From NCBI GenBank assembly GCA_018398765.1, contig JAHBMJ010001361.1:35791-99790 (forward strand): DNA of 64,000 nt, in the 5' to 3' direction. This document shows, piece by piece, positions 1-64,000 of this stretch (the stretch's first letter is position 1; every line of letters starts with the position of its first letter). A program made the position numbers and the translations under genes. The notes under the pieces are model-generated. The model saw only the letters and a list, made by a program, of their open reading frames with translations, did not search any database and was not told the origin of the DNA. The stretch is from Chromera velia (lineage: Eukaryota > Sar > Chromeraceae).

Positions 1-991
1 GAAAACCCCCTCTTCGTCTTGCAGGACCACGCGGACCGAATCCAGGAGAACCCCACTGAAGACGGCGAATGCCTTCCCCGACCGTCCCCTGATCGCTGGT
101 TTCATTGAAATACCTGAAGCTTTCAATCTCTGTCTCCGTCAGGGCGTTCTCACCGACAGGCTCGGAATGGCTCTCTTCTACCTCGGCCGTCTCGGTATCA
201 TTTGCTGAAAGACCGCGTCCTCGTGGCCGTCGCTGAAAAGCGGCAGCAACACCACCCCTCTGATCTCTCAACCGGAGCAACTCCTCAATGTTGTTTCCGA
301 GACCGAAGGGCCCAATCCCCCAGGGAAGGGCCCCGGCATCATCCGGTACTCTGGAAGGGGGGGAAGGGGGCCCCCCTCTGCCTCCGTTGAGGCCCCACTT
401 CCAGGCCCTGTAGACCGACTCGTTGAACAGAAACAACCAACGAGAGCCGTATGTCGGGCCTCCTGCAAAAGAAACCGCACACAGAGGTTTTCTCAACATC
501 CTCAAAATCGCTCTTCCTTGATTTTCGTGTACAGAGCGACTATGCCGCTTCGTCTGCCTGTCTGATAACCCCCTCTTGATTCAACCCATGCTTCTGAAAT
601 CAAAAACTGCCCTCCTTTCCCCCCCTAAAATCGACTGCCTTTAATTAGTATGTACGTCTAGATGACTGACTGACTGACCGTAAGTCGTTGCGTCCTTTAT
701 GGACCGCAGCAAGACAGAGTTCCAGTCAGTCAGCCAGCTGGAGGCATAGGGCGGAGTATCCAATGCGGGGGGGCGTCCTGCATTCAGTCAGTCAGTCAGT
801 CAGTCAATCAGTCAGTTGACATGCAGGTCTGTTTCTTTCAACCACACAGGCAGCAAGCTTGGGAGGCAGTTACTCCACAGAACAATAGGAACCCCCCCCC
901 CCAAAAAAAGTCCGAGAAGGACAAACGAACCCGAATCAATAAACGACGAGGCGAGCACCCGAAGAAGACAGTTCGACTAAAAAGGACAGCC

Positions 992-1038
<47 letters not shown>

Positions 1039-1494
1039 CGCAGACAGGCAGGCAGGCAGGAAGGAAGGAAGGAAGACAGGAAGGAAGAGACAGAGAGAGA
1101 CCAAACGAACCCAGGTGTCCGGTGAGAAGCCTCACTGCCTCAGGACTCAAGGCTTCGGCAGCTCCTGCAGGCAGTGAGAAAGGCGTCGTTACATGGTTCA
1201 AAACGAGCGAGGCGTCCAACAAAAGGCTGGCAGCTGTGTATAGATGGTCAGAGAACGCCTGTCTGGAAGCTCACAGAGACCCACAATCCTACACACGGGT
1301 TGAAGAAAGTGGTGGACGAAAGATATGCAAGAGACACGGAGACAGGGAAATCCCGATCCAGGTGATGCAAAGAGTGCGATGTATTTGTGCAGGCCCACAC
1401 AGATAAGAAAACAAGGAGTCAAATGTAACTCACCCTGAGCAGCAACAGAAGAGACACCGAAGCTTGCAACGACAAGCAGTCCAATCAGCCTCAT
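1..1494 (-). CDS. Secreted protein of unknown family (5' part, two exons)
   Basis: Exon 1 (1494-1434) encodes 20 residues, MRLIGLLVVASFGVSSVAAQ, a typical signal peptide with a short charged start, a hydrophobic core and small residues before the likely cleavage site. It ends in phase 1 at a strong donor (GTGAGT). The acceptor after TTTTGCAG gives exon 2 from 462, whose first two bases complete a Gly codon. The frame then stays open to the window edge, about 153 codons. The mature part starts near GPTYGSRWLFLFNESVYRAW, then becomes rich in Gly, Pro, Arg and Glu. A possible donor at 113 (CAG before GTATTT) could end exon 2 at 114. I recognise no domain. The 971-bp intron carries microsatellites. 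The gene is divergent from the sugar transporter at 2435. The signal peptide and matching phases are the main support; the function is unknown. Confidence 0.6.
780..1098. repeat. Microsatellites in intron 1 of the secreted-protein gene
   Basis: An (AGTC)n run lies near 784-815, a (TG)n run at about 992-1030 passing into CGCGCGCG, then CAGG and GGAA repeats to about 1090. Open frames read through this stretch (Cys-Val and Thr-His repeats) are by-products of the repeats. Confidence 0.9.
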
Positions 1495-2434
1495 CGAGTT
1501 CAGAGAAGAAAAGGAGACGGAACAAGCTCTACTTGCTGTCTCAGGAAGGTTAATTGATTCGGTACTGAAGGATTGCGAGTATTACGCGTGTTCTAGGGAA
1601 TCGTGATGACTGTCGAAGTGCAAATGCAAAAAAAACGACAAACAACAGCTGAAGAGGCAGATAGAATCCACAGTCAAGACATTCAAACAACCACCAAAGG
1701 AAGAACGGATAGCAAAGGCGACAGTGCTTCTTTTCGAGCTCTGCGTTGATTGGAGATGATTGAAGAGCTTTAAACCTCCTACCAGGAGAATGCTTCGAAT
1801 CTTCTGCTGGCAGCTTCCGGATGTGCCGATGGTCACTTCAAGAAGGCGCTTCTGAGTTAAGTTTTGAAACGGCCGGGTTGATCGAGAAGGATTGCATGAG
1901 TGAGAAAGATTGAGAAAGTGCGCATGCACGCGTTGCACTTTAAGTGAGAGCGGCGAGCTGCGCGCGCGGGCTCGCGATCTGCATGCATGCATGGGCCCGG
2001 CCGCGGGCCCGGGGCCCCGCGCGATGCCCCCTCGGGCCCCTCGGGCCCATTTATCGGACCACTCGGGCCCACTCCTCCTTCTGTCGTTCGAGAGATGCCG
2101 GGAAATGCCGGGAACGCATCGCAGTCGAATATTCTGGTCACCCGATTTTTGCTGTCCCACAGACTGTACTGTTGTTGAGCTATTGGGGAGAGTATTATCA
2201 CAGCTATATAGTTCTGTGCGCACTCTTTCCAGTAAATGTATTTCGGAGGACATTCCCGCTGTTTTCTCGTACACGTTTGTTGCGTGACGTCTCACAGCTG
2301 ACGGGAGGGAACTGTGTTCATCAACACTTGACGTCACGCACTCCGTCTCAAATTACAGCTCGAGACGGCTGCTGGGGTGTCGTGTCTCTGCCGTTCAGTT
2401 ATATTCCCCATTGGCTCTGTTTGAAGTATCGAAT
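1495..2434. promoter_or_regulatory. Divergent intergenic region, probable two-way promoter
   Basis: This stretch lies between the start codons of two divergent genes (1494 on - and 2435 on +). At about 1957-2075 it is very GC-rich, with GCGCGCGC, the run GCATGCATGCATGG at 1982-1995 and six GGGCCC hexamers. A TATA-like GCTATATAG lies near 2203. Position and composition suggest promoter function; there is no direct evidence. A 251-codon frame on the minus strand (2337-1582) is probably chance. Confidence 0.45.
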
Positions 2435-5400
2435 ATGAGCATAAAGCTCCGCCTTCCTTCTCTACAAGAATCCTCAGGAAGCGCAGGTGGACTGACTGAA
2501 GAGGAGGAGGCCGAACAGCAGTGTCTCAAATGGACTTCTCTTCTAATTCTGGTTGCGCAAAACTCAGCACTGACCATCGTTCTATGCCTGAGTCGGCAAA
2601 AAGGGGCCAAACTGTATTTTGTCTCCACTGCGGTTACTCTTGGGGAGTTGTTTAAGCTGGTTGTCTCTCTCGTGGTGTACGTCTTGCAGGTGAGTGAGCG
2701 AGAGTGTGAGTAAGGGCAACGGGGATATTGACCACAGCAGCAAGATGCTCCCTGAAGTTCGTGTCCAGTCCATTCTGGAGAATTTTTGTCTGCATGACTG
2801 TGTGAATCTAGTCTCTGTGGCTGCCTTCTTCCTAGGTCATGCTGAGGATCCGTCACCAGAGTTACGAATCAGAATTGCCCCCCCACTTGACCCCCTCCCC
2901 GCCTCTCTGTCCGTCTGGGTGAATGCGCGCGCAAGTCGCATCCTTCTTGCCCTGCTTTATCACTTTCGGCTTCTGCCAGGGTGGATGCTTCCTGTGCCCC
3001 TTTGTTTGCACTTCTCACTTCTCTGTGTGCCTTCTTCTGTCTGTGTGTGAGAGCAGGAGAGGAAAAGCAGAGGCGAGTTGTTCAGTTGGACTCGGATCGT
3101 CACAACAATTTTCAACAAATCCATCTTGCTGCTCTTCGTACCGGCAGTCGCGTACACTATACAAAATAATCTTCAGGTCAGTGCAAAAAGTGTGAACGAA
3201 TTGTGCAAACATCAGAAAAAACGTTCTTGAATGATAAATCCATTCGATGAAATCAACCGGAAAACAAAAAAACTTCAGGTCACTGCAAGCCAATCAAAAA
3301 TGGTTTTGAGGTGACCGCGTCAGATAGGCTCGGTTGAGTGTTCCGCGGGAAGACAGCCAGACCGGTAGTCGGGGGTGCTCTTGACTCTACAGAGAGAGTG
3401 CATCGACGCATGTACCGCCAGGCTCAAAGGTGAATCGGACAGGCAAATACATAGATGGATGGATAAAGAGGCCGCCAGTCAGTCAGACAGACAAACAATT
3501 GGACAGACACTCATACAAACCCTCAGACAGAGCGACCCAGCTAGGCCTTCCGGATTTGTTCCCGCCTTCCTTGAGGGAGTGTGGTGGGATCTCTGTTGTT
3601 GATCAACCATTGAACCGAAACAAATCAGGAGTGTGTGCTTAATTGCGCCTGGGTGGCTTTGCACTCGTTCTCATTCATTAGTCAGCAGATGCACGCGCTC
3701 GATCCATGACGACTTTCCTCGTGGTCCACCGAGGCAATTAAGTGATCTTTTGTTTGTTTCTTTTCTGTCCGCCATCAGGAACCTGATTATCAATGCAACA
3801 ATTCACTTTTTTCATCAATGCATTCATCACCCAGCTGGCTGCCTTCTTCCATGTCTGCTGCATGTATGTGTGTGCAGTATGTTGCTGCAACCCACCTGGA
3901 TGCGGCGACATTCCAGATAACATACCAAATGAAGATCCTCACGACTGCTCTCTGCTCTGTACTCCTGTTGGGGCGGCGCCTCACTTGGATTCAGTGGTTC
4001 TCGCTGTTCCTTCTGACTCTGGGAGTGGCGGCGGTGCAAATGCCGACGGGGTCTCCGGCGCCTTCGTCCAGCTCGATCGTCGAAAATTCAAATGAAAGCA
4101 ATGACAGGAGACACAGCTCACCCCTGCAACCGAGAGCGCCAAGCGCTGGTGGGAGGGGGGGAGATCGCGGAGAGGCTGAGGAATTTGATGGAGACGGGGA
4201 GACGGCAACTGTTGCGTCGGTTTTGGAGGTGTTCGATGAGTTCGTCCCTAGTGAATTCGTCGGACTGGCATCCGTTACCGGTCTGTCAATGCCCGCCTTG
4301 CTTGCTTGCTGTTTGTTTGTTGATTTTTTCGTCTATACATCTTCGCCTGTTTGTCTCGATCTCTCTCTGTCAGTCTGTGTCTTCTGTCCGTGTGGCTGGC
4401 TGGCTGGCTGTTTTCCGCTTCTCGGCGTGTTAGCTTGTAGAACTCTCTCGGCATGTCAGCCTGCATTTCTTTGCGCATGCTTGTCTTGTTGCGTGCCCCT
4501 CCGCTTTCATCTCTTTCAGGTTACATTTCATTTCGTTGAGTTTCGTTTCGTGTCTGATTGCTCGCCTAATAATTTCTTTTTTGCGTTGCCCAAACTACGG
4601 CTCGATCTGCATGTGGGCATGTGTGTTTGTATATGTGTATGCAGGGGCGTGTCTGCTGTCGGGATTTGCTGGGGTCTGGTTGGAGAAGGTGCTGAAGCAG
4701 TCCCGCACTGCTTTGTGGGCCCGCAATGTCCAGATGGCTTTGATATCTCTTCCCCCCGCGGTTGTGTTCGGAAACATTCTGAGTGACGGAATGGGAATCC
4801 TGGACAAGGGCTTTTTTTTTGGGTACAACTCCATGACATGGTTTGCCGTATTCTTTCAGGTTGGTCGGTTCTTGTTCATGTTTTTTGTTTTCTTCGGTCG
4901 ACAAACAGGCAGGCAGGAAAATGAGAAGGAAGGAAGGAGAGTGAGTTTCTTGCCAGTCAATAGTTTTTCTGGTGCTCGTGTAAGAGGCCGGCACATGCAG
5001 TCTCTGCTGGGTCGATCGTCTTACTTCGCGTACCGTTATTCCCATGCTGCATAGGGAGGGTCTGCATGGCTGCTCTTCCGTGCAGTCGTCAGCGTCGAAG
5101 TCAACAGCACAGCAATGGTCATGTGTTGATAGAAAACCACTCTGAAGTGCTCTTTCGCTTTCACGTCAATCCCATCCTCACTGCAATTGATCGATCGGCA
5201 ATGCTCTCAAAAACTCTCTTTTCGGCCCGGGAAACTCTCTTAAAAATCGGAGATCGACGTGCGCTAATGGAGACAGAGGTGGCTAGTGGGTTGGATGCCG
5301 ATGCATTCATTCTTCCTTCAATGTTCTCTCTGGCTGGTCATTGTCTGTTCATGCATCAATCATGTCTCCATGACTGCAGGCAAGTGGCGGGCTCATCGTG

Positions 5401-6182
5401 GCATCCGTCGTGAAATATGCAGACAACATTTTGAAGGTCCGCTCGATCATGCATCTGATTGCACCTTCTTTCTTCATTTTGACTTGGGTAATTGTTTGTT
5501 GGTTTTTTTTGGATCCATTGGAGGTGACATGCAGCCCCCCCCCCCTTCCGGTAGTTCTTTCTTCATTGGCGTCGTCCTCTGCTCTGATTTCTTTAAACGC
5601 TCGATTGCGTGGCATCAGCTGGTTTGCCTCCCCCTTTTTTTCTCTTTTTTTTGTCTCGTTTCCTGCTGAGAGCACTGCGAAAGAGACGCAAATAGATTTT
5701 CTCTTTCTCTGTCCATTTTGCTAAATTTCCTGCATGTGTGTGGTGCAAGTGCAGGGATTCGCAACATCGATCTCCATTCTGATCTCGACTGCGTTTACAT
5801 TTTTCTTGTTCGAGGCCTTCCACTTGACTGTTCTCAAGGCTGTCGGGGCACTGATGGTGATTTTGGCCACAATTCTCTTCTCCATTGGGGCCGCACCCGC
5901 ACCTCTCTCGAGACCGCCTTCGCCTATTCACAGTCTCGAAGCCCCCCCTTCGCCCACGAAGGTCCGTCGATCGATGCACGTGCTCCCTTTCTTCTTTCGT
6001 ATTCCTCCCTGATATGTGTGTGCGGCTGTCATTTTTTTGAGTAGGTCGGTCAGGGTGCCCCATGGGGGCTCGCTCCTTGCGCTCAAGTTCTGTTAGTTCT
6101 CCTTGAAGGAAATAAGAAAGTTACAGAGAGCTAGACAAAGCAGAAGGGCCCTTGCTGATTCTTTTTTCTTTCTTGCTTTCTT

Positions 6183-6246
<64 letters not shown>

Positions 6247-6757
6247 TCTTTCCTTCCTTTCTTCCTTCCTTCTTTCTTTCTTTCTTTCTTTTTGCCTGCA
6301 GGCCAGGGTATCGCCCCCCACGAGTCGCACCCCCCTGTTGCCAGACTTCAAGGTGGAGGACTTCGAGGGGGGGAACGGTGAGGGGGCGTGGGTAAGACGG
6401 GGAGAGTCGGCAACCGGTACTTCCTATTCTGTGGCATCCAGTTCGGCACTGAAAGGAGGGGAACGTGGGCGACCCATCCCTTCTTCGTCTTCTTCTTTTC
6501 CCTCTCCGTCTCCGTCTCCGTCTCAGCAGCCACAGGAGCGGAAGGAGAGAGACAAAGAAGGTGGGACAGCGTCGGTTGACAGGGGAGACAGAATTGTAAA
6601 CGGGAAGAGCGGCAGTGGGAGCAAAAATGAGGGCGGGGGGGGGGCGAAAAGTGGCAGCAGCATGTCCGTTCTGAGCTCACCGCCACAGCGTGAGGAGGAC
6701 GCAGTGCCTGAGGGGGGAGGAGGGGGGCGATCAGAACTCCGTCAATCGACTGGGTGA
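2435..6757 (+). CDS. Nucleotide-sugar transporter, SLC35A (UDP-galactose/CMP-sialate) family
   Basis: Seven exons join with matching phases: 2435-2689, 3057-3176, 3878-4280, 4645-4859, 5380-5436, 5755-5961 and 6302-6757, giving 570 residues. Family signatures appear in order: [11 protein letters not shown] (about 115-125), [19 protein letters not shown] (about 128-146), [17 protein letters not shown] (about 263-279), RNVQ (about 286), KGFFFGY (about 314-320), [11 protein letters not shown] then [11 protein letters not shown] (about 340-361). Such proteins are multi-helix antiporters in Golgi or ER membranes that import UDP- or CMP-sugars in exchange for the nucleoside monophosphate. Family members are usually about 320-400 residues. 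This one is longer because of a hydrophilic insert (about 178-240, Ser/Pro/Glu-rich) between helices and a Ser/Pro/Gly-rich tail of about 150 residues encoded by the last exon. Reading past the exon 6 donor would instead stop at 6012. The substrate cannot be told from sequence. Confidence 0.9.
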
Positions 6758-9261
6758 TCCACAAAAGAACAGATCGAGAGAGAGAGAGAGAGAGAGGCCT
6801 GGGCGAATTGACTCCACTTCGTTCGCAAGGGGATACCTTGATGAGATCTTCTTGTGCTTGGATGAATGAAAAACCAGAAAGAAACTTGATGTGATGTATC
6901 GATTCCTTCTGTCTTAAAGGGCAGGCAGGACACGGTGTTTGAATGAAAGGGGGTGTGTGTTTTTGCGGTGGCAGGGAGCAGTGCGATGAAATAGGAGCAA
7001 CTAACAGCTCTCCCTGGGCGGCAGGGATGAACATGAATGAGGAGGAGGGAAGGAGAGGGGCAGGACCCACTTGAATTAAACTAAAGGGCATGAGGGAATG
7101 AGGGAACGAATGCATGGCATGATGCCTGTCTGCTACGGTCTCACCTCTTTCTATCGAAATGAATTGCTGGACCGAAGTTGTCCGACACAATGAAAGACAC
7201 ATACTGAGGAAAATTATATCTATCTCCTACCCTCTTCCTTCCTTCCTGCTCCCAGCCTGCTGGTTGTCTGCCGTGTCCTGCTCGGGGAAGGGCCCTGGTT
7301 ACTGTATGTTCCAATGGGAGCTAGGGGAGTCGGATCGCGTTTTGGTTTCTTCATCGATGCATGCCAGGAAAGATTTGGCTGTCGGTCAAATCGTCTGGAC
7401 TCCTCCATCGATTTTTTCTTTCTATCTATGCTGTGTGCAACTAATTGGAGAATAGACTGACTGACTCAATGAAAAATAGATGCATGTTTTGTCTGTTTTT
7501 TGGGGTTTTTAAATTCGATCTGTCACATTCATGGGTGTGCACTTATGTCCTCCCGCGCACAAAGGGAGGCTCGGTCTTGTTGAGACTTCCATGGGACCCT
7601 TCTACCTCTTTCTTTCTCCTTCTGTTTTCCTTTCTTTCCTCTTTTCCTTCCTCCCTTCCTCTCCTTTTCCTTCTTCGTATCTGTGTGTCGTTGTCGACTG
7701 TTTGGATTTTCATCGCATCAATGCAATCAGAACAGGTCAAAGAAACCAACAGGACAGATCGAAGAGCGCGCACAAGAAGATGCGTCGCACCGACATGCAG
7801 GGATGTGCAATGCTATTTATTTATATGTGCTGTAATCGCGTCCATTCCACCGTGTGACAAGGTGTCTTACCAACAGTCTTCGTTTGAAAAATTCGAGTTC
7901 TTCAATTGTTGAAGTCTTAAGTCAGCGACTAGGTTAGCGAGCCTGAGTGCGTATGAATCAGTGCTAGCTAACGGTAGGTACCGTAACGTACGTAGCGCAC
8001 CAGCTCATTGAACATGTAATTGACTATTTTTAGTAATATATAGCTCACCCAGTCCTAGACCCAGTCAAGTTTATCATCATCATCATCATGCTAGGATTAG
8101 GATTAGGCTAGTGTCACGGTGACTGAAAAGATTTTCTCTGTTTGAAAAGTGCTAGGCGTCGTTTATACATACATACATTCTTACATATATTCTGGACTTA
8201 GAGAATATAATGTATACATAATATATATAAAGAACATATTTAAAAAAATAGTATTCAACTCTGAATCTAGGTTTGTCAGTGACTTATCACTAGTTTCTAG
8301 CCTATATACTAGACTAGTTTAGTAACAGTCTGACCAAGTAGTAAACTGACTATATAAACCTGACTAGAAACTTAACTGACATTGTCCTAGGCATTGTTAG
8401 GCATTGTCAGGAATTGGGTTTTGAAAATGGTGTTTACAACATTAGTTTACATACATTACATACATACATACATTCTTGATGAACAGAATTTAATGTATGT
8501 ATTTATATATAAACCATACCTAGGAAAAGTGAGTATATCGCTAAATTATTATAATATCGCTGGGGGTTTAGTATTATCAATATATAGCTAGGAAAAATTG
8601 TAACAAACAGATCGATGTTTAATTAATTCAAAGCTGAAAAATTGTGAAAATATACATGATTGCGTCCAATGTATTGAAACAATGACCATACAGCTTTAGC
8701 ACCAGGCTAGTAGCTTAGTGAGAACTTGAAGTTTAATTAGAAGAAATAACAATGTCTCGGTTACGACAACCCAACTTCTTGAAGTAAACCGAAGTTTGAT
8801 ATCTGTACAAAAGACATCATTTATAAATTGACCACTTCAAGTTTTCTCTATAGTTATAGTAGTAGTAGTAGTAGTATATATCAAGCTTTTTGTAATAAAC
8901 TTATTCGGTAATAGTTTTTGAGATGATTTGGGCTCTTTCATATAGACCCCAGTCTAGACCCCACTATGTCCCTAAAATAAATGACATAACATTGGTAAAC
9001 GAAGCGTCGGAAGCGGACCGGACTCTTTGGCCGGACACAGTGTTTTTTTTGTTTTTACTTCACTGCGATTGGCGACCAGATTTGCCTGTTGACACGTGCA
9101 ACACGTTGGGAAGTACCCATGCAGGGCTATAGCCCAAGGTCACTCTCTTGCGATCGACTCTTGAGCAAGTAATTACAAGCACAGATCAAACACAGTTGGC
9201 TGCACATATGTCCTGAGAGGTTGTTTGTCGCTCTCGTGAGGCTTCCCCTTGTGATCGACCA
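6758..9261. other. Convergent intergenic region with an AT-rich block
   Basis: No gene is supported between the 3' ends of the transporter (+) and the small membrane protein (-). 6758-7900 has ordinary composition with a (GA)n run at 6775-6796 and pyrimidine-rich stretches. From about 7915 to 8990 the sequence turns abruptly AT-rich, with TATATA runs, repeated CTAGACTAG-like words, GATTAGGATTAGG near 8095 and ATC and TAG triplet runs (about 8072-8090 and 8858-8875). Normal composition returns near 9000. Confidence 0.8.
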
Positions 9262-9667
9262 TCAACGTACGGCAACAGCGAGGATGATGATGAGGAGAAT
9301 CATGAAGATCACAAACGTCCAGATGTTCACCCAGGAGGCCTGCAAGGTCATGCAGAAAGAAAGTCAAAGGACGGAAGGGGACCGAAAAGGTATATCCTGG
9401 AGGGTGTATTCGCATATAAGTAGAGAGTTGTTTCACGCACCCCCGAGAGCGACCAAAGCCTCTCATTCCTCACAGCCTCATATTATATGTGTGCAAGCAT
9501 GCAAACGTTCTGCAACGCTGCATGTCATCCAGCAATTATACGCGAGTGCTTCGGAGAGCCCTTGTGGACAAACAACAGTGCCGCATGCACCGCCTGCCAC
9601 ATTTGTGATCGGGGGCATATTCGATCTGCCGTGCAGGCTCTCTCTCTTTCTCTCCTTTCACGCATAG

Positions 9668-9732
<65 letters not shown>

Positions 9733-11064
9733 AAGACAATTGAGAACCTCCGGTGATGAAACGATTGGAGCCAGGGACAAGCTGGCATGAACACAGACAG
9801 ACAGACATGCAGACCCGGTGTATTCATTCTGGCTGGAGAAAAATGCATTCGCTCAGACTGCTGTCAATATATCTATACGTGTATGCCCTTGTCGATCATG
9901 CAGGCAGATCGACTGCTGACTGACCGTCTTCACCCGACTCGACCCTTTGGCTGGGTGGCCCATCAATCCGTAGAGCCCGGCTGCAAGCACGGCAGGCAAC
10001 GTCGGGCGGGCATCACTCCAGTAAGAGGAAAATGCGAAATGCGGGGAAGAGGAAAGGGTGAAGGGAAGACAAAGTCATTAACTCATCGATTGCCTACCTG
10101 CCCGCCTGACTGATTGACTGAGTGGGCGAGCGATACAACGAAGCGCTGAAAGACCAACCAAACGACTGACTGACTCACTGACCGCAGAGAGTGATGGGAA
10201 AAAAACAGCAGGCCCCGACGATGCAGAGGACGTAGAGAAGCGTCGGGTCATCGTTTGGCTGCTCGACGTAAACCACTGCGGGTGGGGGGGCGTTCGAGTA
10301 CTGGGGCTGGCCATAGGGCTGGCCGTAGGGAGTGCCTTGTGCGTACTGTCCTGTATTCATTCATTCATTCATTCATGCATTCATTCATTTATTCATCCAT
10401 TCATTCATTTATTCATTCATTTATTCATCCATTTATTCATTCATTCATTCATTCATTCATTCATTTATTCATCCATTCATTCATTTATTCATTCATTCAT
10501 TCATCCATTTATTCATTCATTCATTCATTCATTCATTTATTCATTCATTTATTCATTCATTTATTCATCCATTTATTGGTTCATTCAGTGATTCATTAAT
10601 TCAATGTGTCTACAGTTTTGGACTTAGTCATGTATGCCGTCTAAAAAAAACAGCCATGCAGGCATGACTGTGTATAGACCCTGCAGAGAAATCAAGAGAG
10701 CACTACGGACAGTACATGCACCTTGAACAATTCCACATGTTGAGGCCGGGCCACTTGCGGCACTTGGCCACGCGCCATGCCTTGTCAGCTCTTGAACGTG
10801 TTTAGACTCCTTCAATGTTGCATACGCATTCAAGAGAGCTCAGGAAAGAGTCAGAAATGCATATGCACGTATGCTTGTGTGCAAAGGGACCAACTCCAAA
10901 CTCCCCCCTTTTGGTGCAGAACAGCAAATGTATGCATGTGTACCTTGTCCATATGGTGTTCCGTAGGCAGCCGGTTTTTCAGGGTATTGCCCTCCGTACG
11001 CAGGTGGTGGCCCGTTGCTATCCACCACAATCACCACCTGTTCCGTTTTCTGTTGATTGCTCAT
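9262..11064 (-). CDS. Small PYG-repeat membrane protein with two C-terminal helices
   Basis: Four exons join in phase: 11064-10944, 10350-10183, 9980-9934 and 9339-9262 (stop TGA), giving 137 residues. The N-terminal half is hydrophilic and repetitive (GTPYGQ, GQPYGQPQY, PPPAY), as in proline/tyrosine-rich cytosolic tails. A first hydrophobic helix spans about 78-103 (LLYVLCIVGACCFFPITLCG and on). After a short loop (HPAKGSSR), a second helix spans about 114-136 (VNIWTFVIFMILLIIILAV). I recognise the general type, a small two-helix membrane protein with a PxYG tail, but no named family. The third exon is only 47 nt and could extend to a second in-frame donor a few codons further, so its 3' end is less certain. 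Intron 1 holds a (TTCA)n array and intron 3 a compound TC/CA/GA microsatellite. Confidence 0.75.
9660..9731. repeat. Compound (TC)n(CA)n(GA)n microsatellite
   Basis: TC, CA and GA dinucleotide runs follow each other without spacers inside intron 3 of the small membrane protein gene. The same CA-to-GA junction recurs in the P2X introns. Confidence 0.95.
10352..10600. repeat. (TTCA)n tetranucleotide array with TTTA and TCCA variants
   Basis: About 250 bp of ATTC/TTCA units with interspersed ATTTATTC and ATCCATTC variants abut the 3' splice site of intron 1 of the small membrane protein gene. In the sense of that gene it is a (TGAA)n tract ending at the acceptor. Confidence 0.95.
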
Positions 11065-11408
11065 GAGGTAAGGCTCGAAACAAAGAAATAGATGGATTCG
11101 ACCTTTGTACCTGATTCAACTTTGGGGACGCCGTATAAGTGATAGACTTTCACCAACGACACTGTTTTTTCAACAACAGGAGGCGATACAGCTCGAGTGA
11201 GCGATGGTTGAGATTTTGCAGCAAGCCGCTTTTGCGCTCTCTGAAAGACGTCTAACTATAAGGATTCAGAAAAGTAATCAAGACATCCTGAACGAAGAAC
11301 GTCATGGCCGGCTATTGGCCGGCTGCATGTACATAGATTAAGCATATATGCATATGTGTTCTGGCAGTTAGCCGATTCTTGTGCACGCAGCCGGATTTCG
11401 AATTAACT
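11065..11408. other. Upstream region of the small membrane protein gene
   Basis: No coding sequence is seen. It contains GGCCGGC words near 11308-11330 and a GCATATATGCATATG stretch near 11345. It presumably holds the promoter of the minus-strand gene starting at 11064, but no single element can be assigned. Confidence 0.4.
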
Positions 11409-11562
11409 AGCCTGGCCTGTCAAAAAAAGGAGCCGGTCAAGACTGCCAGGCTCATCAAATATCCCTGGACCGTCAAACAATAGCTAGCCTGGCCCGTCAA
11501 ATTAATATCTCTGGCCCGTCAAATATTCCTGGCCCGTCAAACATTTATGGCCCGTCAAATGT
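11409..11562. repeat. Short tandem repeat, unit CCTGGCCCGTCAAA
   Basis: Six good copies of CTGGCCCGTCAAA (at about 11411, 11464, 11488, 11511, 11528 and 11548) and two weaker ones are separated by AT-rich spacers of variable length. The word is constant while the spacing is not, which is unlike an ordinary minisatellite. Confidence 0.85.
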
Positions 11563-11714
11563 CCCCAGCCGGATAGTTTGAATTCCAAGGCACTCACCCT
11601 TTTCGCGGCCGCGAGTCATATATGGCGCGGCGCGCGCAAGGCACTCACCCGTAGCGTTTGGTTAATTTTTCGCTTGCGGGACCATTTTTGGCGGTAGTCT
11701 TTCCGGGGCCCCCG

Positions 11715-11800
11715 CGCCCCCCGCACGTGTGTCTAAAAAAACGCATGCAGGCGCGTGTAGCTAAAGATAAAAGCGTCCCTGCATTAAGTATTAGGTATTA
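11715..11800. repeat. Left copy of a boundary direct repeat
   Basis: The stretch CCCCGCGCCCCCC ... TGTGTCTAAAAAAACGCATG ... GGCGCGTGT ... TTAAGTAT is repeated in the same orientation at about 22955-23040. The two copies bracket about 11.3 kb of retroelement and satellite DNA. Confidence 0.75.
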
Positions 11801-12084
11801 GGTATTAAAGGGGGGGTATAGGAGCTTCCACCCGTCTGGGTAGTACCTCCACCCCATATGCATGCATCACGCAGCTGCTCGGCATTACCCGGCGTAAGTC
11901 ACATGTCTGGTTATTTATATATGGTTTGTCGGCCCGCTCCCTAAAGTGGTCCTGAACAAAAAAGCTCTGGCATGCAGAACCGTTCAATAAGGAAAAACAG
12001 GCCAAGGCGGATAACCGACTTATGCGAGGAGGAAAGAACTCCAAATAAGCATGCTGCATCACGACCAAATGTTAATTGAGAAGC

Positions 12085-12300
12085 CCAGCTCTAGGGTAAA
12101 TTGACGGCAACTCAGCTCTAGATCATGCCGACTCCCAGACCGTTCCATGTCGTCTCCTTTTTCATCATAATATCGACTACAGCTCCTTTAGCTTCCATAC
12201 GTAGATGTAGATCGACTCCATCTCCCTCTCCATCTGCACGCCGACTCGCACTGGGCCCAAATTCTACTCAATCCATATGCCAACTCTGTCATCCTCTCCA
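12085..12300. repeat. Satellite fragment on the left side of the Penelope-like elements
   Basis: CCCAGCTCTAGGG and CAGCTCTAG words and one clear 29-bp unit (CTCCATCTCCCTCTCCATCTGCACGCCGA, quoted here in parts: CTCCATCTCCC, TCTCCATCTGC, ACGCCGA) match the arrays at 18.1-22.0 kb on the other side of the retroelements. Confidence 0.7.
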
Positions 12301-12729
12301 TTCAGTGGCATCCAAATACTAACTAACTGACAATCACTCTCCTTAATTAGTGTTACCTTAGAATTCGCATTACTTCAGAATTTGTGTTACTTCAGACAGC
12401 TGTAGCATATGTCCTAACCGTCTCCGCACTGTGCTAGTAGGCGGCAGCATTGTGTTCAGTGGAAGAGCAGTCCTTCTACTTGAAATCTCACATACCTGTA
12501 TCTCAGTACGCATGTATAGATAGACAGACACATACCAATTCGATACCAAATACATGTACAACACGAAAAATCAATAAATCTCGGCATGGCTTAAATACCA
12601 CCCCGTGAACGATCGGTCACGCGCACAATTTAAAATCATCCTGGCATAAGCCGCAGTACCAATGTGCACACTCTCAATCCTGATATGTCAGACAAGCAAC
12701 CGCAATTCCAATACATAACATCACGCGCA

Positions 12730-13460
12730 ACCTCCCCCTTCGGTATCGCCATTGTCTTTTTTCTATCGCTTCTGGCTCTGTGTGCTAAGTAAAAGAGACG
12801 TTCGATCAAAGATCAATAAGACAAAAAGAATCGAAATAAGGAAGATACAGATATAAACATATTTAATACATCGTTGGCCTAAAGCACTCCAGAAACGCAA
12901 CCTCATTCAACCATCCTTCAATCAGATCCGTGCTGGCCGTATGGACTAAAACACGCAAATATTGTTCCTTGACAAAATTAAAAGGCCATCGTAAAGATAG
13001 CAATTCAATGAACATTAATGACAACTCCCTTACCATCAAACAGGTGGGCAGATTTGCGGATAAAAGCATTCTTGTAACGTGACAGTCACAACATATCAGA
13101 CCTGAACGCGCAGAGCGGCTGACCAGACATGCATTCCCATAAACGAAACAGGGACGCAAGTGAACAGAAGAATGTAATGACAGGTCACTCCCATGCGCAG
13201 TTTCCAAGGACCCATCAATGAAAAGGGAGAAAACAGATCTATTCGGATTCTTTGGAGAGAACAAAACAACTTTTGGAACACTCTCGAGAGTGAAGAGAGA
13301 GAGACCCAAAACCTCCTTCCCACACTATCTCTCCAAAACACATGTACCATGGTAGAAATCATAGCGCTGTAGTGAAAGCATAAAAGGATCGTTTCCAAGA
13401 AAATTGGGAGCGACAGAATGAGCCATCAACGTCCGATCATCCATGTAGCGCCTCATGAAC
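12730..13460 (-). mobile_element. 3' fragment of a Penelope-like retroelement (copy B)
   Basis: On the minus strand the fragment opens just before reverse transcriptase motif C, RRYMDD (YMDD codons at 13448-13437), followed by FLGNDPFMLSLQRYDFYHG. A stop follows soon after, then a frame change. The C-terminal part is open from 13309 to 12863, and an untranslated tail reaches about 12730. The protein is clearly related to copy A at 14532-13954 but diverged; YMDD is intact here and YMED there. The 3' tails of both copies share a CCACTGTCTTTTCTCTATCGC-like stretch (12750-12795 and 13805-13850). This is a non-functional remnant. Confidence 0.7.
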
Positions 13461-13789
13461 TACTTATGATAAGAACCTAGAGATGTATGTGCTCTTCAGA
13501 CAGCTGAGCGCTTTAAGTTCTCCTACAGTGCACCGTTTGTTGAGAGAGGACACGGTCTCCATCGGGTTAATCAATCATACCTTCCTCCATGGATCGATCA
13601 AAGTAATACATGCAAGCGCGAAAAAGATAAGATGCACGCAAAAAAAAAAAAATCCAAAGAGCCAAAAAAAGATAAATGCATGCATTTCGCTCACATCGCG
13701 CACACAATATATTTGTCCGGTACAGCACATCATCACAGTGCCGTATAGTTACTCGATCCCAGGATCAACAAACCGCCCACGCTAGAGAA

Positions 13790-16700
13790 CGCGCGCCTCC
13801 CCCCCCGTTCCGCCACTGTCTTTTCTCTATCGCTGTAGGCTTTGTGTGTAAAGAAAAGCCGCAGGTGATGTAGGGCATCTAGAATAAATCAGTCAAAGAG
13901 TTTAGAAGTTATGCCTACACGTTGGAATACCATCTAGAATACCATGCATTCAATTAAGTCAGAAGAATACAGAGTCTACGTAACAACCCTTGCACACGCA
14001 TCCATTCATGAATTAGGAGAGGAGAAGCAGTATGTACCACTCCATATAAAAATGATCTATGCAAGAAAGAAAAAGACCATTGATACACCAGCAGCTCAAC
14101 AAACAAACACATCAGCGAATGCACCACAACCGACGCAGGGGCATTCGTCGAGAGTAACGTACGAGTAACATGCCCTAAAATTAAACCGCTACGCCCACCC
14201 CCACTTGTGATGCAAGAAGAACCGTGAGCAAACCTACTCCTCTCAAGGGACAAGGATAACTTGCAAAAAATCGTGCCATCCCTTATACCTGAGAGACATT
14301 GAGCCATCGGCCCACGATTTGGGTTAGCAGACTCAAAAAGTACGATCTCATGTGCACCTGGCAGGCAGAATAATGACAAACCGAGCACTGTGCACCCTTC
14401 TTGTCTCTCCAGCACACAGCTGTAATGGTAGAAGTCCTGTCTCTGCAAGGATGCCATAAAGGGGTCATCATTCAAGAAAGAAGAGGACCGAGACCGGGCC
14501 AAAACCGACCTGTCTTCCATATACCGAGCCATGAACCACTTATCACCCTTCTATCCAGAAATGCCAGCATCCACAGCCCTTCTTCTCTCTTTCTATACAG
14601 CATAAAAACGAGCCCCTCCAGGAGAACAAGGGCTCCCTTAAGGGAAGCCTTCCCGCTGCCCAACCCGCTTCCCCAACACAATAATCATATTGGAAGCAAA
14701 GTTTACCGAGATAATCTGGGGTAGCAAGTCGAGCGGACATACAAGAGAAGAAGGGTGGTTCGAATGTGACGACAAGAAAGCAACCGGACGTCTCTATTTC
14801 GAGCACGATAACCATGACTCCCCCCCTGCTAGGCCCGTAACCCGCAAACAAACAGGCCTTTCCTTCCTCAAAACAACAAAACGATTTCTCCCCTGACTCT
14901 TCACAAGCGAAATGAATTCAAACAAAGAAGACAGAAAGTCAGACCGAGAGAGAGAAGGGAAATATGCTTTAATATCATCCACCATAATAGATACTCTTCC
15001 TGCAGGCCAGCGGGGAGAAAGTCGAACGACCGACGCCCGGTCTACACTCCTGCCGAAAGACCTATTGAATTCACTCACCAACTCCTGAAAAGCAAAAACT
15101 GACGGAGGGTCAGCGTGCGGTGAGAAAACATGCAACAATCCATTCAAGGCCTTATACAAAAAAGAAAAAGGACCCCACCATGAATGCTTTGCATAAGAGA
15201 CCAACGCACGGAACTTCAAGGAGGCCCAAGATGCAGGGACTTCACCGCCCTTTCCCCATGACTTCCTCTTCGGCCACAAGATACCTGTACCAAATGAATG
15301 ACCCTTCTCCAAGATACCCATAAACTGTTTAAGAAACAGGTTCATCTCTGGAGATCGACTGGATTCATCAAACAGCAGTGCCTCCCTCAACCTCACGTCT
15401 TGAGGTGACAGATGAATATATGCAGAATCGGAGAAGAAAACCCGACACAAGCAAACAATATATATCCGTCTGCACATGAAAGCGAGATCTCCCCGAGACT
15501 TATCAACCGGCGTGATTGCCAGCCTGCTCTTCAACTCCTTCACAAACCCTCCCCCCCTATTGGGCATACACGGTCCCTCCCTAGTTGTCTCCAGCAACTT
15601 CATCCATTCATCAGACAACGACATCTATTCAAATGGAAGCACACAAACGCCAGAGACCCTTCTCCCCCCCATCACCCCCAACCCGCATCCCCTACCCAAC
15701 ATACGAGACAAAAAAGATAAGACAGAGCTCATTCCCTTGCAAGCGACCGACCAGGCCGCAAGCGAGGGCCAAAACTTTGATCGCGAAGAGAAATTTGAGG
15801 GGAGAGAGAACCTCCACTGCAACCCGGGAGACAGAGACAGTAGGCAGCAGACATGACCTTGCACAGTAGCGAGGTCCATAGAAGAAGACAAATGCTCACA
15901 CGGGCATGGCCCATCGCATTTGACACTCAAGCCCCCCGTTTCCTCACTCCCCCCTTCCTCAACCCCCTCACTCCCACAGACATCATATGAATTGTTCAAC
16001 ACCTGCTGTAAACTCAGCAACTTCGAGGGCAGCAAACAGAAGCGTACCGTGCCCCTCAAACCAGACGCACGGACCCATCTCGAAAAGACAGAGGCGTAGA
16101 AAGAAGTGAAAGGATGAAAATCAGCAAGAGGCAAACGAACAGAAAAAAGCAAACTCTTTCCGAAGTCCTTCACTGACCAACCATGAAGCTCACACAATCT
16201 ACGTACATTGAAGTCGAAAGTCGCCCTGCCGCCCTGTTTTACTCCAGACCTTAGAAAAAGACGGCAGCACGCATGCAGATGATCTTTCTCAACCATCATT
16301 CTTCTCAACTCACCATCAGTGCGCCGTTTCTTTGAGAGGAATACCAGCAGCAGAGAATGGTATACGTATGAGCCTAAGCCCCCCCTCCCCCCCTTCCCCC
16401 TCTCTATCTCCTTACCCCTCTTTCCCCCAGACCAACTCACCTGCCCACGGGAACCGGAAACATCAGCAGCCACACAACACCTACTCAGATAGGGGGGAAA
16501 ATTTATATTTCGAACACCTCCTCCGTCTCCCTGCACCGAGTTTCTCACTGACATGAAAGCTCTCAACCGGTCAGTATATGCAGTAACTCCCCCACCCCGC
16601 CTTTTCGCAATCTGACCAGACCTTCGCCTGCCCTGACCCTCACTCGCCTCCCCCCCTTTGTTCCCAGGGCGAAGCACCAGCGACGTCTCCCCTTTCATCT

Positions 16701-18102
16701 TCCTAGTATTCACCCCTGCAGTGTTCCAGGCAGGCATAAAAGATCGTATACACGCCATCTCCACATCCCTCAAATCCTTCTGCGTTCCACTCATTACTGC
16801 AAGAGGAGTAATTATCATGAACAACGCATGCTGAGTCACATCAGATGATAAAACAGAGTAAAAGCGATGAGCATACCCCCTGCTAAAAGCATTAGACCCC
16901 CCTCTCCTACCGGTAAAGTAACGAGATGCCGCGTACAGATGTTACTTGAACCTGCCAACCGCATCGTCCACCGTACTACCAAGATAAAATCCTCTCTTCT
17001 ACGGCGACCATATCATGTATACAACATGCTTATTTCATAGGTTGGCCCGACCATCAAAAGATTTACAACCTCGTCTGACTTCCCTCAAAAACTTTGAGAA
17101 ACTCGACTCAGACAACTCTAAAAAACTCCCAGCAACCATGCAATGCAGGTTTGTCACCCTCTCTAACATTTGTGTGCTGCACCTCCTCCCCAGCATAGAC
17201 CAAGCACAAGAATGAGAACATTCACTCACATCCGGAGATGCAGGAGAGAACTGAAGTGAGTAAGAAGGGGGCTGCGATGAGTGTATGTGCAACGTAGTCG
17301 AAAGGGGGCAAGAACATGAACTTACTTCAGCACCGCAGACTGGGCAAACTTGTTTTGCATGCGCAGACACAGACGAAAGGAACATCCTCATTCCCATCAA
17401 CTGAAGCATCATCTTGTCCAATTCCTTGCCGCACTCCTGGAAGACTTTCTCATGACCGAACCCCCTCACTCCCTTATCACAATCCATCCTCATCTACACT
17501 GCCCTCATCTGATCTTCCAACCGATCAACGAAAACAGAAAACTGAGATGAACATAATGGTATGTCTAGACTTACTTCATTTAAAGTCTCCGTCCTGCCTG
17601 ATCCCCCTGGTCCTAGTCAACCCGAGTCCCCTCCTACTGGGAATGTGGCCCCATCCTCCACCATCACCAGTGCAAGCGCAAAGACCAGCGCCTCTGTATC
17701 AGCGTCGGGAGGGACTGCCGACACCATACATTCCCTCAGGAACTCCGCCGCATCCCTTTGCAAGACTGCACTGTCAATCCCCTCAACAGCCGTCCCGATC
17801 ATCTCAGCCCTGTCGAGTACCATCCTCATCCTTTCCCCATTGAAGACCGGCGCTGACCTCACCAGGGCGTCGAAGGTGATCATGGCAGCTGCTGCTGCCT
17901 AGCGCGGAGGCTTCATCCCAATCTGCTTGAGTGTATTGGACTCTTCCCTCTCCATCCTTACTGCTACTGCCCTGAGCCCCCCCACAAGGGAGCGTCCCGG
18001 GGGTACATCGAAGAGCGCATCCGCTCTCTCCTCAGTCTCCCCCCCCATTTCACCTCTAGCACGAGTGCGTTTCGCAGCCTCAGACAAGCAATTCCAAGAC
18101 AC
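13790..18102 (-). mobile_element. Decayed Penelope-like retroelement with N-terminal GIY-YIG nuclease (copy A)
   Basis: Read on the minus strand, one frame runs from 17493 to 13954 (about 1180 codons) with eight stop codons but no frameshift. In order it shows a zinc-binding stretch CPVCGAEVSSCSC; a GIY-YIG nuclease (VVYMIW at about 17025-17008, FYLGST at about 16986, ending DVEMACIRSFMPAWN); a second Cys-rich stretch CDGPCPCEH; and a reverse transcriptase with PVDKSRGDLAF, motif A MVDDIKAYFPSL (about 14980), motif B GFP-stop-GSPCSP (about 14640) and motif C RYMED (14523-14512). Further open frames upstream (17883-17617 and 18102-17899) may belong to its 5' part. An N-terminal GIY-YIG domain is known from some Penelope-like clades. 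Stops lie at 17037, 17001, 16944, 15627, 14796, 14640, 14595 and 14553. Confidence 0.75.
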
Positions 18103-18116
18103 AACATCACGTCAAC

Positions 18117-19245
18117 CACACATCAACACCATCACCCTCTCCATCTACACACCAACTCTAACACTTTATCCATCCATACACTAACTTCATCATCCTCTCT
18201 ATCCATACACCAAGCTCCTGGACCATCACTCTCTCCATCCACACACCAACTCCATCACCCTCTCTATCCACACACCAACACTATGATCATCGGGTCTCTC
18301 TCCATCTATACAGCAACTCTATGTAATCACCCTCTTCATCCACATACCAACTCTTCACCCTCTCCATCCATACACCAACACCATCACCCTCTCCATCCAC
18401 ATACCAACACTATGGTCACCGGGTCCCTCTCCATCTACACACTAACTCCATCACCCTCTCCATCCACATACCAAGACTATCACCGGGTCTCTCTCCATCC
18501 ACACACTAACTCCATCACCCTCTCCATCTACACACCAAGACTATCACCGGGTCTCTCTCCATCCATGCACCAACTCCATTATCCTCTCCATCCACACACC
18601 AATTCCATCTGATTCACCCTCTCCATCCACACACCAACACCATCACCCTCTCCATCCATACACCAACTCCATCACCCTCTCCATCCACATATCAAACTCT
18701 ATCACTCTCTCCATGATCCATACACCAACTCTATCATGCACCCTCTCCATCGGATTCCACACACTAACTTCATCACCCTCTCTATCTATACCTAGCATCC
18801 ACACACCAACTCCATCACCTTCTCTATCCACATACCAACTCTCCCTCTCCATCCACACACCATCACCATCACCCTCTCCATCTACAGATCAACTCCATCA
18901 CCCTCTTTATCCATACACCAACTTCATCACCCTCTCTATCCACATACCAACACTATGATCACCGGGTCCCTCTCCATCCACACACCAACTCTATCACCCT
19001 CTCCATCCATATACCAACTTTATCACCCTCTCCATCCACACACCAACACCATCACCCTCTCCATCCACACACCAACTCTATCACCCTTTCCATCTACACC
19101 CCAACTCCATCATCCTCTCCATCCATACACCAACACCATCACCCTCTCCATCTACACACCAACTCCATCACCCTCTCCATCCACACACCAACCCCATCAC
19201 CCTCTCCATCCATACACCAAACTCCAACAGCCTCTGCATCCATAA
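18117..19245. repeat. 29-bp minisatellite array
   Basis: About 1.1 kb of a 29-bp unit of the form CACCCTCTCCATCCACACACC + AACTCCAT. The period is exactly 29 in the cleanest part (about 19030-19150), with looser copies before it. There is no coding potential beyond Ser/Pro/Thr/His repeats. It starts directly upstream of the 5' part of Penelope-like copy A. Confidence 0.9.
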
Positions 19246-19254
19246 TCAGCAGCA

Positions 19255-21080
19255 GCTCAGAGCTAGAGCAAACCTGTACACCTCAAGACGCAGTCAGTAG
19301 CGGCCCAGCTCTAGAGCAAGGCCGCACACATCAACCCAAAGACTCCTGTTAGCTCCTATGCCCTCTTCACACCATACTTCGGCGTCTCCTCCCCTTGGGA
19401 CCTGATGGCTCCCAACGATCTACCAGGAACGTTGCCCCCCAAGAGCCAAGGGATGGTCTTAGGCATCACAGTGATTGAGAGAGGTTGGAGCATACTGGAG
19501 CGCCAACAGGCGCCGGTAAGCACTCCGGGATAGACTAAGGGAGACTCACACTCCGACTGGCTCCTCGGATGGACTGAGACGGGTTCATGCTCTGACGAGC
19601 TCCTTGGGCAAATGGAAGAGTCACACGCTCTGACTAGCGTTTCAGGTAGACATAGTAGGCCAGGAGAGGCTCATGCTCTGACAGGCTCCCTGGGTGAAAT
19701 GAAGAAGACTCATGCATTCTGATGGGCATCTCAGGCAGGCTAAAAGAGGCTCAACGCTGTCAAAGCCTGAGATGATCTCTTACTGGCTCCCAAGTTGACT
19801 GAGGGACTCTCACGCTGTCACAGGCGTGCATGGGCGTCTCATGGTGTCTCAGGTAGACTAAGGGACTCTCGTGCTGTCACGGGTGTCTCGGGTAGATCGG
19901 AAAAGGGTCACGCTATTAGAGCTTGTGACGATCTCTGACGGGCTTCCAAGGTAGACTAAGAGACTCTCGTGCTGTCACGGGTATCTCGGGTGGACTGGGA
20001 AAGGCTCACGCTGTCAGAGCTTGTGACGATCTCTGACGGGCTCCCAAGGTGGACTAAGGGACTCTCGCACTATCACGGGCATCTTAGATGGACTGGGAGA
20101 GGCTCATGGTCTCAGATCCTGTAATGATATCTGATTGGTGTCCCGGGTGACTGAGATAGGCTTATGCTTTTGAAGGGCAACTCGGGTGGATAGAGGAGGG
20201 CATAGGGAGGCCCACACTCTGGTTGGCGTCTCGGATGTGTTGGGAGAGACCCAGGCTCTGACTGGCTCCTCGAGTGGACTGAAGAACCCCCAGCTCTCTC
20301 TCCCTGCGTTCGCACACCGACGCCATCTCCCTCTCCATTCGCACACCGGCTCTATGCATCTCTCTCAGAGTCTCCATCGGATGTCGCATGCAGAAATCAC
20401 CTTCTTTTGATTTTTAGAGAAACAAAACAGAGATAGGCCCATCTCAAGGGCAAAAACGCTCAAAGAAACAAAAAACAGAGGCAGGCCTATCTCTAGGGCA
20501 CAACACTTAGGGAAACAAAACAGAGGCAGGCCCATGATGCCCATCTCTAGGGCATATTAACACTCAGAGAGCAATAAAACGGTTCTGACCTCAGCATGTG
20601 TGCCTAATTAAGGACCCTCGCTTCGGTAGCCAACGACTCTTGCTCCTGCACTCTTCTCAATAATATCCCGGCGCCTCCTTCCTTTAGGACCTCACGGCTC
20701 TCAACATCTCTTAACGATATACAAAGAACACGGAGAGGCGAGCTCACGCTGTCAAAGCTTGTGACAATCTCTGACTGGCTCCTTGAATTGACTAAGGGAC
20801 TCCCGCGTTCCTACGGACAACTCGGATAGACTAGGGGGGGCCCATAATTTCAGAGCCTGTGATGATCTCTGATTGGCGTTTCAGGTGAACCGGGATGAAC
20901 TAAGACAGGCTTAGTACGCTTTAAAGGGCATCTCAGACAGACAGAGGAGGGCATACTAGGGAGGACTACACCAGGCCATACGCTGGCCGGCGTCTCGGTT
21001 GATTGGGGGAGACCCAAGCTTCGATAAGCTCCCTGAGTGGACTGAGCCTCACTGAGGAACTCTCAGGTCTCTCTCCTTAC
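19255..21080. repeat. Mixed degenerate satellite region
   Basis: About 1.5 copies of the 52-bp CAGCTCTAG unit stand at 19255-19345. Between about 19490 and 20310, and again at 20730-21060, a longer diverged unit recurs with words such as GACGATCTCTGACGGGCTCC, GGACTAAGGGACTCTCG and GTCACGGGTATCTCGGGTG. At 20415-20570 there are four copies of a GAAACAAAACAGAGGCAGGC unit. No gene is seen. Confidence 0.75.
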
Positions 21081-21415
21081 ATTTGCTTACTAACTGCATC
21101 TCCTTCTCCATCCGCACACCGGCTCTATCTCCCTTTCCATTTGCTTACCAACTCCATCTCCTTCTCCATCTACACACCGTCTCCATCTCCCTCTCTATTC
21201 GCTTGCCAACTCCATCTCTTTCTCCATTTGCACACGGATGCCATCTGAGACTCCCTCTCTCTTTGTTGCCTAACTCGATCTCTTTCTCCATTTGCACACC
21301 AGCTCCAACTCCCTTTCTATTCGCTAACCAACTCCATCTCCCCCTCCATTCATACACCGGCTCCATCTCCTTCTCCATTCGCTTACCAACTCCAACTCCT
21401 TCTGCATTCACACAG
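21080..21415. repeat. Second 29-bp minisatellite block
   Basis: Units of the type CTCCATCTCC + TTCTCCATTC + GCACACCGG repeat with a 29-bp period. This is the same family as at 12.2 kb and a relative of the array at 18.1-19.2 kb. Confidence 0.85.
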
Positions 21416-21426
21416 ACGCACAGCTA

Positions 21427-21985
21427 GTCAGCAGCAGCCCAACTCTAGGGCAAAGCTGCATACGTATATCAAAACATAGTCAGCAGCGACCCAGTTCTAG
21501 GGCAAAGCTGTACACGTACATCAAGATGCAGTCAGCAGCGGCCCAGCTCTAAGGCAAAGCTGCACACGTACATTAAGATGCAGTCAGTAGCAGCCCAGCT
21601 TTAGGACAAAGCTGCACACGTACATCAAGACGCAGTCAGCAGCGGCCCAGTTCTAGGGCAAAGCTGCACACGTACATCAAGACGCAGTCACCAGTAGCCC
21701 AACTCTAGGGCAAAGCTGCACACGTACATCAAGACGTAGTCAACAGCGGCCTAGCTCTAGGGTAAAGCTGCACACGTACATCAAAACGCAGTCAGCAGCG
21801 GCCCAGCTCTAGGGCAAAGTTGCACATGTACATCAAGACGCAGTCAGCAGCGGCCCAGCTCTAGGGCAAAGCTGCATACGTACATCAAAATGCAGTTAGC
21901 AGTGGCCCAGCTGTAGGGCAAAGCTACACACGTACATTAAGACGCAGTCAGCGGTGGCCCAGCTCTAGAGCAAGGCCGCAGATAC
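21427..21985. repeat. 52-bp satellite array, about 10 copies
   Basis: A 52-bp unit (CAGTCAGCAGCGGCCCAGCT, CTAGGGCAAAGCTGCACACG, TACATCAAGACG) repeats with few changes. Units are contiguous and have no unique spacers, so this is not a CRISPR array. Isolated units occur near 12.1, 19.3 and 22.3 kb. Confidence 0.92.
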
Positions 21986-23924
21986 CAAGTGAATGCCGGG
22001 AAGCCTAGCTCGAGGGTAGAAGGGAGGGTGGCCGGGCTCAGGTCTGGAGCACGCACCTCAGAATTGAGTGTTAACAAGCGCCGACAAGCACTCCGGGGTT
22101 GATTAAGGGAGGTTCACACTCCGACTGACGCCTCGGGTGTACTGAGACTGACTGAGATGGGCTCATGCCCTGACGGGCTTTTTGGGTGCATTGGGCAAAG
22201 CTCAGGCTTCGATAGATTTCGATGGCCAGGCTCCCCGAGTGCGCCCAGGTGGACTGAAGGGAGGCTTGCGCTCTGATGAGCACACTTTAGGAGGGCCTTG
22301 TGAGTACGCCCCATATCCGCTGCATGCATGACTAGCTCAGCTCTAGAGCACGCACCTCAAAACGCCACAGAAACACTGGAACCGACCCCGCCTCCCTCGA
22401 TTTCTAAAGAAACAAAACTATTGGAATCCAATGGATAGCCTTTCTCACCTCTCTCTCCACGCACACTCACACCAGAGCTCTATATCCTTCTGCACCTGTA
22501 CTGGTAGCGACTCCATCTGCCTCAATCTTCAGAAGAATAAAAAATAGAGGCAGGCCCTAGCTGTGCCCTTGTTCATTTCTCCCTCCGTCAGATTTCGTAA
22601 ACCGATTCTATCCCCTACGATTACTCCTCGAGTGGGTTTAGAAAGGTTCATATATATGAGGTAGACTGAGGGCGACTAAGGGAGGCTCAGTGTGACACGC
22701 CTTGACGGGCCTCTCGGGTGGACTGCATGAGAGAGGCTAAATAACCAAACCAACAACCAAAATGGAGACTGACATCCAAAGATATATAACGCAACACCAT
22801 CCAGGGAAACGATGTAACTGGGGGCCCACAGACGAAACAGTGCGATGGTCCTGGTGGTTGTACACGAGGGGACTAGCAAATACCATTAGGGACAGCTGGG
22901 TTGAACGTCCGGGGTCTGGGCAGAACTGTATAGTATACCGCGCGTGTGTCTAAAAACCCCGCGCCCCCCACGCATGTGTCTAAAAAAACGCATGCAGGCG
23001 CGTGTGGCTAAAAAAAAAAGGCTTCCTGGGTTAAGTATAGTAGATAAGTATAGTAGATATAAGTAGATGTCCGATTTTTGAACGTACGTGGGTCCCCAAC
23101 CGGCCATGCATATCAAACCCATATAACTTTGCCCGGGATCCTTAAATGAGGTGCGCCGGGCCATGCATGCGGAGGGCAGCTCAGCAGCCGGCCTCATGTG
23201 CAGCTATAGCCCCTATATAGCTGGAATGAACTGCATCTGCATCCAAAAAAGGCCCTGAGAATTTCAGTCTCAAAATTTTGCATAAAATCATTTATCTATA
23301 TTTTAATATATATATAGTAATTTCTCGAGCGATCGATCGATTCTGCTTTATCGAATTCCATGCATGCAGTCAAATCCGCGAGGCACTCACCCAAGGGATC
23401 CCAAGGGCCAATGCCAGGAGTCGGGTGTAATTCGGGTGTATCCCGCTTAAAAAATAATCATCTTAATTAATATTATAAAACGTATATACAATGCATGCAT
23501 ATACATACAAGACAAAGAAGTTGAATCCTGCATTTGTGTTACAAGATGCAACAGGAAGAGGTGAAGTATCCAGGTTTTGCATCTGCCGCTGTCTGTGTAG
23601 ACCTGTCCAGCCTTTGGTGAACTCCGTAGGCCATTTCACCTGAGCCTTGGATCCCCCTTCAACTGTTGCAACACCAGGCTGCTTCGCGTTGGTTCCTGCC
23701 TGGGCTCTGGTGATCAATGGGGAGATTGGTGCTGATTTTCGTCCTTGGCTGCATCAAGCAGTCCTAGGAGTTTTCTCGATCAGTCGGTTGCTTGACAAAG
23801 GGGTCTAGAAGAGCTGGATCCATCTCAAAGTATCTGTGATCGTGTCAGAACTGAGTTTGCCGATCGCATCTTTTGCTGCGTATATTAATATACAGCCGAT
23901 TGATCGAGATCTCATCATAAGGTG
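21986..23924. other. Intergenic region, right edge of the repeat block and upstream of the p25-alpha gene
   Basis: 22.0-22.7 kb holds further decayed satellite words. The boundary direct repeat lies at about 22955-23040. After it come AT-rich DNA (23280-23310), GATCGATCGATCG (about 23330), CATGCATGCAG (about 23359) and GGCACTCACCC, a word also seen at 11.59 and 11.64 kb. A minus-strand frame at 23717-23463 has no splice or family support. Confidence 0.6.
22955..23040. repeat. Right copy of the boundary direct repeat
   Basis: Same orientation and word order as the copy at 11715-11800: CCGCGCCCCCCACG, TGTGTCTAAAAAAACGCATG, CAGGCGCGTGT, CTAAAAA, then TTAAGTAT. Confidence 0.75.
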
Positions 23925-26906
23925 ATGGCGACATTAAATCGCCAGCAGCCCTCTTCGGCCCCCGTGGCCCAGGAAAGCGAAAAAGGAAAAGATACAGAGG
24001 GGGACGAAGTGATCAGTACTCGTCGCTTGGTTTCGGGAGGATTGATGATCTTTGTGCCTGTCAAGCTGAACCAAAAGCTGTTTGAGGTCTTCCACAGCCG
24101 CGCAGCTGGGAAGGACAAGTTGGACCTGCCGAAATACTTGAAGATGATGGAAGACTCCAGGCTGACTGATAAGGGGGTCCGTCCTGGAACCTTCAAGGAG
24201 GCATTCGATCGGGTCGACTCAGAAGGCAAAGAGGAAATCGGTCCGTACATATATATATACAAAGAATTCAACGCATGCACTCCTGGTCCAACTGACGCGG
24301 TATTTGTACCGTTCGTCTGTTCTTCCGTTTGAATATCTACCATCTTCGTTCTTGAGGTCTTTGAGCGTACATTCGCGCGTTTACACGCGTGCGGATGCGT
24401 CCTTCCCCGTGCGTGCGTGTGAGTGAGCGTTTGGGACTTGTTCTTTGTGCTTTGTTGTTTGTATGGCGCCTTGCTGCATGCGCACTTTCTGTGGCAACCC
24501 GTCTATATGTCTTCCTCTCTTTCTGTCTGTCCGTCCGCCCGTCGGTTTGTCGGTCTGCCTGTCTGTCACACTGAGAGCGCGCCAAAAGAAGAGAAGAAAA
24601 CAGAAGAGAATGAAAGGAAGGCTCTGTCTGTCCGTCTGTGTCTGTCTGTCTATGTCTGCTTGTTTGTGTGTCTGTCTGTCTGTCTGTCTGTCTGCCTGTC
24701 TGCCTGTCTGCCTGTCTGTCCGAAAGAAAAGAAGCGTTTCGGAAAAAGTGAAGTGAAGAAAAGACGATATAGTCTGTCAGACTGCACGCCAAAGGAAGAA
24801 ACACAGAGACAGGAAGGAAGAAAAGGAAAGAAGAAAATACAGACTGGAAAGCAAGAACGAGATTGTTTTTCTGTCCGTCCGTCTGCGGGTCTGCTCGTTT
24901 CCCGTTTGCACGCCTCTTGATGTCAATGTGTTTGGCTGCTCGTCTGGATTCAAGTACGGATTCCGTTTGGAATTTTTTGCCGCAAAAAGTTGTCGGATAC
25001 CCTCCCACTAATTTCTCATTCGACTTTCTTGTTTGATCACTTTGCCTGTGTATTCACATCCACATCTTTTTTTATGCCTGTTTGCACGGCTTTCTGTTGG
25101 TCCTTGCATCGCCTGCTGTCTGCTTGCCTGGTCTCTCCAGACTTTGAGCAGTTCTTAAGGATACTCCATATCACCGCCAGGAGACTGAAAGTGACAGACG
25201 CGGAGGACAAGGCGCGTCTAGAGGCAGAGCTCCAGAAGCAGGCAGAGCAGAAAGAGGACGAGACGTCTCCTGTGATGATCAAGGCAGATGGAAAATTCAA
25301 GGGAGGCAAGAAGAAACTCACAACCACACAGGTAGGGGGTAACTTGGTTCGACTTTACGACAGACATCACGCATCCATCCATCAAATATCATTCATTCTG
25401 CAGTCATCGATGCATGTTGAATGCATGAGATTGGGTTTCCATTCCCTCGGATCGTTCTTTCCTTCATTCTTGGTCTGTCCCTCGAAAGAACTCATTCTTG
25501 GTCTGTCCCTCGGATCGTTCTTTCCTTCCTTCATTCTTGGTCTGTCACGCAAAGCTGGAACCTGCGTTGGCTGATCTATCGTTGGTGACATCCATATGCA
25601 CTGAAGGACACAGACATGCTCTGATCGATACAAAGCATCTGTATTGGGCAGCTTGCGCATCTCCATTGAGACACTAAACTAGAGTAGGAAAGGCGGAAAG
25701 AGCAAAAGGAGAGGCAAAGAGGATGAAAAAAAACTACAGAAAGGAAAAGGGAAGCCTTTCTCTCTCTCACTCATTTCACCCTCCTCCAACATTTACAAAA
25801 CACCCCCCCCCCCCTCCCCTCTGGCTGGTGCATGCAGCTCAACATTGTTGTCAAGGCCATAGTCGCGCTGCTTCCCTCCAACCCCACGGACACTCAGGGC
25901 CAACCCCCTGAGGGAACTTCTCAGCCACCACAAAAGCAGCAGCAGCAGACAGAGGCCTTGACAGACGAGCCCAGACACCAGGCCGTTCCTTGCCCTCTGC
26001 ATCACTCTGCGAAGGCTTCTGCAACCATGGAAGATGCGCAGATGAAGAAAACAAAAGACCCAACAAACTACGCCCTGCAACCCCAAATCGCATCCGTCTA
26101 TTCGACAGACCCCCACACAGGGGCACCCCAGCACCTCCAAGGTCAGATGAATGCCCCCCCCTCCGTAGCCACAGGTCCCCCCACACATTTCTATCAAGTC
26201 CCTTTCCATCCACATCCTATCCCACATAACTCTTTAGCCGCACACGTACCAGAAGGCCCTTCAATTCACCAGACTATCACCCCTGAGCATACTTCAACAC
26301 TCAACCAGCAAGCCCAACAACAATCGTATGGAATCCACCAGACCCACTTCAACAAGGCCTGTCCTGTCCCCAGCCCACCAGCGATCCATCAGAGCGCAGC
26401 GCTAGGGTCACCTCGCGGCACTCTGCACGCCGCCCCATTCCAGGGTCCTGCTCCCCCCCTGGCAGCGTTTCGAGGGGGGCTGCGACTGCGGAGCACTGAC
26501 GAAGGCGAACTTCTGACGGCTGCTGCAGGGGGACTTGCAGCCTATCCCTCAAAAGCCGAAGCTCTGGCGTTTCACCCGCCTCCTCACGTGCAACTACAGG
26601 GCAGTGGAGGGATCTCGAAGGCGGGCGTCTATCTGTACTCACCTAAGAGACCCGGTACGTCAGTTTTTCAAAAAGGGGGGAGAAGCTGCGGGGAGGGCGG
26701 AAGGAAGGAAAGAAGGAAGGAAGGAAGGAAGGAAGGAAGGAAGGAACGGGGGCATTTTCTGAAGATTCAGAAACGACCGAAAACTTTTATAATCATTTGA
26801 GTGTCAGAGAAGTCTCTGACTCTTTCCACAACACACTCGCTTAGACGCTTATACACATTCTCTCTCTCTTTCTCTCTCTCTCACACACTCACATACAAAC
26901 ACAAAG

Positions 26907-26944
<38 letters not shown>

Positions 26945-28979
26945 GTGTGAATTCTCTGTTTGCATTGTCCGCCTTCCGCAGGCCGAGGAGAGGTAGAATC
27001 TGCATCGCCGCCAAAGGAGGTCAACGGGGCGCTGGCACAGAGAAGAGAAGAAAGATCCAGACCGCCGCCCCCTGCCGCGACCCCATCAGTCACCCCACCG
27101 GCTCTCAGTGCCGGGGGCACTTCTTCTGGTGGTGCTCCAGTTCCCGTCGCGTTTCACGCCAACCATCCGCACGGGCTCCCGGTCCCTCTGTCACTGGACG
27201 CTGAAGCCAAGAAGGGCGCCGCCCCCCCCCACTGCTGCTGGTGCTGCTGTTATCATCCTGCATTGCGAAACGCCATGGGCATGCAGCAGCAACAGCAACA
27301 GCACATGCAGGCGGAAGGGGTTCCCCTGGGGATGCCTACAGTTGAAAAGGTAGAGCAGGAAATGGGTCTCGAGACCTCGTTGCCAGAGGCGCAGGGAGAT
27401 GCGAAGACAGCAGCATCCCCTGTCTTCTACCTCCTCACCCCCTACTTTCTTGCGAACACTAGAGGCGTATCTGACGAAGAAGCAGGGGAGGAGGTCGACC
27501 CCTCTAGTCCCCCCGTCTTTGTGGCAGGGAAGGCGCAGATTGTCCGTCCTGAGGATGTAGAGTTGGAAGAGGAGGAACAGGGGGGGCAGGGGGGGGAGGC
27601 ACCAGTAGAAGCAGCGGTTTCAGAAGAAGTGCTCGGATCAGCAGATGGGATGTCCAGACGCGATCGTCTTCTCCACCTGCAGCGCCTGCTCCAAGCTGAG
27701 GTCGTCAAGGCTGAGGGGGAAGGGGGGTGGATGGACCCTCTCCCGCCTGTGCAACCTAGGGGAAGGGCACGCAGTTCTCTTCCTGCCGCTCTCTCAGTCT
27801 CTCCCCCTGTTGCAGGAAAGCAACCCGAAGAAAAACCGACTGGAATCCAAGAGAGAAGGCAAAGTGCGCCCATCACTTCTGCTCAGACAAAGGCAGAAGC
27901 GGAAGCGGGTTGCCCCCCCCAGGTCTCATCCGTTGTCTCCGGGCAGGTTGTTACTACTGCTGCTACAGGGCCTCCCGCAGCGGAGGGTCAGGCAGAGAAT
28001 GTACAACAATCTGCCGATTCGGGGCCGACACAGAAGCAGATAAACCCAGGACAAGGAGCGGGGGGTCCATCAGGAGGGCCCACACGAGAGGCAGGCTGGG
28101 GGGAAATGCACACAGCAGCAGGAGGGCTTGGAGGAGGCCTGCCGATGCCTCTCCCCCTACCCACTGTCGTACACTCGCCGGAGCTTGACAAGGCATTGTA
28201 TGGAGTCTTTAGATCTTTCTGCGAATTTGGGGGAAGGGTACCCTCAGAGTGGATGGCCTCCTCTCACTTCGCAAAGTTCGCAAGGTCAGCTGAGGGACCG
28301 ACGGAAAGAAGTTCTTTGTTCTGTAAGTGTTGCAAGCAATTTATATTGATATTCAAGACTGCTCGCGAATGCGCACGCGAGCCCAGACTGTATCACCAAG
28401 GGAGAATTTGCAGCATGAATTTCCGTAAACCGGCATGCAGTGGTGAGTAAGACTTTTGCTCAATCGATATGGCACGTACAAAACCGCATTTCTTTCTGCT
28501 ACAGTTGGCTCGCGTGGCGACCTGGTGTTAACTATTTTTCCCGGGATTCTGAATACTCTTGTTTGTTTGTTGCTCTAAAGGAGTCAATCTCAAAAACACG
28601 TATCCCGAAATCCGAATGAGTCCGTGCATTTTGATTTCGCCTCTGACTGACTGTTGCAGAGATACGGGGCTGGTGGCTCTGGGACCGAAAACTTCACTTG
28701 CGAAGCTGCAGCAACAGCAGCAACAGGCAGAGGGAGGAGGTGCAAGCCGAGGTGCAGGAAGGGAGGGAACTCTTCCCTCTCTTCCTTTGAGCGACCTAGA
28801 CATCGTGTTTGCTCGGGGTGAGTTCCATACTTATTGTATAGGGAACCTTTCTCGTATTGTGAAGACAGTCTTTGTCTGTAGATGGAAGGAAGGAAGGAAG
28901 GAAGGAAGGGATGCTTCAGACAAAGGCTGAAGAGGCGTGCTTTTTTCTCCTTGTTGTCCGAAAAGAAAGAGAACGACGT

Positions 28980-29023
<44 letters not shown>

Positions 29024-29291
29024 CGAAAACCTTCAGGAAAGGAAGTCCACAAGACCGGAATGGCAAAGAAGAGATTCCCGATCGCTGCCTTCCTCTTTCT
29101 CAGTCTTTCTTTGCTCCTTTTCACCTGCCTGCATGGATGCCTTCTCGGGGGAACGCATCTGCATTCACGAAAGCTATCTATCATTCTCTCTCTCTTCACG
29201 TCAGGAGTAATGGATCCACCTTGCAAGCAGACCAATTTAGTGCTCTCTCTACGCATCCTTCCGCAAGTTTTCTACGTGTCTTTCTGCATGC

Positions 29292-29336
<45 letters not shown>

Positions 29337-31606
29337 GCTAGCCTCCCCGCTTGGCTGTCGCTTTGTGTATCTAACTCCATGTTTTTTCTTTGCCTCTGCC
29401 TCTGACTGAATGGCTGGCTGAATGCAGTTCGACAGAGCGACCCGAGGAGGATCAACTTTGAAGAGTTCAAGGAGGTCTGTCCGTCTGTCTGTCGATCTCC
29501 CCGAATGTCCGCCTGTTGTGCATTGCATAGTGTAAAGCTTTGGTTGAAAGGCAATTTGAGAGTGTGATGGACGCTGTTCATTCGTCTTCACAGAAAGTAC
29601 AGAAAGCGACGTTCCATATTGTGTTGTGCTGAGGAGTCTCGCGAGGCTGCCTGTTGGAGTAAATCTATCCAACTTTTGTCTCTCATCTGAGATGAGCGTG
29701 GGCGACTTGAAGAACTCCACTCGAATCATTAGACAGACTCGCAGAAGAATTGTCTCATCTTCTGTGTATTTATTTATTTGGACTTTCCTCTCGATCGCTT
29801 GTTTTCCTACCTACCGACTGCATTCAAGAATGTTTGAATTCTGTCTTGATCATTTGCTTGCTGTCCTGTCCAATTCCTCTGTCCTCACAGGCTCTTGCGC
29901 TCATTGCTTGGCGTCTCCTTCCGGCAGAGGACCCAGGTGATGGCTACCTGAAGCTGATCAAGTGAGTGAGTGAGTGAGTGAGTGAGGTGTCTTCAGTCAG
30001 TACACATACTCAGCTGAGCTGGGTGCAATCATGCATCCATAACTTTTTTGAACACGTGCCAATGAGGGTCTAGATGGGAGACAAATTCGTGAGGCTGATG
30101 AAGGAAAGGAGTGTGGGCGCACATCCCCTAAAAGAAATGCCCTACAAAGGATCGATAGCCGTCCTTCTGTCTGTCTGACATGGATCGCGTCAGCACCAAT
30201 GAGTCACAGGAAGGGAAGGGAAGGGAAGGGATGAATAAGAAGGAAATCCAAAGGAGCGTGAAAGGGAGCGTGCGAGGTTTTGTTCTCGTCTCCTTCAATG
30301 TAGGGCGTCAATTCGCAGCTACAGGGCCGAGCAAAATGATCGATGTACATTATGCGCAAATTATTCATGCAACACTCATGCATTCATCTGCTGTCTCCTT
30401 CCCTCCCTCCCTCCCTGCAGGGACTATATTCTCAGCTGCAGGGCCCAGGGTGGGGGTGTTGCAGAGCCAGTGCTGTACTCTCGGGGACAACTGGTTAGTG
30501 AGGGAGGGAGTTAGTGCTTGGAGTGAGTGAGTGAGTGAGGGAGGGGGGGAGGCTTTTTTATGTCTTGTACACGCAGAGAGACACAGGAAGAAGAGCAGGG
30601 GGATGGGATGTGGCAGAAAGAAGGTTTGCAGGGAGAGCTTCGGGCCTCCTTTGTATTCCATCGGATGGAGCGCAGTTTTCTGTAGATGTAAACAAGTCCA
30701 CTTTTCCCTTTTTTCTTTATTTCTTCACCTTTGTTTGCTCTTTTCGCTCTTGAAGGAACTGGAGGAAACGATGGCGGACGAAGGCGTCGCAGAGACGCTG
30801 AACAGATTGACGGATCCCGGACTCTGTGCACTGACGGGGGCACATAGGTTGGTTCTGCTCTAGGCAGCCAGGCAGCATGCAGGGGGAAAGAAGGAAGAGA
30901 ACATCTTTAGGTCATTTGCTCGTACGTTTTAGTTCTTCCGAATGCCCATCGACTCTCTCGGAACTTCCTTTTCGCATGCATACCGTTTCTTTCTTGCTTC
31001 CACTTTTTTCCGTGACTCTTGGATTCTGTCGAATTTCTTTTTCCTCCATTGTTGTGTGGCCTGCTGGTCGGGCTGGGTGTGTTTTTTTTTGTTTGGCTTT
31101 CAGAATGTCTCTCTGTTTGATTCTTCGGCGGTTTTGCTTGTCGCTTTCTCCCCTGTTCACCGGACTTGCTGCGGGTTTGCTTTTCCCTATTTCTCTCTGA
31201 GCATCACTTTTTCTATCTGATGCGCTTTCCCGCCCTTGCCCTTTTGCTTTCCTTTTCTCGTGAAAGCCAACTTCTATTCGACGACGCTCAATCTACTCAT
31301 TGCGCATTTTATTCCAGAAATTAGAAGTCGGTCAGTATGCTCTTGCTGGAATGCATGCATGGCGGCTAGCTGTCTATCGCTTGACAACTAAGCGACGACA
31401 TTCGCGGTCGAATACAAAGAAGACAAAACGTACTCACGAACGAGAACATAAATGATTGCATGAGTGGATGAATGGATGGACGGACGGATAGGTGGACGAA
31501 TGCATGGATGGATGTTCTGCTTGAATTAACGCATGCATGCAGGTATCGATTCGATCCCATCACTGGGAAGGGCAGGGGCTTTGGAGGTCCGTCAGTTCAC
31601 GACTAG
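23925..31606 (+). CDS. Protein with two p25-alpha (TPPP-type) domains
   Basis: Ten exons join in phase: 23925-24240, 25141-25331, 25838-26654, 26982-28284, 28660-28817, 29428-29474, 29891-29961, 30421-30493, 30756-30847 and 31543-31606, giving 1043 residues. The first p25-alpha-like unit is at about 50-126 (KLFEVFHSRAAGKDKLDLPK ... FDRVDSEGKEEIDFEQFLRI). A long Pro/Gln/Glu-rich, probably disordered middle follows. The second unit begins near 842 (LDKALYGVFRSFCEFGGRVP ... HFAKFARDTGLVAL), has a Gln/Gly-rich insert near 893-915, then DLDIVFARVRQSDPRRINFE, ALALIAW, and the family's typical end LTDP ... TGAHRYRFDPITGKGRGFGG. p25-alpha proteins bind or bundle tubulin, so a microtubule role is likely. 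No DCX domain is seen, so it is not an apicortin. Stops in some single frames (30863) are bypassed by splicing. The middle exons are less certain than the domain exons. Confidence 0.85.
24500..24725. repeat. (CTGT)n-type tetranucleotide repeats in intron 1 of the p25-alpha gene
   Basis: CTGTCTGTCCGT and CTGTCTGCCTGT words fill much of the 900-bp intron, with GAAG-rich stretches after them. Open frames here read as Cys/Leu/Ser repeats and are not genes. Confidence 0.9.
26695..26940. repeat. (GGAA)n and (CA)n microsatellites in intron 3 of the p25-alpha gene
   Basis: A GGAA run at about 26700-26745 and a CT-then-CA run at about 26860-26940 lie between exons 3 and 4. Later introns of the gene hold GGAA (28885-28907), CA (28990-29022) and CTGT (29289-29337) runs. 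Confidence 0.9.
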
Positions 31607-33370
31607 GGAGTGAATAGAATCTGCTCACTTTGTGACTCCTGAGGGAGCAGGTTGAGGGAGCATTTGTGCTGCACGCTTGTATCACCTCACAGAAACCGAG
31701 ACCTTCGGCAAGAAAATTCATCTCTTTAGCGGCCACAGCAGCGAAGAGCAGTACAGGCAGGATACAGCGGAGGTTTGGTGTTTATGTGAAGGAAACACAA
31801 GGAGTATCATTCGGTGAAATTTCAGCGTCATCGAGGTCTTCTTTCTTCTTCTGTTGATTGTGCCCGCTTCGTGCATCTTTCTCTGCTGTGTATGGCGTCC
31901 CTCTGCCTCCCCACTGGCAACCTGAATGTTGACTTGCATGCAGCTAGAGTCATTTTTTTTTCTTTTCTTTTCTTTTCTTTTTTCTTTCTGCAGGTCGTGC
32001 ATCTCCCTGGGCAGACAACACGTTCTGCTGAGTCGACGTTCCTAGCTTTATTTGAGCACGGGAAAGAAGGAGGTTCTTGCGGTTGCTGCAGATCGATCAG
32101 AATTTGGATGAGGAAACTAAGCACATTGAAAGAAGGAAGCGGGGCGGAATAAAGAGTCAACAGACGTCTGCAGACAACACAATGGCATGAAAAAAAACTG
32201 GAGAGCGGATGCATTCCTTCCACCTTGCATCTCTACAGTCCTCTTCAGATCGGCCAAAGGAGTCTTTCTGGCGTGCTTCCATCCATCCTCCTTTTGTCTC
32301 TTTTGTTTTTCTTCGTTTGCGACAAAAGATCGTTGCATTAGAAGTTAATTGAAGAATTCACGGGAGGACGAGCAGGAAAACGGCGTTCAAAGAGGAGCAG
32401 GATCAAGTGCATCGACTTTGCGGAGTAGACTTTTAGAAAATCTAAACGTACAGGAAAGATGACGGTGAATCCGAGTCAATTAGAGAACTGTTCAACTGTA
32501 TTTATTGAGGACGTATCATTTCACGATTGCAGTGTTAAAACTTTTCAAATTGACTCAAAATGGAGTACAAAAAAAAACGTATGTATCTAGCTAATATTTT
32601 ATAGTATTACTTTGATCAATAAGTTATATTATTTGAGCTAGATAAATATTTACTGCACTTGGATACTAGAACTTTATAAAAGGGAAGACAATAGGTTTTT
32701 GTTAGGTTTTTTTCTGATAGACATAGCAGAGTTGAGGTTTAATACTCATGTTTAGAAGATGACAGAGTTCTAGGCAGAGCTTAAAAAATTTTCTTTAAAA
32801 AAAATGTTGATACTGCTAATTTTAGATGTTTTGATTGATTGCCTTAAAAATATAACTAAAAGGAATTTAGTATGTATAAAATGTTAGTTTAGACAATGCA
32901 TAGAGATTAATTATCGTAAAGTATAATAAACAAGACTTATGGGCGCAAGATATAACGTTAGATAAACGTGCAAGGCAACATCGCACGCGAAAGTACGAGC
33001 GATAAGTATACAGAATTCAATCATTACAGAGATTTTTTTTTACAGAGAAAAATTGCACTTTAATTTATAATTAATTAACATGTATGCATGCAATATTAAT
33101 TGCGGCGCCTTTTCCAAAGGTGTTCGAGCGTGCATTTTACCAATCGATTCAAAGAGCAAATGGGCTTTCCAATGGCTAAGAAGGAAGACCGTATGTTTGA
33201 CAGTTCTCCTTTGTAAACAAAAACTAAGATTCTGTTTGCCTGTCTGGAATCATTCACACTACCACCTGTTCAGAAATTATTTTCTTTTAATTACTTTTTA
33301 TTTTGAAAGTTATTTAGAAAGGAGGCTATAAAAAAGTTAAATAGTCAGTTGTTGAATGCCGGGTCTATAA
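31607..33370. other. Downstream region of the p25-alpha gene and AT-rich spacer
   Basis: 31.6-32.4 kb has ordinary composition with no supported exon; it includes a TTTTC run before an acceptor-like CTGCAG near 31990. From about 32480 to 33360 the sequence is strongly AT-rich, with poly-A and poly-T runs and no coding signal. Confidence 0.7.
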
Positions 33371-33390
33371 AATATGATTTACCCTGTATA

Positions 33391-33470
33391 CGACAGAGAG
33401 ATGGCACAGACGCCAGGTATCAAATATCGTGTCACTATTCACTACGATTCTGAAATACTAAGGATACTAC
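33391..33470 (+). repeat. Left arm of an 80-bp inverted repeat
   Basis: GACAGAGAGATGGCACAGAC and the following 60 bases recur in reverse complement at 36575-36656 with a few mismatches. The two arms enclose 3.1 kb of retroelement fragments. Confidence 0.75.
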
Positions 33471-33716
33471 ACATCTATCTAGGGGAGGCTGGCAATGGTT
33501 TCGTTGTCTTCCCCGCGAACTCCCATCTCTCTAGTACAATAGGTGAAATCAGTTCCGAGCCGCTTGCAAAGCGGTTTGGAGAAGAGGAAAGGAACAGGGG
33601 AGTGACTGTCAGGAAGGATCAGGAAAGAAACGGTCTCTCAAAGAGGGCCAAGGAATGCCAAGGATAATCTGAGGAAGAACGGCCTCTTGCATTGCGTGCA
33701 CATAAATCCCAGTCTT

Positions 33717-34010
33717 TTAATTTAAATTTGCAGTGTGGACAGGGATGGGTACAGGGAACTCCCGTACTGTGTAGGCGATGTCCGTGACTGTCCTCAAATA
33801 AGCTTCTCCCACTGCATCCACGTTTGCCCCGACATCTTTCCCCCAATGCGTACGGTTCAAATGCAGCAGTGCGGTATCTTCGGCTGTCAAGGAGACAAAA
33901 AAATGCTTGATGTGTGCACCCTTTGCGTTTGCATCCTTCACCTTGTTTCTTTCAAACAGACACACATGCTCAGAGTGTCCTGTTTTTCCACATTTGCACT
34001 TGTGTTCTAG
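33717..34010 (-). pseudogene. Retroelement fragment with zinc-knuckle-like motif
   Basis: An open stretch on the minus strand begins CKCGKTGHSEHVC, which has the C-x4-H-x4-C core of a CCHC zinc knuckle with altered spacing at the first Cys. It continues into VCLFERNKVKDANAKGAHIK and ends at a stop at 33717. Zinc knuckles of this kind are common in gag-like or LINE ORF1 proteins. The upstream frame is broken. Confidence 0.35.
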
Positions 34011-34594
34011 AGCAAAACAGTCGGAGCGGTCTTTGTGTTGGAGGGATATATCTCCAAAGTAGATATACTGCGCGTACTGCTGTTGCTGCTACGGCTGCTA
34101 GTCTTTTGCTTGTCTATTCCGCATATCCCCCGAATGTCTTTTAAGGATTGGAGTCCACATTTCGACTTGCAAGACTCAAACCTTGATCCCAAGAAGCCTT
34201 AGAGAGAGGAAACGAAACTGCATGTTTTCTCCAGCCTCCCGGGAGCCGGCAGCACGTAAGAATACGGTCTAGAATCTACCACTTGTTCAAAAATTATTTT
34301 TACACTTTCATCTAGTATAACTCTTGAACAAGAGTATATGCAAAGCTCATACTTTATGAATAAACACTAATAAACACTAAATCTATACACTCATACAGAG
34401 TGTTTACTTGAGTATCTTATTCACTGTATATAGATACACTCATAAGACACTATATTTATTTGTGTTTTTCAAAAAACATGAAATTTTTTTGAAGCAAAAA
34501 AAAAAAATTTCCTAGGTTTTTTGTCATTCAAAAGTTTCTTAACTCTGTACCCCTTTTTGCAGGTAGCACACGTGTACGTACGTGTAGACGCCTT

Positions 34595-35191
34595 TTGCTC
34601 TCTCTTTCAAGGCCTTCGTCACTGCTACGTAACAAAAGAGCCTATGTTCAGGCAGCTTGGGCTGTCTACCGCAACCCGTCTGGTCGAAGAGAGATAGAAA
34701 CACCCCGATTTTCTCGCGACTCGGAGGCTCCAGGACCTGTCCGGAGATACAGTGCTCGCCATCCATTTTCCATCAATGCTAACCGCCTGCACCGATTTGC
34801 AAAAACAGCAGGGTCAGCAGCGAGGGGAATGGAGAAAGTGAAGAACGACAGGTACGGGGAGATCTGTCACGAAATCGGTTTCCGTTTTATGCCGCTTGTT
34901 TTTGAAACTTATGGAAGACTAAGGGAGGGAGTAGTAAGGTTTTTGAAGGAAGTGGCAAAGTTGGGAGCAGGGAGGGTAAGGGGTGAGGAGGGAGACAAAG
35001 CAGTCCAAGCAAGGTTGATAGACCGCTACTACAAGCTCTTGTCCTGCACTCTGCAGCGTTTTGTCACAGCAAACCTTCTGTCTTCCATCTATAGCAGGAG
35101 GGGCACAAGGGGCCCCTTCCAGCCCAAGGGTCTGCTCGGAAGGGAAGTGGCCGCATTCTCTGGGTCTTTTAACCGGAAGGGCGCAAACTGA
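34595..35191 (+). pseudogene. C-terminal fragment of a non-LTR retroelement polyprotein
   Basis: A 198-codon open stretch contains DRYGEICHEIGFRFMPLVFE followed by TYGRLREGVVRFLKEVAK. This matches my recollection of the region downstream of the reverse transcriptase in many mobile-element proteins (GxxFxPLVFETYGR). No reverse transcriptase motif is found upstream, so it is truncated. It is preceded by CCCCTTTTTGCAGGTAGCAC, a stretch that recurs at about 36710. Confidence 0.45.
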
Positions 35192-35632
35192 AGGAATTTT
35201 TTTGGCAATGCGAGAAGACAGAAGAGGGATGGGTAAAAGCGTAAGCAAATGATTGAATCGGAAAAGTTTGGGGAACTGAGTTTAAAGAAAAAGTTTTGAT
35301 GGAGTGTTTAAAGCAGGAGTTCTTTGAAGGGATGGAAAACGGGATACACCTCTGCACAATTAAAGTCTTTCTGATTAAAAGGGTAGCCTTTTTTCAATAA
35401 AAAACTGAAGTGTTTCGAAGGTTCTGTTCTGTATCCCCTCTGTCTCTTTTTTCTCTCTTTTGATTGTCCAACCTGTTATGAAGCCGCGATTGATCAGCTA
35501 TATCAGGGTGATCGAAGTCACGCCTATTTTTATCGCTGGTAGTTGTAGGACAGAACAAATCGACAAACTAGGTTAGATCCGCCCCTCATATATGGGGACG
35601 CGGCATATATGAAAAAACCCTCAATCATCAAA

Positions 35633-35937
35633 CGTGTGGGGCCTGGGGCCGAGAAGATGCGCATCTGGGCGAGGACCGTCTTGTGAATCGCGTATGAGCA
35701 TGGAGCATCGGCCACGGAGGCGGCTCTGGGGGCCTGGAAAACTCGACACAGAGTTTCAAAGCAAAACAAAAGTACGTTTCCCTCTGTTGAATGCCTGTCG
35801 TTTCTGTCTTTTGAATTTCTGTCTAGCTCATTGAGCGTGAATGTGTATATATCTGTATGTGTCTGTGGTGTGTGTATGTGTGGAGAGAGAGAAAGAGATG
35901 TGTATATTAATATATAGATGTATCTATAGTGAAAGAG
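35633..35937 (+). repeat. Dispersed repeat, first copy
   Basis: This starts CGTGTGGGGCCTGGGGCCGA and matches 36741-37096 in the same orientation, with scattered substitutions and length changes in the TG/GA-rich end. In the second copy one frame is open from the start of the unit (VGPGAEKMRIWARTVLWI); here the same frame has a stop. Confidence 0.85.
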
Positions 35938-36574
35938 AGAAAAGAGACGCTCAAGGAGAAGATTGAACAGCAGAAGAGCGATCACCCCCCGTACGCAGAG
36001 CGTTTGCTTTGCCTCTCACGGTGCGGATTAGGTCTTGTATGTCAGTGTACGCTTCCAAAACGAATGAGTAGAACTGAAGAAAGACTGACGGATAGGTTTC
36101 TGCAGAGAAGAAACCCAGAGGCTGGGTGTGTATGCTACATGACGTTAATCCTGGTTCTGTCTTTCCTCTGTTGCAGTCGAGGATTCAGATTCCGTTTCGC
36201 CTTGCTCATTTGGGGGGGTTGGGTGGCTGAAAAGTGAAGCTCACCTTCCACTTGTTCACCAGATGTATGGTTCGTTCAAGTGTCCTTTTGAGCGGCGCGG
36301 GACGGAGAGGAGGCTGCAGTGATAAACTGTTTGACGGCAGTCTTCGTCTTCATTCAGCTCAGTGAGTTGATCAGATTCTGCGTTGAAGACTTAGTGTGTG
36401 TCCGCATGTCCGTGTACCGTTGTGTACTGTGAGTGTATTAGCTGTCTCTTGTGTACTCCTCTTTTGCACGGTCGAGTCCTCTGCAATAGTTGGTCGTGTT
36501 GCATAGTGAAATCGTAGACTAAGTGTGCTTTTATACCTATGATGTATCCTTAGTGTCTCGTCATAGCGCCATAA

Positions 36575-36656
36575 TATCCTTGATGTTTCAGAATCGTAGT
36601 GAATAGTGATGCGATATTTGATACCTGGCGTCTGTGCCATCTCTCTGTCCCTAGTG
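36575..36656 (-). repeat. Right arm of the 80-bp inverted repeat
   Basis: Reverse complement of 33391-33470, sharing the stretch that reads GCCAGGTATCAAATATCG on the opposite strand. Confidence 0.75.
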
Positions 36657-36740
36657 TCGGCTAGTGCCATCCCAGAATGCTCTTCTTGCACTTGGTTACA
36701 TCCTCCATACCCCTTTTTGCAGGCAGTACACATGTACGTA

Positions 36741-36987
36741 CGTGTGGGGCCTGGGGCCGAGAAGATGCGCATCTGGGCAAGAACCGTCTTATGGATCACG
36801 TATGAGCATGGAGCATCGGCCATAGAGGCGGCTCTGAGGGCCTGAAAAACTTGAGACAGAGTTTCAAAGCAAAACAAAGGTCCGTTTCCCTCTGTTGAAT
36901 GCCTGTCATTTCTGTTTTTTGAATTTCCGTCTGGCTTATTGAGCGTGAATATGTATATATCTATATGTGTCTGTAGGGTGTTTGTAT

Positions 36988-37019
<32 letters not shown>

Positions 37020-37020
37020 G

Positions 37021-37059
<39 letters not shown>

Positions 37060-37096
37060 GTATGTATTAATACATAGATGTATACATAGTGAAAGA
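36741..37096 (+). repeat. Dispersed repeat, second copy
   Basis: Direct copy of 35633-35937, expanded at the end by (TG)n and (GA)n runs (about 36985-37056). Confidence 0.85.
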
Positions 37097-38865
37097 CACA
37101 AAAGAGTCCGTCATTGAGAATTCTGACGTACGCAGACAGGTCTTCAGAGGAATCAGAAGCCCATGCACCCCGATTCTCCTGAGCTTTCTTCTGACTGTAC
37201 CTGAATTAAACCATCTCTGCATGCCGTCTAGCCTCCTTAATTCCAGTAAGGTTTTCTCTTTTTCTCGCCATAATCTCAGGCTGTATTGTCTCATCATAGA
37301 GGCCTCTAGCTCCTTCTGCATTAGGCCAGACAGTCAAAAGAGTTTTCTATCGGGGTCTTGCACTCATCCCAGCTACTAGAGCCCCAGGCTGTCTCCCGTG
37401 AGGGCACTCAAGGGATGCGTCCTTCTCCGTTGTGTCCGTGGGATGCGGGTTCTGGGAAATGGGAGGATCAGGGGGACTCCAAGTCGTTGGCATTGTCCCT
37501 GTAGGCATGCGTTAGGAGGAGACTGAGGGTCCAGGTTGGTCGGTCATGGATGGATTTTGTTCATGGAAGCTTCGTGATTGCAGTGCATGGGTCTCTCTCT
37601 CCCTCCCTCTCCCTCTCTCTCTCTCCTCTGTTTTCTCACTGTCTCAGAGTCTCTCTCTTTCTCTGTTTGTTTGATTCTGTTGTTTTTATCTTTTTCTTTC
37701 TCTGCATGTTTTGTGCTTCTCTCTCCTTTCCTTTCTTCTTTCCTTTCTTCTATCGTACCGGCCCTTGCAGGCCGCTTCTTTAGAGTCTGTTCTGTTTTGT
37801 CCGAGGTCTTATCCCACGGTCTGTAGACCTTGCAATTTTACTATTCAATTTGCCTGTCTGACCGCATTTGCATAGGTTTTCTGTGTCTGCCTACGCCAAA
37901 ACATGCATGTTTGATCAGCAAAAACATATGTTTGATCCAATGAATATGGCATAGTAGACTTCTTCACATCCTATATCTTGAGGTGCTAGCTTTTTCAAAT
38001 CCAAAGGAGCAACCATCTCATGACATTGTTTGTGTTGTCTCTGTGTCGTTGACTTCGTATAGTTTTCTGCAATGATTCCTGCAGAAGAGCAAATCCCGAA
38101 ATTTTAAAGGAAAAGAATCCTGAGGAGCAAACAGTATGCACAGCAGTAAGTTCACATAGATCGCTAAAATATCTGGTGCCTTTAATTTGGATGTGATGTC
38201 TGTACAAACGAAAGACGCTGCAGCGTAGGCGAGGGTCCGGTACAGAAGTGGGCATAGACATGTACAGTAGTGCCCCTGCTTGTCCTGCCTTTTATTGAAC
38301 CGGCTTCTGTCTCCCAAGAAGGCGTGTTCTGAGCAGCAGTAGAATCTGTAGGGGAATGCTGGGTTTCGCTAAGAAAATGGTTAGTCAATTCATTCTAATC
38401 TGATTCATTCATCTTTCAGTGCTTTTACTGTTCGATCACAGCTCCAAATGTAACAATTTTCTCAGACTTGTCTCTGGACATTATCTGTCTGTGGACATTT
38501 AAATGTAAATGATTACCAGCCTTACCTCATGCTGTGTGTTTCCTGCTGTGACTGACTGCAATGTACTTCTTAGAGATCTTTGACGGCGCTTCTTCTGTCC
38601 TGTATGTCCTTCTGCTGGCCCCCCGACGATCGATTATTTACTACTGACGCGTTTGTCTGACTGGATGAGCACCGTCGGAATTAATTGGTAATTCTGGACA
38701 GATGTCCCGCATGACCTCTTACTTCCTCTACGTCTACACGGACTCCTCTTTCGTCTTTGGCGCGGCAGGCAAGAAGTGGGGCCTGCTGAGGCTGCAGCAG
38801 CAAGCAAGAAGGGGGAAAGAGAGGGGGGAGAGGAGAAAAAGACAAGAAGAGACACCATCGCGGTC
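37097..38865. other. Region without a supported gene; one possible exon at its end
   Basis: 37.1-38.6 kb holds pyrimidine-rich DNA (37590-37750) and no convincing frame. At 38702-38864 (+) a GC-rich open stretch reads MSRMTSYFLYVYTDSSFVFG then basic residues (ARRGKERGERRKRQEE) and ends at GTCAGT, a donor-like site, right where a long polypyrimidine tract starts. It could be an exon of an unseen gene. Confidence 0.35.
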
Positions 38866-38892
38866 AGTTCTTCTTCCTCCTCTTCTTCTTTG

Positions 38893-38924
<32 letters not shown>

Positions 38925-39189
38925 CTTTTTTTCCTCTTCTTCTTCCTTCTCTTCTTCTTCCTCCTCCTCTTCTTCCTTTTCTTCGTCCTTGTCTTCTTCT
39001 TCTTCCTCCTCTTCTTCTTCTTCTTCTTCCTCCTCTTCTTCCTCCTCTTCTTCCTCCTCTTCTTTTTCCTCCTCCTCTTCTTCTTCCTCCTCTTTTTCCT
39101 TCTCTTCCTCCTCTTCTTCCTCTTCTTCCTCCTCTTCTTCTTCCTCCTCTTCTTCTTCCTCCTCCTCTCCTTCCTCCTCTTCCTCCTCA

Positions 39190-39224
<35 letters not shown>

Positions 39225-39271
39225 TTCTTCTTCCTCCTCCTCTTCTTCTTCCTCCTCTTCTTCTTCCTCGA

Positions 39272-39302
<31 letters not shown>

Positions 39303-39417
39303 TCTCTTCTTCCTCTTCTTCTTCCTCCTCCTCTCCTTCCTTCTGTTCTTCCTCGTCTTCCTCTTCTTCCTCCTTTTCTTCTTCTTCCTCTTCTTGTTCC
39401 TCCTCTTCTTCCTCTTC
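38866..39417 (+). repeat. Polypyrimidine tract, (TCY)n triplets, about 550 bp
   Basis: Almost pure C/T with a loose three-base period (TCT, TCC, CTC), broken by only a few G or A. Read as protein it gives poly-Ser, poly-Leu/Pro or, on the other strand, poly-Lys/Arg; none of these is likely to be a gene. It adjoins a purine tract on the same strand. Confidence 0.92.
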
Positions 39418-39436
39418 TGATTCGTCCTCGTCTTCT

Positions 39437-39605
39437 AACGGATGAGGAAAGAGGAAAAAGCAGAGAAAGAAGACAGAAAAGAAAGAAACAAGAGAGAGAA
39501 CGAAAAAGAAAAGAGAAGAAGAGACAAGACAGAAGAGAGAAGAGAAGAAGAGAAAGAGAGGAAAGAAAGAGAAATAGAAGGAAGAAGAAGAGAGAAAAAG
39601 AATAA
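39437..39605 (+). repeat. Polypurine tract
   Basis: About 170 bp of A/G (GAGAAAGAAGACAGAAAAGA and similar) follow the polypyrimidine tract after about 20 bp, so the strand asymmetry flips sharply. Confidence 0.9.
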
Positions 39606-41045
39606 AGAAATTGAATAACAGATATGGCTAAAACATTTCAAAGCCAACATCAACAATCAAATGGCCGGCACAAATGCTGGGGGTCAAACGACAAGCAAAG
39701 AAGGCTGCAAAAGAAAGGGAGCAGAAAGAGAACAGATACAGAAGTTTGCTCAGATACTTTGATTTCACGCATTACCTTTTTCGCCAGTCAGTAACAGAAC
39801 ATTTGCATATATGAAAAATTAAATTTTCTCACCACATCACAGAGCCACAGTGTGACTGCATAATATTTTTGAAGAGGAATTAAAAAAATAGTTTAGGAGT
39901 CGATTTTAAAGTTTTTTGACATTTACTGGGAGACACAATTCGGTTTCTGGGGGGGGAGCGTTGATTTTGGAAACTTGCTAGAAGACCTGACAAGAAGAAT
40001 CACAAATTAAAAAAAAAAAACATAAGGAACTGATATAACCATTCTGCAAAGCTAATCATCATAAATTTTGAAAGATATTATAAAATCCTGGACCACCGAA
40101 TTCTTTAATAAAGTTTCAAAAAAGAATTGAGAATAAAAACAAAAACATTTTAATCATGAATGCGGCTAGAATAACTTTTGAATAAGTATCAGACTAGATA
40201 CTAAACTTGTGTCAAATACTGTCAGCTAAATGTTTTTAGATCTCTATTGATCTCATCATATCTGATCACTTTTCTTCTAAAATTAGTTTAATAACACTTT
40301 AGTGCTAAAAAATTGATTTAAGAATTACTTAGCATGAATGTTTAACACTTTAGTGTTAAACAAATGGGCTAGCAAATGGAGGGGGAGGAGGAGTTTTCCC
40401 CTTTATTTACGTATTAGTTTATTTAGCAATTATCCTTGCTACAAACTACACTTAGTGTGCTACTAAGCTCAGTGTGACTATAATATGACTACAGAACATG
40501 TGTAAGTTAAACGTTTCATTGAAAAATTGATATTTTGTAAGATTTGCAATTAATATTAGAATTAATACTGCATTAAAAACCTGTAACATTTATGCCACCG
40601 GCCTTAGCGTCGGCCAGTAAAGCAAGTTCAAGCAACGTTACGTTCTAGGCAACGTTGAACGTTCAAAGTTTATTAAATTCAATTGAAAAAGCATAATAAA
40701 AGCATATAAGCCTTTTCTAGGCAGTGGATCATGGGGGGCACCCGGAACATAAATCCTATCTTATCACATCTATTTAATACTAGAATTATTGTAGGGGTGT
40801 AGGCCCTCAGCTAGTCGTAGCTGGGATCAGCTCCTATATACGGATAAAGGTTCTGTCATGCATGGGTAGTTCTGTTATCTCTGTTCTGTAAGACAAACAA
40901 CGGATGTCTTCATAGAGACTGCATGCTGCACAATTAATTCCCAACATGCATGCATACATGTATCCTACGCACGTTATGCGTACGTACTTCATTTCATCCT
41001 GATACAACTGCTTGTTAAACCTTCACAACGCTACGATTATAATCC
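39606..41045. other. AT-rich spacer
   Basis: No gene is seen. Composition is strongly AT-rich with poly-A runs. A repeated word AACACTTTAGTG(C/T)TAAA(C/A)A occurs near 40292 and 40346, and CAACGTTACGTT and CAACGTTGAACGTTC near 40635-40670. GC content rises towards 40600. Confidence 0.7.
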
Positions 41046-42055
41046 TGATTGATTGATTGATTGATTGATGCCAAACCCTAGGTGGAGTTAGAACTCCCGG
41101 GCGGCGCATACATGCATGGGTCTGTTCAATTATGCCAGCTGCAAGCTAAGTGGACGACAGTTATTCGAACTTAATCTAATTAATCATTTACTATAATATG
41201 GCAAGAAATCATAAAGAGGAGAGAGGGTTGAGAGCGCAAGAGCAATGTGATGAACTTGCGAACCCCCAGATCAGAAAAAGAGGCAGATGTAAAGGGTGAG
41301 TCACAACGAGTGAAGCGGTCTGATTGAATTAATGCCAACCACTACAAAAAGCCTTGTTCGGCAGTCCATCAGGAGCAAACAGAGAGCCGATGAATAAAAT
41401 CATCTACACACCGGCAGCAGGCTTCATAGGTGTACAGCTTTCTATCAGAGCAACCAACAGGCAGCCCACCTTGCCCGCCCATCGGGTTATATATCAGCAT
41501 GCGCAAAAAAGAAAAGATCGAGCCTCCCGTAACCGACAAGGCAGAACAGGGAAGGGTAGAGACAGAAGGAACACCGGAGGATGACTTGCTATACAGGAGG
41601 AAGACAAACATATGGCGGGAGGATGGGAAGTCGCGCTGCAAAGGGGTGAGTCTAGCAAGGAGGGGAAAGTGAGAGGAAGATCGCCCATCATCCTTAGAAG
41701 CTTTCATGCATTCCTTTGCAACTGTCTGTCTCACCTTGCCCTTGAAGAAAAGTGAGCCAGTGCCTTATGCCCTACAACCATTCTGCCCGTGTTGGGAAGA
41801 CAAATCGGGCTTGACCCTCAGCGAGCGGACAGAAATCAAATCAGCCCAACAAAACAGCCTGTCTATAGATCTTGTGAATTGTTGGCAGCAGTTATTCTTC
41901 CAGGCACGCAACATGGCTGCAGGAATAGTGTGTGTTGTGATAGAAAGAGAGTGCTACCAGTCAGCCACGCGGGAGCAGAGAAGGGCTTTACAAGGAAGAA
42001 GACCAAGGATGCAAAGAGAGGGCAGGTGGAGGCTGCGAGCAGACAAATGACCACA

Positions 42056-43517
42056 CTAACGGGCAAACCAAAGCTGCAAAGCATCAAGAGCAAGCAGGTC
42101 TGCATCCCGCACTAGCAGACATTCAAGGCAGTAGAGCGCTATGGGGGTCCAGCAGGCTCTAAAGATTGTTACCTGCGCATCAATGCTGAGCAGGCCCATG
42201 TTCGCAATCAACCCGATTACTCCTTCCAGAGCCCGCGAAGCAGAAGCAATACGGGACTCAATTGTCTTGTTCAAGCACCCCCCTTCAAAGAAAACACACC
42301 CCAGATATTTGTATTGGGATGTTCATTCAACTTCCCTCCCACCATACATGACTCTACCTGCAGACTGCCCCAGAGCCAAGGCAGACAGACGCAAGATTTT
42401 CATTTTCTTTAAGTTCACAGTCAATCCCCATTCTTTGCAATACCCTTCTAAGGCTGAGAACTTCTTTTGCAAATCTGAGACGGAATGAGCAAGGAAACAG
42501 AGATCATCCACATGATACCCCAGACTGCCTAAGATGCAGTTGTTAAGGAGGACAGGTTCGGGCTCTCTCTCAGGCTCCTCGACGCTGCCCTCCCCCATTC
42601 TGCTGTCTGACCATCCTGCTCCCTCTGCTTCTCTGTCTACGGCCCCCTCGTTCTTACTAACTGAACACATACGGGGAAGGTCATTAATATAGATAAGAAA
42701 GAGAATGGGAGAGAGAGCATCACCTTACTTTACTCCAGCGTCCTCCCAAAAACGCAAAGAGTCCCCGTCTACCTTTCCCCAGACCTCCCTGTACATTTCA
42801 TATATCATACACACATCTGCCTTACACATCTCTTCTCGGTTTCTAAATTAGCTTACCTCTCGGCACAGTGTCGAAAGCTTTGGAGAAGTCAACAAAGCCT
42901 GCCAGCAGAGCTTTCTTTTTCTTTTTAGAGGAAAGAATGGCAGAGACAAGCGCACCTACCCCTTTCCTCGTACCCACCCCTTGTCTGAAACCTAACTGCC
43001 TGACGTCAAGCTCAACTTGAGAGCGCACACGGCCATCCATCAGCAAACCAAAAAGTTTTGCGAAAGGGTTAACAACGTGAATAGGCCTCCATTCATTGGG
43101 AGAGGGAGAGGCAGGGCCTTTAGAGACAGGGCAGATACGCAGCACATTCCAGGAGGGAGGCCAGCAAGCAAAGATATGCATACAATTAAATAAAACAAAA
43201 AGTAAAAAACGAGAGAGCGCCGAGTGCGCAAAACAAAGGTCAAGCTGAGCGGGGGAGATTCTTTTAAGACCGGAGGCTTTCTTTCTATTCATTTTCTTTA
43301 GAGCAGAGGAGATTTGATGGAAAGAGAAGGGCAAAATAGAAGGGTGGAAAGGAGGAGGGGCAGGTGGGAGGGCGGAACGGAGAGGCTCTTCATTCTTGTC
43401 TTCAAACACCCCCGCCCAATGATTCAAGAACTCACCGTAACGTGGAGAAGGACGGGAAGCTCCCCCAGCTGAGGCAGCTTTTTTCTTTTTCCTCCAGATA
43501 GCAAGTAGGTCTAGCAA
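42056..43517 (-). pseudogene. LINE reverse transcriptase domain (frameshifted)
   Basis: 43517-42843 shows the usual LINE order: MNRKKASGLKRISPAQL, ICPVSKG, NEWRPIHVVNPFAKLFG, LGFRQGVGTRKG and motif A FVDFSKAFDTVPRGKL. A frameshift near 42.8 kb leads to the motif C region GYHVDDLCFLAHSVSDLQKK (42520-42461) followed by WGLTVNLKKMKIL. The thumb-like part (SRALEGVIGLIANMGLLSID) ends at 42056. A further frame change near 43.45 kb separates it from the endonuclease. Confidence 0.85.
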
Positions 43518-45882
43518 GCGGGTCTTTTAACAACTCTTCTTGTACCTTCTGGGCTTGTGCTCTCTCCCATGCAACTCTCTTTCTTTTGAACAGAGTACGA
43601 CGGACCCGGAGAAGCCTCTGCAGTCTATCGAACTCTATTCCCCTTCCATTCCCATCTCTCACTAGCTTCCATCTCTCGTCTGCTTCTCTAACCTCTTTCT
43701 GTAAAGCTTTACATTCTGAATCAAACCATGCCTCTCTCTTTGATCGTCTACCTTCTGGGCCAGGCCCTTTGTCCCCTGTCTGCTTGATCGGCCCTACCAG
43801 CATATGCCACCATTCCTCAACTAACCTGTGCAGATACGCACGATCGTCACCGCCCTCTGAAGTCAGCCCTGGTTGGGGATGCGGGGACACTGGAGGAGGC
43901 GGAGGAGCAGGCGGCTCCTTGAATGGTTCGATTTGCTCATGATAGGCCCAGAAGCCAGGCCATTGATCCTCAGCAAACGATCTTACCGCTGCTGCAAGCG
44001 GCGCGATTTCTTCATCAGAGACCGGGGCTATGCGGTTTGAACAGAAAAGGGGAGGACAATCAGAAAGGTTTTGGTGGGGTAGGAGAGCATCTTCAAATTC
44101 GGGTTCGGCCAAGGGAGGGGAGAAGGAGAAGGAAACGGTCGTACGGTCGGGGGAGGCAATACCATCAAAGTCAACCTCCCAATCAGAAACCCTCTGTATG
44201 GTAGATGGATCAGTAAGTACATAATCAATGAGGGAAGTAGGCGTAGACATACTGCTCTGTCTGGAATAGTGGGTGCACTCACCAGGAAAAACAAAGGATA
44301 ATTCTCCCCCTGCTTCTCCCATCAGTCCGTTCAAAGGAACAAGATTCGTATCACTACGAATCTGAATAAAGTCCCTCCCACTGCGGTCAACGTCTTTGCT
44401 GCACTGAGACGTGCGGACAAACGAGGGTCTGTCAGGCTCCTCCGAGCCCTCATCATTTTCTCCCCTCCCATCAACCCCCCCGGAATCCCTCGGCGGGAGG
44501 AAGAGATCTGCACGGGACCACAAAAGATTTTTGGGGACAAGGCTGCCTGAGTGCGCATTGAAATCCCCCATCACCACCTTGTCTGCCTCAAGAGGGACCC
44601 CCCCAAATACATCTTTCAAGAGGTCAGGGACCCTACTGTCCCTGTAAACGGACCAGGACCCGGGAAGGTAAAGACCGAATACATGCACCCTGCGCCCACC
44701 CACAGTAATCTTCACTTCAACTAGACTCGGGCCCACAAGGGAGATTTCGGGTTTCAGCTCGCTCCACCGTTCCTCTTTTACAAGCATACAAACACCCCCA
44801 CTTCTGCCGTCCCTATCATGGGCTGCTTTGCACGTACCTAGTTACTGCCGGTACCACTCATGGTGGCTGAAGTTTTTGCCTTTCCACCCCCCATAAGAGA
44901 TATCCCTCGTTACGTCCATTACTTCTGTGAAGATGGCTAGGTCGGGATCTTTCTCGGCCAGTCAACGGGAAAGGGAGCCGTTGTCTTCTTTACTTCTCAT
45001 CCCATTCACATTCAACAACGAAAAACGGACCGAGGCATCCCTCACTCTAGCCGCGGCTGCCATCTCTTTCTCTTTCTCTTTCCGCCACTCTTTCCAAAAC
45101 TCCCTTCGCAGCTCTTCACAGTGATTCAGGTTTGCTGCCGGCTCCCACGTGTGAGAGAAATTCCCGCCCCAGTCAACCAGGTATTCCTTTTCCCCCCCTT
45201 CCCCATTTATACGAGTACGAAGCACCCGCACGATCTCCCACTCCGGCTCTGGGCTGGCAGGCTCCCCCGCTTCACCCGGCTACTGTGACGTGCCATGCTT
45301 ACGGTTGCCTCCCCCGCGCTTTTTCCCTTTCCCCCTACGACGCTTCCTAACCGACCCCTCCTTCGAAACAAAAAACATATCAGATACAAAAGACAGAACA
45401 GACAAGCCCTCACTGGAAGGAGAAGGTGCCTGACTGCAAAGGGAAGGCAAACATGAAAGAGAATCAACATCAGGGGCATGAAGGGACGGAGAAGAATTAA
45501 ATAGAGGAGAAGAACAGTCTGACTTGCCTGCAAGGGCATCAAGCTTGCCGCCGCTCACAGATCCTTCATCCGTTGCGCACTCCGACAGAACATCAAAACG
45601 ATTGCCATGAAAGACAGAGGGAGGGGGAGAAACAGGGGCCAAGTGCCCTTTTCTACGTAGATTGAATTTCACATCACACCATTTCAATGAATCAAAAAAG
45701 ATATCGCAAGGTGCAGTGCCCGGGGGAGAACACAACTCATTGACAGAGACAGAAGACAACCAGGCACGCAAATCACACATCTCCTTTCTGAGAGCCTCCC
45801 TCTTTTCCAGGAGACCTAACGATTTCCTTTTCAGCCATGGGAGTCCAGTCGGTTTGGAGGGGGAAGGAGGACTCCCAACCAT
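43432..45882 (-). pseudogene. LINE ORF2 N-terminal part: chromodomain fused to EEP endonuclease
   Basis: One frame with three stops (TAG 45282, TGA 44964, TAA 44844). After a Ser-rich lead comes a chromodomain at about 45250-45090: EWEIVRVLRTRI, EYLVDWGGNFSHTWEPAANL, CEELRREFW. These correspond to the family's EYLVKWKGY...TWEP..NL core. Directly after, without a stop between, begins the endonuclease: RFSLLNVNGMRSK, DPDLAIFTEVM, VMGDFNAHSG, SLIDYVLTD and SPDRTTVSF. The last should be an S-D-H motif and has Arg for His. The chromodomain presumably guided the element to modified histones; that is inference from chromoviruses. Confidence 0.8.
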
Positions 45883-46094
45883 ACGCCCTTCCCCCCAACT
45901 CTTCCCGTCTCCATCCGAAACTAATGACTGCAGCCGGAGGCAGCACCCCCGTCTCCGTTTTCCAACTCGGGTCTCACTTGCACCGGGGTCTTGAAAACCA
46001 TACCACCCTCATAAGACGGCTGCGGGAGCTGTTTGGCTTGCTGTTGTTGCTGTTGGGTGTGTATTGCAAAGTTTAACGCAGCAGCGCTCGAGGT

Positions 46095-47026
46095 TTACGG
46101 CACCGCGGCTGCCACCGCATTCTGCTGCGCGACCGCGGCTGCCAGTGGCGAGCCCATCATATGAGAGTCGGCGGCCGAATTTTGTTGGGGCGGCATAGGG
46201 GGGAATAGGTGCTGCTGCAGTGGTGGTGCAGGTGCTCTAGGAATCGGTTGAGCGGACTCACTCACCCCTTCCTTCAGCAGAAAGGTCTGAGCCCTCTCTT
46301 TGTCCTTAGTGGATGCCCCAGCATCGCCAAGTGTGCTTTGTGCCCAAAAAATTCTGCTGGCTTTCTCTTCTTCCTCCGTCTTCCTAAGCACACACTTCAC
46401 AGATCCGGTAGGAGCAAGGAAGAGGACGTTGTACTGCACAGGCCTTGAACAGATCGGGAGTGATCGGGAGCGCAGGCCTTGAACAGACCGTCAAACTCTT
46501 CCACATCTTTTTTGCGTTTGAATTCGACAGTGAGTTTGGAGACCCACTTGTAGTTCTTGCTGTATAAGATGGATTTCGCAGCCTCATACAGCCGGGAAGA
46601 ACGGGAGATCACTTCATCTGTCTAGCACACTTGGCCATTGAGAGAGAAAAAAAAGGTGAGCAAGTCTCTGAGGAAGGATTGGAATTGCTGCCACTTCCTT
46701 GCCTCATTGAGAGAGAGGCCCAGCACCACATGCGAGCGAGGGACGGGGTCTTTCTCCTCATCGGAGGGCTGAAAACTCAGCACGGTTGATTCGATCTTCT
46801 CGATTAACTTCTCACATTTCTTAACCCTTCTCTCATTCTGATCAATCTGGTTGTCAAGGTTGTCAATCTTTTTTGCAACGATGTCAAATCTGCCGTCGAA
46901 GTACTCCCTCTGAGAAGCTGTCTGTTGGTCAAACAGTGCTTTTATTTTAGGAAGGGTGGCCCCCCCGCTGCCAGAGGGGAGATCGGAGCCACTAAGAGGG
47001 CCAGCCGATATTCCACAGGACATCAT
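46095..47026 (-). pseudogene. LINE ORF1-like protein with coiled coil
   Basis: 47026-46622 contains a heptad-like stretch, IVAKKIDNLDNQIDQNERRV and KKCEKLIEKIES, followed by SHVVLGLSLNEARKWQQFQS. After an in-frame stop the frame continues with [20 protein letters not shown], and after a frame change with a Pro/Ala/Gln-rich end (to 46095). Coiled coil plus a small globular part resembles L1-type ORF1 RNA-binding proteins; no exact family is claimed. Confidence 0.6.
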
Positions 47027-47302
47027 AATGGCGTTTCAGCAACAAGGAGGGAAAGATACACTCGGTGGAGACGGCTGTTGTTTTTTGGTGAGAACTCCCT
47101 CGTTTTAAGGAGATTTGACACAAGAGTTTCGAGGCTTACACTCAGTGATACAAAGGAAGTAAAATCGTTGTTTGAAAGTTATATGTTAATTGCCGTTAAG
47201 TATAAATGCATGTAGTCTACCAATAATTGAAATGATGAAACTCTAACTATTATGTATTAATCAAATCTGGAATCAAATCAACCAGTATTTTTGTAGCATT
47301 GT

Positions 47303-47520
47303 GGAGGTTAGAGTGTGACTATGATAAGCATTCGTGTCAGAACCGCGTCTACAGTGGGCGCGGCGTCGAGCGCACCACACAGCATGTATGCAGAATTAAT
47401 GGTGCTCGCATGCAATCAATAGCAAGTCATCTGTTGTTTAGCTTGAACCCAAGAGATTGCAGTACTGACTTTATATGATAGAACTTTAATCTTATGAGCC
47501 CCGTACGCTACCTGACATGG
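47303..47520. repeat. Dispersed repeat R1, distant copy
   Basis: TGTAGCATTGTGGAGGTTAG through CCCCGTACGCTACC is repeated at 54822-55043 almost base for base, and its first 90 bases again at 54000-54090. The junctions to unrelated DNA on both sides are sharp. Confidence 0.9.
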
Positions 47521-48595
47521 TTAGCAGAGCAGAGTTCGACCACGGACTGCTGCTCTTCCATTGAATCTTGATATGAGACGACTCTCTGTATCGATTGAAT
47601 AACAGTTGTCAGCCTGTCTTCTGCACCAAAGAGAATTCTTTTGTGTGCATAGATTGTGAGCCTTGGAAGTTCTTATGCTTCAGAAAAATGGTAGGACAGA
47701 AAGGGAAAGGGGCCGAAAGATTGGCGGCAGTTGCCTCTGTGATCGACATTGCCGACAAACTTCGCAACGTCTCGGTCGGTGCGGTCAAGGAGAAGGGCAA
47801 CGCTGTTGATACGGATCTCTCAGAGCTTGCAGAAGAGTTGAGACCCTGGTTGCTCACTGCTGCGATGCCTTGCACAGAGGGAGAGAAGCCTCAGAAGAGA
47901 GAGAGAGACCCGCAAGAGGCAGAAGCGAAGGGGAAAAAGAAAAGAAAAGCAAGAAGAGCCCCCCGATTCTCCGCAAAACAGTGGTTGCAGCATCCCGCAG
48001 CTGCACAGCTCGATGACAGTTCTAGAGAAGTCTTTAACTGACTGTACTGACAATTGAAACTTTTGTACTAGAAAGTGACTTTAAAAAAATTAGTTTCTAA
48101 AACATTAAAATAGATAGTTTAACCTTTAAACTAATTGATTTTCATAATTTATTTAAGACTATTTAAGCTTAGTAAGATGTTTAAAAAATGAAATAAAAAA
48201 ATGTATATATAGAGTATATATTTTTTCAAAACCATAAATTATCTGGTACCTATCATCGTAAATTAACGCTAAGACAAAAACACAATAAAAAATGTATCTG
48301 AATGGCTCTGAATCGATCTGATTGAAACATTTCTTCTCATGATCATAACTGTTTTGTTTTCAATTCATATGAGGCACTGCTCAACGGCGGGCGTGTCAGG
48401 GGCAGGGAGGGGGGAGGGGGGGAGCATCTCAGTATATATCAAACATGCACACCCGTAAACGCCACCTGCAGAAATATGTGCACACAAACAGAAAGTCAGT
48501 CGAATCGCCAGAATACACATAAAAGAATGTATGCAAACATAACCTGTATCTTTAATTTGCATCAAAATGATACATGAAAGCAGGAAGACCGAAAT

Positions 48596-49310
48596 TGGGA
48601 AAGCAATCGGATGGGTAGGAAGGCCGAAATCGGGAAGGCAATCAGGCGGCCAGGAAGGCCAAAATTAGAAGGCAGTCAGGCCGCCAAGAAGACCAAAATT
48701 GGAAGGCAGGCATGTAGGCAGAAAGAACGAACTCTGGGAGGCAGTCAGATACACAAGAAGGCCAAACTTGGGAAGACAGTCGGGCCAGCAGGAAGAACAA
48801 AATTGGGAAGGCCATCGGGTAAGCAGGATGACCGAAATTAGGAAGCGTTAGGAGGAAACTTAGGCGGGAAGGAAGGCCAAAATAGGGAAGGCAATTAGGC
48901 AGGCAGGAAAGCCGAAATTGGGAAGGCAACTGGACAAGCAGGAAGGCCGAAATTGCGAAGTCAGTCAGGCAGAGAAAGGCCAAAATTTTGAAAGCATTGA
49001 GGCAGACAGAAAAACTGAAATTTGGAGGGCAGTCAGGCAGGCAAGAAGGCCAAAATCGGAAAGCAGTCAGCATGGCAGGAATGCAAAACTCTAGAAGGCA
49101 GTCCGGCAGGCAAGAAGGCTGAAATTGGGAAGACAATCGGGCAGGCAGGAAGACCAAAATTGGGAGCGCGGCGAAAGCCAAAATTAGGAAGGCAATAGGG
49201 CAGGCAGAAAGGCTAAAATTGGAAAGGCATTTAGCCAGACAGAAAGGCTGAAAGCTGGAGGGCAGTCAAGCAGGCAAGAAGGGCAAAATTTCGGAGGCAG
49301 TCAGGCAGGT
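48596..49310. repeat. About 30-bp minisatellite inside the TIR element
   Basis: Units of the type GGCAGGAAGGCCGAAATTGG + GAAGGCAGTCA repeat for about 700 bp with many substitutions and small length changes. A 179-codon minus-strand frame over it is a by-product. Confidence 0.9.
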
Positions 49311-49673
49311 AGAAAAAAACACAGGCTCGGCACGTAGGGGCGCTGCTCCCTTTCGCAGTCTGAAGACTGCGGCCTTAACAAAAATGCAAAGACCTACCTC
49401 TGGAGGAGTTGAGGAAGGACTGGGAGCCAAAACAAGCATCTCCTGGAGGAGACCCACGACCTGCAAAGAGCAGAGGAGGGGGGCAGGGGTGAACAACATA
49501 CGCAAAGGGAGACGGCAGTTTTGTGCCTTGCCGAGGGCAGACCGGTCAGTCATTCAAAAACCACAATGGCCAGGTTGCAGCCACATAAGAACACTTATAG
49601 ACATCGTACAAAGCCTTCTGCATGCACCAAGAAAGCTCATCTCTGCAAACAAGATTTTTTCAATTCCCTCACT

Positions 49674-49906
49674 GGGAGGGGGGGGTGGACCCTCTCGCAG
49701 GGGTACGAAGCTGGCCAATTTGGTACCCCTGGTGGAGGGGGAGGGTCCGACCTGCTCTGCAGGTTTGCGTCTAAAATGTGTCTAGGAGTGTTTCCTAGAC
49801 ACATTTTAGATGCAAACCTGCAGAGCAGGTCGGACCCTCCCCCTCCACCAGGGGTACCAAATTGGCCAGCTTCGTACCCCTGCGAGAGGGTCCACCCCCC
49901 CTTGTT
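49674..49906. repeat. Long hairpin: two 114-bp arms with a 5-bp loop
   Basis: 49674-49787 and 49793-49906 are near-perfect reverse complements around the loop GTGTT. Arms begin with a poly-G run and GTGGACCCTCTCGCAGGGG, include GGTACCCCTGGTGGAGGGGG and end AAAATGTGTCTAGGA. Differences are only a few (TTTGCGTC versus TTTGCATC, AGCTGGCC AATTTGG versus AATTTGG). It could be a foldback MITE or a recent palindromic duplication. Confidence 0.95.
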
Positions 49907-50274
49907 GCTGGTGGAACAACACAAAACGAACTGACCTGATTGAGCGATCCAAACTGGTACAGCAACCCTTCTAGTTGTTGTACAACTCCTTTGCACCGAG
50001 GCAACCACTCCCACGAGCAACCGGAGGTGTCCAGCTAACACAGATACCGGAGGGGGAAAAAACTCCGGAATCTGTAACCCCTCCAAAAATAAGGTTCTGG
50101 AATAAAAAGCTGAACATGATTTCCTCGTTGTCAAGCCTTCCAATACAATCCAATGGAATGCTTGACAATGAGATTTTGTGGATAGAGGCCCATTCTGTTG
50201 ACCTGACTTTCTGACTGAAGGAGAACTTTCTGAAGACCTGACTGAGAATTTTTCAAATCGGCATTTTAATGGGT

Positions 50275-50440
50275 CAGTGCGCAGCCGGGAAGTGCTTTTT
50301 GGCCTTGGTGGCTGGCCGGGCCCTGGTCCACAACGCGTAGCTTGCCTTCCGGGGCCGTCACATAGTTGGCCGATCTAAAATCGGCTCCCAAAATCGGCTT
50401 TCCGTCGAATGTTTCAAGTCGATCAAAGCACGACCTAGTG
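50275..50440 (-). pseudogene. Possible retroelement aspartic-protease fragment
   Basis: On the minus strand FDGKPILGADFRSANYVTAP then EGKLRVVD resembles the ILGADF...L region near the C-terminus of retroelement proteases. The catalytic DTG part is not recognisable upstream. Weak. Confidence 0.3.
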
Positions 50441-51480
50441 CCGCCTCTCTCCCATCACACAGACTTGCTCTCCAGCAATGAAAGTAGGCTTTATCGAAAG
50501 CCCAAAGGATTGACTTCTTTGCTTTTTCTTGGGTTTATGACATTCACTCTACTGGTTGCCCTGAGAGGGCAATTTCGATCTTCCATCACGAAGGGCATGG
50601 CCCGTCTCCACGCAAAGGGGCCTACGAAGTTGCTCCAGTAAAGCTTCTCTTGAATCCCTTCCATGCGTACGCTCTAACAAGCTCTAGATGAGGAGCTGGA
50701 AAGGCTTTCTGGATGAGGGGGCCAGCTTTTGGTGGCCAGAAGGTGAGCCACTTTACAAATTTTTGCATATCTGTGCTGCAGGTCAGACTAAGCCTTTCTT
50801 GGAGGACCATTTGTTGGTGCTTGGGTTTCGTAAGGAAGCATTACGGCTGGTAATCTCGGGTGATCTGAAGTTGTAGGAGTGAGGCGCAGCTCTTGTTTGC
50901 ATGAGAATTTGGAGGTAGGGCTCCTGGGTGGACTAAGACTCAGTGGCCAGTGCCGGGCCTCACCCAGAAAAAACAAAAACGCTATGATGGCTGGTCGTGG
51001 GCAAGGCCCTCTGGCTAGAGGCTATGGATCGATCAGGCTTTCAGAAGCTAAGCATTTACCTCTTGTACGGTCATAGTGCTCAAGATTTGTTTGGTTGAAC
51101 TGCTTTCTGTGGGTGTCAAATCGGCAGATCTGTTTGCGGACATTCATTTTTACCTTTCATGGGGGTTACCCGCTGTGTACTCCCTCCTTACATCAGTGTG
51201 CGGATTCGGCGTATTCCATTAAAAGTAAAAGTTAGCTTGTTTGTGCATTATGCTGCGCATTGTCAGATGCCTGCAGAGTCTGTAATCACTCTCTAACATA
51301 TCAATATACTATAACTCTTTTACCTCACTCACGTCCAACAATTTCCAACATACACACCACAAACCCATTAAACCTTATCTTTAAAAGTTGTTCATACTTT
51401 CATACAGGTAAGAAACAATAAATAGAATCATTCTAAGTGCTTTAAAGACTTAGATTTTTATATAAACTTTAGTATGATAT
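50441..51480. other. Inner right part of the TIR element, no supported gene
   Basis: Short open stretches occur on both strands at 50.6-51.07 kb, without recognised domains. From about 51200 the sequence becomes AT-rich up to the TIR. Confidence 0.5.
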
Positions 51481-52097
51481 ATAAAAAATTAAAAGTCACT
51501 TTCTAGTATAAAAGTTTCAATTGTCAGTACAGTCAGTTCTTTGAGGAGAGGGGAAAAGAAGAGAAAGACTTGCAACCTGTTCTGCCTGCAGGTTTGCGTA
51601 TGGGTGCATTTCCAGAGGTGGAGCCAAGGACGTCGTTTGACTTCAGTTCCGGCTCCCCGATGATGGCTTTGGCCGGAAGGGATGGACAAATTACAACAAC
51701 AGCAGCAGAGGGTCCATATCCCATGATGATTGGACACATCCAGCTGAAGAGAAAAGGAAAAGCAGAGAGGATGAGGGAGAAGAAGAGAAGGAAAAGGGAA
51801 ACAAAGAGTGAAAAAAGATACTAGGCCGAGCTCCATTCGATCAGACAGGAGCATATTTGGTCGGGATTTTGTTTGAGCACCCAGGGTGGCTGCACAAGAA
51901 GACAAGGGGTTTCGGCAACCAAGTCATACCGAGAGCGGACCTATTCCAGTTCTGCTCTGTTCGGCAATCCGATCAGCATGTCGCTCCTCGAGGTGGGGAA
52001 GACCCAGAGAGAACAGCAGTCCTCAAAGGGAGGAGAAGGAGGAAAGAAGCACGAAGGGAAAGAAAGAGGGGTGCAGAGTAGAGAGCAGTAAGAAGAG

Positions 52098-52867
52098 TTG
52101 CCGAGGGGGCGGGTGTCACTGAGCAGCTCCGCGATACGCCTGCCAACTTCAGTCCCGAACAGGTGCAGGTGGGAGAGGATCGTGCGATCGAAAGTGAAAC
52201 ATCAGGTCCTACGTCATCAGCCTGTCTCTCTGCACAACGAGACAGCGACGCAGTGGGAAGAGAGAAGAGTGGCCTGGGGATGTTGTCAACTGAATTCACC
52301 CTGAGTCAAGTGCAGTTCGACGATGATAATCTCTGTTGCCCCAGGCCGGAGATGGTGCAAGGAAGTGAGTAAGAGAGGAACATTGTGAAAGAGAGTGGGG
52401 TAGGAGAAGGAGGAGTGGAGAAAGAAGGTGGAATGTCGAAGCCTGCCGTGTTGCCGGTCAACTCCATTGACATTCAGTCACAGGAGGTGGGCGGAGGCCA
52501 CGGAGGGAAGGAAGTGAAAGAACAGAGAGTGAAGGAATCGGTGGCAGTCAAAGATAATGGAGGCAAAAGGCGGGAACTTAGGCCCAAGCCAACGAAGAAA
52601 CAAAAAATGAAACAGGAGAAAGAGAAGGCTCGTACAGAGAAACTCGAGGCCAAGAGTCTCAGACGAAAGCGTGAGATGATGCCAATGCACTCTTCCTGGC
52701 AGATGTTCACGCTGCTGCCTCAGGAGGGAGACAGCGAAGCAGTACTGCTCTATAAAGAGAAGAAGAGGGAGTATTGGAAAGAGGTTGATTAACTGGCACG
52801 AGCGGGTATTCCGGAAATGATTCAAGACCTTTTAGTGCCAGTGAAGCCTGCAGAAATGGAGAATTAA
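52098..52867 (+). pseudogene. Further charged open frames downstream of the split frame
   Basis: 52107-52372 reads VTEQLRDTPANFSPEQVQVG and on to a stop. 52385-52792 begins near MSKPAVLPVNSIDIQSQEVG and has a long basic stretch (KPTKKQKMKQEKEKARTEKL) ending YWKEVD. After one stop the frame continues LARAGIPEMIQDLLVPVKPA to a stop at 52867. Style and composition match the split frame at 47.6/51.5 kb, so all may be parts of one decayed gene or element. No family is recognised. Confidence 0.4.
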
Positions 52868-53276
52868 GGCTTTATGATCGTTTGAACCCTGGCTTTGACA
52901 TGTGCTCGTTTGCTTTAGTTTGTCCGTCTACATTTTACTTCGCCTCGTTGTGACATATCTGGTTCGTTTTCTTTGCCTGCTCTTACCGGTGTAAGGAACA
53001 TTACCTGTTGTCTTCTTTAGTTGAGCCATCGGTTTCTGTTGAAAGAGCATTAATGGAAAGGGAGATCTCATACTCGCGTTTCGCTTGCAGTTCATTTTTG
53101 TTTCCTTCATCCGCTTGATCGTTTGGTGATCAATCTGTCAGCGTGTCTGTCAGCTTCTGTCAGCACTTGATCTCACGTTGTTTGCCCAGATTTTTTTTAC
53201 CCGTCATGCGCGTCTTGGCACTAAGTCTTTTGCATGCTTAGACCACGGGAACGCGGTCAGGAGGGAGGAGGCACGT

Positions 53277-54870
53277 GGGTTCATATGGGTGTGAGTGGTT
53301 CTCAGAGAGAGAAGGAACCTGTAGCAAGAGGAGAGAGAGAGGTGTAGATGGAAAGAAAGATGAAAGGGAATCAAGACGACAAGCTATCGTAGTAACAAAA
53401 AGAAACAAACTGCAAAGAAAGGCGAGACAACAAAGGAGCGATGAGAGCATTTGGATGGTTGTATCAACCATATGTGTGTTTCATGCTGGACTGACTATCA
53501 GAACAATCATTTGCATCGATCATCGAATTCACGATCTTTGCCTTCGAGAAGAGAGATTGACCTCGATACCCTTTGCACAAATACCAACGGAAGAAGATGC
53601 TTTAACAGGAAAGGAACAAAGAAAAGAGAAGGACAGACAACTCAGAGTCTTTACTGTCAGCGCAGTATGATTGCGAAAAGAAGGCTGACACTCAAATTGA
53701 TTGGAGAAGAGAGAGGATGAGAGTTGAAGTTAGGCAGAGGTGACTGGGTTAGTTATGGACAAACCAATGATACAATCCGCACATCTCCGGCACTGCTGAA
53801 CTACAGGCTTGAGTCCTGTGAGCAATTTTCAACTCTGCCCTTCATGTGACAGAAGAGACCCCGCCTTGAGTCAACGGTTGTGAGCTCAATCAATAGCCAA
53901 CGCGATTCTTTGACTCTGTTCTGCTTAGCACTGTATATGACATGACTGTCCCATGCGATTTAAGTGGCAGGGACGCCACTCTGGAGGGAGGGAGCATGTA
54001 GCATTGTGGAGGTTAGAGTGTGACTATGATAAGCATTTATATCAGGACCGCGTCTACGGTGAGCGTGGCGTCGAGCGCACCACACAGCATGCATGCGTGG
54101 GTTCATATATGGGTGTGGATGGTTCTCAGAGAGAGAAGGAACCTGTAGCAAGAGGAGAGAGAGAGGTGTGGATGGAAAGAAAGATGAAAGGGAATCAAAA
54201 CGAGAAGCCATCATAGTAATAAAAAGAAACAAACTGCAAAGAAAGGCGAGACGACAAAGGAGCGATGAGAGAATTTGGATGGTTGTGTCAACCATGTGTG
54301 TGTTTCACACTGGGCTGACTATTAGAACAATCATTCACATCGATCATCGAATTCACGATCTTTGCCTTCAAGAAGAGAGATTGACCTCGATACTCTTTGC
54401 ACAAATGCCAACAGAAGAAGATGCTTTAACAGGAAAGGAATAAAGAAAAGAGAAGGACGGACAACTCAGAGTCTTTACTGTCAGCGCAGTATGATTGCGA
54501 GAAGAAGGCTGACACTCAGATTGATTGGAAAAGAGAGAGGATGAGAGTTGAAGTTAAGCAGAGGTGACTGGGTTGGTTATAGACAAACTAATCATACAAT
54601 CCACACATCTCCGGCACTGCTGAACTATAGGCTCGAGTCCTGTGAGCAATTCTCAACTCTGCCCTTCATGTGACAGAAGAGACCCCGCCTTGAGTCAACG
54701 GTTGTGAGCTCAATCAATAGCCAACGTGATCCTTTGACTCTGTTCTGCTTAGCACTGTGTATAACATGACTGTCCCATGCGATTTAAGTGGCAGGGACGC
54801 CACTCTGGAGGGAGGGGGCATGTAGCATTGTGGAGGTTAGAGTGTGATTATGATAAGCATTTGTATCAGG
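53277..54870 (+). repeat. Tandem duplication, unit about 823 bp
   Basis: GGGTTCATATGGGTGTGAGT (53277) recurs at 54099, and CATGACTGTCCCATGCGATT (53942) at 54766, with about 95% identity by eye over the whole unit. Both copies carry a basic open stretch (KRNKLQRKARQQRSDESIW in the first). The second runs into repeat R1. Confidence 0.9.
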
Positions 54871-55043
54871 ACCGCGTCTACGGTGGGCGTGGCGTCGAGC
54901 GCACTACACAGCATGCATGCAGAATTAATGGTGCTCGCATGCAGTCAATAGCAAGTCATCTGTTGTTTAGCTTGAACCCAAGAGATTGCAGTACTGACTT
55001 TGCATGATAGAACTTTAATCTTATGAGCCCCGTACGCTACCCG
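54822..55043. repeat. Dispersed repeat R1, second full copy
   Basis: Matches 47303-47520 from TGTAGCATTGTGGAGGTTAG to CCCCGTACGCTACC. A partial copy is at 54000-54090. Confidence 0.9.
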
Positions 55044-55246
55044 ACGATTTTAGCTAGCCTATTATATACGCATATTTCTTTCTTTCTGATTTTCTTTAAA
55101 TCTGTTAGCCAAAGTTGCTTTGCGGTGGGACTCGGATTTTGGCATCAGCTTTTATCATTGTGGTATAGTACATGGTCTTATTGAAGGGCTGATCGAATTA
55201 CACCGAATTAACGATCAAAACTCGTGCGTCGCCTTATCCTTTGCTG

Positions 55247-55720
55247 TCATGTAGTGGAGTTTCTCGCTTGTCTGCTCACAGAGAACAACATATGCATGTT
55301 AGCGTGAAACCAAGAGCGAGGTTGGAGAGAGGGAAGATGCAAGCAAATCCTGAGTTGCCGAAGAAAAACAATCCGGCCTTTCCGATCGTCCACATGAAGG
55401 CTCAAACCAAACACGAGACACGAGAACAAAGCATAGCCAGCCACACAGTCACAACTCACAGCAACGCAAGGGAGGCCGCGTCGGGACTCCGAAAAAGAGA
55501 AAAAGAGACACCCACTCGCACCAATAGCCGTTCCACGAGACTGGGACAAACGGACAAGCAAAAGACTGCTGTCACCAGACACCCAAAGAGAAAAAAGACG
55601 AGGCCACGCAATACTGCGGATTGCATCGGCGAAAATGAATACGTAGAGACTGACAAAAAAGGCCATGTATAGATCCGCGATTACAACCGTCACCCCTGCA
55701 TAAACACACACACTCACACA

Positions 55721-55768
<48 letters not shown>

Positions 55769-57599
55769 GAGAGAGAGACAGGAAGAGCCCAGAGGGAGGC
55801 AGACAAGCAGAGGAAGAGAAACGTCAGGTCTGACACGCCAAAAGAATGAAAAGGGCAGCCCCAAGACGGGAGCGAGAAAACAACACGCCGAGAAAAGCTT
55901 GGGAGGGCATTGACATATTCCGAAGAAGGCCTAGCAGAGGCACATGATTCTTTCGAAATTAAAAAAAGAAATTTCTCCCCCGCTTGCCCACTGACCGAGC
56001 AACGCAACTGCTGACGCAATCTGCACGCACGCAAGGTCGGATACAGGAAGGAAGGGAAAAAAGTACTCTCCGTCGGGATTCGAGCGCGCCAACGCACGAT
56101 GCCTTGCTGAAACAAGCACCAATCTTAATTGGATGCTTGTGCGAATACACAAACACAAGCAGACAGACACTACTGTGACGGAAGAGAAAAATGGGTCCAA
56201 TCGCAGATCTTCTCACTTAATCGTCGGAAAAAGAGCCCGAGTGGTGCACGTTTGCTCCCTCCTGCCCTCCCTTGCTTCACGCTCACACCCTTACACAGAC
56301 AATGATCCAAAAGCAAGAACACCATCAGCCAAAAAACAAAGAACAGAATATCAAGGACACACCTGCAATGCCAGATTCCCCCACGAGATTTTCGATCCCT
56401 CCGCGGCAGTCTGAGCGATCATGCGGACACCAAACTGACTCACACCCACAGACAACACACACACACACACACAGAGAGAGAGGGGGGGGNNNNNNNNNNN
56501 GGGGGGGGGGGGGGGAAAGCAGAGAAGTTGGCAAGAAGAGGCATCGAGCAGGGCTACATGAATGAAAATTTGGCCCCATTGTTTCTTGTCATTCAGACTC
56601 TATCACTGCTGCGGAGATCACTTGATGATGTTGGACTGCACATGACGTGGCAGACGCATGAATCAAATGAAGGGAGTCTAGAAGGCGCCCCCCACTTCAG
56701 AACAGGTTGTAGTGCGCAATCGCCTGCTTCCCTGCTCCTTCGTTTTCATTCAGAAGGTGAGACAGCCAGTCTCACTGATGGAGAAGGCTCGAGTGAATTG
56801 AGACCCCTGACCGTACTTTCTTTCCAGTTTATGCGTTTTCGTGAGGAACCGAACACAGAGCTCTTCCCACCATCGCCCCCAAAGCACACGAAAGAAAGTG
56901 CAGGAAGCTGGCTTCTCCCTTTAAGTGGCTGAACATTTCTGTTGTTCCCTTCACTCACTCATCCGCCCACCCACCTACCCACTCACCCAACGTGTCGTGT
57001 CTCTGAACTCTGTCCCGTCATCGTTTGTGTAGTAGTGGTTCTGCGCTCTCGGGCGGGCGGGATGAAAGAGGGTGAGAGACAAGGTGAGAAGAGGCAGCAG
57101 GAGAGCCGCTGGAATGCAGCTTCCCATTCATTCATCCACTCATTAGTTGATTGGGTGCTAAGAATCAGCCCCATTCAAAGAAAAAAGGGCCAATTGTTGG
57201 AAGGGAAAGATCAAAGGTCCTCCCTCGGTTCTTGCCCGTTCTTCTCAAGTCCATGCATGCAGTTGCCTCGAGGCCCTCTCCTTTGCAAGGCCGTACTTCC
57301 TCTTCCCATCCCCGTGATGGTCCTCTCTTCCCTCTTTTTGGACCGAGGAGTCCCAAGCAAATTAATCCAAGCAAAGCAAACAAACGACTGATTAAAGGAC
57401 AAACCTACCGTGACCACATTGAATCCGCTTTCGCTGTCCACCAGCTTGGCCGACACATCGGGCTCGCACTCGTTCATGTCGAGGTCACACTTGAAGAACA
57501 CCGAGGCCTAAAAGAAGGAAGGAAAAAGCAATGAAGGGAAACTGTACGGAGATAGACAGGCAGATGCCATCCATGCAGGCAAAATACACACACACACAC

Positions 57600-57661
<62 letters not shown>

Positions 57662-57861
57662 GAAATCGCAGGCCGTCTGACGTTCTCAAAAAAGAAGACA
57701 GCATGCACGTCTCTCTCCAAACGCGAACCTCGATCCCTTTTGTGCCTCCCAGGCACCTCAAAGAGAACATGCAGAGAGTGCCGATCGACCTTCTTGTCCG
57801 AACCAGACGATTGAACGAAGAAGGCACGGACGGACGGAAGCAAGGGAAGCGTTCGAAACTT

Positions 57862-57906
<45 letters not shown>

Positions 57907-58060
57907 CGAGAAGAGTGGACAGAGAAATACCGGGAACCTGACTGACTGACTCACTGACCATGACAAGGGCCCCATTTTCTTGAACGTCTTCGAGCTTCGT
58001 GTTTGCAAAGCGCAGAAGATCAGTCAGCTGCAGCCCAGAAGCCGTAAGAACGAACACACA

Positions 58061-58127
<67 letters not shown>

Positions 58128-58468
58128 GAAAAGGGCGAAGGTCATCGCGCCACTTTGGACCTTCTCACTTGATCTGTGTTTACCCGTATTCCGTGATCCC
58201 CAAACTTTCCATTCCATAAATCGGACAGTTACCCCTGGACTTCTTCATTCCCCCTCTTTTCTCGTCCCAAGCCTATCCACTCCGAGAGCTTCGAGAAACA
58301 AACCAGCACCCCCTGCAGTTCCCAGACAGCGGACCTACCCTGAAAGAATTCTGGTTCTCTTGTGGGTAGTCGACAGGTTTCTCTTCCTCCATCGTCGAAA
58401 CATCAAGAGGATTCGAGGGGTCCGCTGTCGACAACAGAGAGAAGTAAATCTTCGACTTCAACCTGCAA

Positions 58469-58499
<31 letters not shown>

Positions 58500-60948
58500 C
58501 TATTAGTCAGTCAGTCAGTCAGTCAGTCAGTCAGTCCAGTCATTCAGTCCAGTCAGTCAGTCCAGTCAGTCAATCAGTCAGTCAGTCAGTCAGTCAGTTA
58601 GTCAGTCCACGAATAACTCAATCTTGCGAGCACCTGCGTTGCGTTGGTCCACTCACTGGCTCAAAAAGGTCCTCCATCATCACCAGAAAGATGAGTCTGG
58701 AGGGAGCAAGACAGACTTCCTTCGGATATCTTGTGAAGGCAGATCGACTGACTGAGCAAATGGCAGCAGTCGGATGGGCTGAGAAAGTGCTCCATCCCAC
58801 ACACGGACAGGCAGCGTACAGTTCTTCTGCTCGTCTCTTGTGCGTGTCTGAGCGCAGTCGCGCTATATCTGCCTTCGCTCGACTGAAAGAATCCCGCCAA
58901 ACAGGCCACAGACAAAACATAAAACAAAGAAGGATTCCTCATGCAAGCAAACATTGACGCACTGACAAACCCACCAAACTTTAAATTTTGACGCCTCCAC
59001 AACGTGAACCTCCGTAGCGTCTCCCGACGGGTCCTCCGCAGGACACCAACCAACCGCCACGCATCTCTGCAGACAAACAGACAGTCACAGTCAGACAAAC
59101 AAAACTTCTCGGACACCCAGGCAGGCGGGAGGAAAAGAATGCATGCTGTCTATTCGTTCTTCCGTTTCTTCTGATTCAGACAGACAGACTCCGTTTTCCC
59201 CTATTTTGATTTACTCACTCACTCACTCACTCACTCACTCTCTCTCTCCCTCTCTCCCAACTCCCCAACGCCAATCATTCACTCACACATTTGATGTCTC
59301 AATTGTTATTTCTTTGCCCACTCACTCATCCAATCTCTCACTTACAGACCCACTCGCTCAGTTTCTCATGCACTCTCTCGCCCCGACAAACAGATAGAGT
59401 TGCTGATCAACAAAAGCCACGGCATCTCACTCAAAGTCGCCCCCTCCCACGCCGTGTTCTTTGAATGCCTCTTTCACCAAGCGGCCCCCCCTCCTTCCCT
59501 CGCTCACCCCTTGATTCCTAGAACAAAGAAAAGAAAAGAAGGCAAGCACGGAAGCACAAGGGTACCTTGTCATCTCCACAGGTCCCCTTGTCCCCCGCCC
59601 CGTCCCCCTCCTGAGAACAGTCGTCGTCTGCCTCGCAGGGCATCGTTGGCTGGCTGCATCTCCCACCGTATGCCTGCTTCTTTGTGACAAGGAGCCGGGT
59701 GGGAAAGAAGATAGCTCCCACCTACAAGCACAAACGGAAGCGAGAAAAAGTAATCAGGTTATGGCTAATAGCAGTGCACGTTGAACAATAACCATTCACT
59801 CCATCTATCTCCAAAATGCTTTGTCAACAAACTATACATCGAGAATCATACGATCGAGAGAAAAAACAAGAAAGAAAAAAAAGCGAGGGAAAACGGGAAC
59901 CAACCTTGATCAGAAATGAGAGACAAAGAAAACGGAGCCTGGGCTGGAAGAAAAACAAATAAATGCGCGCGCTCTCTCTCTAGACCTAACCAAAACCCTG
60001 AATGTATTGTACACTCCCTCGTGTACTCTCTCTCTCTCTCTCTCTCTCTCGAATGCATGAAAACAGATTGAGGTTACGGTCAAACATAAGATATTTGAAT
60101 CTGTCTGCTGTTCATGAGACCAGACAGGAGACGCACACAGGGCCAGGCGAGAGAGGAGAACATTGAGGTGTTATACGCATGATGCGTGCGTCAATGACGT
60201 GTCTATTGAAAAGAATAACAAAACGACCATCCTCACAATCAATCGACCACGAAGGAAGACATGCGTCCCTCCCCACGCCAAGAGCACCAGAGACAACAGA
60301 GGTGCATCATGTACCACACACTCAATTTGCTTGCCTGAAAAAGAGAAAAAAATTCACGCCAGACCGAGTTCGACCTTCTAATAAGTCAGATGGAAGCCTC
60401 AAACGAAAAGAGATCTGGAGATGTAAAGCCAGATGGATTCAGCTTGATGGACTTTCACGCGCCAACACAGAACGACGTGTCAGACGAAAACAGAAAAACA
60501 GAAAACAATGACGAGGACATTCGAGGATCAATCAGTCGAGAGCACAGTCACAAGCTATGCGATTCGCGTTGCTCGCCCACTTTCTCTTTCACACAATTTC
60601 TCCAACCCCCACCCACGGTATGCTAACCCTCTGAACACCCCCCTCCCTCTCCCCGTCCCGTCTTACCTCTCCAGGATTTGTGGCTGTGTCGAAAAGATCC
60701 AGAGGCATGCCCTTGTCTGTCCGTGTAGGGCCCATCAAGTCCGACAGGAGAAACCCGGGAGCGTACTCGACCTGGAGGTAGCCTCTGTCGATGATGAACA
60801 CCTGCAGGCAAGGAAGGCAATGATCACCTTAGCCGACTTACTCACTCACTCACCCACTCATACACACGTGCACACTCCGTCTCATTCACACACAGGCTCA
60901 CTCACTCACTCACTTGGTCGCTTGCTTATGCAGACCCACTCACCGACA

Positions 60949-61004
<56 letters not shown>

Positions 61005-61397
61005 GAGGGAGAGAGGGTCCTTGCTGTGGGAGGATCAAGTGGAAAGACCAGGAAGGAAATGAGGGAAGAGGGGAAAACGCACAGAGAGCCTTGGGCTACA
61101 AGGAAAAGCGCTGTTCCACATGTGTGAGGGAGTCCAGATCTTTCGACGTGACTGTCTCCGCCTGCCGCCTGATAGGATTCTCCCCCCTCCTGCACGATCT
61201 CCCTCTCACCCAGACTCACTGACTGACTCACTGACATTCACGACAATGTACGTCAGCACAATGAGCATGCAGGACCAATAGAGCGCCCCGAGATGCCTGC
61301 ACAAACAAACACCACATCGACGGGAGACAAACAGTCCGAGCTTCATGAAGTCTAAGAAAGTCGTTGAAAAACGCTCAGACCCGACGGTTGAGCCCAT
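55247..61397 (-). CDS. P2X-type ligand-gated cation channel
   Basis: Eleven exons join in phase: 61397-61236, 60801-60667, 59721-59566, 59066-58975, 58462-58339, 58027-57959, 57507-57409, 57040-56987, 56434-56363, 56020-55996 and 55695-55247, about 478 residues. P2X receptors are trimeric channels with two helices and a Cys-rich extracellular domain. Helix 1 is at about 38-57 (GALYWSCMLIVLTYIV), then DRGYLQ. The head domain has the family's six cysteines (GGRC, MPC, DDDC, KGTC, RCVAVGWCPAED). FKVWLKSKIYF, LTDLLRF, FKCDLDMNEC, GFNVV, RWFGVRM and helix 2 (LALQIASAVALLG then VTVVIADLYMAFF) follow in P2X order. The Cys pair before FKCDLD is missing. Residues aligned with the ATP-binding lysines are mostly changed. 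The start Met at 61397 leaves 33 cytosolic residues. The tail after helix 2 (about 120 residues) is the least certain part. Confidence 0.88.
55700..55765. repeat. Compound (CA)n(GA)n microsatellite in P2X intron 10
   Basis: A CA run passes directly into a GA run just upstream of the helix 2 exon. Similar compound tracts lie in P2X introns at 56455-56488, 57585-57661, 58054-58127 and 60953-61017. GACA (57863-57905), GGCA (58473-58500) and AGTC (58505-58603) runs fill other introns. Confidence 0.95.
56490..56500. other. Assembly gap of 11 N inside P2X intron 8
   Basis: The N run is flanked by poly-G on both sides, so the gap probably marks a G homopolymer that could not be resolved. The exon model does not need sequence from the gap. 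Confidence 0.95.
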
Positions 61398-62161
61398 CAG
61401 GCCACCCGTTCTTGCTCACTTGTTTCTCACGCGAAGGTACCGCTTCGCCCTGTAGGAGCACCAATTCGACACCCAGCCTGAGTTGTTGGCGTTCCCCCAT
61501 CTTTGGCGGGAACGCCCCCCCCTCCCGTTGCTTCCGTTCATTGGCGCTCTTCCTCGGTGTTGCAAGCGTCAAACTCACTCACAGCATCTCATGGAAATAC
61601 CAGTGACTGCATTTCGCTCAGCATGTGCCCCTGCGCCCTCCCCTAATTTCTTCCCTTTGCTTCCAGCTGGCCTTGATGAAGAGGAGACGGCACGATCGAC
61701 GCTCCGGGAAAGGGAGCCAGACAGGATATTTGCAGGTACAGACTTGATCGACGGCTCTATGATATATGAACAGCTTTGAGTATCCGAGAGGAGTATAATG
61801 ATCGAACAGACTCTCTGCTCAATGTCAAAGCGTACCGAAGACGGAGATATAGACCGAGACGGATCGAAAGATTTGCTGCGCAATTATTATTTATATGGGA
61901 TTTTTTCGGCTGTTGGCGGCGCGTGCATGCATGCATGGAAGTCCGCGCGCGGCGCCGCCATGCATTCACGGACTACCGAGATCGCCAATAACTTTGGATC
62001 ATCAACTCTAATTGGAAAAAGCTCGTCCTTCGATCAAAATAACTTTCTTATATTAATACGTTGGTAATACACCTACATAGATCGCGCTTCACTGCAGTCC
62101 CTTGACGTACAATCTGAAATGTCCTAGCAGGGAGCCAGTCCGTTCGAGCTCGACCGACATC
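61398..62161. promoter_or_regulatory. Divergent intergenic region between P2X and OTU genes
   Basis: No exon is required here. Near the middle are GTGCATGCATGCATGG (61923-61938) and CCGCGCGCGGCGCCGCC (61943-61959), the same pairing as in the 1.5-2.4 kb divergent region. An open minus-strand frame (61883-61575) could be P2X 5' leader or an extra upstream exon, but no splice into 61397 is needed. Confidence 0.45.
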
Positions 62162-64000
62162 ATGAGACCTCTATTGCTGGCCGGGATGTGGCTGGTCGTG
62201 GGAATGGTGGGGAGTGTGTACGCCCGAGGGACAATGGGCGGAGGGGATTCCCTGTGGAAGTGGAAATGTATTCGTGAGGGTAGGCAGGAGCCTCTTTTCC
62301 TTCGTGGGGCACTTCGGTGGTTCTCTTTAAAGCAGATCAAGTGGCTTCGTGGTGTTGCTGATGTGGAGACGGGACCTTTATCGCCTGTAGGGTCCTCGGT
62401 AGCGCCCTTCGCGCGTCTTCGGTCACTGCGTCTTTTTCGCCGAAGACATTGTACAGAACGACTGTGGGCTCTCCTCCGACAGAAAAGCTTGATCTGCTGC
62501 ACCCAGCCTGCAAGGTGCGATGGGGGAGGAGGAGACGGAGACGGAGACGGAGACAGGCATGGAGAGGAGACGGCAAGTCGAACAGAGCCGTGCAGGTTTT
62601 GGGGTTTGGGGGCGGGATGCGGTGCTTGGCAGAGAATGTCAAGAGCGTGGGAGAGGAGACGACTTCCAGGAGGAGGGAGGCTCTTTCGCAAGGTGCGTGG
62701 GGCAAACGTTACTGAGTACATTTCTTCGCTCTTATCTTTTCGTTTGAGCGTGCCTACTTTCTCGTTGGCAGTTCAATCCATTTTTCAAGGAACCTGAGTC
62801 TGTCTGCTTTCCCCCTTTCTCGCTTTCTTTTTCTTTGTCCCCGCGAGCACTTGTTTCAATATGGGAAACACTGACTGGGAGCCGAATCATCATATCATAA
62901 TCGTTATCATTATGTGACGTCTCATCGCTGTCACCGGTAGCTGAATATGGATGGAAGTACTGTCGCCACCCACCAGTCGGACAAAAAGAAAGACAGTAAA
63001 GCGCTTCCTCTCGTTTGGTGATGGTTGTGCTAAACAGAAAGAAGTCAGACAGCGGAGTCGTTGAAAGGGCTCGAGGACAGATGGATGGATGAAACAGGAG
63101 GGAGTTAGTTAACAAGCGGTTGCGATTCGTCACTGCCTGCAGGAGTGTGGGGGCGACGGTGACTGTCTCTTCAGATCTCTCGCGGCAGGGATTGCAGATG
63201 CGGGGCTGCGTTGGGACTCCTGCGAGTAAGTGGGTGGGTGGGTGGGTGGGGTCCAGTTGTGGTTTTTTCGGCCAATACGTTCTCTCTCAGACTCTGTCTT
63301 CCGGGCGCACGCGCGACCGGTATGTATGCACATGCACCTGTTCGAATTTTTTGAATGGCCTTCGGCTTGTTCCAAAAAAGTGAATAGCCCGCCAATCCTA
63401 CATGTGCCAAAGACTTCGTTGGACGCACGGCCTCTCGACCATGCGGGTTCTCTTTTTTTCGTGCCCTCTGCTTGCAAGGCATCAGTCTCCAATTGAGTTC
63501 CTCAAAGGTAGGCACCCGCATGCATTGATTTTCATACAGAATTCTTCAATGAAAATCAGTGCGTGCCCTCTGCTTGCAATGCATGCAGTCTCCAATTGAG
63601 TTCCTCAAAGATAGGCACCCGATCTGTCTCTGTGGGGTTCATGCGAGAAATGGTAGCGAAGGGCTTTGTGGGCCTGGCTCCTGACCAGGCGCTTGAAAGT
63701 CTGCTCTCCGATGAAGGGGCGGAGTGGAGCGAAGGGGCGCGTGCAGAGTTCAGAGAGAGGGCAGAGATCTTGGCAGCGATGGAGCTGAGTGGGGAGTGGC
63801 TCGATCGTTTCTCTCCTTCCGCCATCTTGCAAGGGGGCAGGTATATGACATCTTCAGGTGGGGTGGCTGATCGGCAAATCGTACTCGAATCAATGTTGAT
63901 TGACAGGGAGGGGAAAGGGACGAGGGTGAATACAGAGGACTTACAGAAGACGTGTAGAGGGAAGACAAAAATTCAATACATGCGAGACAGAAACAAGCAC
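62162..64000 (+). CDS. Secreted OTU-like cysteine protease (5' part)
   Basis: Exon 1 (62162-62279) starts MRPLLLAGMWLVVGMVGSVY and gives a signal peptide with likely cleavage after VYA. A short exon 62483-62514 fits the phases but is tentative. Exon 63143-63225 encodes ECGGDGDCLFRSLAAGIADA, the catalytic motif of OTU peptidases (D-G-D-C-L-F with the nucleophile Cys), and ends at a strong GTAAGT donor. The next exon starts at 63589 and is open to the window end (137 codons, with SVGFMREMVAKGFVGLAPDQ). OTU enzymes cleave ubiquitin or related chains. A signal peptide is unusual for that role and would send the protein to the secretory route or a plastid of secondary origin. The catalytic His lies beyond the window or is not recognised. 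Divergent from the P2X gene. Confidence 0.65.
63461..63621 (+). repeat. Duplicated 3' splice-site segment in the OTU gene
   Basis: 63461-63518 and 63563-63621 are near-identical 58-bp copies (GTGCCCTCTGCTTGCAA ... TCTCCAATTGAGTTCCTCAA ... GGCACCCG). The second holds the acceptor used in the model (ATGCAG before TCTCC). The first has CATCAG in the same place and a donor-like AAAGGTAGGC that the second lacks. Confidence 0.85.

Follow-up and report, generated by a model that had tools for sequence, protein, structure and literature searches.

The 64,000-nucleotide stretch of Chromera velia DNA analysed here (the window) carries on its minus strand a decayed LINE copy of about 6.1 kb, belonging to a family that we call A, which blastn places at 41046..47159; its 3′ end is a simple-repeat tail, (ATCA)n on the element strand (41046..41065), and its 5′ end lies at or beyond 47159, the point up to which similarity to another copy extends by blastn. 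A further copy, L039, aligns by blastn with 41046-47065 of the window at 93% DNA identity, and in it the parts follow in the order ORF1, then an ORF2 made of an N-terminal region, a chromodomain, an EEP endonuclease, a reverse transcriptase and a C-terminal part. The sequence-only reading had claimed a LINE over 43432..45882; the LINE is genuine, but that interval is only part of a longer element that runs from 41046 to at least 47159.

ORF1 (46095..47035, minus strand) is broken in the window copy into 46622-47035 and 46095-46490, and is open over 278 aa in L039; it looks coiled-coil-like by eye, and a Pfam scan put no family over the cut-off in it. ORF2, on the same strand, begins with the region ahead of the chromodomain (45280..46008), in which a Pfam scan of the window copy gave no match and whose last codon is an in-frame stop (45280-45282). 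The chromodomain follows at 45091..45240, where residues 14-63 encoded by the frame 44962-45279 align with PF00385 (E 1.3e-8; 35.0 bits against a cut-off of 25.1). Next comes the EEP (APE-type) endonuclease, at 44170..45015 and with two in-frame stops in the window copy; PF03372 scores 37.9 bits over this interval (G000:C1359:79960-80805 before offset conversion) and 25.7 bits, against a cut-off of 24.5, in the frame 43432-44841. The reverse transcriptase (42371..43100) is split over the two frames that follow, with RVT_1 at 24.1 and 30.9 bits (cut-off 29.6), and the C-terminal part of ORF2 (41369..42322) survives as the frames 42056-42322 and 41369-41764, the latter similar by eye to frame 5983-6459 of L039; a Pfam scan of this part gave no match.

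The chromodomain, the start and body of the endonuclease and the reverse transcriptase thus all lie on the minus strand in the order that had been claimed for them. The description of the stretch as uninterrupted holds for the chromodomain and the motif LLNVNGMRSK, which share one open frame, but not for DPDLAIFTEVM and GDFNAHSG, which lie beyond in-frame stops. With those at 44962-44964 and 44842-44844, the stop that ends the N-terminal region brings the in-frame stops in this stretch to three, and the window copy is therefore dead. Its SDH-type endonuclease motif reads SPDR.

Elsewhere in the window, the plus strand at 3746-4786 holds a partial gene for a nucleotide-sugar transporter (PF04142, 89.7 bits), and the minus strand at 14794-16941 holds two long open frames in which a Pfam scan gave no match; to the eye these loosely resemble a Penelope-like element whose N terminus has a GIY-YIG-like stretch.

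Copies of the element across the genome

We searched the genome (177.8 Mb in 4040 contigs) with the 105-aa piece of the window copy that covers the chromodomain region. Among the 109 rows returned were 38 LINE copies of that region, whole or in part, on 37 contigs, 25 of family A and 13 of a second family, B. The remaining 71 rows, all weaker, comprised 68 presumed chromoviruses, five of which (L007, L008 and L044-L046) were read, together with two host genes and an additional piece of one LINE copy. With the endonuclease as query, at least 36 A loci and at least 14 B loci, grouped by identity, were found.

A chromodomain stands directly upstream of the endonuclease in 35 of the 50 A/B loci found; two are broken inside it and 13 are without it. 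The sequence-only reading had named copies lacking the domain as the observation that would speak for capture in a single copy. We read all 15 loci without a full chromodomain. In every one the similarity to the element stops abruptly with the 5′ side cut off, two breaking off within the chromodomain and the other 13 at its end or past it; in no case is the N-terminal region joined directly to the endonuclease. Two of these incomplete loci, C527 and C1904, have a common flank and look like a single insertion that is represented twice. The chromodomain ahead of a non-LTR endonuclease is accordingly a fixed part of the family.

In a further natural copy, L012, one open frame of 571 aa holds both domains above their Pfam cut-offs: the chromodomain at 28.2 bits (PF00385) and the endonuclease at 36.9 bits (PF03372, over positions 3-167 of the 225 in the profile). 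This frame is preceded by a stop at the position of 45280-45282 in the window copy. The stop also occurs in L013, and the position is read through in L010, L011, L018, L026, L030 and L039 (TSQQ) and in L019 (TLQQ). The 792-aa frame of L039 holds the C-terminal half of the chromodomain (15.1 bits, below the cut-off), the endonuclease (39.8 bits) and the start of the reverse transcriptase, inside which it ends (RVT_1 26.1 bits, under the cut-off of 29.6). The one family B chromodomain scanned scored 17.2 bits with PF00385, under the cut-off of 25.1. At the SDH-type motif, the endonuclease His is retained in 17 of the 19 other A copies matched there; Asp and His are both retained in 11 of these 19 and in all six B copies, the remaining A copies having Asn-His (6/19) or Asp-Tyr (2/19).

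The order of the domains and the ends of the copies fit a LINE. EEP endonuclease and reverse transcriptase follow one another in a single frame in L039 and in a 1658-aa frame of a related family, C (PF03372 40.3 bits, RVT_1 94.6 bits). By blastn, the 5′ ends of nine other copies fall at nine points between 46998 and 47159, of which near-equal ones may be the same; the window copy, L039 and seven of those nine have an ATCA-type tail, one match ending earlier and one giving none. The flanks of the seven copies with both ends read are 59-74% A+T, and no common insertion motif was seen in them by eye. The closest solved reverse transcriptases by sequence are those of R2 (2.3e-10) and L1 (3.2e-4). 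We identify the element as an APE-type LINE whose predicted ORF2 has a chromodomain before the EEP endonuclease, followed by the reverse transcriptase.

A direct repeat of 106 bases, 92% alike, lies beside the ends of one of the seven copies with both ends read, and none was found at the ends of the other six or of the window copy or L039. The LINE copy that it borders (L075 and L084, on G000:C1322) would then have a long target-site duplication.

Putative cage and conservation of the chromodomain

The best PDB matches of the domain are the solved chromodomains of CDYL and CBX5. Predicting the structure of the 105-aa window piece without an alignment gave a poor model (pLDDT 56, pTM 0.33), and the methyl-lysine cage was read from the aligned copies. 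The first cage position is Trp in all 30 copies and the second is Trp in 28, with a stop in the other two. The third (W+3) is Asn, Ala or Thr in all 30 and never aromatic; a Phe stands one residue past it, at W+4, in every copy. The loop of the LINE chromodomain is two residues shorter than in five chromoviruses.

Selection was assessed over 22 A and 7 B copies as means over pairs. Between the families the chromodomain has a pN of 0.219 and a pS of 0.772, and pN is 0.421 in the linker and 0.456 at the start of the endonuclease; synonymous change between A and B is near saturation. Corrected rates were obtainable for just 42 of the 154 pairs and gave a ratio of 0.12. The dN/dS ratio within families exceeds the between-family one (0.32 for A-A and 0.43 for B-B in the chromodomain), which we attribute to the decay of dead copies. 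From the slow amino-acid change between A and B relative to synonymous change, we conclude that selection preserved the chromodomain while both families were active, as judged from these substitution counts.

Differences among the 22 family A copies of the chromodomain region (L009-L030) are themselves skewed: 218 of 265 are C>T or G>A and 14 the reverse, with rates by context of 86/740 at CpG, 51/713 at CpA, 37/956 at CpT and 41/1214 at CpC. This excess looks like deamination of silenced copies.

Source and possible role of the domain

Two apparent host genes have short-loop chromodomains, G000:C1119:14160-14363 (L042; PF00385 28.8 bits) and G000:C884:72938-73120 (L043; 21.5 bits, under the cut-off). 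They share with the LINE domains the loop shorter by two residues and a Trp at the first cage site, in place of the Tyr or Phe of the chromovirus type, and at the shifted third-aromatic position they have Phe or Trp in the same layout. In a tree of 13 chromodomains, the LINE domains together with C1119 and C884 stand opposite five chromovirus-type domains, at a split of 93/96 that is just under the strict mark of the tool and not starred. Used as a query, the C1119 domain returned itself, C884 and 33 LINE copies ahead of any other sequence, the last eight of the 43 rows being one further LINE copy and seven others. The nearest relatives of the LINE chromodomain found in the genome are, by these comparisons, the two apparent host genes and not chromoviruses. 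We favour a host gene as the source, and infer that transfer ran from host to element.

Derivation from a chromovirus integrase of the same genome would have had no lack of donors: chromovirus-type chromodomains are abundant, inspection by eye showed in-frame integrase-like sequence upstream of six of the eight domains L001-L008, L005 having only the C-terminal part of it and L002 only a short stretch, and an integrase-type SH3 domain (PF24626) precedes the chromodomain in L044 and L045 with a score over the cut-off, while L008 scores under it and L046 has none; rve in L045 is under its cut-off. These integrase traces are the basis for treating the comparison set as chromoviral. The pairing of the LINE domains with the host genes in first-site Trp, loop length and tree, and the C1119 search that returns LINE copies first, tell against that origin, which we regard as highly unlikely. 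That the fusion was captured by chance in one dead copy, or is mimicked by nested elements or misassembly, would suit the stops that break the window copy; the 38 copies with a whole or partial domain on 37 contigs in two families, the continuous frame of L012, the amino acids conserved between A and B, and incomplete loci that are cut off 5′ and never skip the domain lead us to reject it as having next to no chance of being right.

The explanation that we consider probable on balance is that a host-derived chromodomain in ORF2 reads a methylated lysine and steers the endonuclease to chosen nucleosomes. An ancestral LINE would have taken the chromodomain from a host gene; within ORF2 it would bind methylated lysine, with histone H3 as the likeliest target, and bring the endonuclease to chosen nucleosomes, where its nick would prime reverse transcription. 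Targeting to methylated histones is the best explanation that we can offer for the conserved fusion, and a host H3 was found whose tail is of the ordinary kind and has K4, K9 and K27. The displacement of the third cage aromatic in the LINE domains speaks against the reading of a histone mark. Further points against this explanation are the score of the family B chromodomain below the Pfam cut-off, the change from Asp to Asn before the endonuclease His in 6 of 19 other A copies, the poor structural model and the tree split just under the strict mark. The domain might instead be functional in ORF2 without being a reader, binding chromatin generally, RNA or another protein as some divergent chromodomains do. 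The non-aromatic third position in all 30 copies and the shortened loop would agree with this, and passages of PMC3350952 extend chromodomain functions to dimerization and DNA or RNA binding and describe group II retrotransposon chromodomains as without cage aromatics and of little-known function. Yet both cage tryptophans are kept, apart from the two copies with a stop at the second, Phe stands one place on throughout, and C1119 and C884 have the same layout with Phe or Trp, so a shifted cage is possible; we judge a function other than mark reading to be rather unlikely.

Co-location with chromoviruses, as a sign of common targeting, gave no signal and agrees with a non-reader: in a crude test, 2 of 50 A/B loci and 2 of 93 C/D loci lay within 20 kb of a chromovirus, which is no excess. 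Chromovirus positions were here the Chromo matches plus weaker matches assumed to be chromoviral, of which L001-L008 and L044-L046 were read, and the lists are lower bounds.

The endonucleases of two further families, C and D, are 32-49% identical to that of the window copy in the loci sampled. All seven family C loci read (L040, L047-L052) have a chromo-like block ending EYWKxRR (EYSKxRR in L052) shortly before the endonuclease, and two D subgroups (one of L054 and L055, the other L056) show a comparable block at a greater distance upstream of it; no such block was seen in the examined frames of the D loci L053 and L057-L060, L053 being masked upstream. Profile alignment to chromodomains, using four of the seven C rows and three D rows with 500 column shuffles, gave D a score of 29.4, above all 500 shuffles (highest 17.0), and C a score of 18.7, above all but three (highest 20.9). 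HMM similarity to the chromodomain is weak for the C block (best 0.068, in the set of seven sequences) and 6.8e-6 for D1, and a Pfam scan of six C/D proteins reported no chromodomain. Upstream of the endonuclease, L040, L055 and L060 have a cysteine-rich block that is CXC-like by eye only; no CXC family was among its Pfam matches, and the pieces of L040 and L060 found nothing in the PDB at E up to 1. The search made of viral contigs gave no relatives. From the chromo-like and CXC-like blocks, we tentatively suggest, as a possibility short of an even chance, that a whole clade of LINEs in this genome has long possessed a modular 'aiming head' of chromodomain type, which has its canonical form in A and B, has diverged in C and in part of D, and is combined with or replaced by a cysteine-rich block elsewhere, such that target choice would have evolved by remodelling of the module before the endonuclease.

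Relation to known retrotransposons

In the portions of the open-access literature that were searched, no LINE with a chromodomain is described, and a case may be catalogued in Repbase or in subscription journals. The passages retrieved place chromodomains in LTR elements or host genes, and the word 'chromodomain' does not occur in the retrieved part of PMC4501334.

CR1-like LINEs with PHD and esterase domains were reportedly described by Kapitonov and Jurka in 2003. They resemble the present element in having a possible histone-reading domain in a LINE, and differ in that the domain is another one and reportedly lies in ORF1, not beside the ORF2 endonuclease.

Celine, a centromeric LINE of poplar, is likewise a LINE with a chromatin-linked insertion bias, but its authors, in the part of PMC11288735 retrieved, found nothing in it that resembles the CRM chromodomain. 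Chronos of oomycetes and CoDi-I of diatoms are, like our element, separate cases of chromodomain capture by a retrotransposon; according to the retrieved passages of PMC5348765, however, both are LTR elements, and the Chronos domain lies beside the integrase, at the C-terminal end.

A parallel in design exists with the chromoviruses (Ty3/gypsy LTR elements such as MAGGY and Skipper), in which, in passages of PMC5006619 and PMC3350952, the protein responsible for opening the target DNA likewise has a chromodomain fused to it. The LINE, in contrast, has no integrase: its domain is N-terminal to an EEP endonuclease in a non-LTR element, with the endonuclease directly after it and, where chromoviruses have the integrase directly before the chromodomain, an ORF2 region without a Pfam match; the nearest kin found of the domain are host genes. 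LTR elements are known in which a fused reader guides insertion by way of chromatin. A reader fused to a LINE endonuclease, if that is what the domain is, would represent a distinct solution suited to target-primed reverse transcription, in which the nick itself chooses the site. Chromodomain and EEP endonuclease together form a small testable unit for how LINEs choose chromatin, in a genome that retains a probable host source of the domain.
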